In this document: piece after piece, positions 1 to 64,000 of the stretch
How the letters are laid out: every line of letters begins with the position of its first letter
Position numbering within the stretch: position 1 is the first letter of the stretch
Assembly: GCA_016844935.1 (NCBI GenBank)
Contig: JAERTK010000143.1
Coordinates: forward strand, 1-64,000
Source of the DNA: Desulfobacteraceae bacterium
GTDB taxonomy: Bacteria > Desulfobacterota > DSM-4660 > Desulfatiglandales > Desulfatiglandaceae
Direction of reading: 5' to 3'
DNA: 64,000 nucleotides
Notes under the pieces: model-generated
Told to the model about the DNA's origin: nothing
The model's database searches: none
What the model saw: the letters and a program-made list of their open reading frames with translations, nothing else
Made by a program: the position numbers and the translations under genes

Positions 1-37
1 ATTTTAATTTGGTCTTCAACGGAGGCTATGATATAAA

Positions 38-182
38 TAGTGTCTGAATGAAAACTAGGATTTTTTATCAAGGTCAAGAAAGATCAAAATTTTAACCACA
101 GGAATACGTTTGGTATTTCGAGGATTAAAATTTTTATCTGATGCAGAGATTGGCGAAAAAGACAGTTTTCGTTCGGGCACTA
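38..182 (+). mobile_element. 145-bp MITE-like element, copy A
   Basis: The element runs from TAGTGTCTGAATGAAAACT at the left to AGTTTTCGTTCGGGCACTA at the right, so the ends are imperfect terminal inverted repeats of about 19 bp (sequence TAGTGYCYGAAYGAAAACT). A second copy of identical length lies in opposite orientation at 18105-18249; my base-by-base comparison finds 5 differences in 145. It has no transposase and its short reading frames are not convincing genes. The TA at both outer ends would fit a TA target duplication as made by IS630/Tc1-mariner transposases, which is an inference. Bases 183-345 beyond it hold nothing I can support. Confidence 0.8.
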
Positions 183-345
183 GTTCTATGTATTTCACGC
201 CTCCACTGGACAGAGCAGTACATCCGTCTGACGAGCGGAGGCTTACAGGCGCTCTTGCAAGGAAGCCCCTTCCCAATCCGATTGTGCCGCCAGATTTGAA
301 ATGCCTTCCTACACCATCTCCATTGTTTCTGTGTATGTTTTATGG

Positions 346-424
346 GAAGTGAAAGAGAAAAGATATTGGACTTTGGTCCAATGACCGATGGATCAATGAA
401 TGGATCAGGGTTTGGAAAAACGGA
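346..424 (+). repeat. Dispersed repeat with central palindrome, copy 1
   Basis: Bases 346-384 are identical to 6762-6800 (39 nt), and 402-424 are identical to 6803-6825 (23 nt). This copy has 17 extra bases (385-401) that partly duplicate ATGGATCA. The palindrome ATTGGAC-TTTG-GTCCAAT is at 365-382. On the minus strand the right part encodes the last residues and the TGA stop of the FixJ-like regulator, so the repeat has been absorbed into that gene's 3' end. Confidence 0.75.
365..382. promoter_or_regulatory. 18-bp palindrome ATTGGAC-N4-GTCCAAT, copy 1
   Basis: It is a perfect 7+4+7 inverted repeat, also found at 3244-3261 and 6781-6798. Its size and symmetry suit a dimeric helix-turn-helix protein such as the adjacent LuxR/FixJ-type regulator. 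This copy lies just downstream of that regulator, so it could alternatively fold as a small hairpin at the transcript end. Function is inferred only. Confidence 0.45.
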
Positions 425-1031
425 TTCCAAGGGTTTCGGCAAACCGGACGAGATCTGCAAAAGATTCAGCCTTCATCTTCTGCATCACTTGGGCCCGGTG
501 AACCTTGACGGTCTTTTCGACTATTCCGAGATCGTAGGCAACCTGTTTGTTGAGCATGCCGCTCACGATAAGCTTAAAGACCTCACATTCCCGCGGAGTC
601 AGGGTATGCAGTCTGACGGTTAGGATTTTCATTCGCTTTTTCTGTTTCATCAAAATGTGATGTTTCCGAATCCCTTGGGAAACCGCATCCAGGAGTTCAT
701 GCTCTTTAAAGGGTTTTTCCAGAAAATCCGTTGCACCGGCTTTTAAAGCCTTCACGCTGTCAGGGACCGTACCGTAGGCCGTGATGAAAATGATGGGGAT
801 GAAAATCTCCTTTTCGACCAGGCGGTCCTGGAGCTCCAATCCGGTCAGTTTCGGCATTCTGATATCAGACACAAGGCAGCACGGCACATGGAAAGGGCCA
901 TAATCCAGAAATTCCAGCGCTGAACAAAAGGTCTTGGTTTCGTAGCCGCCGGATCGCAGCAACCTTTCCAACGCCTTTCGCACGGAAGGGTCGTCATCCA
1001 CCACATAAACAATGGGGTTTCCCGCCATCAT
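405..1031 (-). CDS. FixJ/LuxR-type response regulator
   Basis: This is a 208-aa two-domain response regulator that would activate transcription when phosphorylated by the kinase encoded just upstream. The receiver domain (about residues 6-120) has the acidic pocket VVDDD (11-14 region), phosphoacceptor D56 in SDIRMP, T84 and K106 in EKPF. A LuxR/GerE helix-turn-helix follows (LTPRECEVFKL, about residues 143-200). The chosen ATG at 1031 overlaps the kinase stop codon as ATGA, the usual sign of translational coupling; a longer frame to 1103 would run back inside the kinase gene. The last residues and stop lie in the dispersed repeat at 346-424. Target genes are unknown; the nearby 18-bp palindromes are candidates. 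Confidence 0.93.
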   Translation of the reverse strand: MMAGNPIVYVVDDDPSVRKALERLLRSGGYETKTFCSALEFLDYGPFHVPCCLVSDIRMPKLTGLELQDRLVEKEIFIPIIFITAYGTVPDSVKALKAGATDFLEKPFKEHELLDAVSQGIRKHHILMKQKKRMKILTVRLHTLTPRECEVFKLIVSGMLNKQVAYDLGIVEKTVKVHRAQVMQKMKAESFADLVRFAETLGIRFSKP

Positions 1032-3058
1032 GTCAGATTTTCCAGTTGCACCGAAAGAGTGAAGGCAAAGACGGCGCCACCTTCCGGATGGTTTGATGCA
1101 CAAATGGTTCCCCCGTGTTCCCTGATGATCGTCTGACTAATGGTAAGCCCCATGCCCATGCCGTCGGGTTTGGTTGTGTAAAAGGGCTCGAAGAGGGATT
1201 GGGCATTCTGTCCGTCAATACCAGTTCCAAAGTCTGCGACGGATACTTTCACGACCGATTCTTTTTGGTTTTCGGTTTTGATCACCAGTCGTCGCCGGTC
1301 AACAGGCACCTGTTTCATGGCGGCGGTCCCGTTCAGAATCAGATTGATGACGACCTGCTGTAGTTGTACGCGGTCCCCAAAGACCGGGGGCAGTTCCGGG
1401 GAAAAGTCCCTGATGATTACCAGTTCCTGCAGAAGGGAGTCGGCCCTTAAAAGAGACAGCACATCCGCAATCAGCTCATTCATGTCCAGGACAGTAAAAG
1501 GGGTCGGTTCTTTTTTCAGCAAGGCACGAATTTTTGAAATGATACTGCTGGCCCGTGCATTGTCCCGACTGATATCTTTAAGAATTTGAGAAACCTCGCC
1601 CGTGTCCGGTTCACTGACCGCCATAAACCGTATGGCGGCCTCGGTGTTGGCCTGAATGGCCGTTAGCGGCTGGTTGATCTCGTGGGCCAGGGAGGCGGTT
1701 AACTCTCCCATGATCCCCGTTCGTGTCACATGGGTAAGATGCTCCCACTGCTTTCGGGCTTCCGCTTCGGCTTTCATGCGCTCAGTGATATCCTTGATCC
1801 TGTGAATGATGCGGGTAACATTCCCTTCTTGATTGGGGATCGGGTCCGATGATATCTGGTACCATACGTGCCGTTTTGTATCATAGATTTCCTCTTCCTG
1901 ATGGACCCCCGATTGAAACGATCTCCTGACAGGGCAATCGAGAGACGGCTCCTTTGTTTCATGCAGCAAATCATGACAATGTCGCCCCAGAATTTCCGGT
2001 GATGAAAGTCCAAAGAAGGTGATTGCCGCGGCATTGTGTCGACGGATTTTCAAGTCCTCATCCAGAATCATGATAATGTCCGGCGTGGAATCAAAGGTGG
2101 TCTGCCATTCTTCAGCCGACTTTAGAACCCTTTCCTCCATCTCCTTACGTTCGGTGATGTCCACGGACGCTCCCATCAGGCGAAATGGTTTGGCGGCGCC
2201 ATCCCGCTGTCCCCGCGAACCGATCCAGCGGATGCTCCCATCAGGCAGTAGAATCCGGTATTCGATCACAAGGTTTTCCCCGGATCGAAACGCCCGATCC
2301 ACAGCCTGTTGGACCAACTCATGATCATCGGGATGAATAACGGTGAAGAAACGCTCATAGGTCACTTTCTCATGGGGTGAAAAATGAAACAGGTCCCTGT
2401 TTTTTTCCGAAACCCAGACGTCGTCGGTATCCATACCCATAATCCATAGACCTGTCCCGGCGGCATCGGTCGCTACCTTCAAACGTCTCTCACTTTCCTG
2501 CAATTTATAATCGGCTCGTTTTCGAAGAATGGCATTGGCGAAAACCTGTGCGAGCAGTTCCAATTGTTTTATTTGCGGTTCCGACCAAGCACGCTCTTCT
2601 CTCATGGTGCCAAAAGTTAGGGCCCCGAAGAGCAGGTCATCTCCCCCGGCCGACAAGGGAAATGTCAATGAAGACTTAACCCCGTAGCGGCGCCACACTT
2701 CCTGATCTCTAGCCGCATCCTTGGGCGCCGCCACCGTGGAGATGGCAACGATCTTGCCCGATTTTAGTTGTTCCAAAACCCATGGAAAATTCGATTCGGC
2801 CTCCATTTGCTCAGGAAGAAACGGCCCTCCAGCAGGTCGATGAACATGGGTTTGATAAAGGTAACGGGGGTTTTTGAGGGCCAACTGCCAAAGCGCCGAG
2901 AAGTCCAGCCCCTGCAGTTCGCAGACACGGCGCTGGGTGTCCAGGATGACGTCGTCTATCCGTTCAGCGGGCAGGTTGATGAAGTTCGCTGAAACTTCGG
3001 AAAGCAGCGTCTCAAACATCAGCCGACGCTCCAGCTGCTCCTCGGCTGAACTTTTCAT
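1028..3058 (-). CDS. Soluble GAF-PAS-PAS sensor histidine kinase
   Basis: This 676-aa kinase senses an unknown signal and phosphorylates the FixJ-like regulator encoded downstream with a 4-base overlap. A GAF-like domain occupies about residues 10-180, then a PAS/PAC domain (about 190-305, ending MGASVDITERKEMEE) and a second PAS (about 318-430). The transmitter has phosphoacceptor H459 in SLAHEINQPL, N-box N572, and the G boxes DFGTGI and GMGMGL (609-638). There is no transmembrane segment, so it is cytoplasmic. The SLAHEINQPLTAI signature places it with FixL/NtrB/DctB-type kinases. No haem-ligand can be assigned, so oxygen sensing should not be assumed. Confidence 0.93.
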   Translation of the reverse strand: MKSSAEEQLERRLMFETLLSEVSANFINLPAERIDDVILDTQRRVCELQGLDFSALWQLALKNPRYLYQTHVHRPAGGPFLPEQMEAESNFPWVLEQLKSGKIVAISTVAAPKDAARDQEVWRRYGVKSSLTFPLSAGGDDLLFGALTFGTMREERAWSEPQIKQLELLAQVFANAILRKRADYKLQESERRLKVATDAAGTGLWIMGMDTDDVWVSEKNRDLFHFSPHEKVTYERFFTVIHPDDHELVQQAVDRAFRSGENLVIEYRILLPDGSIRWIGSRGQRDGAAKPFRLMGASVDITERKEMEERVLKSAEEWQTTFDSTPDIIMILDEDLKIRRHNAAAITFFGLSSPEILGRHCHDLLHETKEPSLDCPVRRSFQSGVHQEEEIYDTKRHVWYQISSDPIPNQEGNVTRIIHRIKDITERMKAEAEARKQWEHLTHVTRTGIMGELTASLAHEINQPLTAIQANTEAAIRFMAVSEPDTGEVSQILKDISRDNARASSIISKIRALLKKEPTPFTVLDMNELIADVLSLLRADSLLQELVIIRDFSPELPPVFGDRVQLQQVVINLILNGTAAMKQVPVDRRRLVIKTENQKESVVKVSVADFGTGIDGQNAQSLFEPFYTTKPDGMGMGLTISQTIIREHGGTICASNHPEGGAVFAFTLSVQLENLT

Positions 3059-3427
3059 GAAGTACCTGTGGTATTAAAAGTTTGATGGAATAACTTCATG
3101 CGTTTTTAAACCGTCGGCTGAAAAAATTTGGGTTCGACGTTGGATGAAAACAGAACAGGGGTATTTTTAACCCAACAGGCCATGGAAAATCAAGGCCCAT
3201 AATCCCCATGCCCTCCGTTTAATCCAGGAACATGATACGCCGCATTGGACCAAAGTCCAATATCCTTTCTTTTTCCATGCGAGTAAGGTTTTTCCAATCC
3301 TCGACCCATATCTCCAAATTTTCTTTCGGGAAAACGGGATAAAGGCCACGGCAAAAAATAAAATTCTTAAGAGAAGTACAAGAGAAACAAACAAGAACCC
3401 AAACCAAAAAATGAAAGGAGAAAACAG
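3059..3427. other. 369-bp divergent intergenic region
   Basis: It separates the minus-strand two-component operon from the plus-strand repeat protein, so it should contain both promoters. The recognisable element is the palindrome at 3244-3261, embedded in a minus-strand sequence resembling the other dispersed repeats. An AAAGGAG ribosome site at about 3414-3420 precedes the next gene. I see no convincing -35/-10 pair and no gene. Confidence 0.5.
3244..3261. promoter_or_regulatory. 18-bp palindrome ATTGGAC-N4-GTCCAAT, copy 3
   Basis: This perfect inverted repeat has loop CAAA and lies in the divergent intergenic region, about 185 bp from the histidine kinase start and 165 bp from the repeat-protein start. 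The surrounding minus-strand bases (ATGGAAAAAGAAAGGAT before the palindrome) resemble, but do not match, the flanks of the other two copies. Position upstream of two genes favours an operator. Confidence 0.5.
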
Positions 3428-3763
3428 ATGAACACGCATGGATTAAAACACCCGGTTGTTATGGCACTTTTTGTGTTGATTGTTGGTTTCATACTCATGG
3501 TGCCATCCGGAGACCTAAATGCCCGTGATCGCGGCATCAACCAACCCGGCGCAGCGGGAAATAGAGGAGGAGATCCCGGCGTCAACCAACCGGGTGCGGC
3601 GGGAAATAGTGGGGGTGATCGCGGTATCAACCAACCCGGCGCGGCAGGTAATACCGGAAGGGATCCCGGCGTCAACCAACCCGGTGCGGCGGGAAATACC
3701 GGACGGGATCCGGGTGTCAACCAGCCCGGTGCAGCGGGTAACAGGAGAGGTCATCGCCGCTAG
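3428..3763 (+). CDS. Small exported protein with five NQPGAAGN repeats
   Basis: This 111-aa protein starts with a signal peptide or membrane anchor (hydrophobic stretch at about residues 10-27). Almost all the rest is five tandem 15-residue units of the form D-x-G-x-N-Q-P-G-A-A-G-N-x-G-x, ending in a basic tail RRGHRR. AAAGGAG lies eight bases before the ATG. The unit is low-complexity, Gly/Asn/Pro-rich and likely disordered; no enzymatic function is recognisable. It sits between the two-component pair and the ligand-gated channel, in the same direction as the channel. The repeat frame is open in other frames too, but only this one has signal peptide plus ribosome site. Confidence 0.7.
   Translation: MNTHGLKHPVVMALFVLIVGFILMVPSGDLNARDRGINQPGAAGNRGGDPGVNQPGAAGNSGGDRGINQPGAAGNTGRDPGVNQPGAAGNTGRDPGVNQPGAAGNRRGHRR
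3527..3751 (+). repeat. Five tandem 45-bp repeats
   Basis: Five in-phase 45-bp units each encode one 15-residue repeat of the protein above. The units differ mainly in third positions and at the variable residues (R/P at position 2, I/V at 4, R/S/T at 13). Such arrays change copy number readily by slippage or recombination. Confidence 0.85.
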
Positions 3764-3914
3764 ACGGTTCGAAAAGGCGCTCACAACCGTTTGGATGATC
3801 TCCAGATCAGCATAATCACCTACTTGTTGGGCGACGAGGATCGGCGCTTCATCCTTCGACCGGAGGGCTTGGAACATTGGTTCCCGCCGAAGTGGACCAG
3901 TTTGGAGGTAGCAA

Positions 3915-5021
3915 GTGATGGGTAGGCTCACAACAAAGGTTGTGTTATTGGCGGTCGCACTGGGGGGGGCGTGGAGCTCCGCCGCTGCCCTCCTCCCCGA
4001 GACGGCAGGCGGTCGTCTCGAAACAGAATCGATCAACGACTCTCTACTCACACCGCCGAGGGAAGAGGGCCCCGTGGTAGTACATACGGCCTTTGAAATT
4101 CATGACATCAATGACATCAGCGATGTAGCGGAAACATTCGAATTCACTGGTGTACTCACGCTCACATGGAAAGACCCACGCCAGGCCTTTAAACCTTCTG
4201 CCGGAGAGTTTGAGAAGGTCTTTCAGGGCTACTATCAGTTCAACGAACTCTCTACGCGCTGGTATCCCCTGGTGATTCTGACCAACGAATCCGGGCTGTA
4301 CCAGAAGAGTGGCGTTGTATTGCGTGTGCAGCCGGATGGAACTTCCACCCTGATTGAGAAGATAAACGCAGTTGCGGAGGTCGAAATGGACATGAGGTGG
4401 TTTCCGTTCGACGATCATCGCCTGGAAGCAGTCTTTCAGGTCTTGGGTTTCAATCGCGATGAGGTCCTCCTGCAAGCGGAATCTACTTCCGAAGGTTCCC
4501 TCTCGGATCGTACATTCGGGGTACCTCAATGGACCATCACGAAAAGCGGCACGTCGACCCGGGATCGACAGGCATTTTACGACGGACGCCGAAGTGTTTC
4601 TTCAGCGTTTGTTGTGAGCCTTGATGTCGAGCGGGACTCTTTTTACATCAGGCGAATGGTCAGTTTTCCTCTTGCCATCATCGTACTTCTTTCATTCTCG
4701 GTGTTCTGGATGGATCGGTCATCGCTTGGCGATCGGATCAATGTTTCGTTCATTGGAATCCTGATGGCAGTCGCCTATCAACTGGTTATGGGGGATATTT
4801 TGCCAAAGATCTCCTATTTCACCCTAATACATGCTTTTTTAATTCTCAGCTTCATGACCATGGCTGCAACTGTTGTGATCAACCTGGTGGTGGGCGCTAT
4901 GGACAAGAAGGGAAGCTACGAGCTTGGCGATCGGGTCGATCGCCGCTGTCGATGGATCTTTCCTCTGGCCTATTTCGGGCTCATTGCCGTCATATTTGGA
5001 GCAGCGAGATTGTTCTTTTAG
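3915..5021 (+). CDS. Prokaryotic pentameric ligand-gated ion channel
   Basis: This 368-aa protein belongs to the Cys-loop receptor superfamily (bacterial GLIC/ELIC type). A signal peptide (1-25) is followed by an extracellular beta-sandwich (about 45-240) carrying the hallmark RWFPFDDHRLE (161-171, equivalent to the W-x-P-x-D of the Cys loop; the two loop cysteines are absent, as in other bacterial members). Four membrane helices follow: M1 about 246-266 with P252, pore-lining M2 about 272-293, M3 about 303-328, M4 about 347-367. There is no long M3-M4 cytoplasmic domain, again the bacterial form. GGAGG precedes a GTG (3915) and an ATG (3918); either may start. The ligand cannot be read from sequence. 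Confidence 0.9.
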   Translation: MMGRLTTKVVLLAVALGGAWSSAAALLPETAGGRLETESINDSLLTPPREEGPVVVHTAFEIHDINDISDVAETFEFTGVLTLTWKDPRQAFKPSAGEFEKVFQGYYQFNELSTRWYPLVILTNESGLYQKSGVVLRVQPDGTSTLIEKINAVAEVEMDMRWFPFDDHRLEAVFQVLGFNRDEVLLQAESTSEGSLSDRTFGVPQWTITKSGTSTRDRQAFYDGRRSVSSAFVVSLDVERDSFYIRRMVSFPLAIIVLLSFSVFWMDRSSLGDRINVSFIGILMAVAYQLVMGDILPKISYFTLIHAFLILSFMTMAATVVINLVVGAMDKKGSYELGDRVDRRCRWIFPLAYFGLIAVIFGAARLFF

Positions 5022-5274
5022 TCTCCGGCCAAACCAGTGTCTGCACCGCCGCCCACCTTCCCATAAACACCAACTTTGCGGGAGCGCGTTAATGGCAGCA
5101 TGAAAGACGCCCAGGCCAGCATAGTTAGTTTCCATCCATTTATCATGGACAAGGGGCAAGGCATCTGAATTTAAACGCCAGTTAGGGCTGCAAAAGCAAA
5201 ACGCGAATGCAACAAGAATCGATACTGATACTGGTTGCATCTCCCTGGTTTGCTCACCGCTGAACTGTAATGTG

Positions 5275-6720
5275 CTATTTGCGTGATTCAAAAAATCGAC
5301 GCGAGATGATGCGGTATAGTAGCAGAGTTATGAAGAACATCAGGATCAATGATGCACCCAAGATAAAAAAGTCCTTCATCCATGTTTTGCCAAGGACCTC
5401 AACCCGGTCGGTAAATCTAAACGCCACTGGCAGGGTCTTTTCCAGTTTTGGGGATGTCAGGAGTTCATCGACCGAATGGAGCAATTCATTGAGCTGCTGA
5501 ACGGAAATAGTAAATTCCGATACAACCCCACGGTAGTCCTCGATGCTGAGCCGTCCCTGGTTGGGGCCTGTGTCGAAGCGAGCCGCCAATGCATCGACGG
5601 AGTTCAAGGCTGTGTTGATCCCGTCCGCCAGCTTGTTTCCGGCCGCCAGTATCTGTCGCAGGTCCGAAAATAAGCCTTTGACAGCTTTTTCCTCCGATAG
5701 GAGATCCTCCATCAGTTTCTCTCGCTCATTAGACGCCATACGTGCAAACTGGTTGATCGCCGCACTGCGTTCCTTGGAGATTATCTCAGGAAACTGTTCC
5801 ACGATTTCGGTGAATCGTTCGGATATGTTCGTAAATCGATTGACGTCCTTCAGAACTTGTCTAATATCAGGTTCAGTGACCAATTCTCTATAGGCAAGAT
5901 CCACCTGCAGATTAGAAGTAGCCTGCATTCTGCTCAACAGGTACATGGCCCGATCCCCGAGCAGACGGATTTCGTCGGCCGCCCGTGTCGCTTCGGATAC
6001 CTTGGCGAAAAAACCATCTGGCCGCGTCACCTCGGCCAGGGGAGAATCCGGTCGCAACTCTCCGAAGTCTCTGAAACGCGTGAAGCTAACAGCTGTTTCA
6101 TCGGGATGTCTTTTACGCCATTCAAGAATCACAATGTACAATTCCTTCACCTGCCGCTTTGTGAGCACGTTCGCAGCGATGGACCAGATATCTGTTTCAA
6201 ACTTCCGAAGATCCTCAACCAGGACCTCGGCCCGACCACCGAAGACTTTTGCTTTCCAGGTTTCCTCCCAGATCATTCGGCTGAGCGTCGTCAGCACCAC
6301 CATGTCCAAGAGTGCTGTCCCAGGGTTTGGACCGGCCGCAATCCCGAAAGCCGAGGAGGACAGATAGAACCTGCTTCTGGCAGCCGCAAGGCGAACTTCT
6401 GGTGAAGCGGGTTCCTTTTCAAATTTTTCGGTAGCGGTGAAAACCATAGCGCCGAATCGATCGGCAAAATTCATCAGCGCTGTCTGGAGTTGGGTCCGGG
6501 TGAGAGATTCTTTTTGGCTGGATTGGCTCTCGCTGATACGGACCGGTTTTTCCTTTGCATCTCTGCGATCGGATCCAATCTCGTTGCCAAATGGAATTCC
6601 AAGCAACCCCCCGCAGCCGGCCGTGACTATCAAGCAGAACGCCCCAAAAGCCAGGAAACCCCAACCCAGGGGACGACTATATTTAATGAACGCCCTCAAC
6701 AATGTTCTTGATTTCCCCAA
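5275..6720 (-). CDS. Membrane-anchored protein of unknown function
   Basis: I do not recognise the family. The protein (about 481 aa from a TTG at 6720) has an N-terminal hydrophobic segment ending IVTAGC, a possible weak lipobox or signal anchor, then a long, mostly helical, charged region with coiled-coil character, and a single C-terminal transmembrane helix followed by a basic tail. The frame remains open to a TTG at 6831, but that extension runs through the dispersed repeat and palindrome at 6762-6825, so I place the start after it. There is no ATG start with a ribosome site, and 5' sequencing error or an alternative start is possible. The mature part would sit in the periplasm if both hydrophobic segments insert. 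Confidence 0.65.
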   Translation of the reverse strand: MGKSRTLLRAFIKYSRPLGWGFLAFGAFCLIVTAGCGGLLGIPFGNEIGSDRRDAKEKPVRISESQSSQKESLTRTQLQTALMNFADRFGAMVFTATEKFEKEPASPEVRLAAARSRFYLSSSAFGIAAGPNPGTALLDMVVLTTLSRMIWEETWKAKVFGGRAEVLVEDLRKFETDIWSIAANVLTKRQVKELYIVILEWRKRHPDETAVSFTRFRDFGELRPDSPLAEVTRPDGFFAKVSEATRAADEIRLLGDRAMYLLSRMQATSNLQVDLAYRELVTEPDIRQVLKDVNRFTNISERFTEIVEQFPEIISKERSAAINQFARMASNEREKLMEDLLSEEKAVKGLFSDLRQILAAGNKLADGINTALNSVDALAARFDTGPNQGRLSIEDYRGVVSEFTISVQQLNELLHSVDELLTSPKLEKTLPVAFRFTDRVEVLGKTWMKDFFILGASLILMFFITLLLYRIISRRFFESRK

Positions 6721-6761
6721 AAAACGCTCTGCCAAAAAAGACGTTGCGGTGAAGTCTATGA

Positions 6762-6825
6762 GAAGTGAAAGAGAAAAGATATTGGACTTTGGTCCAATGA
6801 AAGGATCAGGGTTTGGAAAAACGGA
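6762..6825 (+). repeat. Dispersed repeat with central palindrome, copy 2
   Basis: It matches copy 1 over 39 nt and 23 nt with the 17-bp insertion of copy 1 missing. It lies immediately upstream of the minus-strand unknown membrane protein and is therefore placed like a promoter region for it. Bases 6826-6933 beyond it hold no gene. Confidence 0.75.
6781..6798. promoter_or_regulatory. 18-bp palindrome ATTGGAC-N4-GTCCAAT, copy 2
   Basis: Perfect 7+4+7 inverted repeat identical to 365-382. It lies about 60 bp upstream of the proposed start of the unknown membrane protein, a normal operator distance. Confidence 0.5.
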
Positions 6826-6933
6826 CGTCAACGTGTAAAACGGGGACGTCTATAAGTTCAAAAGTGATACATATTTCTCGCTGCCGTTCTTCTTTGGGCG
6901 AAATAGCCTAACACATAATCCACATCCGAACCG

Positions 6934-8313
6934 TCAGGATTGATAGCTGTTCACAATGGCATCTAACCGTTCCACCAGGTAGAGGGGAAGGGAAATTAAT
7001 GAATATTTTACCTGTTTACGTTGTTTGTTTATGCTGATAACGGTATCTATCTGATGAACAGCGGGTAGCTGTGTGTCAAACCGGATGGCAAGTGGCGCCT
7101 GTTTGGCTCCCATAAACTGATTCAGAGATTTCAGGGTCCCTGTAGCACCTGATTTAACCTCTATGGGGATTATATTTCCCCCCAGCCCAATGACAAAATC
7201 CAGTTCAGCGTTAGACGAGCGCCCTTCACGTAACCAGTAGTTTAATTCGCGATTTGGTTTATCCGCCAGCATGGCTTGTAAATGTTGTCCGATGAATTGT
7301 TCGGCAACGGCTCCTTGGTTGATGAGTTTCATTTCATCCATCTGCGAGATACTACGCCAGTCCAGGCCACAAATCGCGTTCATCAGCCCAATATCAAGGA
7401 AGAGTAATTTGAAAACCTTTTCCTCAAGATCAGCCTGCAGCGGTAAACCGGAGCAATGGCTATGGATAACTTTGCCGATCACACGAGCCATTGCCAGCAA
7501 CTCAATGTCCTTTTTTATTGTAACGGACTGATCTTGACGTGAAATGTTGCTGTATTTAATTTTCACACCCACATTTCTAGCGGCAAAATTAAATACATTA
7601 AGCATGCGATTTAAGTTTCTGGAGCCTGCATATTTAGGAAAATCATCACGATAGGTTTCGATAATAGAATTATGTACCTCGCTTACATCTTTGTAGCTGC
7701 GATTCTCCGAAAAGACCGCCACTGCTTCTGGCATACCACCGATATAATAATAGGATCGGAGAAAATGCAGTAAGCGCTGATGAACAATCTCGCCGATTTC
7801 CCGGCCTGGTTCATAATGATTGATAAAATCATGCAATCGCTTCTCATTCATTGCCGACAGGAACTCACTGAATGTCATGGGGCCCATGTGTAAATACTGA
7901 ATTCTTCCCACAGGCATGGAAAAAGCATGATCTGCCAGAGCAAATTCCAATAAGGAGCCTGCGCTGAGAACCGGAAATTCAGGCATATCCTCATTAAAAT
8001 ACCGCAGAGCAGGAATGGCTTCCGGAACGGCCTGTATTTCATCAAGAAACAAAAGAGTATCATCCCCAATGCTTTCCATATTCGGCAGAAACTCTATTTG
8101 TTGAATTATCTGTTCTGGATCTTTGCTTGAAAATATTGATGACAACTCAGGGTGTCGTTCCAGGTTGACATTACGTAAAGGTTGTTGATATTGCCGAGCG
8201 AACAATTCTACCAGTGTCGATTTGCCGACCTGTCTGGCGCCACGGATTATAAGAGGTTTCCGTTTTTTATTACGCAGCCAGGCATAGAGGGTTTGTAATT
8301 GTTGCCGTTGCAT
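6934..8313 (-). CDS. AAA ATPase with DUF4143 domain
   Basis: This 459-aa protein belongs to the AAA_14/DUF4143 family. It has Walker A GARQVGKST near the N-terminus, Walker B LLFLDEIQ, and a C-terminal DUF4143 region with a nuclease-like core (AELDFVIG and IPIEVKSG, reminiscent of the PD-(D/E)xK fold). Family members are scattered by horizontal transfer; no precise role is established, though links with toxins, transposition or defence have been suggested. Start: the ATG at 8313 has an AGGAGG site, and the candidate promoter at 8357-8385 excludes the longer frame beginning at 8358. The gene is visibly richer in A+T than its neighbours and adjoins gene remnants, supporting acquisition. Confidence 0.9.
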   Translation of the reverse strand: MQRQQLQTLYAWLRNKKRKPLIIRGARQVGKSTLVELFARQYQQPLRNVNLERHPELSSIFSSKDPEQIIQQIEFLPNMESIGDDTLLFLDEIQAVPEAIPALRYFNEDMPEFPVLSAGSLLEFALADHAFSMPVGRIQYLHMGPMTFSEFLSAMNEKRLHDFINHYEPGREIGEIVHQRLLHFLRSYYYIGGMPEAVAVFSENRSYKDVSEVHNSIIETYRDDFPKYAGSRNLNRMLNVFNFAARNVGVKIKYSNISRQDQSVTIKKDIELLAMARVIGKVIHSHCSGLPLQADLEEKVFKLLFLDIGLMNAICGLDWRSISQMDEMKLINQGAVAEQFIGQHLQAMLADKPNRELNYWLREGRSSNAELDFVIGLGGNIIPIEVKSGATGTLKSLNQFMGAKQAPLAIRFDTQLPAVHQIDTVISINKQRKQVKYSLISLPLYLVERLDAIVNSYQS

Positions 8314-8356
8314 TTGAGAGAGCCCTCCTTCCTGTTCACTGTATCGAAACACACCC

Positions 8357-8385
8357 AATATATCATAATACGATTATTGTTTCAA
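8357..8385 (-). promoter_or_regulatory. Sigma70-like promoter of the AAA ATPase
   Basis: On the minus strand TTGAAA (8385-8380), a 17-bp spacer and TATATT (8362-8357) form a near-consensus promoter. The predicted transcript start is about 35 nt upstream of the ATG at 8313. Confidence 0.65.
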
Positions 8386-8449
8386 GGGGGTGTTTTGCTG
8401 TGAAAAACAGGGGCATTACAGGATGTCCCACTACTCGCTACTTCTGCTG

Positions 8450-8545
8450 TCAGCACACGGTTTCATCTTCGTATGTTTTAAAAATCGAATCCGTGGTGAC
8501 GACTGTCAGTTGTTGAATATGGGCTGTAGCGATAATCATCATGCT
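8450..8545 (-). pseudogene. Remnant of a PIN-domain (VapC-like) toxin
   Basis: The minus strand encodes MMIIATAHIQQLTVVTTD and ends with FKTYEDETVC and a TGA. This is the typical C-terminal end of PIN-domain RNases (D-x-x-I-x-A-x-A, then L-x-T-x-D). The N-terminal two-thirds are absent and no start or antitoxin is nearby, so it is a truncated relic. The break at about 8546 abuts a fragment of a different gene on the other strand. Confidence 0.6.
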
Positions 8546-8549
8546 ATAC

Positions 8550-8684
8550 ACTAAACGCCCACCTCGCGTGTATCTTACCGAGTTCAACCCTGATTCCCTT
8601 AATATTGTGATTCGGTACTGGTATCACCCAGCGGAACTAAGGATTCATCGTTTTCAGATGGAAGCGATAATTGCGGCCGGCTAA
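8550..8684 (+). pseudogene. Remnant of an MscS-channel C-terminal domain
   Basis: The plus strand encodes about 44 residues with PPRVYLTEFNPDSLNI and VIRYWYHP followed by a TAA. This resembles the cytoplasmic domain of MscS-family channels (P-x-V-x-x-x-x-F-x-x-S-x-x-x-x-x-x-Y-W). Nothing upstream continues it. It is not part of the intact MscS gene at 10029-12023. Next to the PIN relic it marks a recombination scar. Confidence 0.5.
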
Positions 8685-8707
8685 AGCAGTATTTATGGTT
8701 ATTTTCT

Positions 8708-8736
8708 TTGACGCACAAGGGGATTTTCTCTATAAT
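8708..8736 (+). promoter_or_regulatory. Sigma70-like promoter for the VOC lipoprotein operon
   Basis: TTGACG (8708-8713), a 17-bp spacer and a perfect TATAAT (8731-8736) lie 56 bp before the ATG of the VOC lipoprotein. The two following genes are four bases or less apart and would be cotranscribed. Confidence 0.75.
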
Positions 8737-8792
8737 CCCTTCACAAGAAGTAACGTCTTCTCTAGTTTCGTAAGTATGAATGGGTTAATACA

Positions 8793-9683
8793 ATGCAATC
8801 ATTAGTGCGTTTTGTCGGTGTTTTAATTATATCTGCAGCTTTTCTGAGTGGCTGTGCCAATTCCGGTAAGTTGTCGGAGGGTGCTGCCGAAATGGCGCAA
8901 ATCCCCATAACGGAAAACCCCAGCGGCAAGACCTATCCGGGAAAATTTATCTGGCATGATCTGCTGACACCGGATCCCCTGTCGGCCGGGAAGTTTTACG
9001 AAAAACTGTTTGGCTGGCAGATTGAATACCAGGGACGCTATGCAGTCGTGCGTAATCACGGCAAAGTTATTGCGGGGATCCTGCAGGTGGAACCACCAGA
9101 TGGCAAAGCCAGAGATGGTGTCTGGATACCCTGGGTATCCGTGGCCGATGTGGATGCAGCGGTCAATCTGGTAAAGGCCAATGGCGGAAAGATATTGAAA
9201 GGCCCGGTTAATATGGATCAACGCGGTCAGGGCGTTCTGATCAGCGACCCGCAACGGGCACACCTGGTGTTACTCAACGCAAAAGAAGGAGATCCGGCCG
9301 ATACCGAGGCAGCCATCGGTGATTGGCTGTGGGATGAGATTTGGACTGATGACCCGAACCGCATCCAAAATTTCTACGGGTCCGTGTTGGGCTATGATGC
9401 GATAGATTCGGGAGACCGATATGGTGTCTTCAAAGCCAAAGAAAAATGGCGTGCGGGTATCCGTCATGTGCAGGATGATCGCGAGCACATGCTTTGGGTG
9501 CCGGTTGTCCGGGTGGCTGATCCCGAGGCGGCTGCGCAGCGCGTGAGAGAGTTGGGCGGTGTGGTATGGGTCTCACCCGATGAGGCACCGAGTAAAGGTA
9601 ATACCGCATTGATTGCCGATACCACCGGCGCACTGTTGTTGATACAGCGATGGCCCCCGCTGGCATCCAAAGGGGGGCTTTGA
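8793..9683 (+). CDS. VOC-family lipoprotein with two glyoxalase-like domains
   Basis: This 296-aa protein has a lipoprotein signal (about residues 1-21, lipobox FLSGC) and should be anchored in the envelope. Two vicinal-oxygen-chelate domains follow in tandem, about 45-155 (IWHDLLTPDP, WVSVADVDAA) and 170-285 (WDEIWTDDP, VPVVRVADPE). This is the two-domain form seen in CFP30-type bleomycin-resistance/glyoxalase-like proteins. The usual metal-binding His/Glu set is not fully recognisable, so enzymatic activity is uncertain. It has its own strong promoter and a small lipoprotein gene right behind it. Confidence 0.85.
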   Translation: MQSLVRFVGVLIISAAFLSGCANSGKLSEGAAEMAQIPITENPSGKTYPGKFIWHDLLTPDPLSAGKFYEKLFGWQIEYQGRYAVVRNHGKVIAGILQVEPPDGKARDGVWIPWVSVADVDAAVNLVKANGGKILKGPVNMDQRGQGVLISDPQRAHLVLLNAKEGDPADTEAAIGDWLWDEIWTDDPNRIQNFYGSVLGYDAIDSGDRYGVFKAKEKWRAGIRHVQDDREHMLWVPVVRVADPEAAAQRVRELGGVVWVSPDEAPSKGNTALIADTTGALLLIQRWPPLASKGGL

Positions 9684-9685
9684 TC

Positions 9686-9925
9686 ATGAAACAATTTATC
9701 AGGCTGTTTGTGATTTTTGTGGCACTCCTCTGTGTTCTGTTTTTGACAGGTTGCACCCCCATCGACAGGTCTGCGTGGTCCAGCCCGGGTTATTACGATG
9801 TATATGACGGCTACGGGTATCCATATGGGCACGGCTATGGCGGTTATCCGTATCGGTACGATAGATCCAGATCATCAGCAGGCATGGGTCGTCCCGTCGG
9901 AATGCCGCGGGGCGGTCGTCGCTAG
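9686..9925 (+). CDS. Small Tyr/Gly-rich lipoprotein
   Basis: This 79-aa protein starts at the ATG at 9686, two bases after the preceding stop, with a G-rich ribosome site inside the upstream gene. Its N-terminus is a lipoprotein signal (lipobox FLTGC at about residue 22). The mature part is rich in Gly, Tyr and Arg (for example YGYPYGHGYGGYPYR) and ends in GGRR. No domain is recognised. Such low-complexity lipoproteins are usually surface- or periplasm-exposed. It probably forms an operon with the VOC lipoprotein. Confidence 0.75.
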   Translation: MKQFIRLFVIFVALLCVLFLTGCTPIDRSAWSSPGYYDVYDGYGYPYGHGYGGYPYRYDRSRSSAGMGRPVGMPRGGRR

Positions 9926-10028
9926 ATTCGAGCTAGACATCATCCGAGACAAGACATGTGTCACCTCCTGCCTTTCAGGTTATGTAGGGAATCATATGTT
10001 GGCAGTGCATTGTAATATTCAGAACCCC

Positions 10029-12023
10029 TTACACGCTTTCCCGCTCCCCATGAAGAACCAGACGCCGAGGAACGGGAATCTTGATCCCCACCTGGTCGAA
10101 CCTGTTTTTGATTCGTCGAAGCATTTCACGTTTCACCATCAACATCTTGTCAGGCTTAGTCTTTATCATAAATTTGATGGTGACCGCAGACTCACCAAAC
10201 CCATCCACACCTTGCATCACCGGTTCGTCGATAATGTGGTCGTTGTACTTGGGGTCTTTTGCAATTTCACGGGCCAGTTCAAGGAGTATCCCCATGACTG
10301 TGTCCACATCTTCCTCGAAAGCCACATCGATATTAAAGACGGCGCGGGCCCACTCAAAGGTCTTGTTGGTCACTTGTGTGATTTTCCCGTTGGGTATGAA
10401 ATGGACGCGGCCCTCCAGGTCACGGAGTACGGTGGTTCGCATGTTGACCTTTTCAACAGTGCCCGTCATGTTTCCGATGGTAACAATATCGCCCAGTTCA
10501 TACTGGTCTTCCAGCAAAATCATGAATCCGCTGAAATAATCCCGCATCAGATTCTGGGCGCCAAAAGCCACGGCCAGGCCCAGGATAGCGGCGCCACCCA
10601 GTACGGTTTTGACATCCATACCCGCCTCCTGAAGGACCATGAGGAATCCAAAGAGAATGATGAGGATCCTCGCAACGGCGCCAAAGCTCAGGGCAATGGT
10701 TTGGGCGCGATTGTCTCGCCCTTCCTTCGCACCACGGCTACTATGCACAAACACCCGGGCCAATCTGGAGGAGAACAAACGGGAAAGCAGCAGCAGGATT
10801 GCCACAGCTAAGATCACCATGAGGATGCGAGGTCCACGGGTAGTAACCCAGTCCAAAAGATTGTCCGGATGAAAGGGGCTTTGCAGCCACACACTCTTGC
10901 TGCGGGCCTCTTCCGCCATTTCACGCTTTCGTTCGGCTTTAGACACAACCATTTCTTTTTCCATCCGGACTTGCGTCAAACGCTCGCGGAGATCATTGAG
11001 ATGGGCTTTTCGTTCGACAATTTCTCCGCTGGCTCGACGGATCTTCCCTTGAACCGATTTAATATCCTGTTGTAATTGATGAAGTTTTTCTCGACCGGCA
11101 CCGGATTTCTTATTCTCTTCCAACTCCACCAACCGTTTTTTGAGAAATTCTTTCATGTTGGCGAGGCTTTGTTCAGATGTAAAAAGCAGCTTCTCATCCA
11201 GTTCTATCTGTTTCTGGAGGGACTTCTTGTGCGCCACGAAATCGACCACGGCCCGCTCTGCCTTTTGAGCCTCCATTGCACTTTCTTCAGCTTCCTTTCG
11301 CGCTTCTATCTGCTCCGGGGTTTCAGCACCCTCTTTCAGCGTCCCCTCCTGGGCTATGGGCGTCACTTTTGATTCCGCTGACGGTTTAACTTTCACGGAT
11401 CGCTGAATCAAAGAAGGCACTGGGGAGGACTTTTTCTGAGATTGGGGCAAAGCCTTTTGTGGCGAGACCGGCTTCGCTTCGGTTCCGCTCTTGTCCGTGC
11501 CTCTCAAGTTTCCAAGGACCTTCCGGTCGTTTTCAATCTTCTTCTCCAATGCCTTGATCTTTTTCAAGGTGGTTTTCTTTGCCACAAGGGCCAGGTCAAC
11601 ATGCTTTCTGAAAAAGCCATAGTCACCCTTTAGGCGTTCCAGACTTGCATCGGCCGATTTCCTCTCGTTGGATATGGACGGACCTTTCGACTTATCCTCG
11701 GGCTGCTCCACCGCCTGCAACTGTTCCCTGACTTTTTCCAGTTTGGCCCTCATTTTTCGAAATTCTGTTTCCTTCCTCTGTAGATCTTTCTTGAGTTCCC
11801 CAAGGGTTTCCTCATCTGCCTTGATGGTTTCAAGAAGGGTCAAGATCCGCTCAGTATCAGAGGTTTTCGCGATTGGGTCGCCGTTTATCTCAGGCTTCTC
11901 AGCTGTTTCTTCTGCGAGGACCGTTGGGGCAGAAAGCAGGATAAAGGTCAATCCACCTGTTACGATCAACAACAAAATGCACAGGCAAAGCGAATGATTA
12001 AAAGAAATTCGGTATTTAAGCAT
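10029..12023 (-). CDS. MscS-family mechanosensitive channel with long coiled coil
   Basis: This 664-aa protein has a signal peptide (about 1-37), a long charged periplasmic coiled-coil region (about 60-370), then several transmembrane helices and the MscS pore and beta domain. The pore helix and beta domain are clear: GLAVAFGAQNLMRDYF, the conserved YELGDIVTIG, and HFIPNGKITQVTN. It would open under membrane tension and release solutes on osmotic downshift. The extended N-terminal domain resembles the MscK/YbdG-like large forms rather than the short E. coli MscS (about 286 aa). It ends in a short mixed-charge tail. It is transcribed alone, convergent with the small lipoprotein. Confidence 0.9.
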   Translation of the reverse strand: MLKYRISFNHSLCLCILLLIVTGGLTFILLSAPTVLAEETAEKPEINGDPIAKTSDTERILTLLETIKADEETLGELKKDLQRKETEFRKMRAKLEKVREQLQAVEQPEDKSKGPSISNERKSADASLERLKGDYGFFRKHVDLALVAKKTTLKKIKALEKKIENDRKVLGNLRGTDKSGTEAKPVSPQKALPQSQKKSSPVPSLIQRSVKVKPSAESKVTPIAQEGTLKEGAETPEQIEARKEAEESAMEAQKAERAVVDFVAHKKSLQKQIELDEKLLFTSEQSLANMKEFLKKRLVELEENKKSGAGREKLHQLQQDIKSVQGKIRRASGEIVERKAHLNDLRERLTQVRMEKEMVVSKAERKREMAEEARSKSVWLQSPFHPDNLLDWVTTRGPRILMVILAVAILLLLSRLFSSRLARVFVHSSRGAKEGRDNRAQTIALSFGAVARILIILFGFLMVLQEAGMDVKTVLGGAAILGLAVAFGAQNLMRDYFSGFMILLEDQYELGDIVTIGNMTGTVEKVNMRTTVLRDLEGRVHFIPNGKITQVTNKTFEWARAVFNIDVAFEEDVDTVMGILLELAREIAKDPKYNDHIIDEPVMQGVDGFGESAVTIKFMIKTKPDKMLMVKREMLRRIKNRFDQVGIKIPVPRRLVLHGERESV

Positions 12024-12346
12024 AAGTCATTCCTTCCAATAAAGAGGGAATTGAGCTAGGAATAAGGGTTTCAGACAATGAGCCTATCTGACAGGTTGTC
12101 CAATGGTGACTGGATCTGTTCCGAATGATGAACCAGCAATTCCCGCTTCCTGTTGAAAGGCCCAATACCAGTGTATCTTGAGAATTTCTTTTCGTAAAGC
12201 TTTGACTGAAAAATAGCTGAAAATCGCTTCATAGGGGTTTTTTCAAAAAAAGGGAAAGCTAAATGACGTTCCGGCCGAGCTGATCGATGATATGTGGGAC
12301 CCATTTAAGCAGGGTTCTTCAGGCAGGATATTCATAGAGGGGAAAA
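12024..12346. other. 323-bp divergent intergenic region
   Basis: It lies between the MscS channel (minus) and the BamB-like gene (plus). A 77-codon minus-strand frame crosses it but has no ribosome site or recognisable domain. GAGGGG at about 12337 is the ribosome site of the BamB-like gene. No promoter pair or repeat stands out. Confidence 0.4.
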
Positions 12347-14314
12347 ATGAGATATGCAGAGACAGGATTTAATCTAGAGGTTGATCTAACCCGGGGAAAT
12401 ATCGAGAGGGTCGCGACGGACCCGAAAGACACTGAACTTTATCTGGGAGGACTCGGTACCAACGCCAAGATCATGTGGGACAGGGTTCCCCCGGAAGTGG
12501 ACGCATTTTCCCCCGATAATCTCCTCATATTTGCCGCCGGTCTTTTGTGCGGCACACCGGCCACCGGCTGTAACCGAACCATTGTTACCACCATTTCTCC
12601 TCTGACGAAATTGATGGCATTTTCCATGATGGGAGGCTTTTGGGCGCCCGAATTGAAGTATGCCGGTTATGACAAAGTGATTCTCCACGGAAAGTCCCCT
12701 CAACTGGTATATTTATGGATCCATAACGATAAAGTGGAAATTCGTGATGCGTCCCATTTAAGCGGGAAAGGCTCCCTTGAAACTGCGGAGCTCATTCGGC
12801 AAGAGTTGGATGAGCCGAAAGCCCAGGTGGCTTCAATCGGCCTGGCCGGAGAAAACAGGGTCTTTTTTGCTTCCATCGAGCAGGGCAGGTCCAGCGCAAG
12901 CCGGGGTGGTATCGGGGCGGTGATGGGAGACAAGGGAATCAAGGCCATTGCAGTACGGGGCACAAAAGACATTCATGTGGCGAAGCCGCCTGAATACCTG
13001 AAACTGTGTAATGAAGTGCTGGAATATATCAAATTCCGGGAAGAGAATCCCATTCCAGGAGTTGTACCCATTCACGCCGTCCTTGGATCACCTCAGGAAA
13101 TGGCGATCCACGATGAAAAATGGCATTTGGAGTCTTTCGCCTGGGGAAATGCTCGGAAACGGCAAAAAGATTTCTGGAGCAAGGATAATGAAAAGGCCTT
13201 TACGGACACCTTGGAAATGGGCCGCACCCGGTTGATCAGTTGCTATAATTGCCCCCTGCACTGCGGGGCCACCATCTCCATGCCCGGTCTGCCCACCTAT
13301 ATGATGAAGTGTTTCACCAAACTGACCTATTTGATGGCTGCCTATTCGGACCTCGATTTTGGTCTCCGGATTGCGCAAAGCGCCACCGAATATGGCGTGG
13401 ACGGTTATTCCACCCCGCAGGTTATCGCCTTCGCCCTCGAATTATATGAAGATGGTATTCTATCGGCCGATGATTTACCCGGAATGCCTGAAGATACCGA
13501 AGGCAGATTCTACTATTTGCTGGACAGAATTGTTCGGCGGGAAGGAATCGGTGACACCCTGGCCAACGGAACCCACAAGGCAGCCCGGCAGATCGGCCGC
13601 GGGGCCGAAGCTTACGCCCATAACAACATCAAAAGGCAGGAGCAGGCGCCTCTTAAGCTGAGCATGCTCAACCCCGTTTATTTCCTCATGTACTGCACCG
13701 GGGAAAAGTTGAACATCACCCAGATCGAGGGGCAATTCCCCCAGGCGCCTTATGCCAGGTATGAAGATCGGGAAGCGTTTGTGAAGGATTGGTTCCAGGT
13801 GCCCCATGAAAAGTTCAAACAGTATTTTCTGGACTGGAATCCCCGTGGCGAAAACTCAAACCCCTATTATCCTACCCCGGAAATCGTCAGCCATATCGTG
13901 GACTGGCAGGAGAGAATGCACTACATCGACGATGCCCTAGGGGTGTGTGCCGGGCTCTCCTCGTTTCATATGAAACCACCGTATCATATCCACAATCTTC
14001 CAAAGTTTTTTTCAGCCGGTGCCGGGGTTCACATGGACGAGGAAACACTGTCCCAGGCCGCCAAGCGATACCGGACGCTGATTCGGGCCATCAATATCAA
14101 AAGAGGTATGAGAAGAAAGGATGAAAGACCCCCTGAAGACCACTGGAAGAGAAGGTTTCCCGAACTTGAGAAAGAACTCATTGACACGTATTACAGGTTA
14201 AAAGGCTGGAATAAGGAGGGGGTTCCCACAAAAAAGACCCTTCGTGACCTGGACCTGGATTACGCGGCTGAAGACCTGATAAAAAAGGGCATTTTGTCTG
14301 ATGATGAAGGCTGA
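12347..14314 (+). CDS. bamB: BamB-like tungsten oxidoreductase (AOR family)
   Basis: This 655-aa enzyme belongs to the aldehyde:ferredoxin oxidoreductase family and fits the BamB subgroup, the active-site subunit of class II benzoyl-CoA reductase, in length (BamB about 653 aa) and along the whole chain. Iron-sulfur ligands are C299, C302 and C306 (SCYNCPLHC) plus a distal Cys in LGVCAGLSSF. The residues I recall as BamB active-site groups are present at the same numbers: E251, E257, H260, and C322 as tungsten ligand. BamB reduces the aromatic ring of benzoyl-CoA in strict anaerobes together with BamC-I. None of those partners is adjacent, so this may be a paralogue acting on another thioester. 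AOR family is certain, BamB type likely, substrate unknown. Confidence 0.85.
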   Translation: MRYAETGFNLEVDLTRGNIERVATDPKDTELYLGGLGTNAKIMWDRVPPEVDAFSPDNLLIFAAGLLCGTPATGCNRTIVTTISPLTKLMAFSMMGGFWAPELKYAGYDKVILHGKSPQLVYLWIHNDKVEIRDASHLSGKGSLETAELIRQELDEPKAQVASIGLAGENRVFFASIEQGRSSASRGGIGAVMGDKGIKAIAVRGTKDIHVAKPPEYLKLCNEVLEYIKFREENPIPGVVPIHAVLGSPQEMAIHDEKWHLESFAWGNARKRQKDFWSKDNEKAFTDTLEMGRTRLISCYNCPLHCGATISMPGLPTYMMKCFTKLTYLMAAYSDLDFGLRIAQSATEYGVDGYSTPQVIAFALELYEDGILSADDLPGMPEDTEGRFYYLLDRIVRREGIGDTLANGTHKAARQIGRGAEAYAHNNIKRQEQAPLKLSMLNPVYFLMYCTGEKLNITQIEGQFPQAPYARYEDREAFVKDWFQVPHEKFKQYFLDWNPRGENSNPYYPTPEIVSHIVDWQERMHYIDDALGVCAGLSSFHMKPPYHIHNLPKFFSAGAGVHMDEETLSQAAKRYRTLIRAINIKRGMRRKDERPPEDHWKRRFPELEKELIDTYYRLKGWNKEGVPTKKTLRDLDLDYAAEDLIKKGILSDDEG

Positions 14315-14397
14315 AAAAGCCGGCCCGCCCCGTGGCGACTGGCCGGGTGCAGCAGAGAGCGGCGAAATCCTGACCTTTTTGAAAAAACCGATTTTTC

Positions 14398-14426
14398 TTG
14401 ACAGAAAGCTGTCTTTTGCGATTACA
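14398..14426 (+). promoter_or_regulatory. Candidate promoter of the PhnD-like gene
   Basis: TTGACA (14398-14403) is followed after 17 bp by ATTACA (14421-14426), a weak -10. The -35 box is part of an inverted repeat GACAG-AAAG-CTGTC (14400-14413) that could be an operator. It lies about 100 bp before the gene. Weak evidence. Confidence 0.35.
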
Positions 14427-14525
14427 TCATCAGGTGGGGCAGGGATTAATATATTGAAACATCAGAGTTTCCACCCCTGAGGATTTCTTACAGTCAATTT
14501 TTTCGTACACCCGAGGAGGATTATC

Positions 14526-15359
14526 ATGAAGCGTTTATTGATTGTCTTTTGCAGTCTGGCAGCCCTCGTTAACGTGTCCACCGTTTCTCAAGCTGAAAGC
14601 CCCGATACAATTGTCTTTGGAATTCTCCCCTATTTCAGCCCCGCCAAGTTGATGGAACTTCATAAACCCATCAAAGAACGCCTCTCAAAGGACCTCAATG
14701 AAAAAGTCTCCATGGTCAGCGCTCCAAATTTCAAGAAATTTCGGGAACGGACACGTGAAGGAGGGTATGACCTGGTTTTTACCGCGCCTCATATGGCCCG
14801 GCTGGCAGAATTGGAAACCGGTTACCAGCGTGTTGTCATGTCCACCCATCGCGGCCGTCCCATCTTTCTGACAAAACAGGATTCCCAAATCAACACGCTG
14901 GAGGATTTAAAGGGCAAGAAAATCGCCTTACCTCCCCCCCGGGCGATAAATCATCATGTGGCGCTCAAGGCCCTGAAAGAACACGGTCTCGAGGATGGAA
15001 AATCGGTCACCATTGTTACGACTCCTTCTCACAGCAGTGCCCTGTTATCGGTTTTGAATGATCAGGTGGATGTTGCTGTCATGGGGAAATCTCCTTGGGG
15101 AGCCTATAAGAAAGAGTACTGAGACCGGGTTAGAGTCCTTGCCACATCATATGATTTCCCGGGATTTATCATCATGGCCAACCCGTCCATGAGTTCCGCA
15201 AAAGTGAAGAAAATCAAGGAAAGTCTTTTAGGCTTCCCTGCCACTGTGCAGGGTAAAGCCTACTTCGGGAAAACGGCCTTAGAGGGTTTTGCACCCATTG
15301 AAGACAAAACCATGGCGGAGCTCGATCCTTATGTCCAAGCCATTTTCGGAGTAAAATAA
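14526..15359 (+). pseudogene. PhnD-like periplasmic binding protein with in-frame TGA
   Basis: The frame encodes a signal peptide (about 1-24) and a phosphonate/phosphite-type substrate-binding domain (IVFGILPYFSP, DLVFTAPHMARL). A TGA at 15120-15122 interrupts it after AYKKEY, and the same frame then continues (RVRVLATSYDFPGFIIMANP) to a TAA at 15357-15359. Without the TGA the protein would have a normal length of about 277 aa. The simplest reading is CGA to TGA, Arg to stop. Selenocysteine is formally possible but no member of this family is known to me to use it. It lies two bases before a hybrid sensor kinase and probably supplied that kinase with a ligand-loaded partner; there are no ABC permease genes. 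Confidence 0.75.
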
Positions 15360-15361
15360 TC

Positions 15362-17620
15362 ATGTCAATGTGGATTCTGGATAGAATAAAGAAATCATTG
15401 CGAACAAAGCTGGTTCTGGCCAGTGTGGTGATCGAAATCATAATGCTTGGTCTGCTTCTGGCGAACAGCGTTCGCCTGATAAACGATAATATAAGACATC
15501 ATGCCATTGATGATGTTGAGGAAACCTCACCCATGCTCAATGCAGCTTTAGCGCCCCTTCTATTTCAGCGGGATTTAGCCTCAATGACCGATTTTTTGGG
15601 TGAACTTCCACTGGGACCCGAGCGCGGTCTGAGTTATGTAGTCGTTTTTGATGACAGGAATCAGATCTATGCGCACAAGGGAAAGGTTGACATCAAAAAG
15701 CTGCCTTCCCTGGACAGAGACTTCGAGGATGCTGTTCGTGACGGCGTGTTTGATACGAAAACCCCGCTCAAACTGAGTGGTGTAAAGATCGGAGAGGCGA
15801 GATTCGGCATATCTTTGGGTTCTGATTTGACGTCGAAAAAAGCGGTGCTGTCTCAAGGCTTGTTGATTGCGTCAGGCGAAGTTTTATTAACAATTATTTT
15901 ACTCAGCATCATTGGATTCATGCTTACGCGTCATATAGGCACCCTAATGAAGGGCTCCCGGGAAATGGCTTCCGGGAATTATTCCATAAAACTGGCGATA
16001 CCCGGAACCGATGAAATATCACAGCTTGCCAAAGACTTTAACCGGATGGCCGCAGCGGTAAATCAAAGATCCCAATCTTTGGCGGAAAGTGAAGAGCGGT
16101 ATCGGTCGTTGGTTGAAAATCAAACCGAACTTGTCAGCCGTTTTACCCCTGACGGGAAACTTGTCTTTATGAACGATGCGTTTTGCAGTTTTTTTGAAAA
16201 GACAAAAGACGAATTGATCGGTAAGAAATGGCAGCCTTTACCCGTTAATGATGACGTTCCGCTTATTCAGGATAAACTTCGGACACTATCCCCATCAAAT
16301 CCTGCAGTTCTTATGGAAAATAGAATACCCTCGGGTAAAGGTGACATCCACTGGATACAGTTCGTCAATAGCGGTTTATTTGATGCTGATGGCAATTTGC
16401 TGCAAATTCAATCTGTTGGGCGTGACATTACCGAACGTAAGCAGGCGGAAGAGGAAAAGGATAATCTGCAAACCAAGCTCCAGCGCGCTCAAAAAATGGA
16501 AGCCATGGGTCTTATGGCGGGCGGCGTGGCCCACGATCTGAATAACATCCTCTCAGGGCTTGTAAGCTATCCCGAATTACTGCTGATGGATCTCACCGAA
16601 GACAGCCCACTGTGGAACCCCATCAAGACAATGCAGGAGTCCGGGATGAGGGCCGCCGAAGTGGTCGAAGACCTGATGACCATCGCCAGGGGGGTTGCCA
16701 GCGGCAGTGAAGCCCTGAACCTCAACAGGGTGGTTGAAGAATATTTGGATTCTATTGAGTACGGGAGACTCGAAAAGGCGCGTTCACTTGTCAGCTGCAG
16801 GACTGAACTGGACCCCGATCTTCTTAACATGAGAGGTTCTGTTATCCACATCAGGAAGATCCTCATGAACCTGGTGCCCAATGCTTCAGAGGCGATTGAT
16901 GGCAGCGGAACTGTTACCATATCAACCACGAACCGTTATCTGGATGAACCCCTCATGGGATATGAAGATGTGCGCGAGGGTGAATATGTTGTGCTCACAG
17001 TCTCAGACGACGGTTCGGGCATATCCCGGCAGGATCTTGAAAGAATTTTCGAGCCCTTCTACACAAAGAAGGTAATGGGGAGGAGCGGGACGGGGTTGGG
17101 TCTGGCCGTTGTATGGAACACGGTTCAGGACCATAAAGGATACATTAACGTTAAGAGCAGCGGGGAAGGAACGGTGTTTGAGCTTTACTTCCCGGTGACC
17201 AGGGACCAACTTTCCGAAGACAGGGAAGATATTCCGGTAGCGGAATATCTGGGCCATGGCGAGAAGATTCTGGTGGTTGACGATGAGGAAAGGCAGAGGG
17301 AAATCGCCAGCGGCATGCTGACAAAACTGGATTACGTTGTTCAAGCGGTCTCCAGTGGGGAAGGGGCCATAGAATATGTGAAGGCGCACCCGGTGGACTT
17401 GATCGTCCTGGATATGGTTATGCCAAAAGGGATCAACGGTAGGAAAACCTATGAAGAGATCGTCAAGATCCGTCCCGGTCAAAAGGCCGTCATCGCCAGC
17501 GGCTACGCGAAATCAAAAGAGGTGGACAGGGCACAGAAATCAGGGGCAGGCAAGTACATAAAAAAACCTTATACCCTGGAGAAAATCGGCCTCGCCGTTA
17601 AAGAGGAGTTGAAAAAATAG
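15362..17620 (+). CDS. Membrane hybrid sensor histidine kinase (HAMP-PAS-HK-REC)
   Basis: This 752-aa protein has a first membrane helix at about 15-38, a periplasmic sensor region to about 170, a second helix at about 173-195, HAMP, a PAS domain (about 245-360, ending SVGRDITERKQAEE), a HisKA domain with phosphoacceptor H391 in GGVAHDLNNIL, an ATPase domain (FEPFYTKKV, GTGLGL) and a C-terminal receiver with D684 in IVLDMVMPKG. The H-box type (GVAHDLNN) is common in hybrid kinases without a dedicated output. Its start lies two bases after the PhnD-like gene, so a binding-protein-gated sensor is likely. Confidence 0.92.
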   Translation: MSMWILDRIKKSLRTKLVLASVVIEIIMLGLLLANSVRLINDNIRHHAIDDVEETSPMLNAALAPLLFQRDLASMTDFLGELPLGPERGLSYVVVFDDRNQIYAHKGKVDIKKLPSLDRDFEDAVRDGVFDTKTPLKLSGVKIGEARFGISLGSDLTSKKAVLSQGLLIASGEVLLTIILLSIIGFMLTRHIGTLMKGSREMASGNYSIKLAIPGTDEISQLAKDFNRMAAAVNQRSQSLAESEERYRSLVENQTELVSRFTPDGKLVFMNDAFCSFFEKTKDELIGKKWQPLPVNDDVPLIQDKLRTLSPSNPAVLMENRIPSGKGDIHWIQFVNSGLFDADGNLLQIQSVGRDITERKQAEEEKDNLQTKLQRAQKMEAMGLMAGGVAHDLNNILSGLVSYPELLLMDLTEDSPLWNPIKTMQESGMRAAEVVEDLMTIARGVASGSEALNLNRVVEEYLDSIEYGRLEKARSLVSCRTELDPDLLNMRGSVIHIRKILMNLVPNASEAIDGSGTVTISTTNRYLDEPLMGYEDVREGEYVVLTVSDDGSGISRQDLERIFEPFYTKKVMGRSGTGLGLAVVWNTVQDHKGYINVKSSGEGTVFELYFPVTRDQLSEDREDIPVAEYLGHGEKILVVDDEERQREIASGMLTKLDYVVQAVSSGEGAIEYVKAHPVDLIVLDMVMPKGINGRKTYEEIVKIRPGQKAVIASGYAKSKEVDRAQKSGAGKYIKKPYTLEKIGLAVKEELKK

Positions 17621-17672
17621 GCGGATGCCCTTGTTGTGCTTTAGGATAATTTTTTTGAAAGAGAGGGAATTG

Positions 17673-18107
17673 ATGATGATGGTTAAAAAGATTGATCATA
17701 TATGCATTGCGGTGAAGGATTTGGAGGCGGCCAAGAAAGTCTGGGAACCCATGTTGGGCAAATCAGGCCCTGACGATGCCTATGTGGATGAACCTGAAAA
17801 GATCAATGTGGCCAGATACATGGTGGGTGAGGTGGGGTTTGAGTTGATGGAATCGATAGCTCCCGATGGAGATGTGGCAAAGTTCATTGCCAAGAACGGT
17901 GAGGGCGTGATGCTCATCAGCTTTAATGTGGACAACACCCGGGAAGCGATTGACGAGCTGAAGGCGAAGGACTATCCCTTTATTCCGGATTCGAGGGGCG
18001 AGGTTGCAAGACCATTTCGTGATTGCGAATTTGCCTTTATACATCCCAAAAAGCTGAACGGCGTCCTGACGGAGTTGATCGATTATAAGTGGGACGAGCT
18101 TGAATAG
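17673..18107 (+). CDS. Methylmalonyl-CoA epimerase-like VOC protein
   Basis: This is a single-domain protein of about 144 aa of the vicinal-oxygen-chelate superfamily, closest in pattern to methylmalonyl-CoA epimerase. The metal-binding positions are present: His in IDHICIAV, Glu in FELMES, His in AFIHPKKLNGV and Glu in TELID. Epimerase would interconvert (R)- and (S)-methylmalonyl-CoA in propionyl-CoA metabolism, but close relatives act on other acyl-CoAs. Three ATGs in a row (17673, 17676, 17679) follow a GAGAGGG site. The UAG stop is formed by the TA and first G of the MITE copy that abuts it, so the original C-terminus may have been altered by insertion. Confidence 0.8.
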   Translation: MMMVKKIDHICIAVKDLEAAKKVWEPMLGKSGPDDAYVDEPEKINVARYMVGEVGFELMESIAPDGDVAKFIAKNGEGVMLISFNVDNTREAIDELKAKDYPFIPDSRGEVARPFRDCEFAFIHPKKLNGVLTELIDYKWDELE

Positions 18108-18249
18108 TGCCCGAACGAAAACTGTCTTTTTCGCCAATCTCTGCGTCAGATAAAAATTTTAATCCTCTAAATACCAAACGTATTCCTGTGGTTAAAATTT
18201 TGATCTTCCTTGACCTTGACAAAAAATCCTAGTTTTCGTTCAGACACTA
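18105..18249 (-). mobile_element. 145-bp MITE-like element, copy B
   Basis: It is the inverted partner of the element at 38-182: same length, about 140 of 145 bases identical, same terminal inverted repeats. Its left end supplies the stop codon of the epimerase-like gene. Two copies in opposite orientation 18 kb apart could support inversion of the intervening segment by homologous recombination. Confidence 0.8.
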
Positions 18250-18275
18250 AATAGTGCTTTTTCCGATTCTACTTA

Positions 18276-19073
18276 TCAGGGGAGTTTCGGAATGCGGGGA
18301 AAAAGTGAGAGAATTGCGATGATAGACCAGCCCAGATGGTCTTCCACGGGCAGCAGTTTCAAGGATATGCGTCTTTCGTTCAACCTCACCGCAATCATGT
18401 CGGTGACTTCCGGCGGCCCGTCCCCGATCTTTTGGAGCAGGCCTTCTATTTTCTCGCGATCGTTTCCCTTGAAAAGCTCAAGGAAGTTTTGCCCCAGAAG
18501 CGATGTTTCAGGGAACCCGCATAAAGAAAACCCCCTATTGTTGCAGAAAATGATCTTTCCATCGGGATTGAGTTCAAGAACGCCTTCCGATATGTTGTTC
18601 AGGATGGTCTCTAAATGGCGTTCAGCGTAGAGAAGTTCCTTGGTTATTCTCCGTTGATAGATATCTTGAGAGCCCGCAGATGTTTCAGAACCATTTAAAG
18701 TCTCCTCATCCCTTTGGTCCAGAATCTTCAAGAGTTGCTTCGACATTTCTGTAAACGGGCCTTTGGCAACAGCGGCATCTGCGCCCAGTTCCGCAAAATG
18801 CGTCAATTCCTCAAGGGTTGTGCCCGAAATGATCACCATGAAAAGATCTTTCAAGTGGTGCATGCTTCTGATAATGCGGCAAAGTCTGTCGCCCCTGACA
18901 TTGGGCATCACGAGATCGATAAAGGCCACATCCGGGACAAAATGTTTCAAGATTTCCAATGCGGAAAGCCCGTCTTTAGCTGTGACCACTTCATGACCCT
19001 GTTCTTCAAACAGATCTGCCATGAACTCCAGCATGAACCGATCATTGTCAACAACCAGTATTTTTTTTCCCAT
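18276..19073 (-). CDS. Response regulator with C-terminal PAS domain
   Basis: This 265-aa protein begins with a receiver domain (ILVVDNDRFMLEF; phosphoacceptor Asp in VAFIDLVMPN; about residues 4-120), where the acidic pocket is DND. A linker leads to a PAS domain (about 150-255, ILNNISEGVLELNPDGKIIF). There is no DNA-binding, kinase or cyclase output, so it probably relays or integrates signals by protein contact. The longer frame to 19145 lacks support; ATG 19073 begins directly at the domain. The gene is divergent from the molybdenum-hydroxylase operon, but nothing shows that they are functionally linked. Confidence 0.85.
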   Translation of the reverse strand: MGKKILVVDNDRFMLEFMADLFEEQGHEVVTAKDGLSALEILKHFVPDVAFIDLVMPNVRGDRLCRIIRSMHHLKDLFMVIISGTTLEELTHFAELGADAAVAKGPFTEMSKQLLKILDQRDEETLNGSETSAGSQDIYQRRITKELLYAERHLETILNNISEGVLELNPDGKIIFCNNRGFSLCGFPETSLLGQNFLELFKGNDREKIEGLLQKIGDGPPEVTDMIAVRLNERRISLKLLPVEDHLGWSIIAILSLFPRIPKLP

Positions 19074-19173
19074 GGATCTTCCCAAGCATTGACAGTTTGC
19101 TAATTTTATTCTGCCCCTGACAACTAGCATGTCAATATACATCAATTAGAGGACTTCGTGAAGAAAAAACCGC

Positions 19174-19202
19174 TTGACATGGTTAGACGCACTGTCTAGC
19201 AT
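19174..19202 (+). promoter_or_regulatory. Promoter with embedded operator, Mo-hydroxylase operon
   Basis: TTGACA (19174-19179), 17-bp spacer, TAGCAT (19197-19202). The spacer contains a perfect inverted repeat TAGAC-GCACT-GTCTA (19184-19198) which overlaps the -10 box. A repressor bound there would block polymerase. The TetR-family gene inside the operon (22995-23627) is the obvious candidate. The ribosome site AGAAGGAG precedes the first gene. Confidence 0.7.
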
Positions 19203-19267
19203 ATGGACGAAGTGAATTTTTTTAAAGATATTCTCTTTAATACAACCGGGTAGAAGGAGACAACAAA

Positions 19268-19786
19268 ATGAAACACCCCATTGAACTCAGGATTAACGGG
19301 GATACTTATTCCCTGGCGGTTCATCCGTGGCGCACCCTCAACGAGGTGCTTCGGGAAGACCTGAACCTCACGGGTACCAAGCTTGGCTGCGGCTCCGGAG
19401 ACTGTGGTGCCTGCACGGTGCTTGTGGACGGCCGAAGCGTCAACTCGTGCCTGACCCTGGCCCTGGAGGTTCAGGGAATGGACATTCTAACCGTTGAAGG
19501 GCTGGCCCCGTCGGGGAGTGAGCTGCATCCCATCCAGGAAGCGTTCGTTGAAACAGGCGCCATTCAGTGCGGGTTCTGCACTTCCGGTATGGAAATGTCG
19601 GCCGCTTACATTCTCTCCCAAAACAGTTCCCCCACGGAACAGGAGATCCGGGAAGGTCTCTCCGGCCATCTGTGCCGATGCACCGGCTACATCCAGATCG
19701 TGGAGGCGGTTTCGGAAGCAGCCGGCAAAATGAAACAATCCCCAACGGATATGAACACGGAGGGGTCTGAACATGACATTACCTAA
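19268..19786 (+). CDS. Mo-hydroxylase 2Fe-2S subunit (CoxS/HcrC type)
   Basis: This 172-aa subunit of a xanthine-oxidase-family enzyme carries two 2Fe-2S clusters. The plant-ferredoxin-type N-terminal domain has CGSGDCGACTVLVDG and the helical C-terminal domain has CGFCTSGM and CRCTGY. It passes electrons from the molybdenum site to FAD. It is the first gene of the operon and overlaps the FAD subunit by 14 bases. Length matches CoxS/HcrC (about 160-170 aa). A C-terminal tail of about 15 residues is variable. Confidence 0.95.
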   Translation: MKHPIELRINGDTYSLAVHPWRTLNEVLREDLNLTGTKLGCGSGDCGACTVLVDGRSVNSCLTLALEVQGMDILTVEGLAPSGSELHPIQEAFVETGAIQCGFCTSGMEMSAAYILSQNSSPTEQEIREGLSGHLCRCTGYIQIVEAVSEAAGKMKQSPTDMNTEGSEHDIT

Positions 19787-20648
19787 ATTTGAATACTTTG
19801 CACCCCAGAGCCTGGAAGAGGCACAGCAGCTTCTCCTGGATAAAGGGGAGGGGGCCCATCTGCTGGCCGGTGGAACAGACCTGATGGTGAAAATGAACCA
19901 TGGCCTGCTGAAACCGGCATCCGTAATCGCTCTCAAACACATCAAGGGTCTGGAACGCATCACCTTTGACCCGGAAAATGGTTTAAAAATTGGCGCCACA
20001 GCCCTTTTGGCAGATGTGGCATCCCATCCGGATATCCTGGAACATTATCCGGCCGTGGCCGCCGCGGCTCGGGAAACCGCCAATGTGCAGATTCGGAACA
20101 TGGGGACTGTGGCGGGAAACATCTGCAACGCCGCCCCTTCAGCGGACAATGCGCCAAGCCTGCTGGCCATGAATGCGGAAGTTGTTATATACGGCGCCAC
20201 AGGAAAAAGACGCCTCCCCCTGGAGCAGTTTTTCGAGGGACCCGGGCTCAACGCTCTCGGTCCCGGTGAAATCTTAACTGCCATTCTGGTCCCCGTTCCT
20301 GGCGTGGGGTTGGGTGTTTCTTACCAGCATATTTCAGCCCGGGGAAAAGTGGATATTTCGGCCGTATGCGTCGGTGTTATGGTGCGCATGGATCAAAACA
20401 TCTGCTGCGAGACCCGCATATTCTTAGGCGCTGTGGGACCGGTGCCCATGCGGGCCGCAAAGGCCGAAGCCTCCGTCCTTGGAAAAGAGCTGACCGAGGA
20501 GGTCATTGAATCGGCGGGCGCTGCGGCATCGGGCGAATCTCAACCCATTACAGATGTCCGAAGCAGCGCGGATTACCGGAAAAAAATGGTGGCGGTCTTA
20601 ACGCGAAGGGCCCTTACCGAAGCCCGCGACCGGGCCTTGAACAGTTGA
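19773..20648 (+). CDS. Mo-hydroxylase FAD subunit (CoxM type)
   Basis: This 291-aa flavoprotein subunit has the FAD-binding signatures AGGTDLMV and TVAGNICNAAPSAD. It would deliver electrons to an external acceptor such as ferredoxin or a quinone-linked carrier. The extra loop of about 40 residues with a 4Fe-4S cluster that characterises the HcrB subunit of 4-hydroxybenzoyl-CoA reductase is missing, so this is not a standard 4-hydroxybenzoyl-CoA reductase. It overlaps the preceding gene by 14 bases, consistent with coupled translation. Confidence 0.93.
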   Translation: MTLPKFEYFAPQSLEEAQQLLLDKGEGAHLLAGGTDLMVKMNHGLLKPASVIALKHIKGLERITFDPENGLKIGATALLADVASHPDILEHYPAVAAAARETANVQIRNMGTVAGNICNAAPSADNAPSLLAMNAEVVIYGATGKRRLPLEQFFEGPGLNALGPGEILTAILVPVPGVGLGVSYQHISARGKVDISAVCVGVMVRMDQNICCETRIFLGAVGPVPMRAAKAEASVLGKELTEEVIESAGAAASGESQPITDVRSSADYRKKMVAVLTRRALTEARDRALNS

Positions 20649-20665
20649 GGGGAGAGGAATAATCA

Positions 20666-22939
20666 ATGGAACAATTCAGTATCGTTGGAAAAGACGTGCC
20701 GAGAAACGATGCCGTTGCCAAGGCGAGGGGATCCGCCATATATACCGATGACATGAAACTGCCGGGAATGCTTTACGGGCAGATCCTCAGAAGCCCCGTG
20801 GCCCATGCCCGGATCATAAACATCGACACGAGCAAGGCAAGAGCGCTTCCGGGGGTGAAGAGCGTCATCACGGGGAAGGATATTCCAAAGGTCAAATACG
20901 GCAACTGGCGCCTGTTCGCCGACACCCAGGACGAGTATACCCTGGCCGTTGACAAGGTAAGATTCATCGGGGATGAAGTGGCGGCTGTTGCGGCCGTTGA
21001 CAAAGAAACCGCCCGGGAAGCCATTGAACTCATTGATGTTGAGTACGAAACCCTGGAAGGATTGTTTGATGTGGATTCGTCCATTAAGGAAGGGGCGCCG
21101 GTCATACACGATTATTGTCCCGATAATGTCAGCGTCAACCGGAAAATCGAGTATGGGGACATGGAAAAAGGGTTTCGGGATTCCGACTATGTCCGTGAGG
21201 ATACCTTTAAGGTTCACTCCGTAAGCCATGCCTACCTGGAACCCTGTTCGGCCCTTGCCCAGGTGGATCTGGATGGCAGAATTACCCTCTGGACCTCCAC
21301 CCAGACGCCCTACATTGTGCAGTGTCTGCTGGCATCCACCCTGGAAATGCGGGAGAACGACATCCGGGTCATCAAGCCCTTTGTGGGGGGTGGTTTCGGG
21401 GGGAAAATGGAGCTTCGCGCCTGGGAGTTCTGCGCGGCCTTTATGACGAAGGAAACGGGTCTCCCCGTGAAATTCACCCTTTCGAGGGAAGAAGAATTTC
21501 TGACCGGCCGCAGACGTCACCCCATGACGCTCCACTCAAAGGTGGGATTCAAGAAAGATGGCTCCCTCATGGCCAAGGACCTTAAAATTATCCTGGACGG
21601 CGGTGCTTACAATGCCATGGGGCCTACGGCCACGTTTCTGTGCGGCAATTTCGGTGCCATGCTGTACCGGTATCCCAATTACCGGTTTCACGGGCGGCAC
21701 GCCTACACCAACAAACCGCCCGCCAGCGCCATGCGTGGATTCGGTGCACCCCAGTCCCTTTACGCCTCCGAAATTCAGATGAACCTGGCGGCCGAGGCCC
21801 TCGGGATAGACCCGGTGGACCTGCGATTGAAGAACGCTCAGGTGAGCGGGGACGAAATCCCTGATGTGGCCACCGTATCCAGCTGCGGCTTTAAGGAGTC
21901 CATAGAAGCGGTGGCGAAAATGAGTGACTGGAAGCAGCTCAAGAAGAAACTCCAGCCGGGGCAGGGCATCGGCATCGGATGCTACAGCTTTATCTCCGGC
22001 GGGGTGTTCAACTGGTTCAACACCCAGTACCCCTTTTCGGCAGCAGAAGTGAGGGCCTTTTCAGACGGTACCGTTCACCTGCTGACCATGGCCTCCGACA
22101 TCGGACAGGGATGCGATACGACCATGAAGCAGATCCTGGCGGAAGAACTGGGCCTGCAAATGGAGGATATCCGTATAACATCTGCAGATACGGCCACCAC
22201 GCCACAGGCGGATCTGGGGTCCTGGGGAAGTCGGGTGACGCTCATGGCCGGCAATGCGGTCATTGATGCCGCCAGGAAGATCAAGGAAAATCTGTTCGGT
22301 GCGCTGTCCGCTTTTTTGAATGCAAACGTCATCTATGAGATGGAATGCAAGAACGGCATGGTTCAGCCCAAAGACCGACCCAAAAAAGCCGTTCCCTTTG
22401 GCGACGTGGTCAACATGGTTCAGAAAGCCAAGCGGGGTGAACCCCTCATCGCCCACGGGTACTACACGCCCCGGGACAAAGGGCTCGTGACACCTGCCTT
22501 TGGGTTCGGTGCACAGGTCGCCCTGGTGGATGTGGACCGGGAAACCGGTAAAGTGGATGTGAAGCAGATCTGGACGGCCCATGATTGCGGTACTGTCATT
22601 AATCCGAAGGGCGTGGAAGGACAGCTGGCCGGTTCCATCCAGATGGGGCTGGGATATGCCCTTTCAGAGCAGTTCGTCATGCAGGACGGAAAAACGCTCA
22701 ATACGAATTTCCTCGATTATAAAATGCCCACGGCCATGGACATGCCCCCCAGTGAGGTAAAGCACATCGATACCTATGAACCCGAAGGTCCCATGGGTGC
22801 GAAGGAATGTGGTGAGGGACTGGCATCTCCCACAGCGCCCGCGATTTCGGATGCTGTTTATCACGCCACCGGATACCGATGCAAGGATCTGCCCATTACG
22901 CCGGAGAAAATCCTGAAATCGATGGAAGAAGAAGGGTGA
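20666..22939 (+). CDS. Mo-hydroxylase large subunit (xanthine-oxidase family)
   Basis: This 757-aa molybdopterin-cytosine-dinucleotide subunit is where substrate is hydroxylated or dehydroxylated. Visible signatures are GGGFGGKMEL, the MoCo loop SAMRGFGAPQ, SDIGQGCDTTM, and the catalytic Glu in GAKECGEG near the C-terminus. The AMRGFGAPQ loop, without the Cys of CO dehydrogenase (AYRCSFR), excludes a CO dehydrogenase. Substrate is unknown; purine, nicotinate, aldehyde and aryl-CoA types are all possible. It starts 17 bases after the FAD subunit. Confidence 0.93.
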   Translation: MEQFSIVGKDVPRNDAVAKARGSAIYTDDMKLPGMLYGQILRSPVAHARIINIDTSKARALPGVKSVITGKDIPKVKYGNWRLFADTQDEYTLAVDKVRFIGDEVAAVAAVDKETAREAIELIDVEYETLEGLFDVDSSIKEGAPVIHDYCPDNVSVNRKIEYGDMEKGFRDSDYVREDTFKVHSVSHAYLEPCSALAQVDLDGRITLWTSTQTPYIVQCLLASTLEMRENDIRVIKPFVGGGFGGKMELRAWEFCAAFMTKETGLPVKFTLSREEEFLTGRRRHPMTLHSKVGFKKDGSLMAKDLKIILDGGAYNAMGPTATFLCGNFGAMLYRYPNYRFHGRHAYTNKPPASAMRGFGAPQSLYASEIQMNLAAEALGIDPVDLRLKNAQVSGDEIPDVATVSSCGFKESIEAVAKMSDWKQLKKKLQPGQGIGIGCYSFISGGVFNWFNTQYPFSAAEVRAFSDGTVHLLTMASDIGQGCDTTMKQILAEELGLQMEDIRITSADTATTPQADLGSWGSRVTLMAGNAVIDAARKIKENLFGALSAFLNANVIYEMECKNGMVQPKDRPKKAVPFGDVVNMVQKAKRGEPLIAHGYYTPRDKGLVTPAFGFGAQVALVDVDRETGKVDVKQIWTAHDCGTVINPKGVEGQLAGSIQMGLGYALSEQFVMQDGKTLNTNFLDYKMPTAMDMPPSEVKHIDTYEPEGPMGAKECGEGLASPTAPAISDAVYHATGYRCKDLPITPEKILKSMEEEG

Positions 22940-22948
22940 AATTACGCC

Positions 22949-22976
22949 GGGTTCCCATGTGCCAGCGTGGGAACCC
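22949..22976 (+). promoter_or_regulatory. 9-bp stem hairpin before the TetR gene
   Basis: GGGTTCCCA and TGGGAACCC form a perfect 9-bp inverted repeat around a 10-base loop, between the large-subunit stop and the TetR start. No T-run follows, so it is not a standard terminator. It may be an RNA-processing or attenuation structure that lowers regulator expression, or a protein-binding site. Confidence 0.5.
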
Positions 22977-22994
22977 ATTATAGGGCACAGACTT

Positions 22995-23627
22995 ATGGGC
23001 ATCAAAGAACGACGTGAGCGTGAAAAAAGCGAAAGGCGTGAATCAATCCTCAAAGCGGCTATCCGGGTTTACGATAAAGAGGGTTATCACGCCATCACAA
23101 TGGAAAAAATTGCCGAAGCGGCCGAACTGAGCCGTGCCACGCTGTATCTCTATTTCAAAACCAAAGACGAAATTTTCATTCATGCCATTCTTTCATACTC
23201 AGACTTTTTCAGGGAACGGCTTGAAAAAGTTTATGCCGGCTGTGCTGAAACAAAGGATGATCTGCTGAAAAACCTGTGGTTCACGTTCATTGAGTTTTAT
23301 GAAAAAGACCGACCATCATTCAATGTAACCCTTTATTTTCACCAAAGTGAGATGATTCGAAACCTGCCGGAAAACCTCAGGATTATGCTGGATCATTCAG
23401 GCACCCGAATCTATGAATCCCTTTCGAAAATAATGGCCTACGGCATTGGACAGGGCGTTTTTCGGGAATCAAACCCGAAAACCCTGGCAGAGGTGGTGTG
23501 GACATCATTCCTGGGTATCATACACCTTGAAAACAGCAAACATGCCATGTCTCGAAAACCCCATCTGGCGGTTACATGGCAACTGGCGCTGGAAATGTTA
23601 TCAAAAGGTATCTTGAAAAGCCATTGA
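22995..23627 (+). CDS. TetR/AcrR-family transcriptional regulator
   Basis: This 210-aa regulator has an N-terminal helix-turn-helix (about residues 15-65: ILKAAIRVYDKEGYHAITM, then IAEAAELSRATLYLYFKTKD) and a helical ligand-binding domain. It probably represses its own operon through the inverted repeat in the promoter at 19184-19198. The ligand may be the substrate of the hydroxylase, perhaps an acyl-CoA, as with many TetR proteins; that is inference. ATG 22995 is the natural domain start; an upstream frame begins in the hairpin. Confidence 0.9.
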   Translation: MGIKERREREKSERRESILKAAIRVYDKEGYHAITMEKIAEAAELSRATLYLYFKTKDEIFIHAILSYSDFFRERLEKVYAGCAETKDDLLKNLWFTFIEFYEKDRPSFNVTLYFHQSEMIRNLPENLRIMLDHSGTRIYESLSKIMAYGIGQGVFRESNPKTLAEVVWTSFLGIIHLENSKHAMSRKPHLAVTWQLALEMLSKGILKSH

Positions 23628-23639
23628 GTGGGGGATGGG

Positions 23640-25928
23640 ATGGGAATCGGAAAGTCCATACCGCGTATAGATGCGCTCGAAAAAGCCACCGGCCGGGCAC
23701 TTTATACCGATGATTTTCAAATGCCCGGCGCGCTTGTGGCCAAATGCGTTCGAAGTACCATTGCCCATGGACGTGTCAAGTCCATTGATATCCAGTCCGC
23801 ACAAGCCCTTGCCGGCGTAGTCTCCACATTTACCTATGAAGATGTACCATCCATACCCTTTGCCACGGCCGGGCACCCCTTGAACCTGGACCCCGCCCAC
23901 GAGGATGTGGCGGACCGACTCATCCTGACACGGAATATCCGGTTTTATGGAGATGAAATTGCGGTGGTGGTGGCGGAAAGCGAGAAAATCGCCCAAGAAG
24001 CCCTTGAACTGGTTCGAGTGGAATATGAGGGTTATGAGCCTTTGATGACCCCCGAGCGTATTCTTGCGCCGGGTGCAAGGGAAATACACAAAGGGTCGGG
24101 CAATATGGCGGGCGAAAGCGCCTTCCAGTGTGGGGGCGATGTTCCAAAGGCCCTTTTAGATTCGGATTTTCTCCTGAAAGCGGATTATCAGACCCGGATG
24201 GTTCAGCATTGCCAGCTGGAAAACCATTCGGTTCTGGCCCATATGAAAGATGGCAACCGGATTACCCTTGTGACCGCCACCCAGATACCTCAGATTGTTC
24301 GACGGATTGTGGGGAAGGCCCTGAGCCTGCCCTGGCATCAGGTCCGGGTCATCAAGCCCCATGTGGGCGGTGGCTTCGGAAACAGGCAGGACGTAGTGCT
24401 GGAACCCCTGGCGGCCTTTTTAACGTTGAAACTGGGCGGTCGGCCGGTTCGGATCGCCCTAAATCGTGAAGAATCTTTTGGGTGTACCCGCGCCCGGCAT
24501 CCTTTCCATATTCATATGACCACGGGCGTAAAACAAGACGGGACCCTCACCGCAAACCAGATCAATGCGGTCTCCATCACCGGGGGATATGCATCACACG
24601 GCCACGGCGTAGCGGCGGCCGGCAGCGCCAAGGCCTGTTCTCTCTATCCGCGTGGGGCCATCGATTACAAGGGGCGTACCCTCTACGCCAATATGCCCGT
24701 GGCCGGCGCCATGCGGGCCTACGGCGCACCCCAGACCCTTTATGCCATAGAATGTAACATGGAAGATGCTGCCCGGGAAATCGGCATGGATTCCGTCCGA
24801 TTCCGCCTGAAAAACGTTGCAGTGGAAGGGGATGTGAATCCTTTAACAAAAAAACCGCTTCTAAGCTGCGGTATCAAGGCGTGTCTGACCAAAGGGAGGG
24901 AATGGATCGGGTGGGACGAAAAAAAACGCCATTATGCAGACTGGAAACAGGGCCCCATTCGAAAGGGCCTGGGAGTGGCGTGTTTCACCTTCGGATCCGG
25001 CACGTATCCCGTCTGTGTTGAGATTGCGGGGGTACGGCTGGTCCTGAATCCGGATGGCTTTATCAGTCTCCAAGCAGGCGCTGTGGAGATTGGTCAGGGC
25101 TCGGATACGGTGGCCGTGCAGATGGTATCAGAAACCGTGGGTGTTCCGTGCAGCCGGATTCAACTGGCATCCACCCATGACACAGATTTTCTCCCGTTCG
25201 ACACGGGAGCCTACGCATCCCGGCAGAGCTACGTACTCAGCAACGCCCTGTTGAAGGCATCACAGGAGTTTAAAACTAAAATACTGAAGTATGCCAGCAT
25301 GATAACAAACATATCGGAAGCAAACCTTGATATAAAAGACGGGATTGTGGTGCATGCGGGCGAAATGTCGCCCGGGGTCATTTCCCTGGAAGATCTTGCC
25401 AGGAATGCTTACTACCACAAGGAGCAAGGGGGGCAGATTACGACGGATGTTTCCCACAAAACCACCACCAACGCGCCGTGTTTCGGGTGTACTTTCGTGG
25501 ATGTAACGGTGGATATTCCCCTCTGCCGGGTCCACATCAATGATATCATCAATGTGCACGATTCCGGGGTTATCCTCAACCCGGTTACGGCCCAGGGGCA
25601 GGTCCAGGGGGGCATGGCCATGGGGATCGGCGCAGCCCTCTATGAGGAATTGCGGGTGGACCGGAAAACCGGCTATGTTTATAACAACAGCTTTTCCGAC
25701 TACAAAATGCCAACGGCCCTGGATGTTCCCCATATGGGCTGTGAATTTGTGGAGACCTTTGAGCCCACATCCGGGTATGGCAACAAAGCCCTTGGGGAAC
25801 CGCCCGTGATTTCCCCGCCCCCGGCCATCCGAAATGCCATTCTGGATGCCACCGGTGTGGCCATCAACGAACTGCCCCTGACCCCCCAGACCCTGTTCAG
25901 GCATTTCCGGCGGGCGGGCTTGGTTTGA
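23640..25928 (+). CDS. Second Mo-hydroxylase large subunit (XdhA-like)
   Basis: This 762-aa protein is a xanthine-oxidase-family catalytic subunit, clearly different from the one at 20666. Signatures: HVGGGFGNRQD, GAMRAYGAPQ, GAVEIGQGSDTV, and the catalytic Glu in NKALGEPPVISPP, the form seen in XdhA-type purine or aldehyde hydroxylases. It has no iron-sulfur or FAD partner of its own, so it may share those at 19268-20648 or borrow them from elsewhere. The frame opens with a GTG at 23628 directly after the TetR stop; the ATG at 23640, behind a G-rich site, is preferred. Confidence 0.9.
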   Translation: MGIGKSIPRIDALEKATGRALYTDDFQMPGALVAKCVRSTIAHGRVKSIDIQSAQALAGVVSTFTYEDVPSIPFATAGHPLNLDPAHEDVADRLILTRNIRFYGDEIAVVVAESEKIAQEALELVRVEYEGYEPLMTPERILAPGAREIHKGSGNMAGESAFQCGGDVPKALLDSDFLLKADYQTRMVQHCQLENHSVLAHMKDGNRITLVTATQIPQIVRRIVGKALSLPWHQVRVIKPHVGGGFGNRQDVVLEPLAAFLTLKLGGRPVRIALNREESFGCTRARHPFHIHMTTGVKQDGTLTANQINAVSITGGYASHGHGVAAAGSAKACSLYPRGAIDYKGRTLYANMPVAGAMRAYGAPQTLYAIECNMEDAAREIGMDSVRFRLKNVAVEGDVNPLTKKPLLSCGIKACLTKGREWIGWDEKKRHYADWKQGPIRKGLGVACFTFGSGTYPVCVEIAGVRLVLNPDGFISLQAGAVEIGQGSDTVAVQMVSETVGVPCSRIQLASTHDTDFLPFDTGAYASRQSYVLSNALLKASQEFKTKILKYASMITNISEANLDIKDGIVVHAGEMSPGVISLEDLARNAYYHKEQGGQITTDVSHKTTTNAPCFGCTFVDVTVDIPLCRVHINDIINVHDSGVILNPVTAQGQVQGGMAMGIGAALYEELRVDRKTGYVYNNSFSDYKMPTALDVPHMGCEFVETFEPTSGYGNKALGEPPVISPPPAIRNAILDATGVAINELPLTPQTLFRHFRRAGLV

Positions 25929-25961
25929 TGGGCCAGGAGGGGTCGGAGTGACGGACAAAAT

Positions 25962-27800
25962 TTATTTGGCGCGGTGAATCTGCCGTTTTATTACCGCCAT
26001 GACCGCCTCTTTCTTGATGGGCTTGGTCACATAGTCATCCATTCCGGATTGAATACATTTCTGCCGGTACCCTTTCATGGCGTGGGCCGTCATGGCAACG
26101 ATGGGAAGATGGGTGAATCCCGCTGCCCGAATGGCCGCTGTGGCCTGGAACCCATCCATTAACGGCATTTGAATGTCCATGAAAATCAGGTCGAAACCCT
26201 TTGGCCTTTTTTGTACCGCAAGGACCGCTTCTTCTCCGTTGGAAGCAATATCCACCGTAAATCCGGCCTTTTCGAGCAGTATTCTGGCGAGTTTCTGGTT
26301 CACCTTGTTGTCTTCGGCAATCAGTACCCGCAGGGGATTTACTTCCGGGATGTTTTCCGAAACCGGCATTTGATCCTTGGCCGGAAGACCCGGAGATATA
26401 TCCTTTTTCCCCACATTTTCAAACCAGGCGGTGAAATGAAAAGTGCTCCCTTTTGATACCTCACTTTCCACCCGGACATCCCCGTCCATAATGGTGGCGA
26501 TCTGTTTAGAGATGGACAATCCCAGGCCCGTGCCACCGTATTTTCGTGTGCTGGATCCGTCCGCTTGATGGAAGGGCAGAAAAATGGTTGTCAATTTTTC
26601 GGCCGGTATGCCGATGCCTGTGTCCCGGATGGATGTGTGGATGAGCACCCGCCCGTCTGTCTTTCGAGCCAGGGAAACGTTCAGTTCGATCTCGCCGGAT
26701 TCCGTAAATTTGGAGGCATTTCCCGTGAGATTGATCAATACCTGGCGAAAGCGCAGCTCATCCCCCTTCACGTGGGAACTCACATTATCCGAAATATTAC
26801 AGATGATTTCCACCGGTTTGCTCCCCACACGCGGCCGGATCAGTTCGCACACTTCACGGGCGGTGATTCCCGGTGAAAAAACCGTTTTCTTCAACATGAA
26901 TTCACCCGCTTCAATCTTGGAAAAATCGAGGATATCATTGATCAGCATCAGCATCGCTTCTCCGCTTTGTTTGATGGTTTTAACAAAATCATTCTGGGTT
27001 TCACTGAGGGGGGTTTCAATGAGCATGTCGGTAAATCCGATGACTGCGTTCATGGGCGTTCGGATTTCGTGGCTCATATTGGCGAGAAACTGGCTTTTGG
27101 CCTGGTTTGCCGCATCGGCCTGCCTTGCCAGTTCATGGGCCTTGTCAACGGCGCTGCGCAACTCTTTATTAATGCGGACAATGTCCTCGGTACGTTCCCG
27201 GACCAGTTCATCCAGATGGTCCCGGTGCTTCTTTAATTCCTCCGTTGTCTGTTTCTTTTCAGCAATTTCAACGTTAAGGGCTTCATTTCGCTCCTGAATC
27301 TGCAGGGTCAGCTCTTCGTTGCGTTCGTATACCCATGAAAACCGTTTAATGAGATTGATTTTTTCATTGAGCTGATCGCATTTTTCGTTCACTTTCAGGT
27401 TCAATTCATCGGTTTTTTTGAAAATCAGGAATAAGGTGTGGCGCCACGGTTTCCATATTTGTGGAAGCCTGCGGGCTTCGGGGAATTGAGCGCCTCGGCT
27501 CAGGGCAATCAGATTGCTGATGAAATATTCCGAAGGAAAAATAAACCGGGTGATCACCACATAAACCGCAGCGGACAGGATAAAAAACATGCCCATCACC
27601 AGGAGCATGGTCCCAATCCACCCGTGGAAGAATCTGGGAAAGATGGACGGCAGCAGATGGACCAGAAACCCCAGGGCCGCAAAGGCGAAAGCGAAAGCCA
27701 TAATCCCCAAAAAGATTCGCTGGTCTTTTCGAAGAAAATGGAGGATTGCTCCCATGGGTTTTACGTCATGGGGCGGCGTGTCCTGTTCTTTTTTATTCAT
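25962..27800 (-). CDS. Membrane hybrid histidine kinase (HK-REC)
   Basis: This 612-aa kinase has two membrane helices near the N-terminus (about 30-48 and 61-85), a long coiled-coil linker (about 130-240), a HisKA domain with H244 in [14 protein letters not shown], an ATPase domain ([17 protein letters not shown]) and a C-terminal receiver ([12 protein letters not shown]; Asp in [12 protein letters not shown]). The BarA/EvgS-like core is typical of phosphorelays, but no Hpt domain is seen here. ATG 27800 overlaps the end of the FHA gene by 8 bases, so the two are coexpressed and may work together. Confidence 0.92.
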
Positions 27801-28536
27801 GTTCAGGTACCCCGGGGGAATCGGCGGATTGAAAGTGGAACTGGAGCTTGAGGGATCCGATTTCAATGACGTCGAATTCCTTCAGTACGACCTCATGTTT
27901 CACCACGTGAAAATTGACCTTTGGCTTGACAAACCCTTCGGTGGGCGTCAACCGGAATTCCTCATCCGTGTGGTTGATGACGGCCGCGGTTTTTCCCATG
28001 AAAACCCCTTTGACCTGGATATGGTTTTCAGACCCTTTTCCGATCCTTACGGGGAATGATTCCAATGGGAAGATCCCATCAGAACCGTCCATGTAAGATA
28101 AAACCGGAACCCTTTCTTTGGGGTCAGGCGCATCATCTGCCAGCCGGGAGATATTGCGGACCAGTTTGGAACGATGCTGGTGGGTATCCAGAGTCATGGT
28201 CATCCGCGAACTCAGGATTTCGGAATCTGAGGGGATTTTCTCTCCTTCCACATAGGCGAACAGCAGAAGATGGCCCCCCACGGTGATGATGTCATTGTGG
28301 GTGAGCGCCCGAGATATGATCAGTTCTTCGTTCACAAATGTGCCGTTTCGACTCTGCCGATCCGTAATGTAGAAAAGGCCGCTTTCCGCTTCAATCTCAG
28401 CGTGGTGTCCGGAAACCGCCGGGTCATCGATTACCAGATGATTATCCGGCGATTCTCCGATGGTAAGAGGGCTGTTTTCATGGATCATCATGCTTTTGAT
28501 GATTTTTCCTCCTGATTTCAGCTTAATTGACGGCAT
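27793..28536 (-). CDS. Two-FHA-domain protein
   Basis: This 247-aa cytoplasmic protein has a classical forkhead-associated domain (about 20-95: [15 protein letters not shown], then VSGHHAEIE and SRNGTFVN), which binds phosphothreonine. A second, more divergent FHA-like domain covers about 160-235 ([26 protein letters not shown]). The ATG at 28536 has a GGGAG site; the frame is open further upstream but only in antisense to the divergent gene. It is the first gene of an operon with the hybrid kinase and is divergent from a kinase-like protein, suggesting that it reads Ser/Thr phosphorylation. Confidence 0.88.
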
Positions 28537-28800
28537 ATTACACTCCCGTGGGAAAAGATGGCACAAGCCCGGTCGAAGTTTATCCCCTTTTGCTGATTGG
28601 ATCAATGGCAGTATTATAGCGAAAAAACGCCAGGGTGTCGATGGTTTCCGCGTTCCAGGGACAGGAACAAGGGCGAATCCGCTGGCCATGAATAGATTTT
28701 TGTGTTGACGAGGTTCATCTATCACGGGTAAGTTTCCAGGAATATCATCGTCGTTACGCTTTTTTTGAAATCCCTGAAAGGTGCAAGGTTCCCCACAGAA

Positions 28801-30738
28801 ATGAGCAACCTGCTCGACAGCAATCATATCGTCCACTTTTTCCTGGACCTTTACCGGCGCCAGATCGGGCTCCCCGAAGCGGATCCCCGTCTCATGAGTG
28901 CGCGTGCCCTGGATCCCCTGAATGCCAGGGAGACCACCTATGAATTGAAAGTCCGTTATAACCAAAGAGACAGCTCCCGTCGCATGAGCCTCTGCCGGCT
29001 GGGCGATGACGTGGATAGCAAGAGCGTCTGTTACAAGGTGATCTATGACGATCTCCTGGTGCTCAAGATTCCGCCTGAACCGGTCATTGATTTTGACCAG
29101 TATCTGGAGAGCATCCAATTGGAACGCCGAATGGCCGACCGCCTCAGCCCCGGGGTTCCGTGTGTGGGTCCCAGTCTCGCGGCCATCGCGAAAAAAATTC
29201 CGGAGCTACAGGATGAAGCACATCCAGCAGGGGCCATGAATGAAACAAACATTGCCAGACATCTGAGGCACACCCCGAGCCTCCAGAAATATTTCAAAAT
29301 CGGGGGGTCTTTTGTTCTGTTCATGAGTCTTTCAAGACATCTGTTTTTTGATCAGGTGATAAGCCGCATGCACCGGCAGGAGAGCCGTGTAAAAGATGCC
29401 ATTTCGGGCAGCCTCCACACCATGGGGGATATCCTGGCTTTCGAAGGTACCTTTGGCAGGGACAGAGGGGATCTCTTTTTCAGTTTTGCAGATCTTCAGG
29501 AGTCGTATCTGCGCAGCATGGATCAATTGCTGCAGCAGCATGGCAGAGAGATCATTGAAATTCCGGACCACCGAAAGAAACAGTGGATGTTCGATCAGCT
29601 GGCGGAAAAAGAGATCATTCATGAACGGCACCCATTGCCGGACACGTTTATCAATGATCAAAAACGGACTGCAAAGATTGTTTTCTCACAGCACAAAAAG
29701 ACCGTCACCCAGTTTGTCAATCTCATAAAATCGGATATTCGAAAAACCAGTGAACATCGCAACCGCAACATCGCGTCGGGAATTATCACCAATATTGTGA
29801 AATTGCTCATGCATCTCAAGGAAAAAAATGCTGCCATCCGTGATTTGAAACCGGATAATATGTTTCTGGTGGGACAATCGGACAATCCTGATATTTTCCT
29901 CACATCAGCTGATCAATACGCCCTGGGGCTCATTGATCTGGAAACCGCCATAAATTTCCGAGAGACCGAACCCCCGGAACAGCCGATCCTGGCAGGAACT
30001 CCCTTTTATGCCACCCCCTCGCACATTTTTGAAAACCGTATCCTCGAGCAGGTTTTCCGCGATGCACCCCGCACCCTTTACCTGCAGGATTGGTTTGCCG
30101 CCGTCGGGATCATATATAACGTCGTGACCGGCGGAACCCTCTTTAAAAAAACCGGTCAGCTCCTGCCTGAGGTGGTTCGAGTGCGATCAAGGGCCATCTC
30201 TCTTGGTGATCCTCTGCAGGGAGTCCTGAAAAATGTGAGTTGGGTTTTTTGGCGCACGGCCTGTGCTGAATTCAATGCGTGTATGGCAGCAGACCGGTCC
30301 ATGTTTAAATGCATTCCCCTGGCGCTTGGTTCATTGGAAAAGGGTATGCTGCTGGAAGAAACCGCTGTCTGTGAAGGATTCCTGGTGGATCAAATCAAGA
30401 TATGTGTCTTGAACCAGGAAATTTTCAAGGAAGACAAGACCCGCCGAAACCTGTTTGAGGCGGGTGTGGAAAAAATTGCAGCCATTTTGAAGCGGTGGCG
30501 AATGGGGAAAGACGTTCCGGATACAACACCGGAAATGAGATCTGAAATCGTCAGTTTTCTGGGATGTCTCGTGCATTTGAAAAAGTGTCAGTTAAAAATA
30601 CGCCAGCTGCGCCCCATTCTTCAAGAGGAAGGCCCCCCCATGACGGCTCAGCACCTCATTTTCCTGCTGTTCCGGCTGGTATTTTTCTTCATGTACCGCC
30701 CCCAGTGGAGCGATCGGGAACACCCGGAATCATTTTAA
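28801..30738 (+). CDS. Divergent Ser/Thr-protein-kinase-like protein
   Basis: This 645-aa protein has a kinase-like core with unusual motifs. A candidate nucleotide-binding Lys is in LVLKIPPEP (about residue 89), the catalytic loop is IRDLKPDN (about 346-353, Ile for the usual His), the metal-binding motif is IDLE in place of DFG, and an activation-segment end reads GTPFYATPSH. The N- and C-lobes are separated by about 250 residues, much longer than in canonical kinases. The C-terminus has a short hydrophobic stretch (LIFLLFRLVFFF), possibly a membrane contact. I chose ATG 28801; a TTG at 28765 is in frame. It is divergent from the FHA gene and probably makes its ligand. Kinase fold is likely, activity uncertain. 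Confidence 0.75.
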   Translation: MSNLLDSNHIVHFFLDLYRRQIGLPEADPRLMSARALDPLNARETTYELKVRYNQRDSSRRMSLCRLGDDVDSKSVCYKVIYDDLLVLKIPPEPVIDFDQYLESIQLERRMADRLSPGVPCVGPSLAAIAKKIPELQDEAHPAGAMNETNIARHLRHTPSLQKYFKIGGSFVLFMSLSRHLFFDQVISRMHRQESRVKDAISGSLHTMGDILAFEGTFGRDRGDLFFSFADLQESYLRSMDQLLQQHGREIIEIPDHRKKQWMFDQLAEKEIIHERHPLPDTFINDQKRTAKIVFSQHKKTVTQFVNLIKSDIRKTSEHRNRNIASGIITNIVKLLMHLKEKNAAIRDLKPDNMFLVGQSDNPDIFLTSADQYALGLIDLETAINFRETEPPEQPILAGTPFYATPSHIFENRILEQVFRDAPRTLYLQDWFAAVGIIYNVVTGGTLFKKTGQLLPEVVRVRSRAISLGDPLQGVLKNVSWVFWRTACAEFNACMAADRSMFKCIPLALGSLEKGMLLEETAVCEGFLVDQIKICVLNQEIFKEDKTRRNLFEAGVEKIAAILKRWRMGKDVPDTTPEMRSEIVSFLGCLVHLKKCQLKIRQLRPILQEEGPPMTAQHLIFLLFRLVFFFMYRPQWSDREHPESF

Positions 30739-31376
30739 GAGGCAGCTATGTGAAACGCCCCCCTTATGCCCACCACCAGGAACTCGATGGAGAGTGCCAG
30801 GAGGATGAGGCCCATGACCCGGGTGAGGACCTGCTGACCCGTATGGCCCAGGAAACGACCGATTTGCTCCGCCAGGGCCATGGCCACCCACAGAACGGCG
30901 CTCAGCCCTGCGATGATGGCCACAAGAATCAACCGCGATGAAAAGACGTTGCACATTTCCGCATCAATGATGGAAACGCTGATGGCCGCGGGTCCCGCCA
31001 TGAGGGGAATGGCAAGGGGTACCACGGCGATGTTGGAATCTTTTCCTTGAGCCTCCTTATGTTCCTTATCGCTGTAACGCATTACGTTTTCATGTTCTTT
31101 GGCGCGGGACATGGAGATGGCCATGAGAAAAATGAGTAGACCGCCCGCGATACGAAAATCATTGATGGTAATGCCGAAAAAGGAGAGCACATGGTGACCG
31201 CCGAACACGGAAATCATCATGATGACAAAAACAGCGATGCTACACGTAAAGGCCACTTTCATTTTTTGCGATTTATCCATGTCCCCTGTGAGTCCCAGGA
31301 ATACGGGGATGAGGACGAAAGGGTTCAGCATAATGAATAAACCGGTGGTTATTTTAATATAATTCGGATCGTGCAT
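30735..31376 (-). CDS. marC: MarC-family integral membrane protein
   Basis: This 213-aa protein has six predicted transmembrane helices and the family signatures LNPFVLIPVFLGL near the N-terminus and AIPLMAGPAAIS in the middle. MarC (UPF0056) proteins were once linked to multiple antibiotic resistance, but that role was not confirmed and some relatives are amino-acid transporters. A charged cytoplasmic loop (about 95-112, RAKEHENVMRYSDKEHKE) separates two three-helix halves. Its 3' end overlaps the kinase-like gene tail-to-tail by 4 bases. Confidence 0.9.
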   Translation of the reverse strand: MHDPNYIKITTGLFIMLNPFVLIPVFLGLTGDMDKSQKMKVAFTCSIAVFVIMMISVFGGHHVLSFFGITINDFRIAGGLLIFLMAISMSRAKEHENVMRYSDKEHKEAQGKDSNIAVVPLAIPLMAGPAAISVSIIDAEMCNVFSSRLILVAIIAGLSAVLWVAMALAEQIGRFLGHTGQQVLTRVMGLILLALSIEFLVVGIRGAFHIAAS

Positions 31377-31417
31377 GGACGTTCAATCTCCTTTATTGGC
31401 TTGTTGCCAAACATCCC

Positions 31418-33211
31418 TCAATAATAGTACCAGATGGTCCGATACAATGATGTGTTTTCCCCCATGGCTTTCAGCCGTTTGAGGTATTTATAGATGGAGA
31501 CATCCGTGTAAACGTAGGTGTCCGCCAGCTGCAGTTTCTTTTCCCAGGGGTGGAATTCGTAAACCCTTCGCCCATCGGGCAATATGGATATGACGTCCCG
31601 GTTTTGAACGGCCCGCAGGTAGTTTTTACCCAGCCCCGGCACATTGAAAACGATTTCGTCGGTGCGGGCGGAACCTGGCAGAAGCCGCGCTTCCTCCTGC
31701 TGTTCCTGGAGGAGCCGGGGAATGGGCACCCGGTAGTCATCGGTCTCTTCCTTGCCCTTGGTATTGAAAGTGTAATAGGGCGTGACACCGATAAGGCATA
31801 ATTTAAGCCGCAGGGCCGCCGCTTCAAACTTCCGGGAATTGTACCGGGTGTAGACCAGTTGATTATACACTTTGATGCCGTTTCGGAGAAATTTCTGAAC
31901 GGCGTTCATGCTCTGAGGCGTGATTTCGTAGGTGTGTTCAAAATGGGTGACAATGAGGATTTCCCTTTTTCCGGGGGCGTGAAACCGGCTGATAACGCGG
32001 ACCAGTGAATCGGTCACCCGCTGGGGCAGGGTTACGGGCGTGCGGGTACCGATCCGGATACGCTCCACATGTTCGATGCGAGACAACTTTCGCAACAGGT
32101 ATTCAATTTTTGAATTGCTCAAGAGCAGGGGATCACCGCCCGTAATCAGTACTTCCCGGATCTCTGGCGTATTGGCGATCCACCCAATGGCTGCGTCCAA
32201 TTTGTCACGGGAGAGTGCCGCGCTCTGGGAGTAAACGTCCTCGATCTCCCAGTTTCTTTGACAATAAACGCATATCTGGGGACAGGTGAGGATCGGTTTA
32301 AGGATGACGATCATGGGATATCGCCGGGTAATCCCTTCGATGGGAGAGGTATTTCTCTCCAGCATGAAATCCATGGAGGGCTCATTTTTTTCCCTCAAGT
32401 CCATCAATTTTTTAACGTAGTTCAAGGGGGGGATGACCTGGGCGCGAACGGCATGATCCCTCTCATGGTCAGCCTGATAGTCCAGAAGTGAAAGGTAGTA
32501 GGGGGTAATGCCGAATGGAATTCGATTTTCCCTGGCGAGGACAACGGCATCATATTCATCATCTGTTAGTTTCACCATGGATTTTAAGGTTTCCGCATTC
32601 CGTACAATATGCCGGGCATGCCATTTCCAATCGTTCCATTCCTGTCCCGTTGCATCAAAATACTTGAGAATTCTGGATTTATTGTTGCTCCTCCTACGGA
32701 TGGCCTTATTGTCAAGGCCCGATGGGTACCGGTCCAGGAGTCGCTCTGCCCCCCGGGCCATCCTGGAAAGATCGTTGGATCTCAGCCTGGCGGCTTTCTT
32801 CCCTTCATGCCTGGCAAAAACCGGGGCCTTATCGGGATAAATGCCCGATTTTCCCATGAGCCCTTTGAGCAGATGGTCCAGTTCCGCAAAAAAGTCGGGG
32901 GAAGGTTTCTCAATTTTCTTAAGGTCTTCTTCGTAAAGAAGATCATGTATGTATTGGAGGAAGCTGTACCCCACAAGCTTTTCACTTCTCGATGATATAA
33001 TGGTTCGAAACACACGAATGGTATCACGAACCAATATCCATTCCAGGGGCGGGGTTTCGTTCTCATAGGTGGTCACAATCAGGCTGGAAAGGAATTCCCT
33101 GATTTTCTTCCTTTGGATATTGACCGAAGGGGATGAGAGGAAAGCATCCTTCAATTCCGGAGCAACATCCAGTATCCGCAGAAGCTTATTTCGAATCCTT
33201 GCTTTTTCCAT
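31418..33211 (-). CDS. KamA-family radical SAM protein (lysine 2,3-aminomutase-like)
   Basis: This 597-aa protein has a radical SAM core with CPQICVYC (C-x3-C-x2-C, 4Fe-4S) and the downstream GGDPLLL motif. The Lys in VPGLGKNYL fits the PLP-binding Lys of lysine 2,3-aminomutase. Classical KamA is about 415 aa; here about 200 extra residues precede the core, and a C-terminal extension follows. It may make beta-lysine (an osmolyte in anaerobes) or another beta-amino acid; EpmB is shorter and unlikely. The extended form is a separate, poorly characterised subgroup. It stands alone, 41 bases from marC. Confidence 0.85.
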   Translation of the reverse strand: MEKARIRNKLLRILDVAPELKDAFLSSPSVNIQRKKIREFLSSLIVTTYENETPPLEWILVRDTIRVFRTIISSRSEKLVGYSFLQYIHDLLYEEDLKKIEKPSPDFFAELDHLLKGLMGKSGIYPDKAPVFARHEGKKAARLRSNDLSRMARGAERLLDRYPSGLDNKAIRRRSNNKSRILKYFDATGQEWNDWKWHARHIVRNAETLKSMVKLTDDEYDAVVLARENRIPFGITPYYLSLLDYQADHERDHAVRAQVIPPLNYVKKLMDLREKNEPSMDFMLERNTSPIEGITRRYPMIVILKPILTCPQICVYCQRNWEIEDVYSQSAALSRDKLDAAIGWIANTPEIREVLITGGDPLLLSNSKIEYLLRKLSRIEHVERIRIGTRTPVTLPQRVTDSLVRVISRFHAPGKREILIVTHFEHTYEITPQSMNAVQKFLRNGIKVYNQLVYTRYNSRKFEAAALRLKLCLIGVTPYYTFNTKGKEETDDYRVPIPRLLQEQQEEARLLPGSARTDEIVFNVPGLGKNYLRAVQNRDVISILPDGRRVYEFHPWEKKLQLADTYVYTDVSIYKYLKRLKAMGENTSLYRTIWYYY

Positions 33212-33721
33212 ATCATTGTACCTCTATATATATCAAGGCCTTACGCATTGACGACATTTGGCCGGGCATTTTCAGGCTGTGGGTTAAAAAACAGCAAAGC
33301 GGATTCATCGGTAACCGCGAAGTTGTAATATTTCTTTAAAAATAGTTCTCTTGCCGAATTCACACGGTTGCTGCATCCGGAACTGCTGAATGGAAACGGG
33401 ACGGATCATCAATTCATAATCCTTCCAATTGCAACATATTAGGCTAAATTTTGGTAAAAGGCAAGGGCCATCTTCAAATTCCCACTCAATATGATTGGCT
33501 ATTCTTGCTTTATCAAATGGTTGCAATGGTTTGCGGCCTCCATTGATATCATGGCGCCCCAAAAAAACGGTTGAAAAAGCATAGGCCTTCCTGATAGAAG
33601 GGACCATGATTTTCGTGTTTCACCGCAGGTGGGAAAATCCATATTTTCCCGAATTCTTTTCATGAACAAACTGAGCGTTCACCAAAAAACCAAAAATGAC
33701 AGGAAAAAGGGATAAAAGATC
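33212..33721. other. 510-bp intergenic region
   Basis: Apart from the doubtful 100-codon minus-strand frame at 33305-33607, I see nothing definite. It separates the KamA-like gene from hisC, which are divergent, so promoters for both should be here. AGGAAAAAGGGAT at about 33701 gives hisC a weak ribosome site. Confidence 0.4.
33305..33607 (-). CDS. Doubtful small protein
   Basis: A 100-codon frame with a balanced, protein-like composition (for example NHIEWEFEDGPCLLPKF and MIRPVSIQQFRMQQ). No ribosome site precedes the ATG and no family is recognised. It could be a real hypothetical gene, a fragment of one, or chance. Confidence 0.3.
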   Translation of the reverse strand: MVPSIRKAYAFSTVFLGRHDINGGRKPLQPFDKARIANHIEWEFEDGPCLLPKFSLICCNWKDYELMIRPVSIQQFRMQQPCEFGKRTIFKEILQLRGYR

Positions 33722-34780
33722 ATGCTCACCCAAAGAATCAAGAGACTCTCGCCTTACATTCCCGGGGAACAACCCCAGGACAGAACCTATATTAAGCTCA
33801 ACACCAATGAAAATCCCTATCCGCCCACACCTGAAATCGTACCTTTCCTGAAATCTTTTGATATTGAAAGGTTGCGACTTTATCCGGACCCTCTGTTCGG
33901 ACCTCTGAGGGCGGCGATCGCAGAACGCTTCCAACTTGATTCATCACAGGTTTTTGTGGGGAACGGCTCCGACGAAGTGCTGGCCTTTGCCTTCTATGCG
34001 TTTTTTGACAGCGCCAGGGGTAGGCTGCTTTTTCCTGAGTTCAGTTACAGCTTCTACCCGGTCTATTGCGATTTTTACGGTATCGAATACCGGAAAATAC
34101 CGCTCGATGAGAACTTTTCCATTGAGATAAACGACTATCTAGCAGAGGAGCGTTCCTGCGGGATTGTTTTCCCCAATCCCAACGCCCCCACCGGAATTGT
34201 ACTTCCCCTTAAAAAGATAACGGAACTTCTGGAACAATACCCAGAAGATCGGGTTGTGGTTATTGATGAAGCTTACATTGATTTTGGTGGAGAGAGTGCG
34301 GTTTCCCTCATAGACCGGTTTAAAAACCTTCTGGTTATCAGGACCTTTTCTAAAAGCATGTCCCTTGCAGCCCTGAGGCTCGGGTTTGCCATGGGGGACA
34401 AGGATTTGGTGGGCGCACTTTTTGCGGTGAAGGATTCGTTCAATTCTTACCCTGCCGATCTGATTGCTCAGAAAATCGGAGAAATTGCCATCCGTGATAC
34501 GGAATACTACCGTTCTATTACAGAAAAAATTATCCAGAGCAGGGAATCTCTTTCAATACAGCTTGAAGATCTTGGGTGGCATGTGCTGCCCTCGGGTGCA
34601 AATTTTATATTTGTGGAGAAAAAAGGGTTGAGCGGCGAAACAGTATACAAAACCCTGAAGGAGGAAGGGATTCTCGTTCGGTATTTCAACCTGGAAGGCA
34701 TCAGGAATTTCGTTCGCATTACCATCGGAACCCATGAGGACATGGAAGCCCTGATGAATTCGATCCGGGCACTTTTCTGA
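33722..34780 (+). CDS. hisC: Histidinol-phosphate aminotransferase
   Basis: This 352-aa fold-type I PLP enzyme converts imidazole-acetol phosphate and glutamate to histidinol phosphate in histidine synthesis; relatives also transaminate aromatic amino acids. Landmarks: LNTNENPYPPTP near the N-terminus, FPNPNAPTG, VVIDEAYIDF, and PLP Lys in RTFSKSMSLAALRLG. Length is normal. No other his gene lies beside it. The following gene is a PLP enzyme of sulfur amino acid metabolism 27 bases on, which may be cotranscribed. Confidence 0.93.
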   Translation: MLTQRIKRLSPYIPGEQPQDRTYIKLNTNENPYPPTPEIVPFLKSFDIERLRLYPDPLFGPLRAAIAERFQLDSSQVFVGNGSDEVLAFAFYAFFDSARGRLLFPEFSYSFYPVYCDFYGIEYRKIPLDENFSIEINDYLAEERSCGIVFPNPNAPTGIVLPLKKITELLEQYPEDRVVVIDEAYIDFGGESAVSLIDRFKNLLVIRTFSKSMSLAALRLGFAMGDKDLVGALFAVKDSFNSYPADLIAQKIGEIAIRDTEYYRSITEKIIQSRESLSIQLEDLGWHVLPSGANFIFVEKKGLSGETVYKTLKEEGILVRYFNLEGIRNFVRITIGTHEDMEALMNSIRALF

Positions 34781-34807
34781 GAGCACAGCGCGAGGAGCCA
34801 TTGGCAT

Positions 34808-35968
34808 ATGAAAACCGGGAACCGGCATCTTGATACTAGGTTGATCCATGCGGGTGAGCCGAAACCACCCATTGAGGGCGCTGTCAGCATGCCCATTTTC
34901 CAGTCCTCCACATTCGCGGCGGAAGGTGAGCCCGGATATTATAATCTCAAATATATCCGCCTGAACAACACGCCCAATCACATTGCCCTCCACCGAAAAC
35001 TGGCTGCATCGGAAAATGCCGAAACGGCACTGGTGACCGCGAGCGGCATGGCGGCCATATCCACCACCTTGCTGGCAATCCTGTCAGTGGGAGATCACTT
35101 CCTGGCTCAGGACTGCCTCTATGGCGGCACAAACGATTTCATCACCGAGGATTTGCCGGCATGCGGCATTTCTTTCGACTTTATCGATGGCAGCGCCCCC
35201 GAAACCTGGGCGGCCAAATGTCGCCCCAACACCCGGGCCATACTGGTGGAGACCCTTACCAATCCGCTCCTTCAGGTGGCCGATCTCAAAGCCGTGGTTG
35301 CATTTGCCAGGAAAAACAGCTTTGTCTCTCTCATTGACAATACCTTTGCCAGTCCGGTGAACTTTCGTCCCGTTGAATGGGGGTTTGATCTTTCACTTCA
35401 CAGCGGCACAAAATACCTTAACGGGCACTCGGATATTGTGGCAGGCGCGGTCATCGGGTCTTCAACGTGGGTGGATCCCATTGCGCGGAAGCTGGCCCGT
35501 CTGGGCGGGTCTCTGGATCCCCACGCCTGTTTCCTGCTGCACCGGGGCATGAAAACCCTGGGTGTTCGCGTGAGATACCAAAACGATAGTGCATTCAAAC
35601 TGGCGCAATTTCTTGAAAGTCATCCCGCCATCCAAAGCGTCCACTATCCGGGTCTGAAAAGCCATTCAGGGCATATGCGGGCAGGGGAGTTACTGGATGG
35701 TTTCGGCGGTATGATGAGCTTTGAAGTGAAGGGCGGTGTCAACGCCGCCGACCGGATCCTGGAAAATGTAACTTTGCCCATTTCAGCCCCGAGCCTGGGG
35801 GGCGTTGAATCATTGATTACGCGCCCCGCCATCACCTCCCACGCCGGGGTGCCCCCCGAGGAACGCCGGGCCATGGGAATTTCAGACAGCCTCATCCGTC
35901 TTTCGGTTGGGCTGGAGGCTTCGGAAGATCTAATGGAGGATTTTGAACAGGCCCTTAAGAGGGTGTGA
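34808..35968 (+). CDS. Cys/Met-metabolism PLP enzyme (gamma-synthase/lyase)
   Basis: This 386-aa protein belongs to the cystathionine gamma-synthase, cystathionine beta/gamma-lyase and methionine gamma-lyase family. Visible are SGMAAISTTLLA, the PLP-phosphate region, DNTFASP, and PLP Lys in SGTKYLNGHSDIVAG. The C-terminal SLGGVESL and THAGV-like (TSHAGVPPEER) segments are characteristic. The N-terminal FQSSTFAAEGEPGYYNLKY region lacks the usual YSR sequence (Y-I-R here), so the exact reaction is open. Confidence 0.9.
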   Translation: MKTGNRHLDTRLIHAGEPKPPIEGAVSMPIFQSSTFAAEGEPGYYNLKYIRLNNTPNHIALHRKLAASENAETALVTASGMAAISTTLLAILSVGDHFLAQDCLYGGTNDFITEDLPACGISFDFIDGSAPETWAAKCRPNTRAILVETLTNPLLQVADLKAVVAFARKNSFVSLIDNTFASPVNFRPVEWGFDLSLHSGTKYLNGHSDIVAGAVIGSSTWVDPIARKLARLGGSLDPHACFLLHRGMKTLGVRVRYQNDSAFKLAQFLESHPAIQSVHYPGLKSHSGHMRAGELLDGFGGMMSFEVKGGVNAADRILENVTLPISAPSLGGVESLITRPAITSHAGVPPEERRAMGISDSLIRLSVGLEASEDLMEDFEQALKRV

Positions 35969-36028
35969 AGAAGGAAAAATGAGAGGCTTGTTTCAAACCG
36001 TTAAAGTTGCCGTGGTTACGAATGAGGA

Positions 36029-36583
36029 TCAGTAATACCAGTAGGGGGTATACCAGGGACCCCACATGCCCCAGGGGCCCCATGGCGCGCCCATGGGGTA
36101 CCAGGGATAGGGATCATAGGGAAGGGGTTTTGTCTTTTTCCACAGGTGAATGGCTTCTGCCCGGATGAGGGGATAGGGGTAGTCCATTTTCCCCAGTTTC
36201 ATGTGTTTCACACCGAGGACCTTTCCCGCAATGGTCACCTGCCTCTGTTTGCTGTAGATTTCTGGGTCCAGAAAATCATGGTATTCCGCCAGAAACCGTC
36301 CCTCTGAAACGTCTGTACGGGTGGGTCTTTTTTCCCAGTCCATTTCGGTCTGGTAGATTTCAAGGGCGGCCCCGCCAGGTGTATTGGTGGTTCTGACGAT
36401 GATCCCCGCCAGAAGGACTACCTGCCCCTCATAAGCCGCCGGGTTTTTTTTGAGAGCTTCAAAAGTGATATCCCCATTGACCCTTTCGAGTACGGCTCTG
36501 GGGATAATGGTCGCACAGCCCCATCCCGAAAGGCCCATTGTGAGTATGACCAGAATCATCCTGATTATCATGGGGAACCCCAT
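36029..36583 (-). CDS. Slp-family outer-membrane lipoprotein
   Basis: This protein of about 184 aa matches the Slp family pattern: ITFEALKKNPAAYEGQVVLL, EIYQTEMDW, SEGRFLAEYHDFLDPEIY, and IRAEAIHLW. The signal peptide ends SGWGC, an atypical lipobox. It ends in a Trp/Pro/Tyr-rich tail (WGPWGMWGPWYTPYWYY), unlike E. coli Slp. ATG 36583 begins one base after the upstream gene's stop, suggesting coupling; ATG 36571 is possible. It is a paralogue of the next gene. Confidence 0.85.
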   Translation of the reverse strand: MGFPMIIRMILVILTMGLSGWGCATIIPRAVLERVNGDITFEALKKNPAAYEGQVVLLAGIIVRTTNTPGGAALEIYQTEMDWEKRPTRTDVSEGRFLAEYHDFLDPEIYSKQRQVTIAGKVLGVKHMKLGKMDYPYPLIRAEAIHLWKKTKPLPYDPYPWYPMGAPWGPWGMWGPWYTPYWYY

Positions 36584-36584
36584 A

Positions 36585-37109
36585 TCAAAAACCGTAACCG
36601 CCGAACCCGATGCCGATGCCAAAAACCACGCGGGGTTCGGAGTCGGGGATGTTTTCAATGGGCCAAAGGTAATGGGTGTTTTCTTCTATGACGGGATAGG
36701 TATAAGGGATTTCACTCAGCTGGCGGATTTCTTTCCCCGTGATCCTCCCCACAATGGTAATCCGTCTCCCTTTGGCATAAATGGCGGGATCCAGAAATTC
36801 CGGAACAGTCGCTATGAACCGCCCTTGGGACTGGTCGTTTGCAGACGGTTTGAGATCGCCGTCAAGGGCACGCTGAAGGACCATCAGGGTGGTTTTTTCG
36901 GGTTGGTTCTCCGTTGAGATAATATCGCCGCCCAGGACCACCGTTTTGCCCAGAAAGGTTTCTGGGTTACGGCTCAGAGCCTGAAAAGAAATGCTCTGAT
37001 CAACCCCCTTCAATTCTTCGGGGGGGATGGTTTTGGCACATGCCGCCAGCAATGGGAGGAGTGCCCATAAGGTCCAGTAAAAAATTCTGATGCGTGTTGT
37101 GGTCGCCAT
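36585..37109 (-). CDS. Slp-family outer-membrane lipoprotein (paralogue)
   Basis: This protein of about 174 aa has lipobox LLAAC and the same Slp segments as its neighbour: ISFQALSRNPETFLGKTVVLG, QSQGRFIATVPEFLDPAIY, EENTHYLWP. Slp in enteric bacteria rises on carbon starvation and acid stress; its biochemical role is not settled. Two tandem copies suggest a duplication, followed by divergence of the C-termini. The frame is open to an ATG at 37139; ATG 37109 gives a more regular signal peptide. Confidence 0.88.
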   Translation of the reverse strand: MATTTRIRIFYWTLWALLPLLAACAKTIPPEELKGVDQSISFQALSRNPETFLGKTVVLGGDIISTENQPEKTTLMVLQRALDGDLKPSANDQSQGRFIATVPEFLDPAIYAKGRRITIVGRITGKEIRQLSEIPYTYPVIEENTHYLWPIENIPDSEPRVVFGIGIGFGGYGF

Positions 37110-37317
37110 ATGAGGATAAATTTTTTTCCGAGGCCTCATTTTAAGGATTCAGATTGTACAGTTTATGATCATGGAGTGTAACACTGGGAAATCTGGCTGT
37201 AAATGAAATTTCAAACCATTTTTCGGGTCTTTGAGCGTTTGATCAGATTTCTTCATAAAATGATGATAGGATACCATTCTTCGACCGGTTACCGCTTCTG
37301 TAAAGGAGATCGACATT

Positions 37318-38847
37318 ATGAAAAATACAACTGAGGAAACCGTTCAGCTTCATCCGAATGACAGTGTGGCGGTCGCCATGGTCGACTTGCCCTCCGGAAC
37401 TGGATTATCTCGTTCGAAAGCCGCGTGCCGCTGCAATATACCGGCGGGGCACAAGGTTGCAATACGGTCTGTCAGTGCTGGAGAGCCGATCTTGAAATAT
37501 GGTCAGATCATCGGTTTTGCTTCAAGAGATATTCTGCCGGGGGAACATGTGCATACCCACAACGTGGAAATGGGGGATTTCCATCGGGATTATGCCTTTG
37601 GGGTGGATGCGACGGCTGGCAATGTGATTCCTCCGGATCAGAGGGCTTCATTCAGAGGGATTGTCCGTGAGGACGGGCGGGTGGGGACACGCAACTACAT
37701 CGGCGTTCTGGCGACGGTGAGTTGTTCCGTGAGCGTTGTGAAATGGATAGAGGATGCGTTTACCGAAGAAGTGATGGCGCGCTATCCCAATGTGGAGGGG
37801 GTGGTGGCGTTAGGCCACGGCGCGGGATGCGCCACGGCACCGGATAACGAAGGGTTTGTGTTTCTTCAGCGGGTTTTGGCGGGATATGCACGGCATCCGA
37901 ATTTTGCGGGGGTCCTCATTGTGGGGCTTGGATGTGAAGTGAATCATACGGATTGTCTTCTGAACAATACGGGGTTGGAGACCGGCCTTTTTTTGAATAC
38001 CCTGGATATCCAAGCCTCAGGCGGTTCCACAAAAACAGTGGCGGCGGGGGTTTCCATGGTCAAAGAGATGCTTAAAAAAGCAGACAGGGTGGAGCGAACA
38101 GAAGTTTCCGCGGAAAACCTGTTGGTGGGGCTTGAATGCGGGGGCTCGGATGCCTATTCGGGTATTACCGCCAATCCCGTACTGGGTGCGGCGGTGGACC
38201 TACTGGTGGCTCACGGGGGTGCCGCAATCTTGAGTGAAACGCCTGAAATCTATGGCGCCGAGCAGCTCCTGACCCGCAGAGCCAACAGCCGGGCCGTCGG
38301 GGAAAAGCTGGTGGAGCGGATCCACTGGTGGGAATCCCACACTGCGCGGTTTGGCGGAAATATCAATAACAATCCGAGCCCCGGCAACAAGGCGGGGGGG
38401 CTGACCACCATCCTTGAAAAATCCCTGGGCGCCGCCGCAAAAGGGGGCAGCACAAACCTCATGATGGTTTGTGGCTATGGGGAAGCAGTTTCCGCCAAGG
38501 GCCTCGTATTTATGGACACGCCGGGGTACGATCCCGTGTCCGTCACCGGAATGATTGCGGGGGGTGCCAACCTGGTTTGTTTCACCACGGGTCGCGGAAC
38601 GGTTTGCGGTTTCAAGCCGGTTCCCACCATCAAACTGGCTTCCAATACCCCCATGTATGAACGCCTCAAGGACGATATGGATGTGAACTGCGGCGGAATT
38701 GTGGATGGAAGTGCCGGGGTTCAGGAAATGGGCAAACGTGTTTTCGATCTCATACTGAAAACCGCATCGGGGGGGGGCACGAAAAGTGAAGAACACGGTT
38801 TTGGTGACAATGAATTTGTGCCCTGGCATTTCGGCCCTGTCATGTGA
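37318..38847 (+). CDS. UxaA-family dehydratase (altronate dehydratase-like)
   Basis: This 509-aa protein joins an N-terminal SAF domain (about 1-90, HKVAIRSVSAGEPILKYG) to the UxaA catalytic domain (VREDGRVGTRNYIG, GHGAGCA, LECGGSDAYSG, GNKAGGLTTILEKSLGA). In E. coli UxaA is an iron-dependent D-altronate dehydratase; the wider family includes galactarate and other sugar-acid dehydratases, so the substrate is open. No uronate pathway genes are near. A promoter is not obvious in the 178 bases upstream; AGGAGAT precedes the ATG. Confidence 0.9.
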   Translation: MKNTTEETVQLHPNDSVAVAMVDLPSGTGLSRSKAACRCNIPAGHKVAIRSVSAGEPILKYGQIIGFASRDILPGEHVHTHNVEMGDFHRDYAFGVDATAGNVIPPDQRASFRGIVREDGRVGTRNYIGVLATVSCSVSVVKWIEDAFTEEVMARYPNVEGVVALGHGAGCATAPDNEGFVFLQRVLAGYARHPNFAGVLIVGLGCEVNHTDCLLNNTGLETGLFLNTLDIQASGGSTKTVAAGVSMVKEMLKKADRVERTEVSAENLLVGLECGGSDAYSGITANPVLGAAVDLLVAHGGAAILSETPEIYGAEQLLTRRANSRAVGEKLVERIHWWESHTARFGGNINNNPSPGNKAGGLTTILEKSLGAAAKGGSTNLMMVCGYGEAVSAKGLVFMDTPGYDPVSVTGMIAGGANLVCFTTGRGTVCGFKPVPTIKLASNTPMYERLKDDMDVNCGGIVDGSAGVQEMGKRVFDLILKTASGGGTKSEEHGFGDNEFVPWHFGPVM

Positions 38848-38981
38848 TAGAAAAAAGCATTTCGTCCTTTCTAAACCTGACCGCTTTGGATTGCGGTTTT
38901 AAAAGCCTTGCACCCCATATACCTGTGGGCTATAATTCCCCCCATTCTGCTGTGGACCCTAAAAAAGAGGGAGTTTTGGCA

Positions 38982-40175
38982 ATGAAAGAAGTGGTTCTCA
39001 TTGTAGATGATAACATGGTCAACCGGAAGCTTCTGGTTGGTATTTTAAAAAAGGAAGGCTATTCCCTTCTGGAGGCTGAGGATGGGGAACAGGCCATAGA
39101 AACGGCGTCTCGCGAACTGCCGGACCTGATCCTGTTGGACATCATGATGCCCAAAAAAGATGGTTATGATGTTTGCATCCAACTCAAGGGCGATAAGAAA
39201 ACAGACAATATCCCCATCATATTCCTTTCGGCAAAAAGCCAGACGGAAGATAAGATTAAAGGGCTTGATCTGGGCGGCGCTGACTATGTGACAAAGCCTT
39301 TTGATCGTGGAGAAGTGCTTGCACGGGTGAAAGCCCAGCTGAAGATCGTGGGACTCACCAGGGAGTTGATCAGCGCCAATGAGGAATTGCTCCATAAGCA
39401 AGAGAAACTGGATGAAGATTTAAAGGCTGCTGCCGGGATACAACAAAGCCTGTTGCCCAAGAATATCCCCGAGATGGAAGCGCTTGAAATGGCATGGCGG
39501 TTCATGCCCTGCGACAGAATCGGAGGGGACATTTTCAACGCGGTGCGGCTGGATGAGGACCATTGGGGTTTCTATATGCTCGATGTGAGCGGACATGGGG
39601 TTCCTTCTGCCCTGGTGGCGGTTTCCGCATCCCAGATGCTCCACGCCCGGAATGACCGTCTCCTAAAAAAAAGTATAGAAACCCCCCCTTACTACGAAAT
39701 TGTACGGCCTTCCCGAGTGCTGGAAACCCTTGACGAGGAGTTTCCCATTGGTCGTTTTGATAAATACTTTACCATGAGCTACATCATCATCAATACGGAT
39801 TTGAATCGCATCACTTACAGCAATGCGGCCCATCCTCCACCGGTGTTGGTGCGCAGGGACGGCAGCGTGGAATTGTTGGAAAAAGGGGGAACCATCATCG
39901 GCATGGGCGGTATGCTTCCGTTCGAAGAGGGGACCATAGAGATTCAGCCCGGAGACCGGTTGTTCCTTTATACGGACGGGACAGTGGAATATCAGAACAA
40001 AGACGGTGAGCTGTACGGGGATGATCGTTTTTTTTCGGAAATTTCCAGATTGAAGGACCGGTCTCTTACTGAACATATTGACGGAATTATCGATGCCATT
40101 ATGGGTTTTGGTGATCGATTCCCGCCCCAGGATGATTTGACCCTGCTCGGAGTTGAATTGGGCATTAAATCTTGA
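38982..40175 (+). CDS. RsbU-like receiver-PP2C phosphatase
   Basis: This 397-aa protein has a receiver domain (about 4-120: VLIVDDNMVNRKLL; Asp in LILLDIMMPKKDG; Lys in VTKPFD), a helical linker, and a SpoIIE/RsbU PP2C phosphatase domain (IGGDIFNAVRL, MLDVSGHGVPSALV, YTDGTVE). On phosphorylation it would dephosphorylate the anti-anti-sigma factor encoded two genes downstream. ATG 38982 follows AGAGGGAG. The frame upstream reaches into the previous gene but has no ribosome site. Confidence 0.93.
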   Translation: MKEVVLIVDDNMVNRKLLVGILKKEGYSLLEAEDGEQAIETASRELPDLILLDIMMPKKDGYDVCIQLKGDKKTDNIPIIFLSAKSQTEDKIKGLDLGGADYVTKPFDRGEVLARVKAQLKIVGLTRELISANEELLHKQEKLDEDLKAAAGIQQSLLPKNIPEMEALEMAWRFMPCDRIGGDIFNAVRLDEDHWGFYMLDVSGHGVPSALVAVSASQMLHARNDRLLKKSIETPPYYEIVRPSRVLETLDEEFPIGRFDKYFTMSYIIINTDLNRITYSNAAHPPPVLVRRDGSVELLEKGGTIIGMGGMLPFEEGTIEIQPGDRLFLYTDGTVEYQNKDGELYGDDRFFSEISRLKDRSLTEHIDGIIDAIMGFGDRFPPQDDLTLLGVELGIKS

Positions 40176-40212
40176 TCAACCAACCGTCGAGATATGAGAA
40201 AGGGCTGTTGAC

Positions 40213-40650
40213 ATGGGCTTAAGGAAGGTAAAACTCATCATCGAAAGCGATTTAAATGACGTTCCTTTGGTGGGAATCGCGGTGAACAGGTTCTGCGTCT
40301 ATGCGGATTTCTCAGAAACCGATGCCTTTAATGTTGAATTGTGCGTCATTGAAGCCGTGACCAACAGCATTAAGCACGCCTACGGGGGAGAAAGCGGGCA
40401 AGAGGTGGTGGTCACCTTTACCCTTTCAGACGCTGAGGCTGTTTTTGAAATTTGCGATAAAGGTACGCCCATGGACCCTGGCAGGCTGAAAAGAGCCGAT
40501 CTGAGCGCTTCTCACATTGAGAAACTGAATATTGACAGCGTTGCAGATTGCGGCAGAGGTCTCGGGATCATGAAAGAGATCATGGACCGTGTTGAATACC
40601 GATCGGAAAAGGACCGTAACTGCCTGGTTTTGAAAAAAGATATTTCATAA
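40213..40650 (+). CDS. RsbW-like anti-sigma kinase
   Basis: This 145-aa GHKL ATPase of the SpoIIAB/RsbW family has the N-box VIEAVTNSIKHAYGG and the G boxes ICDKGTPMDP and CGRGLGIMKEIMD. In partner-switching systems it phosphorylates the STAS protein and binds a sigma factor or another target. It lies 37 bases after the phosphatase and 56 before the STAS gene. Confidence 0.92.
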   Translation: MGLRKVKLIIESDLNDVPLVGIAVNRFCVYADFSETDAFNVELCVIEAVTNSIKHAYGGESGQEVVVTFTLSDAEAVFEICDKGTPMDPGRLKRADLSASHIEKLNIDSVADCGRGLGIMKEIMDRVEYRSEKDRNCLVLKKDIS

Positions 40651-40706
40651 TCGGGGTTTTAGACAAACCGCGGGTTCACAAGGACCCCGTTTAGGGAGAT
40701 TTGAGC

Positions 40707-41039
40707 ATGGAAATTTCGCAAAAAAGGATAGAGGATATGGATGTGCTTGCGCTGACCGGCCGGTTGGAGGCCGCTTCTGCCAAGAAACTAAAAGGGTGTG
40801 TGGATGCTTTGGTGAAAGAAAAACGCGTCAAACTAATTGTGGATATGGCAGGTGTGGATTTCATCGATAGTTCTGGCCTGGGAACTCTGGTATCGTCCCT
40901 TCGCGCGGTGAATGAGGAGAAAGGGGATGTGAAGGTGGTCGCATTGCAAAAACAGGTTCGCAGTATTTTTGAATTGACGCGGTTGCACCGGATTTTCGGC
41001 ATTTTTGATAATGTGGAAGCCGCCACGAAGAGTTTCTGA
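40707..41039 (+). CDS. STAS-domain anti-anti-sigma factor
   Basis: This 110-aa single STAS domain resembles SpoIIAA/RsbV. The phosphorylatable Ser lies in VDFIDSSGLGTLVSS. Unphosphorylated it would sequester the RsbW-like kinase. The ATG at 40707 has AGGGAG at good spacing; a TTG two codons upstream is possible. It is the third gene of the switch cassette; no sigma factor gene is linked. Confidence 0.93.
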   Translation: MEISQKRIEDMDVLALTGRLEAASAKKLKGCVDALVKEKRVKLIVDMAGVDFIDSSGLGTLVSSLRAVNEEKGDVKVVALQKQVRSIFELTRLHRIFGIFDNVEAATKSF

Positions 41040-41063
41040 AAGCGTTATAAACGCTAAGGCGTA

Positions 41064-42554
41064 TCATTTTTCCCTAAAAAGCGTTAAAACGCCCAGGCTG
41101 ATGCCCACAACCAGCAGCGTAAGGGTTCCGATAACACCGATCATCCGGGAATGCCATGCACATTCAAGAAAGTCCCATTGCCTGGGCAGCTCCCGGGCGA
41201 AGGTTGCCCAGAAAATGCTCATAACGCTGGCCAGGACCGCTGTGCCGGCCTGCCATGGTTTTACCCAGCGGCATATCAACCCCAGGAGAAACAACCCCAC
41301 AAGTCCGCCGCCGGCAATGCCCGCCAGTTGCCAGCCGGTTTCAAGGGCCGTTCGGACCTCCATCATGGCCAACCCCGTCAGGGTTCCCAACACGCCCCAG
41401 ACCACCGTATAAACCCTTAACAACTTGATACTTTTTTTCTCGTCGGCGCCGGGGTTGATGTACCGTTTGTAAAAATCGAGCATCGTTAATGTGGAGACGC
41501 AATTAAGCGATGAATCGATGCTGCTCATGGCAGCCGCAAATATAGCCGCAATGAGCAGCCCCCTGAGGCCAACGGGAAATTGTGTGGCGATGAAATAGGG
41601 GTATATCTTGTCTCCAGTGAGAGACCCTTCAAGTGAAGCGGGGAGCAATTGGGCGTTGGCGGTGTAGAAAGAGAAAAGGGCCGTACCGATAAACAGGAAA
41701 AGGGCTGAAACGGGAATGTAGGCGATTGCCGCGATCCAGACGGATCGTGATGCGGCTTTGACGGATTGGGTGACCTGGTAGCGCTGCACATAATTCTGGT
41801 CCACGCCGAAATTCCTCAGGTTTTCAATGATACCGTATATGAGCACCACCCATGCGGTGGGAACAACGAAATCCGGACGCCAGTTTCCCAGGGAAAATTT
41901 CTGTTTTTGAGCGGCAATCTCGAACAGTTGGCCCGGACCTTCGGGCATGCCGGCGAGCAGGATGATAACGGAGACGATGGCGCCGCCGAAAAGGATTATG
42001 ACCTGAATCACGTCGGTCCAGATCACGGCTTCAATGCCGCCCAGCATCGTATAGCAGGTCACCCCGATGCCGGTGATAATGATGATGGTTGCATAGGACC
42101 ATCCCGTGAGATGGTGCAACACCAGGGAGACCAGAAAAAGGATCATGCCGATACGGGCTAAAGAGCCCAGCATGAAACTGATGCTTCCGTAGATGCGGGC
42201 CCAGGGCCCGAAACGCTGTTCCAGATATTCGTAGGCCGATATCTTGACCCTTGTTCTGTAAAGGGGAATAAAATAAAATGTGGCCACAAGGGCGGCGGGC
42301 GGCAAGGTGAGGGAAAACAGGAAGACATCCCAGTTGGCATTGTAGGCCTGGCCGGGATAAGCCAGAAACGTGATGCTGCTGACGAAAGTTCCCAGTATGG
42401 AAAGGCCCACCGCCCAGCTTGGAAGTCTTCCATCAGCGATCATAAACCCAGAACTGGTGCTGCTTTTCTTTCGGAAATAAGCACCGAAAAGTATAACGGC
42501 CAGAAAATAGAAAACAAGGATCAGTTTGTCCGTCAGTAGAAATTGTGTCTGCAT
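41064..42554 (-). CDS. Sodium:solute symporter (SSS family)
   Basis: This 496-aa membrane protein has about 13 helices, in keeping with the SSS family. Signatures: ADGRLPSWAVGLSILGTFVSS in the first helices, GGIEAVIWTDVIQ in the middle, and AAIFAAAMSSIDSSLNC, the typical sodium-site helix with paired Ser. It imports a solute such as a sugar, amino acid or carboxylate with sodium. It is divergent, 78 bases apart, from the glycosyltransferase-like gene. Confidence 0.92.
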   Translation of the reverse strand: MQTQFLLTDKLILVFYFLAVILFGAYFRKKSSTSSGFMIADGRLPSWAVGLSILGTFVSSITFLAYPGQAYNANWDVFLFSLTLPPAALVATFYFIPLYRTRVKISAYEYLEQRFGPWARIYGSISFMLGSLARIGMILFLVSLVLHHLTGWSYATIIIITGIGVTCYTMLGGIEAVIWTDVIQVIILFGGAIVSVIILLAGMPEGPGQLFEIAAQKQKFSLGNWRPDFVVPTAWVVLIYGIIENLRNFGVDQNYVQRYQVTQSVKAASRSVWIAAIAYIPVSALFLFIGTALFSFYTANAQLLPASLEGSLTGDKIYPYFIATQFPVGLRGLLIAAIFAAAMSSIDSSLNCVSTLTMLDFYKRYINPGADEKKSIKLLRVYTVVWGVLGTLTGLAMMEVRTALETGWQLAGIAGGGLVGLFLLGLICRWVKPWQAGTAVLASVMSIFWATFARELPRQWDFLECAWHSRMIGVIGTLTLLVVGISLGVLTLFREK

Positions 42555-42632
42555 AGGGCGATTCCCATTGGGTGTTTTGGGCGGGAGGTTAACCCAACAA
42601 AGGCCCTTCCCGCAAGCAAAAAGGATGTGTTC

Positions 42633-43754
42633 ATGAATCAGTTTAACGCTACACAGGCCGGAAGTCTTACGCTGGCGTACTTCATTTCGCCCCATGGCTT
42701 CGGTCATGCCGCCCGGGCATCGGCAGTTATGAGCGCCCTGCAGGAGCGCTCTCCCGAGATGCGATTCGAGATATTCACCACGGTTCCCAGATGGTTTTTC
42801 GAGGAATCCCTTACGGGACCCTTTTCTTATCATACCCTGTTGACCGATGTGGGACTGGTGCAGGAAGGTCCCCTTTGCGCCAACCTCCCCAAAACTGTGG
42901 CATTTCTGGATGAATTTCTGCCGTTTGATCCGCTGCAGATGGAAGATTTAGCGGAAAAGTTGAACCGTCTGAAATGCGCCATGGTCCTTTGCGACATTTC
43001 CCCCATGGGGATTACCGTGGCCCGGGAGGCAGAACTCCCCTCTGTTCTGGTGGAGAATTTCACGTGGGATTGGGTATACCGGGAATACGTTTTGGAAGAG
43101 AAGGGGTTCAAACCCCATATGGCCCATCTTGAAGCACTCTTTTTTTCGGCAGATTTTCACATACAAACGGCGCCGGCCTGTTCGGAGGAAACGGTTCATC
43201 TGACCACGGGACCGGTGAGCCGCAAGGCAAGAAAGACCAGGTCCAAGGTGAGAGAAGACTTGATAATCCCCGAAGAGGCCCCTTTGGTGCTCATCACCAT
43301 GGGCGGGATCCCAAAAGATCACCGGTTTATCACCCGGCTGGCCAATCAAAAGGAAATCTTTTATGTGGCGCCGGGCGCCGGTACAGGTTTTCGCGTTTCT
43401 GAAAACGTGATTCTCCTACCCCATCACTCGGATTTTTTTCACCCGGATCTGGTTCATGCCGCCGATGCAGTGGTGGGAAAAGTGGGTTACAGCACCCTTG
43501 CGGAAGTCTATCATGCCCGGGTTCCCTTCGGATACATCAAGCGCGCCCGGTTCAAGGAATCCGAAATACTTTCCCGATATATCACGCGTCATATGGCGGG
43601 CTGCTCAATTGATGAAAAGGTATTTGAAACCGGTGACTGGATCATGCGGGTCCCGGAACTGCTGAATATGCCAACGGTCCCGGTGGAAGAGCCCAACGGT
43701 GCGGGTCGGGCGGCGGATTTTGTTTTAAAGTTGCTGAACGGGGCTTCCGAATGA
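42633..43754 (+). CDS. Glycosyltransferase-like protein (GT-B fold)
   Basis: This 373-aa protein resembles the UDP-glycosyltransferase/MurG-like group with GT-B fold. It starts with FISPHGFGHAARASAVMSAL, the glycine-rich HGxGH type of N-domain loop, and has a donor-binding C-domain (LVLITMGGIP, LPHHSDFFHPDLVHAADAVV, GKVGYSTLAEV). Related proteins of anaerobes are annotated only as predicted glycosyltransferases. The ATG at 42633 has AAGGAT. A tiny hydrophobic frame follows with an ATGA overlap. Confidence 0.82.
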   Translation: MNQFNATQAGSLTLAYFISPHGFGHAARASAVMSALQERSPEMRFEIFTTVPRWFFEESLTGPFSYHTLLTDVGLVQEGPLCANLPKTVAFLDEFLPFDPLQMEDLAEKLNRLKCAMVLCDISPMGITVAREAELPSVLVENFTWDWVYREYVLEEKGFKPHMAHLEALFFSADFHIQTAPACSEETVHLTTGPVSRKARKTRSKVREDLIIPEEAPLVLITMGGIPKDHRFITRLANQKEIFYVAPGAGTGFRVSENVILLPHHSDFFHPDLVHAADAVVGKVGYSTLAEVYHARVPFGYIKRARFKESEILSRYITRHMAGCSIDEKVFETGDWIMRVPELLNMPTVPVEEPNGAGRAADFVLKLLNGASE

Positions 43755-43810
43755 ATATTTTCTCGGGGGATTTTATGTTTATACTTGTACTCATCGTTAT
43801 TTCAATGTAA
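43751..43810 (+). CDS. Possible 19-residue hydrophobic peptide
   Basis: The ATG overlaps the preceding stop as ATGA and a 19-codon frame follows, encoding MNIFSGDFMFILVLIVISM. The peptide would span the membrane once. Translational coupling is plausible but there is no other support. Confidence 0.25.
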   Translation: MNIFSGDFMFILVLIVISM

Positions 43811-43899
43811 GTTTTTTCGTCATGGGTCCGTTAGAATTTGATGACTGGTTCGATTTTGGACCTGCCTTAATTAAATCATAAGGGAAAAGGAGTATCCAT

Positions 43900-44748
43900 A
43901 TGGCAATCAATGTGCTGGGGATCGTAGGTGCCGGACAGATGGGTTCGGGAATTGCGCAGGTGGCTGCGGCCTGCGGTTTGTCCGTTGTGATGAATGATAT
44001 CAAGGACGAATTTGTGGATCGGGGTTATGAGACCATCGAAAAGAGCCTCGGGCGACTGGTGAAAAAAGAAAAGATAACCGGGGACGAACAGAAAGCCATA
44101 TTGGGCAGGATTGAAGCGTCCACTTCCCTGGAGGATATGATCAGGGCGGACTATGTGGTGGAAGCGGCCACTGAAAATGAAGCCCTCAAGTTGAAAATAT
44201 TTGAGGATCTGGATGGATGCTGTAAACCTGAGGTCATACTTTCCTCCAACACCTCCTCCATTTCCATTACCAAAATCGCAGGCGTCACAAAACGGCCGGA
44301 AAAGGTCATCGGCATGCATTTCATGAACCCTGTTCCCATGATGAAACTGGTGGAGATTATCAACGGCCTGGCAACGGATGAAGAGACGACCCGGGCGACC
44401 CGGGACCTGGCACTGAAAATGGGAAAAACGCCGGTGCCCGCCAACGATTTTCCGGGATTCGTGGCCAACCGTATCCTGATGCCCATGATAAACGAAGCCG
44501 TATACGCCCTTTATGAGGGCGTAGGCGAGGCAACCCATATTGACGAAATCATGAAGCTGGGAATGAATCATCCCATGGGCCCTCTTGCGCTGGCCGATTT
44601 GATCGGTTTGGACACGTGCCTTGCCATTCTGGAGGTTCTTCACAAAGGGTTGGGTGACAGCAAATATCGTGCATGTCCCCTGCTCAGAAAATACGTGGAC
44701 GCTGGATGGCTGGGCCGAAAAACGGGCCGCGGATTTTATACTTACTGA
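43900..44748 (+). CDS. hbd: 3-hydroxybutyryl-CoA dehydrogenase
   Basis: This 282-aa NAD(P)-dependent enzyme interconverts acetoacetyl-CoA and 3-hydroxybutyryl-CoA. It has the Rossmann motif [11 protein letters not shown], the catalytic His-Glu region [16 protein letters not shown], and the C-terminal [16 protein letters not shown]. In anaerobes it functions in fatty acid beta-oxidation or butyrate formation. A strong AAGGAG precedes the ATG. Relatives act on other 3-hydroxyacyl-CoAs, including ring-cleavage products of aromatics. Confidence 0.94.
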
Positions 44749-44924
44749 TATGCGGACCGGATCAGTTTATGGTGACAGAACATGGGCAGAAAAAAGGTTC
44801 ATGCTCCGTTTGCAAAGGTCATTTGCTTCTGATATGATGCCCGTAAGATTTGGTTGGGCTTAACTACCGGACAGAATACCAATGGCGTGCCCGGTTGAAT
44901 TTTCAACATTTCTGGAGAGGAATT

Positions 44925-45281
44925 ATGGCCAAAATCCTGATTGTAGACGATGAAGAGCATATTCGCTACCTGTACTCGGAAGAGTTGAGTGATGCCGGTT
45001 ACGAGGTGATTACGGCGGAGAACGGGCATATGTTGCTGGAGAAGATCGAGGCAGAAAAACCTGATCTGGTTGTCCTTGACATCAAGATGGTGGATTATAA
45101 CGGTCTGGATCTTTTGCAGGATATCAGGAATAAGTTCTATGATCTGCCGGTGGTTTTATGTACCGCCTACGACACTTTCAAGGAGAACATGAAATCCATC
45201 GCCGCTGATTTTTATGTGATCAAATCCTTTGATCTGTCGGAATTGAAGAATAAGATCGCCATGGCGCTAGAGGCCTCCTAG
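44925..45281 (+). CDS. Single-domain response regulator
   Basis: This 118-aa protein is a stand-alone receiver domain of CheY/Spo0F type (KILIVDDEEHIRYLY; Asp in LVVLDIKMVDYNG; Thr in VLCTAYD; Lys in YVIKSFD). GGAGAGG precedes ATG 44925. It has no output domain and no kinase beside it, so it probably relays a phosphoryl group or regulates by contact. The -SFD after the conserved Lys replaces the usual P. Confidence 0.9.
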   Translation: MAKILIVDDEEHIRYLYSEELSDAGYEVITAENGHMLLEKIEAEKPDLVVLDIKMVDYNGLDLLQDIRNKFYDLPVVLCTAYDTFKENMKSIAADFYVIKSFDLSELKNKIAMALEAS

Positions 45282-45393
45282 GATTAAGAGCCCAATGAGC
45301 GGGCGGGATCGTGGGTGCGTAGCGGAGCCATTTATGGGGGCATGCTGGTTAAGGGGGGAGGGTATTGAGTCGGCCGCCATGGCAAAAAGGTCG

Positions 45394-45864
45394 TTACTTA
45401 TGATATTTTTCACCTTTCATGATGGTAAATGCTCTGTAGAGTTGTTCCAGGAGAAGGGTTCGACTCATTTCATGGGTCAGGGTCAGCCTTGAGAGTGAGA
45501 GTGTTTCGTGGGCCCTCCCCAGGATCTCCTTTGAAATTCCCAAAGGGCCCCCGATAACAAAACACAAAGGGTTCCCCTTCCACGATAACCGCTCAATTCG
45601 GTTTGACAGGGTTTCGGAGGAATATTCCCTTCCTGAAACGTCCAGGGCAATAAGGTGGTCTCTTGGGTGGAGTTTCTTATTAATGGAATGCCCTTCCAAT
45701 GTCAGCAATCTTTCCTTAGGCGCTCCCTTTGTAATTTTTTCGGGTTTAACTTCGACCCATTCGATGGGTGTATATCGCCTGAGACGTTTGAGATAAAGTG
45801 TTTCCCCTTCTTTTAGAAAGGATGCTTTTGTATTGCCTACCACTATGATTCTGATTTTCGGCAT
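45394..45864 (-). CDS. rlmH: 23S rRNA pseudouridine-1915 N3-methyltransferase
   Basis: This 156-aa SPOUT-family enzyme methylates pseudouridine 1915 in helix 69 of 23S rRNA. Landmarks: IRIIVVGNTKASFL at the start, LIALDVSGREYSSE, FVIGGPLGIS, and the C-terminal LTHEMSRTLLLEQLYRAF. Length equals that of E. coli RlmH (155). ATG 45864 has GGGAG. The longer frame to 45927 is not needed. Confidence 0.96.
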   Translation of the reverse strand: MPKIRIIVVGNTKASFLKEGETLYLKRLRRYTPIEWVEVKPEKITKGAPKERLLTLEGHSINKKLHPRDHLIALDVSGREYSSETLSNRIERLSWKGNPLCFVIGGPLGISKEILGRAHETLSLSRLTLTHEMSRTLLLEQLYRAFTIMKGEKYHK

Positions 45865-46005
45865 GGAAGCTCCCTGGCGCACCTGTGAAAAAAACAACGG
45901 CTTGTCTATTTTTTCCCGAAGGATCAATGGTTATTACAAAATGAAGGGAATTTCAACATCGGAAAAATTTTAACACATAACGCGGGGTTTGCCGCATTTC
46001 TCCCC

Positions 46006-46782
46006 ATGGCAACCCGGAAGCTGGGTGTTCTGGCTTTGGAATATGTCCGAAGAATGGGCGCAATGGGTATTTTTTTCCTGAACACAATTCTATACACCCT
46101 CACACCACCCCTCAAGATTTCCCGATGCCTCAAGCAGATTCAATTTATCGGGTTTCAATCCATTCTCCTCATCGTGCTGACCGGAGGGTTCTCGGGCATG
46201 GTGCTGGGATTCCAGGGTTTCTACAGTTTGAGCCGGTTTGGCTCCGATGCTTTTCTGGGTCCCATGGTGGGACTGGCGTTGATCAAGGAGCTGGGTCCCG
46301 TCATTGCCGCCCTCATGGTGACGGGAAGGGCGGGGTCTGCCATCGCCGCGGAAATCGGGATCATGCGTATCAGTGAGCAGATCGACGCACTGGAGTTGAT
46401 GGGCCTGAACCCCTATCGCTATCTGATGGTGCCCAACCTGATCGCCGCCTTGATCTGCATGCCTTTGCTGACCGCGCTTTTTGACGTGGTGGGGATTTTT
46501 GGCGGCTACCTCATCGGAGGTAAGCTGCTGGGCGTTGGCGCCGGCACCTATTTCGGGGAAATGGCCCATTACGTGGAGATGAAAGATGTCCTGGAAGGAA
46601 TTTACAAATCGCTCAGTTTTGGCATTATTATCGCGTGGGTTTGCTGTTTCAAAGGTTACTATTCGGGAATTTATACAGGATTCGGCTCAGAAGGGGTAAG
46701 CAGGGCCACCACCCAGGCGGTGGTGCTCTCTAGCGTATTGATTCTTGTGTGGGATTATTTTATGACGTCCATACTCTTTTAA
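46006..46782 (+). CDS. mlaE: MlaE-type lipid ABC transporter permease
   Basis: This 258-aa permease has an N-terminal amphipathic helix and about five transmembrane helices. The MlaE landmarks are VTGRAGSAIAAEIGIMRISEQIDALELMG and the C-terminal GYYSG. It forms the inner-membrane complex that moves phospholipids between membranes to keep outer-membrane asymmetry. First of a five-gene set mlaE-F-D-C-A, nine bases before mlaF. Confidence 0.95.
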   Translation: MATRKLGVLALEYVRRMGAMGIFFLNTILYTLTPPLKISRCLKQIQFIGFQSILLIVLTGGFSGMVLGFQGFYSLSRFGSDAFLGPMVGLALIKELGPVIAALMVTGRAGSAIAAEIGIMRISEQIDALELMGLNPYRYLMVPNLIAALICMPLLTALFDVVGIFGGYLIGGKLLGVGAGTYFGEMAHYVEMKDVLEGIYKSLSFGIIIAWVCCFKGYYSGIYTGFGSEGVSRATTQAVVLSSVLILVWDYFMTSILF

Positions 46783-46791
46783 TGTGAACCC

Positions 46792-47511
46792 ATGATCAAA
46801 ATCGAAAACCTGCAAAAATCCTTTGATGGTCATGAAGTGCTGAAAGGGGTTTCCTTTGAGGTGGGCAAGGGGGAGGTGTTTGCCCTGGTCGGAGGGAGTG
46901 GCGGGGGTAAAAGTGTCCTTTTAAAACATGTTGCAGGCCTCATGAAACCGGATCGGGGAAGTGTTACGGTGGATGGCAAGGAAATAAGGGGTTCTGGGAA
47001 AAAATCCCTTCGGATCTTCCGGGAACGGCTGGGTTTTCTGTTCCAGGGGGGTGCGCTTTTTGACTCTTTGAGTGTTTTTGAAAATGTTGCTTTTCCACTG
47101 AAAGAGAAAAGTAAACTGGGCCGCAATGTCATTCGGGAAAAGGTTATGGGGGAGCTGGAAAACGTGGGGCTTTCCGGTTCGGAGCATCGCTATCCTTCTC
47201 AAATCAGCGGTGGCATGGTAAAGCGGGCTGCTTTGGCCAGGGCCCTGGTGGAAGATCCTGAAATCATGCTCTTTGACGAACCCACCACCGGGCTGGACCC
47301 GGTAACGGGCCAATCGATTCTCAAGCTGATCGACTCCTGCCACAGGCGGCTTTCTTTTACCGGTATTATCGTCACCCATGAAATCCCGAAGGTATTTACA
47401 ATTGTGGACCGGGTCATCATGCTGCACCAAGGGCGGGTCCGTTTGGAAGGGACCCCGTCGGATTTTTTGGAGAGCCGCGATCCTGTGATTCAAGCGTTCT
47501 TGAATGGCTAG
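46792..47511 (+). CDS. mlaF: MlaF-type ABC transporter ATPase
   Basis: This 239-aa ATPase has Walker A GGSGGGKS, signature ISGGMVKRAALARAL and Walker B IMLFDEPTTGLDPV, with the MKRAALAR variation typical of Mla/Mkl ATPases. It powers lipid transport with MlaE. MlaB, the STAS subunit that stabilises MlaF in E. coli, is not encoded in this operon. Confidence 0.95.
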   Translation: MIKIENLQKSFDGHEVLKGVSFEVGKGEVFALVGGSGGGKSVLLKHVAGLMKPDRGSVTVDGKEIRGSGKKSLRIFRERLGFLFQGGALFDSLSVFENVAFPLKEKSKLGRNVIREKVMGELENVGLSGSEHRYPSQISGGMVKRAALARALVEDPEIMLFDEPTTGLDPVTGQSILKLIDSCHRRLSFTGIIVTHEIPKVFTIVDRVIMLHQGRVRLEGTPSDFLESRDPVIQAFLNG

Positions 47512-47582
47512 GAATGAGGCTCAGGAAGCGCAGAGCCATCGGTTGGAAGTGAAAACCGACTGCTTTTAAACAAGGGGAAGTA

Positions 47583-48023
47583 ATGAAGAGATTTGATCTT
47601 GAGTTGAGCGTGGGCCTGTTCATGATTCTGGGGATTTTGTGCCTGGGGTATCTTTCCATCAAATTGGGGAAACTGGAAGTCCTGGGCAGCCAGGGATATG
47701 AGGTGGAAGCCATCTTTTCAAACGGTGGCGGCATTAAATCCGGTTCGTCGGTGGTGATAGCCGGGGTGGAAATCGGGCGGGTCAAAAAGGTCAGTCTGGA
47801 CGACTACCAGGCCAGGGTGTTGATGGATCTCCCCTTTGATGTGAAAATCCAGGAGGATGCCATTGCTTCCATCAAAACCCGTGGTTTGATCGGCGACAAA
47901 TTTATCGAGATTACGCCGGGCGGCTCCGAAGAGGTGATCGGTCCCGGTGGGAAGATCAGAGATACACAGTCCGCAGTCGATCTTGAAGAGTTGATTTCAA
48001 ATTATGTTTTTGGAAAGCTCTAG
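47583..48023 (+). CDS. mlaD: MlaD-type MCE-domain protein
   Basis: This 146-aa protein has one N-terminal membrane helix (about 7-28) and one MCE domain (YEVEAIFSNGGGIKSGSSVVIAGVEIG, as the characteristic start; then LIGDKFIEITPGG). Hexamers form the periplasmic channel of the Mla complex. Length is slightly below E. coli MlaD (183), lacking its C-terminal helix extension. Confidence 0.94.
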   Translation: MKRFDLELSVGLFMILGILCLGYLSIKLGKLEVLGSQGYEVEAIFSNGGGIKSGSSVVIAGVEIGRVKKVSLDDYQARVLMDLPFDVKIQEDAIASIKTRGLIGDKFIEITPGGSEEVIGPGGKIRDTQSAVDLEELISNYVFGKL

Positions 48024-48048
48024 AAACAAACAGGATTAGGAGGCCTGA

Positions 48049-48669
48049 ATGCCAGCAAAATACCGAATTCGGAACTGTTTACGCCTTTCTATGGGCGGTT
48101 TTTTAATGATGGTGATGCTTGTTGCACCCTGTTTTGCCGGTGCTCCCACGGACGGCGTCAAGGAAACCACGGACCGCATTCTCGTCATCGTCAGCGATCC
48201 GGCCTTGAAGGGGCCGGAAAATAAGGACAAGCGGGGAAAACTGATCCGACAAGCGGTGGATGAACGATTTAACTGGGAGGCCATGACCAAGAGATCCCTT
48301 GCGAGACACTGGCGGAAACGAACCGATGCAGAAAAAAAGGAGTTTATCGAACTTTTTGGGAAATTGCTTGAGCGGACCTATCTGGACAAGGTGGGGAGTT
48401 ATTCCGGTGAAAAGGTCATTTATGTGGGTGAGACCATTGACGGGAAATATGGAACCGTAACCGCAAAGATCCTTACCCATTCCCATACGGAGGTATTGGT
48501 TCGCTACAGACTCAAAGAAACCGGTGGTAATTGGCGGGTGTATGATATTTCCGTGGAGGGCGTCAGTCTGGTGAACAATTATCGAAAGCAGTTTAACAGC
48601 ATTATACTGCGTTCATCCTATGATGATCTGGTCGCAAAGTTAAGGGCAAAGGTGGCGGAGAAGGATTGA
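48049..48669 (+). CDS. mlaC: MlaC-type periplasmic phospholipid-binding protein
   Basis: This 206-aa protein has a signal peptide (about 1-31, ending CFAGA) and the Tol-Ttg2/MlaC domain (FNWEAMTKRSLARHWRKRT, FIELFGKLLERTYLDKV, VYDISVEGVSLVNNYRKQF). It ferries phospholipid across the periplasm between MlaA and MlaD. It starts 25 bases after mlaD. Confidence 0.95.
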   Translation: MPAKYRIRNCLRLSMGGFLMMVMLVAPCFAGAPTDGVKETTDRILVIVSDPALKGPENKDKRGKLIRQAVDERFNWEAMTKRSLARHWRKRTDAEKKEFIELFGKLLERTYLDKVGSYSGEKVIYVGETIDGKYGTVTAKILTHSHTEVLVRYRLKETGGNWRVYDISVEGVSLVNNYRKQFNSIILRSSYDDLVAKLRAKVAEKD

Positions 48670-48670
48670 A

Positions 48671-49594
48671 ATGGTGAATCTTGTTTTGGGGAAGCGGTTC
48701 ATGGGGCTTTGGTGTCGATTGGGGCTTGTCCTGGTACTGGTGTTTGTTTTTTTGGGAATCCATTGCCAGTGGGATACAACGTTGGCTTCGACACTTGATT
48801 ACAGGCAGGATGCTGCGACCCTTGAAGTGGAGTTGGCCGGTCAAGAGTTGATTCAAACAGCTCGCCTGGATCAGGCCAGCGCTAAAACAAGTGTTTCGGA
48901 AGAAAAGGCGGTATCAAAAAACGAAAAACCCTCTGAAGACCCTGAAGACTCGGAAGACTGGCCGGAGGATGAATACTCGGAGGAAACGCTGTTTCCTGAT
49001 CCTCTGGAACCCATGAATCGTGCTTTTTTTGCATTCAACGATGCAGCCTATTTCTGGTTTTTCAAACCTGTTGGCGAAGGGTACAGTTATGTGATGCCCG
49101 AGGTGCTGCGGGTTGCCATCCGCAATTTTTTCACCAACCTGAGTATGCCCATCCGCCTGGTGAGCAGCCTGCTGCAGGGAAAAATCGAGAGTGTGGGCAT
49201 TATCCTCACGCGGTTCGTGGTCAACTCGTCGGCGGGTTTTCTGGGGTTTGAGGACGTGGCCAAGGTGGCTCTGGATTATTCGGTACAGGATGAAGACCTG
49301 GGGCAGGCCATGGCCTTTTACGGCATCGGTCCGGGTTTTTACCTGAACCTGCCGTTCTTAGGCGCCAGCAGCCTTCGTGATACCGCGGGATGGGTGGGCG
49401 GCCTCTTTCTCAACCCCCTGGATTATATTGTGGAAGACTGGGTGCCCAACTTAAGTATCCGAGCCTTTGATATGACCAATAAGACATCGTTGCGCATCGG
49501 CGAATACGAAGCGTTGAAAGATGCTTCCCTCGACCCCTACGTGGCCATGCGGGACGCCTATTTTCAGTACCGCCTCAACCAGATCGAGAAATGA
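48671..49594 (+). CDS. mlaA: MlaA/VacJ-type lipoprotein
   Basis: This 307-aa protein has an N-terminal export signal (about 10-32, with a Cys at GIHC as a possible lipobox), an acidic linker (about 70-110), and the MlaA domain (DPLEPMNRAFFAFND, FFTNLSMPIRLVSSLLQGK, LDYSVQDEDLGQAMAFYG, SLRDTAGW). MlaA removes misplaced phospholipid from the outer leaflet. In E. coli it is unlinked; here it lies one base after mlaC, making a full pathway operon. Confidence 0.94.
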   Translation: MVNLVLGKRFMGLWCRLGLVLVLVFVFLGIHCQWDTTLASTLDYRQDAATLEVELAGQELIQTARLDQASAKTSVSEEKAVSKNEKPSEDPEDSEDWPEDEYSEETLFPDPLEPMNRAFFAFNDAAYFWFFKPVGEGYSYVMPEVLRVAIRNFFTNLSMPIRLVSSLLQGKIESVGIILTRFVVNSSAGFLGFEDVAKVALDYSVQDEDLGQAMAFYGIGPGFYLNLPFLGASSLRDTAGWVGGLFLNPLDYIVEDWVPNLSIRAFDMTNKTSLRIGEYEALKDASLDPYVAMRDAYFQYRLNQIEK

Positions 49595-49608
49595 TATCTT
49601 TATGGGTA

Positions 49609-50538
49609 CTAGTCGAAATCATCCATGAGCGTCTTTAAAGCTTTGACGCCGTCGGCTTCAATTTCAGCGGACTGCAGCATCTCAGGGGTTTCGATGATGT
49701 TCATATCTGAAAGAATCGTCTTGATCATTGCTGTGGGCGTTCGACCATAAAGCGCTACCATATTTTTCAAATAATCTCCCGATTCCCATATCTGCTGCAA
49801 CCGATCGGGGTAATTCTCCCGGTGCGCATGCAGTTGAATGGATGATTGTGTGATCATTTCCCAGGCCCCGGGGGCCAGATTCGCTCCCACAGAAACGACG
49901 CCGCCCATGCTGGGGTGTTCCAGAAAACGTTTTTCGTCCCCGTCATATATCCTGAAATCCTGCCTGCCGCGGCAGGCTCTCTGATAATGGTGGGCCCTTT
50001 CCAGTGATCCTGAAAAGATGAGTCCTGCGATGCCTTCAATCTGGACCAGTTCCTTGAGTACCGCTGTCCTGATATTGCGCCGTTTAAATGCCCGGGTGGC
50101 ATGAACACAGTTCGGGTCGTTATGGAGTATGAGGGGGGCCTTTACCATACCCTGCAATTCCCGATAATAATCGGAAAGGCCACGGTTACTGTGGTAGGCA
50201 AGGGGTGTGTCCACCCAGAAGTGTCTCCCCGCCTCAAAATCCTCTTGAAGCGCCAGGATATTTTCCCGAGTCTGAGCTTCCGTATTGCCGCTGATCCACA
50301 CAAAAAGAGAGATCGGTCGGCCGTTAAGGGTTTCACCGATTTTTTTCAGTAATTCACGCCGCATGGCCAATCCCATGCTTTCCCCTTCTCCATGTCGGGG
50401 GCTCGCAAGCAGCAACGCCTGCGCATGGGGTATCACTTGCTCCAACAGCCTTTCCAGCCCTTTTCCATCAATGGCCCCATGTTTAAGGGGCGTTATAAGA
50501 TCAACGACGAGCCCCCGGGGTGCACGGTTATTCTCCAT
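49609..50538 (-). CDS. DapA-superfamily protein lacking catalytic residues
   Basis: This 309-aa protein has the TIM-barrel pattern of dihydrodipicolinate synthase/N-acetylneuraminate lyase (start LVVDLITPLKHGAID, then ALLLASPRHGEGESM). The Schiff-base Lys position reads AGLIFSGS (I174 for K), and the conserved Tyr of Y-N-x-P reads LILHNDP (H139 for Y). It is therefore unlikely to be an aldolase of the usual kind. Its start overlaps the kdsD stop by 11 bases, so the two are translated together. Function is unknown. Confidence 0.8.
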   Translation of the reverse strand: MENNRAPRGLVVDLITPLKHGAIDGKGLERLLEQVIPHAQALLLASPRHGEGESMGLAMRRELLKKIGETLNGRPISLFVWISGNTEAQTRENILALQEDFEAGRHFWVDTPLAYHSNRGLSDYYRELQGMVKAPLILHNDPNCVHATRAFKRRNIRTAVLKELVQIEGIAGLIFSGSLERAHHYQRACRGRQDFRIYDGDEKRFLEHPSMGGVVSVGANLAPGAWEMITQSSIQLHAHRENYPDRLQQIWESGDYLKNMVALYGRTPTAMIKTILSDMNIIETPEMLQSAEIEADGVKALKTLMDDFD

Positions 50539-51502
50539 TGACTCTGAATCCTTCCCTGCCCAGCAGGTCGTGCAGATGAACCATTCCCTTAACTTTTTGA
50601 TGCGTGTCCACAATGATGAGATGGGTAATGGCATTTAGTTCCATTAACGCTATGGCTTCCGCTGATGTAGCGTCCTCATCGATGGTCTTGGGGACGTCGC
50701 TCATGATATCTTCGACATTTTTCAGGTAAATGTCGTCCCCCCGGGTGAGCGCTCTGCGCAGGTCACCATCGCTGACAATCCCGGCAAGCTTATGGTCCCG
50801 GCCCACAACAACCGTCGCCCCCATCTTTTTCTCGTTGATTTCAATGATTGCCTGAGGAATGCCCGTTCCCATAGGCACCATGGGTACATGGTCGTCGGTT
50901 GCCATGATATCCCGGATCTTTAACGAAAGTCTTTCCCCCAGGCTGCCCCCTGGATGGAAACGCCTGAAATCCTTTTTGCTGAAATGCCGGCTCTTGAGTA
51001 ACACCACCGCAAGGGCGTCGCCCATGGCAAGGGCCGCAGTCGTGCTGGCGGTGGGTGCCAATCCCAGGGGGCAGGCTTCCCTTTCAACCCCCACATCGAT
51101 AACCAGGTCGCTCTGGTGGGCCATGGGTGAGTCCAGCCCCCCCGTGAGAGAGATGATTTTCACTTCCATTTGTTTCAGCATGGGGAGGATCTTGTTGATT
51201 TCAACGGTGTGGCCGCTGTTGCTGATGGCAAGCACCACGTCGTCCGGTGTGGCCATGCCGAGATCCCCATGGATGGCTTCCGCCGGATGGAGAAAAAATG
51301 ATTTTGTACCGGTACTGTTGAGGGTCGCCGAAATCTTTCTGGCCACAAGTCCAGACTTTCCCATCCCCGTTAGGATGACACGCCCTTTGGCCCTCAAAAT
51401 GATTGAGACGGTTTCAGAAAAAGTGGGCCCGATTTGTTCCATCAGTCCCAATATGCTCTGGGCTTCAATTTGAAGTACTTCTTTGGCTTGTTCAATCAGC
51501 AT
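50528..51502 (-). CDS. kdsD: D-arabinose-5-phosphate isomerase (KdsD/KpsF)
   Basis: This 324-aa enzyme converts ribulose 5-phosphate to arabinose 5-phosphate, the first step of Kdo synthesis for lipopolysaccharide. The SIS domain has TGMGKSGLVARKISATLNS and HGDLGM, the characteristic HPAEAIHGDLG, and two CBS domains follow. Length equals E. coli KdsD (328). ATG 51502 follows AGGAAT. Its presence indicates an LPS-bearing outer membrane. Confidence 0.95.
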   Translation of the reverse strand: MLIEQAKEVLQIEAQSILGLMEQIGPTFSETVSIILRAKGRVILTGMGKSGLVARKISATLNSTGTKSFFLHPAEAIHGDLGMATPDDVVLAISNSGHTVEINKILPMLKQMEVKIISLTGGLDSPMAHQSDLVIDVGVEREACPLGLAPTASTTAALAMGDALAVVLLKSRHFSKKDFRRFHPGGSLGERLSLKIRDIMATDDHVPMVPMGTGIPQAIIEINEKKMGATVVVGRDHKLAGIVSDGDLRRALTRGDDIYLKNVEDIMSDVPKTIDEDATSAEAIALMELNAITHLIIVDTHQKVKGMVHLHDLLGREGFRVNGE

Positions 51503-51648
51503 CCGGAAAATTCCTAAAGGTGTGGATGAAGGTGACATAAAACAGGAGTTCACAATATACCAGGTAACAGGCCTTTTATCATTTAGTAAATTTCATCTCA
51601 AGCCGTAAAAAAAAATCTCAAAATTTAACCGGGTTCAGCAAATCATTC

Positions 51649-52707
51649 TCAAGGTCTTGGGCTATCCCGCTGAGGAAGGGGGTCCACAAAATTCATAGAC
51701 GGAATTTGTAAATTCCAGCCATTGAACCTCAGGAACCTCTCAAAGTGCCACATGTCGCTAACCTCACGATTCCAGGGTTTGAGGCTGGTGTAGAAACGGG
51801 TGCCCGTAACGCGGCTGTCGCCGTAAATCTTGTCCGTGCCCACGAAAAAATCGAGACTGATGAGGCTCATGGTGAGCGTCTCCCACGGTTTGAATGCGCC
51901 TTTCACCAGGCCCCTGTAAGGCCATGTATCGTAATAAAGACTGGTGGTCCGGCCCATTCCTGCGGGGATTTTCTCCAAGTCTGCCATGGGCACCAGTGAT
52001 ATCTCAATTTTTTCTTGAAAGTCCGGTCCGGGAAACCTGGCCGCATTAACTACCTCCAGATCCATGACCCGATGAACCCCTGGGCGCAGGTGTACCAGGA
52101 GCTTTGATTCCTCAAACGACTGAAAATCCAGTAATCCGGGGAGCGTTTCGCCATAGACTTGGATCGCTTCTTCAGGGTTCCAATCTTTGGGGTATGCGTT
52201 TTCATCCAGGTACCGGGTCGGGATGGTGACGACGTAGCAGCCGCAGGTCCCTGATGTGGTAAAAAGAACGGGCCGGTTGTTTTGATCCAGGGTAATGACA
52301 AACAAAAGGCCGGGGTTTTTTCCAGCGGTCAGGTAAAAGGGTATAAGGCTTAAAGGGACTTCGGGAAAATGGATGCGATAAATGAGATTGGTGTAGGTCC
52401 CCTTTGATGTGTTAAATTTCCGGCTCATCCAGTACAAGGCCGGTTTTTCCACGTCCACGTAGATTTCTTCCTCACTGTGCCTGTTGTATCTGACGCTGGG
52501 TGCGCCGATCCTATTTTGTGAATTCTCATACCCATAGGCCAGAAAGGCCGGAGCAAACTGGGCCGCCAAGGAGGTCCGCGACTGCCCGGCTGTGTAAACC
52601 ACGGGGTTCCCGCTGCGGGAAACGAATTCCATGGGGGCACAGGACAAAAGAAAAAGGACCGGTACCAGAAAAACTGCCATTTTGAACGATCTCAAAAGTT
52701 TCATCAT
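51649..52707 (-). CDS. Lipoprotein of unknown function
   Basis: This 352-aa protein has a clear lipoprotein signal (residues 1-23, lipobox FLLSC). I do not recognise a domain in the mature part, which is mostly beta-like with aromatic residues, a CGC motif (GTCGCYVV at about 158), and Trp-rich C-terminal third (DMWHFERFLRFNGWNL). It is transcribed alone, in front of a 268-base gap. A minus-strand TTGACA (52873-52868 region) with AAGAAT 17 bases on could be a distant promoter, weakly supported. Confidence 0.75.
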   Translation of the reverse strand: MMKLLRSFKMAVFLVPVLFLLSCAPMEFVSRSGNPVVYTAGQSRTSLAAQFAPAFLAYGYENSQNRIGAPSVRYNRHSEEEIYVDVEKPALYWMSRKFNTSKGTYTNLIYRIHFPEVPLSLIPFYLTAGKNPGLLFVITLDQNNRPVLFTTSGTCGCYVVTIPTRYLDENAYPKDWNPEEAIQVYGETLPGLLDFQSFEESKLLVHLRPGVHRVMDLEVVNAARFPGPDFQEKIEISLVPMADLEKIPAGMGRTTSLYYDTWPYRGLVKGAFKPWETLTMSLISLDFFVGTDKIYGDSRVTGTRFYTSLKPWNREVSDMWHFERFLRFNGWNLQIPSMNFVDPLPQRDSPRP

Positions 52708-52975
52708 ACCCGTCTGGCCTTTTCCATTATGTGCCTAATCCGCCGGTATATTGAAGACGCTCACATTGCCAAGAAAATTGCAATGGCCTTTCTCGAAAAA
52801 ATGACATAAAATCAGCGAAACTTGAGGGCCGTGCCGATTCTTGCGCCCATCCCCCCTTTTGTCAAGCGTAACAGTTAAGGGTTTAGAAGCAAAGCGCTGG
52901 GCCCCGGGAAAAAATGACCCCTGAATAGACAGATTAGAGGGTTCCAGATTATGATGGGAACCATCATGGCGAGGA

Positions 52976-54697
52976 GTGAAAAAATTGAAAAACCGACCAC
53001 CGGAAAACGATCAGGATATGGGAAACAGTCGTGGGGTTCTGCCCCTGGACGGCACATTTTTTGATGGTCTGCATGGCCTTTCAGGCCCTAAGGCCTTGGA
53101 AAGAGTCTTAAAGCACCCGGATTGCCCCCGTTTGATCCAGACCATGTCCAGCGAGGATTTTTTCTGGCTGATCAGCAAGGTGGGCGCGGATGGGTCCCTT
53201 GAATTGTTAAGATTGGCTTCTCTGGATCAGTGGCAATATATCCTTGATGTGGAATCCTGGCAGAAGGACCGCATGGAAATGAACCGCACGGGCGGATGGA
53301 TCCGGCGGATGCTGGCAGCCGACCCGAAACGATTTGCGAAATGGATTTTTTATGAAGGGCAGGGGTTTGTTTACTATTACCTCTACCGAAACATCGTGGT
53401 GGAAGTAAAGGATGAAGATGAGGAAAATTTTGAGCCGGGGCCTGAATTTTTTACCATTGACGGGTTTTTCTACATTCGGGCGATACAGGAAGATCAGCGG
53501 GAAACCATTGAAACCCTGCTTCGAACAATTGCCGAGGAGGACACCCTTAAATACCAGGGACTCATCACGGGGCTTGCCGGCGTACTCCCGGCGGAACTTG
53601 AAGAGAGCATTTACCGCATGAGAAACGTTCGACTGGCGGAGCATGGCTTCATCCCCCGGGAAGAGGCCATTGCCGTGTATGCACCACTGGACCCGCAGCG
53701 CCTTAGAAAAAACACACAGAATCCCACAGAAGAACCGGTTTCAGGGCCAGAAGATCCTGAACTGGTTCCCCGATGGCCCCTGCAAACCGTTCAGGGGCAG
53801 AACCTGTTAGCGAAAACCATTTCGAATCTGTCCGATGCGGAACTTTTAGATCGTATCCGTCTTGAGTTCGCGGGCCTCTGTAACCAGATCGTATCCGCTG
53901 AAGGCCTCATGGACTGGGATATGGATGATCTTGAGGAAATTCAAATGCAGGCGGCCGGTTACCTGAACATGATTTTAAAGGAACAATGCGGTGAGAATTT
54001 AAAAACTGCTGAAAACCTGCTCAGGATGAACCCCCTCGTAATTCTGTTTCGTGCGGGCTTCGGATTGGCTTTAAATCTGAAATGGAGGGCTGAGCGGTGG
54101 TTGAAGGAGTGCTGGTTTCATGGAGCGGGTCTGGAGGCGTCTTTCTGGGGCCAGGAATGGGGGCGTACGCTTACGGGTATTTTAAACAAGAGACCTCTTT
54201 ATTATATGGGGAATGAATCACCCAATGGCTTCAGACATTTTCAATCCCTGTCCGATTTGTCCTCCGCCGCTGCCATCCTGGACCTTCTGGAGGGGCTGGA
54301 CAGCCTCATGAGAGAGTTGACAAAGAAGTACCCACTGGATGCTTCGGACTCTGAACCCTTTGATCTGACTTTTTATCAACTGCTGTTCACCATGTGGGCT
54401 CGGGAACTGCTGGAGCTGGAGTCTGGTTTCAAATCCGTTTCCCTCGAGCAGGCAAAGGGGTTCTTGAGCCTTTTAAGGGCAGGGGATACCGAGCCCCCTT
54501 ACCGCATGTTCGGCTTTGAGGAGCGGTTTCTGAAGGCATTTGAGACCCCTGCCCTGGACCCTGAATCTAACACTTCGAAAAACCTGAGAGACGCATTGGC
54601 ACAAACCTGGCGGGATTTCAGCGACGAGATGGAAACCGTACCAACGGATGCTTTGGATGCGAAATACAGCAAATATATCCTGATTACGGCCTCTTGA
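52976..54697 (+). CDS. DUF6178-family protein
   Basis: This 573-aa soluble protein fits the DUF6178 family pattern known from delta-proteobacteria (GADGSLELLRLASLDQWQYILDVESW, about residue 70, and EGQGFVYYYLYRNI). The function of the family is unknown. No signal peptide, membrane helix or catalytic motif is visible; it is rich in helix. GTG 52976 is the longest start with GAGGA; ATG 53018 is the next. Convergent overlap of 14 bases with the next gene. Confidence 0.78.
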   Translation: MKKLKNRPPENDQDMGNSRGVLPLDGTFFDGLHGLSGPKALERVLKHPDCPRLIQTMSSEDFFWLISKVGADGSLELLRLASLDQWQYILDVESWQKDRMEMNRTGGWIRRMLAADPKRFAKWIFYEGQGFVYYYLYRNIVVEVKDEDEENFEPGPEFFTIDGFFYIRAIQEDQRETIETLLRTIAEEDTLKYQGLITGLAGVLPAELEESIYRMRNVRLAEHGFIPREEAIAVYAPLDPQRLRKNTQNPTEEPVSGPEDPELVPRWPLQTVQGQNLLAKTISNLSDAELLDRIRLEFAGLCNQIVSAEGLMDWDMDDLEEIQMQAAGYLNMILKEQCGENLKTAENLLRMNPLVILFRAGFGLALNLKWRAERWLKECWFHGAGLEASFWGQEWGRTLTGILNKRPLYYMGNESPNGFRHFQSLSDLSSAAAILDLLEGLDSLMRELTKKYPLDASDSEPFDLTFYQLLFTMWARELLELESGFKSVSLEQAKGFLSLLRAGDTEPPYRMFGFEERFLKAFETPALDPESNTSKNLRDALAQTWRDFSDEMETVPTDALDAKYSKYILITAS

Positions 54698-54890
54698 TAA
54701 TCTCCTGTTCGGAAAAACAGCCGGTACGGGTTTTACCCCAGAATGAAAATGTTTTTTCCGCCTGGTAAGGTTTCAGGTGGGTGTATCCATCGTCCATGAA
54801 TCGTTTCAAGGCGGAAATGGGCAGGGAAGCCCCCGCAACCTGCACATCCTGGCCCTCATTCTTTCCGGCGATCAATTCTTCAATTTTCAT
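54684..54890 (-). CDS. Small protein of unknown function
   Basis: This 68-aa protein begins MKIEELIAGKNEGQDVQV and has a central ISALKRFMDDGYTHLKPY and a terminal SFWGKTRTGCFSEQE. I do not recognise a family. AGGTTTTCTT precedes ATG 54890. It lies downstream of the zinc-ribbon gene in the same direction and ends within the DUF6178-like gene. It could act with either neighbour. Confidence 0.6.
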   Translation of the reverse strand: MKIEELIAGKNEGQDVQVAGASLPISALKRFMDDGYTHLKPYQAEKTFSFWGKTRTGCFSEQEIIKRP

Positions 54891-54934
54891 AAGAAAACCT
54901 GTCCTTTCATCCAAAAAAATCGTCTGAATCTGCA

Positions 54935-55318
54935 TTATTTTTCAGCTGTTGCATTATTGGTTTGGGCATGTTTCTCCAGTGTCCCCGCGCTGTACCCGGC
55001 TTTTTCGTAGTTATCGATGGCCCTCATTTTCAGCTGGTTGTCTTTGACCTTTTCCGCATGGGTATCCGCCAGTTCAGCCGCATGACTCCACATCCCTTCC
55101 TTTTCGTAGGAAGCGATCTTCCGGTTGATGTGGGAATGCGTTTCCGAAGTTTCCATGACGGCTGCTCGGCACCAGGAGATGACTTTCCTGACAACATGTC
55201 CGCAATCCGGACATTTTTCAAGGGGTTTGTCGTTAATATTTTGCATATATTCAAAACCATACTGACATTTATTACAAGTTTGGTTTAAATTAACGGGTTC
55301 GTATTCATATATGGGCAT
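54935..55318 (-). CDS. FmdB-type zinc-ribbon protein
   Basis: This 127-aa protein starts with the FmdB-like zinc ribbon (MPIYEYEPVN, C-x2-C in CNKC at about 15-18, and C-x2-C in CPDCG at about 36-39, then VRKVIS). The C-terminal 80 residues are helical and charged. FmdB proteins are thought to be regulators or nucleic-acid-binding factors, with little direct evidence. It lies 60 bases downstream of the cysteine synthase fusion in the same direction. Confidence 0.82.
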   Translation of the reverse strand: MPIYEYEPVNLNQTCNKCQYGFEYMQNINDKPLEKCPDCGHVVRKVISWCRAAVMETSETHSHINRKIASYEKEGMWSHAAELADTHAEKVKDNQLKMRAIDNYEKAGYSAGTLEKHAQTNNATAEK

Positions 55319-55378
55319 GGTGTCAGTTTCCCTTGATACAATGGCTGTCTGGGGGGTGTTCAGGCGGTTCCCCGCGGC

Positions 55379-57682
55379 TTAGGTTCTTCTCCATCGAGGT
55401 CCGTCCTGGGTGTCGATCACCTCAATTCCCATTTTCTCCATTTCCTTCCTGAGATCGTCGGCCGCAGACCAGTCTTTTTGACCCCTGGCCAGTTCCCTTT
55501 TGTTGATGAGTGCCTCCACCTCCGGATCGGCATCGGTGGGTTCAAGGTCCATGAAGCCCAGGACCGAATTGATTCGCTCAAGAGCCGCCAGCACCTTTTC
55601 CCGGTCTGAAACGGCCAGGCCCCTTTGATCCGCCTTCAGGTTGATGTTGCGGGTAAAGCGAAAAAGGGCTGCTAGTCCTGCGGCCACATTGAAATCATCG
55701 TCCATTGCCGCCACAAACTCCTGTTTCAGGGCATAGATGATCTGGTCGATATCGGGGTTTACAGAGGCCGATTTTGCGAAATACAGTTTTTGAACAAATT
55801 TATCAAGATGGGAAAGGGTGTTTCTGACAGCGGAGAGCTTTGTCTGGGAAAAGAAAATCGGTTTCCGGTAATGCCGGCTGAGTAACCAGTATCGGACTTC
55901 CCTTCCCGTAAACCCTTTTGCCAGAAGATCCCTGAAGGTCAGGTGAACGTTATCAAAGGCATTGGGGCCGCTGAACATGACAGGCTCATTGTGCAGCCAG
56001 TAATTTGCGAGCGGCCTGTCGGTGGCGGCCTGACTGATGGCGATGGCGTTTTCGTGGTGGGGGAATGCCAGGGCCACACCGCTGGTGTGGATATCGTGCG
56101 TGGACCCGAGGGTTTTAAGGGCAATGGTGGCGCACTCAAGATGCCATCCTGGGCGCACATTTCCCCATTTCGTTTTGAAGAAGAGTCCGGATTTCAATTC
56201 GCTGAGGGTGGACCTCTTCAACAGAGTGAAATCTTTTGGGTTTTCCTTTTCATATTGGTCCAGGTCAACGGTTTTCCCGATTCTGATTTTATCCAGGTCC
56301 ACGTTGGAGAGCTTTCCGTAATCCTTGAACCTGGAGATGTCAAAATATATGGAACGCAGCTTTTCATAGGCATATCCCTTCTCCAGAAGGGTCTGGGTAA
56401 GGGCAATCATGTCGTCCACATGTTCGCTGGGCCGGGGGTATTGGGTGGCTTTTACGATGTTGAGGCTGTCCAGATCCGTCATGAAGGAATTGTAAAACAT
56501 ATCGGTAAATTCTTTGAGGGAAACACCCGCCCCTTGGGCCCCTTCGATGGTACGGTCGTCCAGGTCCGTCACATTCATGATGTGGGTTACGCCGTACCCT
56601 TTAAAGGCCATATAGCGGCTGATCAGATCCGAGAAAAGGAGACGTCTGCATTGCACGAGATCAATGACCTCACAAAGGGTGGGACCGCAGGAATAGAGGG
56701 TGACATGATTCTCTTTTACGGGAACGAAATCCTCTTTTTTGCGGGTCATGGTATTGTACACCCGAAGCCCTGATTTCTTTTTGGCCATGAACAGGGGCGT
56801 GCTGAGATATCTCTCGCCGCCATCGGGCAGAATAACCACGATGCGGCCCCGGTCCATCTTTCGGGCCACCTTAAGGGCCACCGCCATGGCAGCACCGGAA
56901 CTCATCCCCACAAAAATCCCTTCTTTTAGAGCCAGCATTCGGGTGACTTCAAATGCGTCTTCATCTTCAATTTTGATGATCTGGTCTGCCCGCTCTTTTT
57001 CGAATATACCCGGTTGGTACGACTCTTTCATGTTTTTGAGGCCCTGGATTTTGTGCCCCAGATACGGTTCAACGCCGACGATCTGTACAGAGGGATCCAA
57101 CTCCCTGAACCGCCTGGAAATGCCCATGAGGGTACCTGTGGTTCCCATGGTGGCCACAATGGCGTTAATCTGCCCTTCCGTCTGCTCCCATATCTCCATG
57201 GCCGTGCTTTCATAGTGGGCCATCCAGTTGGCGTCATTGTTGAATTGATCGGCCAGCCAGAATTTTTCCGGGTTTTCCCGCGCCAGGTTGTAAACATGCT
57301 CAATGGCACCATCGGTTCCCAGGTGTGCCGGGGTGAATTCTATTTTTGCCCCCAGGGCTGCAAGAATTTTGACCCGTTCTTCACTAACCGCTTCGGACAT
57401 GGTCAATAATATATCGTATCCCTTGACGGCGGCCACCATGGCCAGACCGATCCCCGTGTTGCCGCTGGTGGCCTCCAGAATGGTCTTGTCTTTCTTCAAT
57501 GCCCCTGATTCTTCGGCCATTTCAATCATCTTCAGGGCTGGCCGGTCCTTGACGGATCCACCGGGGTTAAACCCCTCCAGCTTGGCCAGTATCTCCACAT
57601 CCTTGCTGGGTGTAAGCCGGGTAATGGATACCAGCGGAGTATTGCCGATTTTACCGAGAATATTGTTGTAATGATGGGTCAT
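55379..57682 (-). CDS. Cysteine synthase fused to inactive CysRS-like domain
   Basis: This 767-aa protein has two full enzyme-like parts. Residues 1-305 form a CysM/CysK-type O-acetylserine sulfhydrylase with PLP K45 in GGSVKDRP, EATSGNTGIG (70-79) and MGTTGTLMG. Residues 306-767 align end to end with cysteinyl-tRNA synthetase (SCGPT at 331-335, NVTDLDD, GWHLEC, FPHHEN, terminal WRRT), but HIGH is DLVQ (341-344) and KMSKS is lost (MFSGP, 569-573). Of the four zinc ligands known in E. coli CysRS, C332, C517 and H542 remain while the Glu is A546. The tRNA-synthetase part should not activate cysteine, but may still bind it or tRNA. The fusion is a single intact frame; Lys45 and the PLP pocket support real synthase activity. 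Confidence 0.92.
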   Translation of the reverse strand: MTHHYNNILGKIGNTPLVSITRLTPSKDVEILAKLEGFNPGGSVKDRPALKMIEMAEESGALKKDKTILEATSGNTGIGLAMVAAVKGYDILLTMSEAVSEERVKILAALGAKIEFTPAHLGTDGAIEHVYNLARENPEKFWLADQFNNDANWMAHYESTAMEIWEQTEGQINAIVATMGTTGTLMGISRRFRELDPSVQIVGVEPYLGHKIQGLKNMKESYQPGIFEKERADQIIKIEDEDAFEVTRMLALKEGIFVGMSSGAAMAVALKVARKMDRGRIVVILPDGGERYLSTPLFMAKKKSGLRVYNTMTRKKEDFVPVKENHVTLYSCGPTLCEVIDLVQCRRLLFSDLISRYMAFKGYGVTHIMNVTDLDDRTIEGAQGAGVSLKEFTDMFYNSFMTDLDSLNIVKATQYPRPSEHVDDMIALTQTLLEKGYAYEKLRSIYFDISRFKDYGKLSNVDLDKIRIGKTVDLDQYEKENPKDFTLLKRSTLSELKSGLFFKTKWGNVRPGWHLECATIALKTLGSTHDIHTSGVALAFPHHENAIAISQAATDRPLANYWLHNEPVMFSGPNAFDNVHLTFRDLLAKGFTGREVRYWLLSRHYRKPIFFSQTKLSAVRNTLSHLDKFVQKLYFAKSASVNPDIDQIIYALKQEFVAAMDDDFNVAAGLAALFRFTRNINLKADQRGLAVSDREKVLAALERINSVLGFMDLEPTDADPEVEALINKRELARGQKDWSAADDLRKEMEKMGIEVIDTQDGPRWRRT

Positions 57683-57849
57683 GTTTTCTTTGCCTTTTCC
57701 TCGCCACTTACAATGGGCCCGACATGCGGGCTGTTGATAATTTCTTGACCCTCGCTTTATGCCTTGATAACCTGCCCCTCATCTTTCGACGATTCATGCA
57801 AATACAGGCGGGAACAAGAAGCCCCGTTTGATGCGCAGGAGGCCTAAAA

Positions 57850-58806
57850 ATGAAGATACTGGTCACCGGCGGCGCCGGGTTTATCGGTTCCAATGTGGTG
57901 GACGGGTACATTGACGCCGGGCACGAGGTTTTAATCCTGGATAACCTTTACACCGGAAAACGGTCAAACGTCAACCCACAAGCGCGATTCTATGAACTGG
58001 ATATCCGTTCCCCTGAAGCTGCTAATGTCATTTTAGAGGAGCAACCCGATATCCTAAATCATCATGCGGCGCAGATGAGTGTTCCAGCTTCGGTTTCAAA
58101 CCCTGGGTTTGATGCGGATGTGAACATCAGGGGGTTTCTCAATCTTCTGGAAGCGGCCGTTAAATCGGGTGTCAAAAAGATTCTTTTTATTTCTTCAGGT
58201 GGCGCCATTTACGGAGAGGCCGATGAATATCCCACATCCGAGTCCTACATTCCAAAACCCCTTTCTCCTTATGCCATCACGAAATATGCCTCTGAACACT
58301 ACCTGGCATACTACCGTCACCAATATGGACTTGATTACACCACTTTGAGATATGCCAATGTTTACGGTCCCCGTCAGATACCCCACGGCGAGGCGGGCGT
58401 TGTGGCGATTTTCATGAATAACCTCATTAAAGGGACCCCATCCATGTTGAATCATTTTCCGGAGGATGACCGGGGCATGGTGAGGGATTATTGCTTTGTG
58501 GGCGATGTGGTCAAAGCCAATCTTGCGGCATTGAACCGGGGGAACGGTGGTTTTTTCAACATCGGCACAGGGCAGGGGACTAAAACCGGTGATCTCTATG
58601 AAACAATTTTGAAGGCTATGAAGAAGACGGGAAAGCCGGTGGCGGAAGAAATGTTTGTCATGAAAAAGCAGCTGGCCCGCCCCGGGGATTTGAAAAAGAG
58701 CTGTCTGGTTATCCAAAAGGCGGCTGACATTCTGGCGTGGAAACCGAAAGTTCAACTGAGTACGGGTATCCGTGAAACCTTGAAATGGCGGTTGCATGGT
58801 ACCTGA
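57850..58806 (+). CDS. NAD-dependent sugar-nucleotide epimerase (GalE-like)
   Basis: This 318-aa short-chain dehydrogenase has GGAGFIGSNVVDGYI (NAD binding), and the Y-x3-K active site in SPYAITKYASEHY with Ser in ISSGGAIYGE. It resembles UDP-glucose 4-epimerase. The product may serve surface polysaccharide or LPS synthesis. GGAGG lies seven bases before the ATG. A terminal segment (KSCLVIQKAADILAWKPKV) is typical. Confidence 0.92.
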   Translation: MKILVTGGAGFIGSNVVDGYIDAGHEVLILDNLYTGKRSNVNPQARFYELDIRSPEAANVILEEQPDILNHHAAQMSVPASVSNPGFDADVNIRGFLNLLEAAVKSGVKKILFISSGGAIYGEADEYPTSESYIPKPLSPYAITKYASEHYLAYYRHQYGLDYTTLRYANVYGPRQIPHGEAGVVAIFMNNLIKGTPSMLNHFPEDDRGMVRDYCFVGDVVKANLAALNRGNGGFFNIGTGQGTKTGDLYETILKAMKKTGKPVAEEMFVMKKQLARPGDLKKSCLVIQKAADILAWKPKVQLSTGIRETLKWRLHGT

Positions 58807-59164
58807 TCCGACCCCATATTCCTCTTTCACTATTTGTCCTCCCATGTTTTTTAACCATTGCCCTTGACATTCCAAGGGTCGATATTAATTTTCAGTGCAT
58901 CGGGACCTTGAAGACAACACGCTTTTTTGTTGCAATCTTAAGGGTCTTTGGAGTTATTCCTTTTTAGAACAAAGGACCATGCAACCTTCGTCTGTTGGCA
59001 TCTACCATGTTGCTCGGCGCAATTTTCCTAAAGGTTACTCTAATTCTGCCGGGGAAAATGAACAGGGTTGTCTGAAGTCGTTCAGGTGAGAGGATGTAAG
59101 GTTTTTGGGTAAACCATATGGCGTTTGTGCAAAAAAACACTATTTGACAGAGGAGAGAAGAGAA
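58807..59164. other. 358-bp region upstream of groES
   Basis: The promoter of groES-groEL must lie here. A TTGACA is at 58864-58869 but without a good -10 at 16-18 bp. I found no CIRCE element (TTAGCACTC-N9-GAGTGCTAA) and no sigma32-type CCCCAT box. The ribosome site AGGAGAGAAGAG is directly before the groES ATG. Confidence 0.45.
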
Positions 59165-59452
59165 ATGAAAGTAAAACCGTTGCATGACCGTGTTATTGTA
59201 AAAAGAGTCGAGGAAGAAGAAAAAACCAAGGGTGGCATCATTATTCCCGATACAGCCAAGGAAAAACCTGTTGAAGGTGAGATTCTTGCGGTTGGTGAAG
59301 GAAAAGTGGGAGATGATGGCAAGAAAATCGCCCTGGAAGTGAAACCCGGAGATAAAGTTCTGTTCGGAAAATATGCCGGAACCGAGATCCAGATCGACGG
59401 TGAAGAGCATCTGATCATGAGAGAAGACGATATCATTGCCATCGTAGAGTAG
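59165..59452 (+). CDS. groES: Co-chaperonin GroES
   Basis: This 95-aa protein is the lid of the GroEL chamber. It has the start [18 protein letters not shown], the mobile loop [16 protein letters not shown], and the conserved [14 protein letters not shown]. Length is standard. ATG 59165 has a strong ribosome site; the longer frame to 59105 is not needed. It lies 77 bases before groEL. Confidence 0.97.
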
Positions 59453-59505
59453 GCGTTTTTTAGGAAAACGTACTTCTATTGGCGTAACAGCAGGATTTGC
59501 ATTAA

Positions 59506-61191
<1,686 letters not shown>

Positions 61192-61242
61192 ACAGCCAAT
61201 CGACGCTGTAACGGCTCAACCATTTTTAATGTGATAAGACTG

Positions 61243-61282
61243 CGCTCGGGGAAATGAGTTATATCCCCGGGCGTTTTTTTTT
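61243..61282 (+). terminator. Rho-independent terminator of groES-groEL
   Basis: CGCTCGGGGA pairs with TCCCCGGGCG (10-bp stem, one G-U pair) around an 11-base loop, followed by nine T residues. Confidence 0.88.
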
Positions 61283-61355
61283 GCCCGCCCGAAGTCCGGG
61301 AAAACAAGGGAAAAGGACAAGGTTGTTTACTTTTTGACCCAATTCCACTAGACAT

Positions 61356-62357
61356 ATGAAAAATCTCAATTCAGGGGGGAAGAAGGTGGCGCCACTTTCA
61401 GATCAAACGGTTCTGGTGACGGGTTCAGCCGGGTTTATCGGTTTCCATCTTTCAAGGAAACTGCTGGAAATGGGGTATCAGGTTGTGGGAGTTGACAACC
61501 TGAACACCTACTACGATGTGAAGCTCAAGAAGGCGCGGCTCGATCTGCTGAACCCGCACGAGAAGTTCCGGTTTGTTAGAGGAGAGATACAGGACCTTCC
61601 GGCCATGCGGCAGGTATTCGGGGAGCACAAGATTACCCGGGTCTGTAATCTGGCGGCTCAGGCAGGAGTCAGGCATTCCCTGAAAGATCCATTTTCATAC
61701 CAGAAAAGCAATATTGAGGGTTTCCTGAACCTGCTTGAAATGGCCCGGGAGTTCGGGGTGGAAAACTTTGTCTACGCTTCGTCCTCCTCCGTATACGGAA
61801 AAAACAAAAATAACCCTTACCGCGTGGAAGACCGGGTTGATAACCCCATCAGTCTCTATGCGGCCACAAAAAAGGCCAACGAACTCATGGCCCACGCCTA
61901 CAGCCACCTGTACACGATTCCCTGCACGGGGCTCAGGTTTTTTACCGTATACGGCCCGTGGGGCCGGCCGGACATGGCACTTTTCCTCTTTACGGACGCC
62001 ATCCTCCACAACCGTCCCATCAACGTTTTCAATTATGGCGATATGCGGCGGGACTTTACCTATATTGATGATATCGTGGCCGGCACCATCAGCGCCATCG
62101 AAAGACCGGCACCGTACGAAATTTATAACCTGGGAAATTCCGATTCCACAACATTGATGGATTTTATTGGAGCCATTGAATTAGAGCTGGGGAGGGAAGC
62201 GGAAAAAAACATGCTTCCCATGCAACCTGGCGATGTGGCCGAAACATCCGCCGACATTACAAAATCGAGAGAGATGCTGGGGTTCTCCCCGAAAACGCCC
62301 CTGAAGAAAGGCATCAGGGCATTTATCGCCTGGTATCGGGAATATTACGGCGTTTAA
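61356..62357 (+). CDS. UDP-glucuronate 4-epimerase-like enzyme
   Basis: This 333-aa SDR enzyme has GSAGFIGFHLSRKLLEMGY, DNLNTYYDVKLKKARL, the catalytic Y-x3-K in SLYAATKKANE with SSSSVYG, and RFFTVYGPWGRPDMA, the pattern of UDP-glucuronate or UDP-GlcNAcA 4-epimerases. It provides a sugar nucleotide for surface polysaccharide. The N-terminal 15 residues may be extra, with GTG 61386 as alternative start. It ends with a 4-base tail overlap with the TraB gene. Confidence 0.92.
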   Translation: MKNLNSGGKKVAPLSDQTVLVTGSAGFIGFHLSRKLLEMGYQVVGVDNLNTYYDVKLKKARLDLLNPHEKFRFVRGEIQDLPAMRQVFGEHKITRVCNLAAQAGVRHSLKDPFSYQKSNIEGFLNLLEMAREFGVENFVYASSSSVYGKNKNNPYRVEDRVDNPISLYAATKKANELMAHAYSHLYTIPCTGLRFFTVYGPWGRPDMALFLFTDAILHNRPINVFNYGDMRRDFTYIDDIVAGTISAIERPAPYEIYNLGNSDSTTLMDFIGAIELELGREAEKNMLPMQPGDVAETSADITKSREMLGFSPKTPLKKGIRAFIAWYREYYGV

Positions 62358-63514
62358 AAAGCCTTTGCCATAAGGGGGATGGCCACGAACGCGCCCAGAG
62401 AACTTCCCAGGTTGGTCAATACCACGATGAGCAGGATCCGGGTGATCTTGTTTCTCCAGAATCCCTTCACAGAAACAATATCTTCCGGCAGGCGCTGAAA
62501 ATCCTTCACTTTCGGTTTGACGAGAAAGACCTGGACCAGTCCGGCCACCCAGCCTGCGGCGACCATGGGGTTCAGTGAGGTAATGGGGGATGCAACGAAG
62601 GCAGCGAGCACCGTGAGGGGATGTGCCAGGGCACATGCTGCGCCGAGGCCTGCCAGGGCCGCGTTGGCCAAAATCCACCATTTGATCATGTCTGCTCCCG
62701 CATTGGCACCTGCCATGTAGAAACCGAGAATGATCAAGGCGATGACCAGCGCGGGAATACCCCATTTGATAAATCCCACCCACTTTCCCTTTGGGGGAAT
62801 AATTTCCAGTGCCTCCATGTCCACCGGCTCAGACCAGTATTTCTTGATGCCGGGAACATGGCCGGCCCCCACCACGGCGACAATTTTGTCCCCGGGGGCG
62901 GTTCTGATTTTATGGGCCAGGTATTGATCCCTTTCATCAATGAGCACCCGCTGTAGTTCCGGCAGGGTTTTCCCCAGTTCAGAAAGGAGGGTCTCAAGAA
63001 CATCCTGCTGTTTCAGCTTTTCAATGTCCTCTTTTTCGATCTCTTCCACATCACCCATGGAGGTGATGAGTTGAAACACGAGTTTGAATTTCGTCCAGAA
63101 TCCCATGAGTCGCCAGGTTCTCGAAAGGGTGGTTCGAATGTCCCGGTCAGCCAGGTGAATGTCGGCTTCCATTTCTTTGGCCGTATTGACGGCGCGAAGC
63201 ATCTCTTCGCCAGGTTTGATGCCCAGCTTCTTGCCGATTTTTTTCTGAAAGGAGGCCAGCATGAGGTTAGAAAGAAGAAGGAACGCTTTCTTTTCCCTGA
63301 TCACCTTTATCAGGTCGGTTTCCTGCCACTTGTTCTCTTGGGTTATGGCCTGGTATCTGGACTGGCAGAGTTCCACTGCCACCGTATCCGGTTTTTCTTC
63401 TTTAATCACACGCTCCACCAGATCGGCACTTTCCCTGGACACATGGGCCGTGCCCACAAGGATGATCTCCTTGTCTTCCATGGAGAGGTGATGTTTATTG
63501 TGGTCGTCTGTCAT
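62354..63514 (-). CDS. TraB/GumN-family membrane protein
   Basis: This 386-aa protein has the TraB domain (IILVGTAHVSRESADLV, then VAVELCQSRYQAI and VIDERDQYLA-like LIDERDQYLAHKI with VVGAGHVPGI, about 15-230), and several transmembrane helices in the C-terminal third. TraB of Enterococcus shuts down pheromone response; the fold is related to TIKI-type metalloproteases, with the two conserved GxxH (GTAH, GAGH). ATG 63514 or 63481 may start. Its role in anaerobes is not known. Confidence 0.9.
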   Translation of the reverse strand: MTDDHNKHHLSMEDKEIILVGTAHVSRESADLVERVIKEEKPDTVAVELCQSRYQAITQENKWQETDLIKVIREKKAFLLLSNLMLASFQKKIGKKLGIKPGEEMLRAVNTAKEMEADIHLADRDIRTTLSRTWRLMGFWTKFKLVFQLITSMGDVEEIEKEDIEKLKQQDVLETLLSELGKTLPELQRVLIDERDQYLAHKIRTAPGDKIVAVVGAGHVPGIKKYWSEPVDMEALEIIPPKGKWVGFIKWGIPALVIALIILGFYMAGANAGADMIKWWILANAALAGLGAACALAHPLTVLAAFVASPITSLNPMVAAGWVAGLVQVFLVKPKVKDFQRLPEDIVSVKGFWRNKITRILLIVVLTNLGSSLGAFVAIPLMAKAF

Positions 63515-63671
63515 CTGTTGCCTCGGATGAGATAATCAATGGTTGCCTCATAACACAAACGGCACCGCTTTCCAAGATAGTTTTGCCTCTTTTTGGGGTT
63601 TGTGCTTGACCTTGACGCGGATCTGTGATGGAAAAGGACCATCTTTTTTCAGGGAGATAGCGGTGGGGGAA

Positions 63672-64000
63672 ATGTGCAGGGAAAGTCTGATTCGAGCAGG
63701 ATGGATGATTGATGGCACCGGCGCCCGTACACAGGAAAATGTTCTCATAAGGATCAAGGAAGGATTATTTCAGGAAATCGGGCCTTTTCCCCAGGATGAG
63801 ATGAAACCCGCCAATTTCTTGGATCTCTCGGATTGCACCCTGGTGCCCGCCCTGGCAGATGCCCATGTACACCTGTTCATGTCTGGTACCAGCGATCAGA
63901 ACCGTCGAAAAGAACAGCTGGACGAAAGTTTCAGGCGGGCTCGGGAGACCATTTCCCGTCATTTGAGGCAATTGATCTCCCATGGAGTTCTGGCCGTAAG
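63672..64000 (+). CDS. Amidohydrolase family protein, start only
   Basis: The frame begins with an ATG after GGTGGGGG and is open to the window edge (109 codons). It shows the pattern of cyclic amidohydrolases: an N-terminal beta domain (IRAGWMIDGTGARTQENVLI) and the HxH metal site in PALADAHVHLF at about residue 73-75. Substrate cannot be deduced; dihydroorotase, imidazolonepropionase and adenosine-deaminase-like types share this start. The gene is cut by the end of the window. Confidence 0.8.
   Translation, partial: MCRESLIRAGWMIDGTGARTQENVLIRIKEGLFQEIGPFPQDEMKPANFLDLSDCTLVPALADAHVHLFMSGTSDQNRRKEQLDESFRRARETISRHLRQLISHGVLAV

Follow-up and report, generated by a model that had tools for sequence, protein, structure and literature searches.

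A bacterial pentameric ligand-gated ion channel gene as a probable target of a small two-component envelope regulon

Pentameric ligand-gated ion channels (pLGICs) of bacteria raise the question of when they are made and with what they act. In the accessible text of a 2016 survey (PMC4795631), no biological role was known for the pLGIC of any unicellular organism, nor were the ligands or the conditions of use. The locus studied here places such a channel near a sensor-regulator pair, and two answers had been put forward in the initial annotation: a neighboring repeat peptide could be processed to ligands or bind the extracellular domain of the channel, or the channel could be controlled at transcription by the sensor. 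The window (the whole stretch of DNA that was analyzed, 64,000 nucleotides from a Desulfobacteraceae bacterium) begins at base 1 of a 73.5-kb contig (C143) of a fragmented assembly (6.09 Mb, 342 contigs, contamination 7.35%). In map order, it holds a response regulator gene (-), a histidine kinase gene (-), the repeat peptide gene (+), the channel gene (+) and a gene for a helical membrane protein (-); the stretch 3428-5021 comprises the two plus-strand ORFs 3428-3763 and 3915/3918-5021. The repeat peptide, the pLGIC and the kinase/regulator pair without membrane segments were all confirmed in the sequence. That the channel is "preceded by" the sensor pair is correct in map order only, as the pair is divergent from peptide and channel. 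The statement that bacterial pLGICs are rare also held in this group, in which 14 of 395 genomes contained one at E ≤ 1e-10.

The channel gene (3918-5021, +, with GGAGG upstream) encodes a protein of 367-368 amino acids, depending on the start codon (GTG 3915 or ATG 3918). Pfam searches identified the ligand-binding domain (Neur_chan_LBD, E 1.2e-16, 61 bits against a cut-off of 26) and, below its cut-off of 28.1, the membrane domain (Neur_chan_memb, 23.3 bits, E 8.6e-5). The NCBIfam model LGIC_1 matched with an E-value of 3.2e-58, yet under that model's cut-off. By profile the protein thus combines the ligand-binding domain and the four-helix membrane domain of a pLGIC. Its sequence matches the PDB pLGICs sTeLIC, GLIC and ELIC with E-values of about 1e-22 to 1e-19, and an AlphaFold2 model built on an alignment of 30 channels (pLDDT 84.5) has a pLGIC fold, with sTeLIC (9ex6) as its best PDB match in Foldseek (E 2.3e-26). 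A residue alignment that took 30 of the 62 available channels showed that P163 and D165 of the Pro-loop are invariant (30/30) and that Leu 9' of M2 is present in all 30 as well. From sequence and model we hold with high confidence that the protein is a genuine pLGIC. At the -1' position of M2, where 27/30 aligned channels have D or E, the channel reads GDR. This is close to the metazoan cationic motif GE[K/R] and suggests cations, with the caveat, given in the accessible text of PMC4795631, that an acidic -1' residue is insufficient for cation selectivity in prokaryotes. A second, distant pLGIC (26% identity) is encoded elsewhere in the source genome (L033 14623-15660, G000:C163).

The amine site of ELIC is described in the accessible text of PMC3119659 as formed by Phe133, Tyr174, Phe187, Tyr38 and Glu131. 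In the channel studied here the Phe133 position is Leu (Leu in 19/30 and Phe in 3/30 aligned channels), the Tyr38 position is Val and the Glu131 position is Gln, though Glu occurs there in 16/30. Loop C differs from that of ELIC and is not reliably alignable. By its site residues the protein does not belong to the ELIC-like amine-gated channels, and with most of that site replaced, amines are not the obvious first candidates for a ligand. Any ligand assignment for the channel is of low confidence.

The neighboring gene (3428-3763, +, with AAGGAG 5' of the ATG) encodes a peptide of 111 amino acids with five 15-residue NQPGAAGN units starting at residue 33 (TRF score 256-297; consensus [GR]D[RP]G[IV]NQPGAAGN[RST][GR]). 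The units differ mainly at synonymous sites (pN/pS 0.20) and therefore represent a coding repeat. Hydropathy analysis showed one hydrophobic segment, which is N-terminal, and the peptide is probably exported; no Pfam or NCBIfam match was obtained. That the peptide, whole or as 15-mers, serves the channel as a ligand or auxiliary partner, as proposed in the initial annotation, could be argued from its position beside the channel on the same strand, its probable export and the conservation of the repeats among copies, and also from the PBP-II and Cache neighbors known as partners of pLGICs (PMC549065, accessible text). We nevertheless regard this partnership as extremely doubtful. The check that had been suggested for it, whether channel homologs stand beside repeat proteins, was run on 61 related channels and gave none with such a peptide (0/61 loci); the peptide occurs in 1/85 genomes of the order and the NQPGAAGN-coding 8-mer in 1/395 genomes of the phylum sample (0/394 others), in both cases in the source genome only. 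In the closest relative of the channel the DNA similarity does not include the peptide. Near related channels, searches for the peptide, for tandem repeats (73 stretches scanned, window included and two genomes counted twice) and for 6-mers repeated within an upstream ORF likewise gave nothing comparable. The 151-nt gap between peptide and channel folds no better than shuffled sequences, and no Rfam match was found within 1-12000. An open stretch of 53 codons between peptide stop and channel start has no relatives and was taken as chance.

The 61 related channel loci were found in a scan of named genomes and are spread over many phyla. In the order, besides the source genome, 2/85 genomes have a channel, in each case only a 26-31% relative and no close copy. 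The nearest relative, 73% identical, is in a Myxococcales assembly (L042), with which the window shares DNA similarity only between 3887 and the channel stop. Among plasmids one distant channel match was found (23% identity), and in the viral contigs searched there was no channel relative. This distribution fits a horizontally mobile single-gene module. A Pfam scan of neighbors within 1.2 kb of the 61 channels covered 128 upstream ORFs and 113 of 137 downstream ORFs, the 24 shortest of the latter being left out, and no neighbor family had more than five members. The commonest were Na_Ca_ex (4) upstream and Amidohydro_3 (5) and SBP_bac_5 (3) downstream; the four Na_Ca_ex ORFs are probably those of the Haliea/Halioglobus loci L075, L076, L080 and L081. 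Kinase- or regulator-like ORFs were present at 5/61 loci (L051, L083, L087, L089, L095). Close examination of L042, L043, L022 and L023 revealed no matching kinase, regulator or palindrome (see below).

Two channel orthologs (56-59% identity; G430, G438) lie directly downstream of the lipid-transport genes pqiA-pqiB (L022 9736-15168 and L023 5560-10681, on contigs shared with L084 and L054). The neighbor scan showed no enrichment of PqiAB beside channels (2/61 loci), and MCE-system families were found in single members. AsmA/YhdP genes offer a possible further link (L034, L040). Near the channel in the window, 8793-9925 carries a glyoxalase-like lipoprotein gene and a gene for a small Tyr/Gly-rich lipoprotein; a similar glyoxalase/lipoprotein pair (glyoxalase 30% identity) adjoins a different pLGIC and a YhdP-like gene in G438 (L040 1782-7971).

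The sensor pair consists of a response regulator (405-1037, -) with a receiver (Response_reg, E 3.9e-28) and a LuxR-type HTH (GerE, E 1.3e-20) and a GAF-PAS-PAS-HisKA-HATPase histidine kinase (1028-3058, -). A receiver with a GerE HTH beside a HisKA/HATPase kinase makes it a two-component system of the NarL/FixJ type. The best NCBIfam models, FixJ for the regulator (204.1 bits, cut-off 255) and FixL for the kinase (E 5e-77, 259.6 bits, cut-off 850), were matched below the equivalog cut-offs, so that the pair is not assigned to FixL/FixJ itself. Hydropathy analysis detected no hydrophobic segment in either protein. The kinases of relatives (L024 5999-9166, L025 10848-13724, L112 2308-4581) have, at the N-terminus, some 350 additional residues that include an apparent signal sequence. 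This extra region had no Pfam match in L025 and is missing from the kinase in the window, whose sensor input seems, by this comparison, to have been lost or replaced. A second, N-terminally truncated regulator copy (73% identity, identical reading helix) is located at L115 1990-2514 (G000:C313), a short contig on which no palindrome was found.

A candidate operator for this regulator was found in the perfect palindrome ATTGGAC-N4-GTCCAAT, of which the 6.09-Mb genome has exactly three copies, all at this locus; the expectation by chance is 0.022 at window base composition, and the reversed control sequence has no occurrence in the genome. All three fall in a stretch of about 6.4 kb at the regulator gene. 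Copy 1 (365-382) is beside the regulator, 23 nt past its stop codon, with a promoter-like tail directed left, off the contig end. Copy 2 (3244-3261) is located between the kinase gene and the peptide-channel pair, with its tail directed to peptide and channel. Copy 3 (6781-6798) lies upstream of the 5275-6708 gene, at which its tail is directed. Copies 1 and 3 are in near-duplicate segments (341-424 and 6757-6825). When up to two mismatches were allowed in the 16-nt form, sites in the window were no more numerous than in shuffles, and the signal therefore lies in the exact copies. At the related channel loci, of which 53 include over 500 nt of sequence 5' of the channel, no exact palindrome (0/61) and one site with one mismatch were found; the link between palindrome and channel is for this reason specific to the source genome.

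Among the 85 genomes of the order, 11 have the short form TTGGACN4GTCCAA and 17 have its reversed control, mostly as single, scattered occurrences; because the control exceeds the short form, only clustering and the fuller form are distinctive. The fuller form ATTGGACYWWRGTCCAAT was found in 7/85 genomes (16 sites), its control in none. The regulator was detected at E ≤ 1e-70 in 6/85 genomes, and regulator and ATTGGACYWWRGTCCAAT occur together in five (Fisher p 3.8e-6, or 3.8e-5 without the source genome). Of the 16 exact sites 14 are on a contig that also carries the regulator or its kinase; the other two are G016:C192 and G065:C70, and the lone palindrome of G016 is without the usual tail. 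All six regulator-bearing genomes have a palindrome 8-326 nt past the regulator stop, one of them in variant form, and in G062 a palindrome adjoins the kinase N-terminus at a contig end (similarity judged by eye). The regulator-bearing genome without an exact match, G081, has TTGTAC-N4-GTACAA, in which both arms are changed alike, and its regulator alone has KAHR in the recognition helix; the other five have KVHR, a stretch that we take to lie at the position of StyR Val176. StyR-group regulators contact DNA there. They bind ATAAACN4GTTTAT, according to the accessible text of PMC5874301. This single case of co-variation between arms and reading helix is suggestive of a match between regulator and palindrome, and confidence in the pairing of the two as a whole is good.

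The palindrome is followed by promoter-like features at a fixed distance. Nineteen sites (16 exact and three with one or two mismatches) were read in both orientations, and a -10-like hexamer was scored as at least four of six matches at offset 20-25. Such a hexamer follows 17/20 oriented sites with a TATCTT-like tail and 3/18 without this tail; at random window positions it was found in 847/5000. At the site before the channel the tail reads TATCCT, and 23 nt past the palindrome stands the weak candidate -10 element TAAGGT (3284-3289, +; 3/6 against TATAAT). This geometry would set the palindrome near -43 relative to the transcription start. The region around -43 is where class II activators bind.

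Orientation bears on the possibility that copy 2 serves autoregulation of the kinase-regulator genes, peptide and channel being mere neighbors with an unrelated promoter. The site precedes the kinase start by about 185 nt, and palindromes are likewise upstream of the kinase in G025 and G062, as this explanation would have it. In all three genomes, however, the TATCTT-like tail and the -10-like element are directed away from the kinase: to MlaE/MlaD/PqiC-like genes in G025, to a Gly-zipper protein in G062 and to the peptide-channel pair here. Sites distant from any kinase, moreover, precede other genes. Autoregulation is on these grounds an unlikely explanation of copy 2.

Alternatively, the palindrome might not bind protein at all but act as an intrinsic terminator for the kinase-regulator operon and other genes. 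It forms a stem of 7 bp, after which comes a T-rich stretch, and stands just past the regulator stop codon in several genomes; the palindromes, copy 2 among them, were also called terminator-like by the scanner, in a promoter/terminator scan that found no more of either than shuffles give. The stem, however, has only three G-C pairs, and for at least six sites the flanking genes are divergent, so that no transcript ends there (window 3244, L024 5652, L026 7988, L026 16584, L027 4100 and L029 5816; simple ORF picks). Terminators keep pairing, not exact sequence. The arms in G081 changed along with the regulator reading helix, and a -10-like hexamer follows the palindrome at fixed spacing, all of which makes a terminator very improbable. 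For the preferred reading, an operator of the regulator, the proposal in the initial annotation that the sensor pair controls transcription gains strong sequence-level support from a palindrome that in the source genome is confined to this locus, lies upstream of the peptide-channel pair in a promoter-like arrangement and in related genomes tracks regulator orthologs. Regulation of the channel by the pair is accordingly held with moderate confidence, as a prediction from DNA.

The genes behind the palindrome in relatives indicate what kind of regulon this may be (genes are simple ORF picks there, and targets were assigned by position only). Putative targets in G025 are MlaE and MlaD with a PqiC-like lipoprotein, a glycosyltransferase and a patatin-like lipoprotein; in G059 a DUF2092 protein and a CusF-like exported protein; in G062 the Gly-zipper protein; in G081 a SYLF-domain protein; and in G065 a TVGYGD K+ channel, CusF/DUF1344-like exported proteins and a distant homolog of the 5275-6708 protein. 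The last is a borderline match (E 9.8e-4) with a palindrome upstream (L026 7988, one mismatch). The K+ channel is a second ion channel behind this palindrome. Its gene (4453-5133; Ion_trans_2, E 4.2e-13) is preceded by the palindrome at L027 4100, in G065:C56, from another family of the order. With envelope and lipid genes and one K+ channel gene behind the palindromes of relatives, the regulon has the look of a response for envelope homeostasis.

The 5275-6708 gene (-, start tentative) encodes a helical envelope protein without Pfam family that has two hydrophobic segments, one N-terminal and one C-terminal; its model (pLDDT 58.6) was too poor for a fold search. The window also carries an MscS-like gene at 10029-12023, and relatives of the 5275-6708 protein adjoin an MscS-like gene twice in G059 (L109 4843-8748; L111 3021-4843; MscS identity judged by eye).

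We consider it likely that a small, self-contained two-component envelope regulon acquired the channel as one of its targets. In the proposed mechanism, the phosphorylated regulator would bind the palindrome as a dimer, centered near -43, and activate the adjacent promoter. Repeat peptide and pLGIC would be made together, probably from one transcript, which is assumed, with separate ribosome sites, and the 5275-6708 membrane protein and a gene beyond the contig end would be parallel targets. A horizontally mobile pLGIC gene would thereby have joined an envelope-homeostasis regulon. The channel is probably an inner-membrane channel of the cation type, gated by a periplasmic ligand other than an ELIC-type amine, and the peptide would be a co-expressed envelope protein, not the channel ligand. 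A broader reading is that the pLGICs of this clade are effectors of outer-envelope lipid homeostasis that sense a periplasmic lipid-related or stress signal and pass cations within a response to envelope stress. It is suggested by the MlaE/MlaD/PqiC-type transporter that holds the operator slot in G025 and by the orthologs following pqiA-pqiB in G430 and G438. We think it quite unlikely; if true, it would be the first cellular role for this receptor superfamily in bacteria. The nearby sensor-regulator pair with a readable operator would offer a first handle on when a bacterial channel of this kind is switched on, and the regulon members in relatives (envelope/lipid genes and a K+ channel) indicate where to look for its role. 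Searches of the open-access literature turned up neither a pLGIC controlled through a two-component operator nor this palindrome.

Compared with known systems, the locus resembles the prokaryotic pLGIC neighborhoods described in 2004 (PMC549065) in that the channel is in a predicted operon with an exported protein. The partners in the accessible text of that study are PBP-II or Cache proteins and a Na+/H+ symporter, and the term "two-component" is absent from it. With ELIC of Erwinia chrysanthemi (Dickeya dadantii) the channel shares the fold, the Pro-loop, the acidic -1' residue and Leu 9' of M2; it differs in overall sequence (~21-22% identity), in the replaced amine-site positions and in loop C, and no two-component link is reported for ELIC in the accessible text of PMC3119659. 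The best bacterial matches by fold include sTeLIC (TM-score on target 0.87-0.89) and GLIC (0.87-0.88), whereas identity to GLIC, sTeLIC and DeCLIC is ~21-23%, and DeCLIC has an extra N-terminal domain that is absent here. The sensor pair, a PAS kinase with a FixJ/NarL-type regulator, is of the same kind as FixLJ and TodST/StySR, although its scores are under the NCBIfam cut-offs for FixL and FixJ. The StyR-group operator ATAAACN4GTTTAT (PMC5874301, accessible text) likewise has a 4-nt spacer and an inner AC-N4-GT. The locus is set apart from FixLJ, TodST and StySR by its half-site, TTGGAC, and by its predicted targets, which are local envelope and channel genes.

What the first reader, a model, noticed from the sequence alone, without database searches (positions are those of the whole stretch)
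55379..57682. Cysteine synthase fused to a CysRS-like domain that lost HIGH and KMSKS
One open frame joins a CysM-type cysteine synthase with intact PLP Lys45 to a full-length CysRS-like domain whose ATP motifs are gone (HIGH to DLVQ at 341-344; KMSKS region reads MFSGP) while three of four zinc/cysteine-binding ligands remain. Established knowledge: both ATP motifs are needed for aminoacyl-adenylate formation. Inference: the second half is a cysteine sensor or a carrier that receives newly made cysteine, perhaps feedback-regulating the synthase or delivering it to tRNA or to cluster/thiol synthesis. It may also show a lineage-specific route of sulfur assimilation.
Basis: partly seen in the sequence, partly recalled or inferred. 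Interest (0 to 1): 0.82.

Follow-up and report, generated by a model that had tools for sequence, protein, structure and literature searches.

The report
Cysteine synthase fused to pseudo-CysRS
Many bacteria of the sulfate-reducer phylum carry a cysteine-making enzyme permanently joined to a dead copy of the enzyme that loads cysteine onto its tRNA; the dead copy has lost its ATP site but kept the residues known to read the cysteine tRNA, so the protein may sense that tRNA and adjust cysteine production.

Summary
One intact minus-strand ORF (767 aa) joins a CysM-type cysteine synthase (PLP Lys45) to a complete CysRS-like half with HIGH read as DLVQ, no KMSKS, and three of four zinc ligands. 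It is no artefact: the fusion is a single-origin family (support 100), in 67/85 genomes of the order and at least 146/395 sampled across the phylum, but 0/299 and 0/249 in two other phyla. The CysRS half is under strong purifying selection (dN/dS about 0.05-0.07). All 64 genomes checked also have an ordinary cysS. In 32 of them the fusion is the only cysteine synthase found and no strong cysE match exists.

Across 113 fusions KMSKS is never intact and HxGH/N survives in 7; the Zn/Cys triad survives in 96. The residues that read tRNA-Cys G34 in E. coli CysRS (R423, R427, aromatic 432, D436), plus R439 and D451, are kept in 111/113 (Arg427 to Lys in the other two), even in a clade that lost both other sites. 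Best reading: a non-catalytic tRNA-Cys-binding (usually also cysteine-binding) regulatory domain on a cysteine synthase, working like HisZ or GCN2. Binding and regulation are inferred, untested.

The parts
55379..57682 (-). Fusion gene, 767 aa: cysteine synthase (CysM-like) joined to a CysRS-like half
   Evidence: ORF; domains; conserved as one frame across the phylum
56822..57655 (-). PALP / cysteine synthase domain, residues 10-287
   Evidence: Pfam 240 bits; structural match to CysK/CysM
57548..57550 (-). PLP lysine, Lys45 in SVKDR
   Evidence: sequence, alignment to CysM structures
57002..57058 (-). Substrate loop, residues 209-227, GHKIQGLKNMKESYQPGIF, near-invariant in the fusion family
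55823..56728 (-). CysRS catalytic-fold domain without ATP motifs, residues 319-620
   Evidence: Pfam 268 bits; aligns to 1u0b
56651..56662 (-). HIGH position, reads DLVQ (341-344)
55949..55981 (-). KMSKS position, motif absent (residues 568-578)
56687..56689 (-). Cys332, equals Zn ligand C28 of E. coli CysRS
56132..56134 (-). Cys517, equals Zn ligand C209
56045..56059 (-). His542 (equals Zn ligand H234) to Ala546 (position of the lost ligand E238)
55553..55720 (-). DALR_2 domain, residues 655-710
55388..55534 (-). CysS_C anticodon-binding domain, residues 717-765
55412..55498 (-). Anticodon-reading set R729, R733, W738, D742, R745, D757 (E. coli R423, R427, W432, D436, R439, D451)
   Evidence: kept in 111/113 fusions, R427 to K in the other two; contacts of R423, R427, W432, D436 to G34 from PMC12684709

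Best explanation
The gene encodes a working CysM-like cysteine synthase with a covalently attached regulatory domain derived from cysteinyl-tRNA synthetase. The CysRS half no longer makes cysteinyl-adenylate, but it still binds tRNA-Cys through an intact anticodon-reading surface and, in most lineages including this one, free cysteine through the old zinc pocket (probably weakened here, since the fourth ligand is lost). Occupancy of this domain (uncharged tRNA-Cys signalling shortage, cysteine signalling plenty) is proposed to tune the synthase, in the manner of HisZ (a HisRS-like regulatory subunit) or GCN2 (a HisRS-like uncharged-tRNA sensor). Charging of tRNA-Cys for translation is done by the separate ordinary CysRS. 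In cysE-less members of the phylum the fusion is the only cysteine synthase found, which would make this domain the natural feedback point in place of serine acetyltransferase. Shown here: the fusion, its conservation, loss of the ATP motifs, retention of the tRNA-reading residues, presence of an ordinary cysS. Inferred: tRNA binding, cysteine binding, and regulation of the synthase half.
For: KMSKS intact in 0/113 fusions and HxGH/N in 7/113, against 51/53 standalone CysRS with HxGH/N. Anticodon-reading residues kept in 111/113 with R427 to K in the other two, also in the 7 sequences that lost Zn and ATP sites; those residues contact G34 of tRNA-Cys in 1u0b (PMC12684709). C28/C209/H234 triad kept in 96/113. 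On the tree H37 changes at least 15 times and KMS 7, the triad 4. dN/dS about 0.05-0.07 in both halves within the genus. Ordinary cysS in 64/64 genomes. Model superposes on tRNA-bound CysRS 1u0b_B over 305-767, Z 48.2, 439 residues, rmsd 3.0. One origin, support 100.
Against: No binding or kinetic data. The conserved residues could be kept for fold stability, although the rest of that region is the least conserved part. Relative placement of the two halves is uncertain (pTM 0.59), so no allosteric path is visible. No tRNA-Cys gene, T-box or conserved operon partner nearby. The signal read (uncharged or charged tRNA, cysteine) and the sign of regulation are guesses.
Confidence: 0.55

Rival explanations
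1. Pure cysteine-sensing feedback domain: the old zinc/cysteine pocket binds product and inhibits the synthase; the anticodon domain is kept only for structure.
For: Zn/Cys triad in 96/113, W205 in 110/113, H224 in 102/113.
Against: 17/113 sequences lost the triad but kept the whole domain and the anticodon reader; the fourth ligand is lost in more than half, including the window copy.
Confidence: 0.2
2. tRNA-dependent cysteine synthesis: the CysRS-like half presents a seryl- or phosphoseryl-tRNA-Cys to the PLP half, which converts it to Cys-tRNA-Cys, a bacterial analogue of SepRS/SepCysS.
For: The tRNA-Cys reader is kept; PLP enzymes acting on aminoacyl-tRNA exist (SepCysS, general knowledge).
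Against: No SepRS in 46 genomes; ordinary CysRS always present; the TSGNTG carboxylate-binding loop of the synthase is invariant, as expected for a free amino-acid substrate.
Confidence: 0.05
3. The CysRS half is a structural or oligomerisation module with no ligand role.
For: Both substrate sites can be lost without loss of the domain.
Against: Strong purifying selection and invariant RNA-reading residues in an otherwise variable region.
Confidence: 0.1
4. A divergent but still active CysRS or Cys ligase, like MshC or CysRS*, acting on another acceptor.
For: A few members keep HLGN and KMSRS, such as L134.
Against: 0/113 with KMSKS and 7/113 with HxGH/N; the window copy has neither; MshC and CysRS* keep ATP motifs and lack the anticodon domain, the opposite pattern.
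Confidence: 0.06

Closest known systems
HisZ (HisRS-like regulatory subunit of ATP phosphoribosyltransferase)
   Same: A synthetase-derived, non-charging domain proposed to regulate the biosynthetic enzyme of the same amino acid (comparison from general knowledge)
   Different: HisZ is a separate class II subunit that lost the anticodon domain; here a class I domain is fused and its anticodon reader is kept
GCN2 (HisRS-like uncharged-tRNA sensor)
   Same: A catalytically dead synthetase domain proposed to bind tRNA and control an attached enzyme (comparison from general knowledge)
   Different: GCN2 is a eukaryotic kinase; here the attached enzyme makes the amino acid itself
Cysteinyl-tRNA synthetase (1u0b, 1li5)
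   Same: Full-length fold including anticodon domain, Z 48.2
   Different: No HIGH or KMSKS, one Zn ligand lost, fused to a cysteine synthase
MshC and CysRS*
   Same: CysRS paralogues with roles outside ordinary charging (PMC9437257)
   Different: They keep ATP chemistry and lack the anticodon domain; this family shows the reverse
CysM / O-phosphoserine sulfhydrylase
   Same: Synthase half 45% identical to 2bhs over 286 residues, also matches Mtb CysM 3fgp/3dki; PLP Lys and carboxylate loop kept
   Different: Family-specific invariant LKNMKESY loop and the fused CysRS-like half; substrate unknown

Membership tests
Cysteinyl-tRNA synthetase (functional) | HIGH motif | tested here: not met
   DLVQ in the window copy; HxGH/N in 7/113
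Cysteinyl-tRNA synthetase (functional) | KMSKS motif | tested here: not met
   absent in the window copy, 0/113 in the family
Cysteinyl-tRNA synthetase (functional) | Zn ligands C28, C209, H234, E238 | tested here: not met
   three of four here; all four in 44/113
Cysteinyl-tRNA synthetase (functional) | Residues reading G34 of tRNA-Cys | tested here: met
   R729, R733, W738, D742 all present; 111/113 in the family (contacts)
Cysteinyl-tRNA synthetase (functional) | tRNA charging activity | not testable with these tools
   needs ATP-PPi exchange and charging assay
Cysteine synthase (CysK/CysM) | PLP lysine and carboxylate-binding loop | tested here: met
   Lys45 and ATSGNTGI invariant or nearly so; TIGR01136 369.5 bits over its 344 cut-off
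Cysteine synthase (CysK/CysM) | CysM equivalog score | tested here: not met
   TIGR01138 369.3 bits, cut-off 394.2
MshC | MshC equivalog score; no anticodon domain | tested here: not met
   TIGR03447 157 bits, cut-off 485; CysS_C present
HisZ-like or GCN2-like regulator | non-catalytic synthetase domain controlling a partner enzyme | tested here: inconclusive
   loss of catalytic motifs shown; control of the synthase not testable here
HisZ-like or GCN2-like regulator | ligand (tRNA or amino acid) binding changes partner activity | not testable with these tools
   needs binding and kinetics
SepRS/SepCysS tRNA-dependent cysteine route | SepRS present in the genome | tested here: not met
   0/46 genomes, archaeal controls positive

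The most novel reading that the evidence does not exclude
A metabolic enzyme gated directly by the charging state of tRNA: uncharged tRNA-Cys bound to the fused dead CysRS switches cysteine synthesis on, giving a large part of a bacterial phylum post-translational control of cysteine supply by translation demand, and in about half of the genomes replacing the CysE feedback step.
Probability: 0.35. Interest if true: 0.9.

Novelty: new variant of a known kind. Interest (0 to 1): 0.75.

Why it matters
Synthetase-derived regulators are known for histidine (HisZ, GCN2), but a biosynthetic enzyme fused to a catalytically dead synthetase that keeps an invariant tRNA reader would couple amino-acid supply directly to tRNA. 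The family is widespread in the sulfate-reducer phylum, where sulfide is abundant, and in half of the genomes checked it is the only cysteine synthase found, with no recognisable CysE. It therefore also opens the question of how those organisms activate serine. The prediction is testable with one purified protein.

Tried and rejected
Frameshift or assembly artefact: rejected. Sole CysRS of the cell: rejected, ordinary cysS in 64/64. Decaying pseudogene domain: rejected by dN/dS. Operon context: 65 loci, no gene family recurred near more than 9 of them; tRNA scan of 60 loci found no tRNA-Cys nearby; no Rfam element at 50-64 kb of the window. Extra fused domain in the longest ORF (L171, 1403 aa): none by Pfam; other long ORFs looked like stop-free upstream sequence on reading. 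ATP-motif state against cysE presence: apparent association (HxG kept in 18/29 without and 5/26 with cysE) does not survive independent contrasts (median p 0.25). Plasmid collection: no place covering 80% of the query. Literature: PMC2922099, PMC5424206, PMC9437257 and PMC13215547 do not describe this fusion in the passages searched, and phrase searches found none; subscription papers are not held, so an earlier description cannot be excluded.

Full report
Anatomy. The ORF runs on the minus strand from 57682 to 55379 and encodes 767 aa. It carries a PALP domain (10-287), a CysRS catalytic-fold domain (319-620), DALR_2 (655-710) and the CysS anticodon-binding domain (717-765). Lys45 of the synthase is intact. 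By alignment with E. coli CysRS, HIGH is DLVQ, KMSKS is absent, C28/C209/H234 are kept and E238 is Ala546. AlphaFold gives mean pLDDT 86.9 with both halves well folded, but pTM 0.59, so the relative placement of the halves is uncertain. The CysRS half aligns with tRNA-bound E. coli CysRS 1u0b_B over 305-767 (Z 48.2, 439 residues, rmsd 3.0), and the synthase half with CysK/CysM structures.

Distribution. The fusion family is present in 67 of 85 genomes of the order, 27 of 30 good ones (a few matches are pieces cut by contig ends), and, by my count of open frames over 700 aa, in at least 146 of 395 genomes drawn across the phylum. Named relatives are almost all deltaproteobacterial sulfate-reducer lineages, such as NaphS2 and Desulfocapsa. 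No match in 299 genomes of the phylum of L094 (a rhodobacterial record) or 249 of that of L063 (a clostridial record). That is not a claim about all other phyla. The CysRS halves form one clade with support 100; L059 inside it is a fusion cut by a contig end. The sister standalones are two Woesearchaeota CysRS (support 98).

Not the cell's CysRS. The window's own genome has an ordinary 485-aa CysRS with HIGH and KMSKS at C221, and all 64 genomes checked have one. The assembly's listed contamination is 7.35%, but the same-genus genomes G059 and G062 agree.

What is kept and what is lost. Of 113 non-redundant fusions, none has KMSKS, 7 have HxGH/N, 44 have all four Zn ligands and 96 the C28/C209/H234 triad. 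The first His of HIGH changed at least 15 times on the tree and KMS 7 times, but the triad only 4 times. The residues that read G34 of tRNA-Cys in E. coli (R427 and D436 by H-bond, W432 by stacking, R423 through water; PMC12684709 citing Hauenstein 2004) are kept as R, R (K in two), aromatic and D in 113/113. R439 and D451 are also 113/113; I have no source for their contacts. This holds in the seven sequences that lost both the Zn and ATP sites. The C-terminal region is otherwise the least conserved part of the protein (mean 0.53 against 0.67 and 0.75), so the signal is specific. Within the genus dN/dS is about 0.05-0.07 for both halves: the domain is working, not decaying. Synonymous sites are near saturation in the wider comparisons, so only the within-genus values are used.

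Metabolic setting. 31 of 64 genomes have a strong cysE match and a second cysteine synthase, usually adjacent; 32 have neither, and one (G054) has only a fragment of a second synthase. The window's genome is of the first kind (C167). Only matches to TIGR01136 at 1e-50 and TIGR01172 above 100 bits with their second synthase were counted, so unrelated enzymes could fill the gap. SerA is above cut-off in 42 of 46 genomes, so O-phosphoserine is a possible substrate. The family's invariant GLKNMKESY loop has a lysine where E. coli CysM has an arginine; the substrate remains inference. SepRS is absent.

Mechanism. The simplest account of strict retention of the tRNA reader, frequent retention of the cysteine pocket and loss of the ATP site is a non-catalytic tRNA-Cys (and usually cysteine) sensing domain that tunes the attached synthase, as HisZ and GCN2 do with HisRS-like domains (those comparisons are from general knowledge). 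Shown: fusion, conservation, losses, retention. Inferred: binding, direction of regulation, physiological role. tRNA-dependent synthesis is disfavoured by the invariant carboxylate loop and the absence of SepRS.

Limits. The 113 sequences come from higher-scoring matches, so more divergent members are under-sampled. The tree is a FastTree with local support only. Literature cover is open-access only.

Noticed in passing
G000:C167 and 63 other panel genomes: A strong cysE match and a second cysteine synthase occur together in 31 of 64 genomes and are both missing in 32, where the fusion is the only cysteine synthase found. How serine is activated in those genomes is open.
   Followed up: partly
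G024:C6:115358, G062:C104:7085, G350:C34:19106, G440:C1:2100534, G214:C61:164356: Short extra CysRS paralogues matched only to about residue 400, without the anticodon domain (two with in-frame TAG/TAA in the open frame read through); possibly the CysRS* of Mukai 2017 that charges SelC*.
   Followed up: no
G098:C1:2736769-2739059: In this single-contig genome the fusion is broken inside the CysRS half by a frame change or stop; sequencing error or real loss not decided.
   Followed up: no
G467:C40:62186 and G470:C139:4391: The closest standalone relatives seen of the synthase half (52-53% identity, 313-aa frames) are in an Actinomycetota MAG and Candidatus Aquicultor.
   Followed up: no
window 52976-54697 (+) and 54935-55318 (-): Neighbours of the fusion: a DUF6178 protein and a Zn_ribbon_8 (FmdB-like) protein.
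   Followed up: no
L038, L041, L044-L046, L048, L055: A tRNA-Ser (gct) and tRNA-Ser (tga) pair lies on the opposite strand downstream of the fusion in seven related genomes; probably shared synteny.
   Followed up: no
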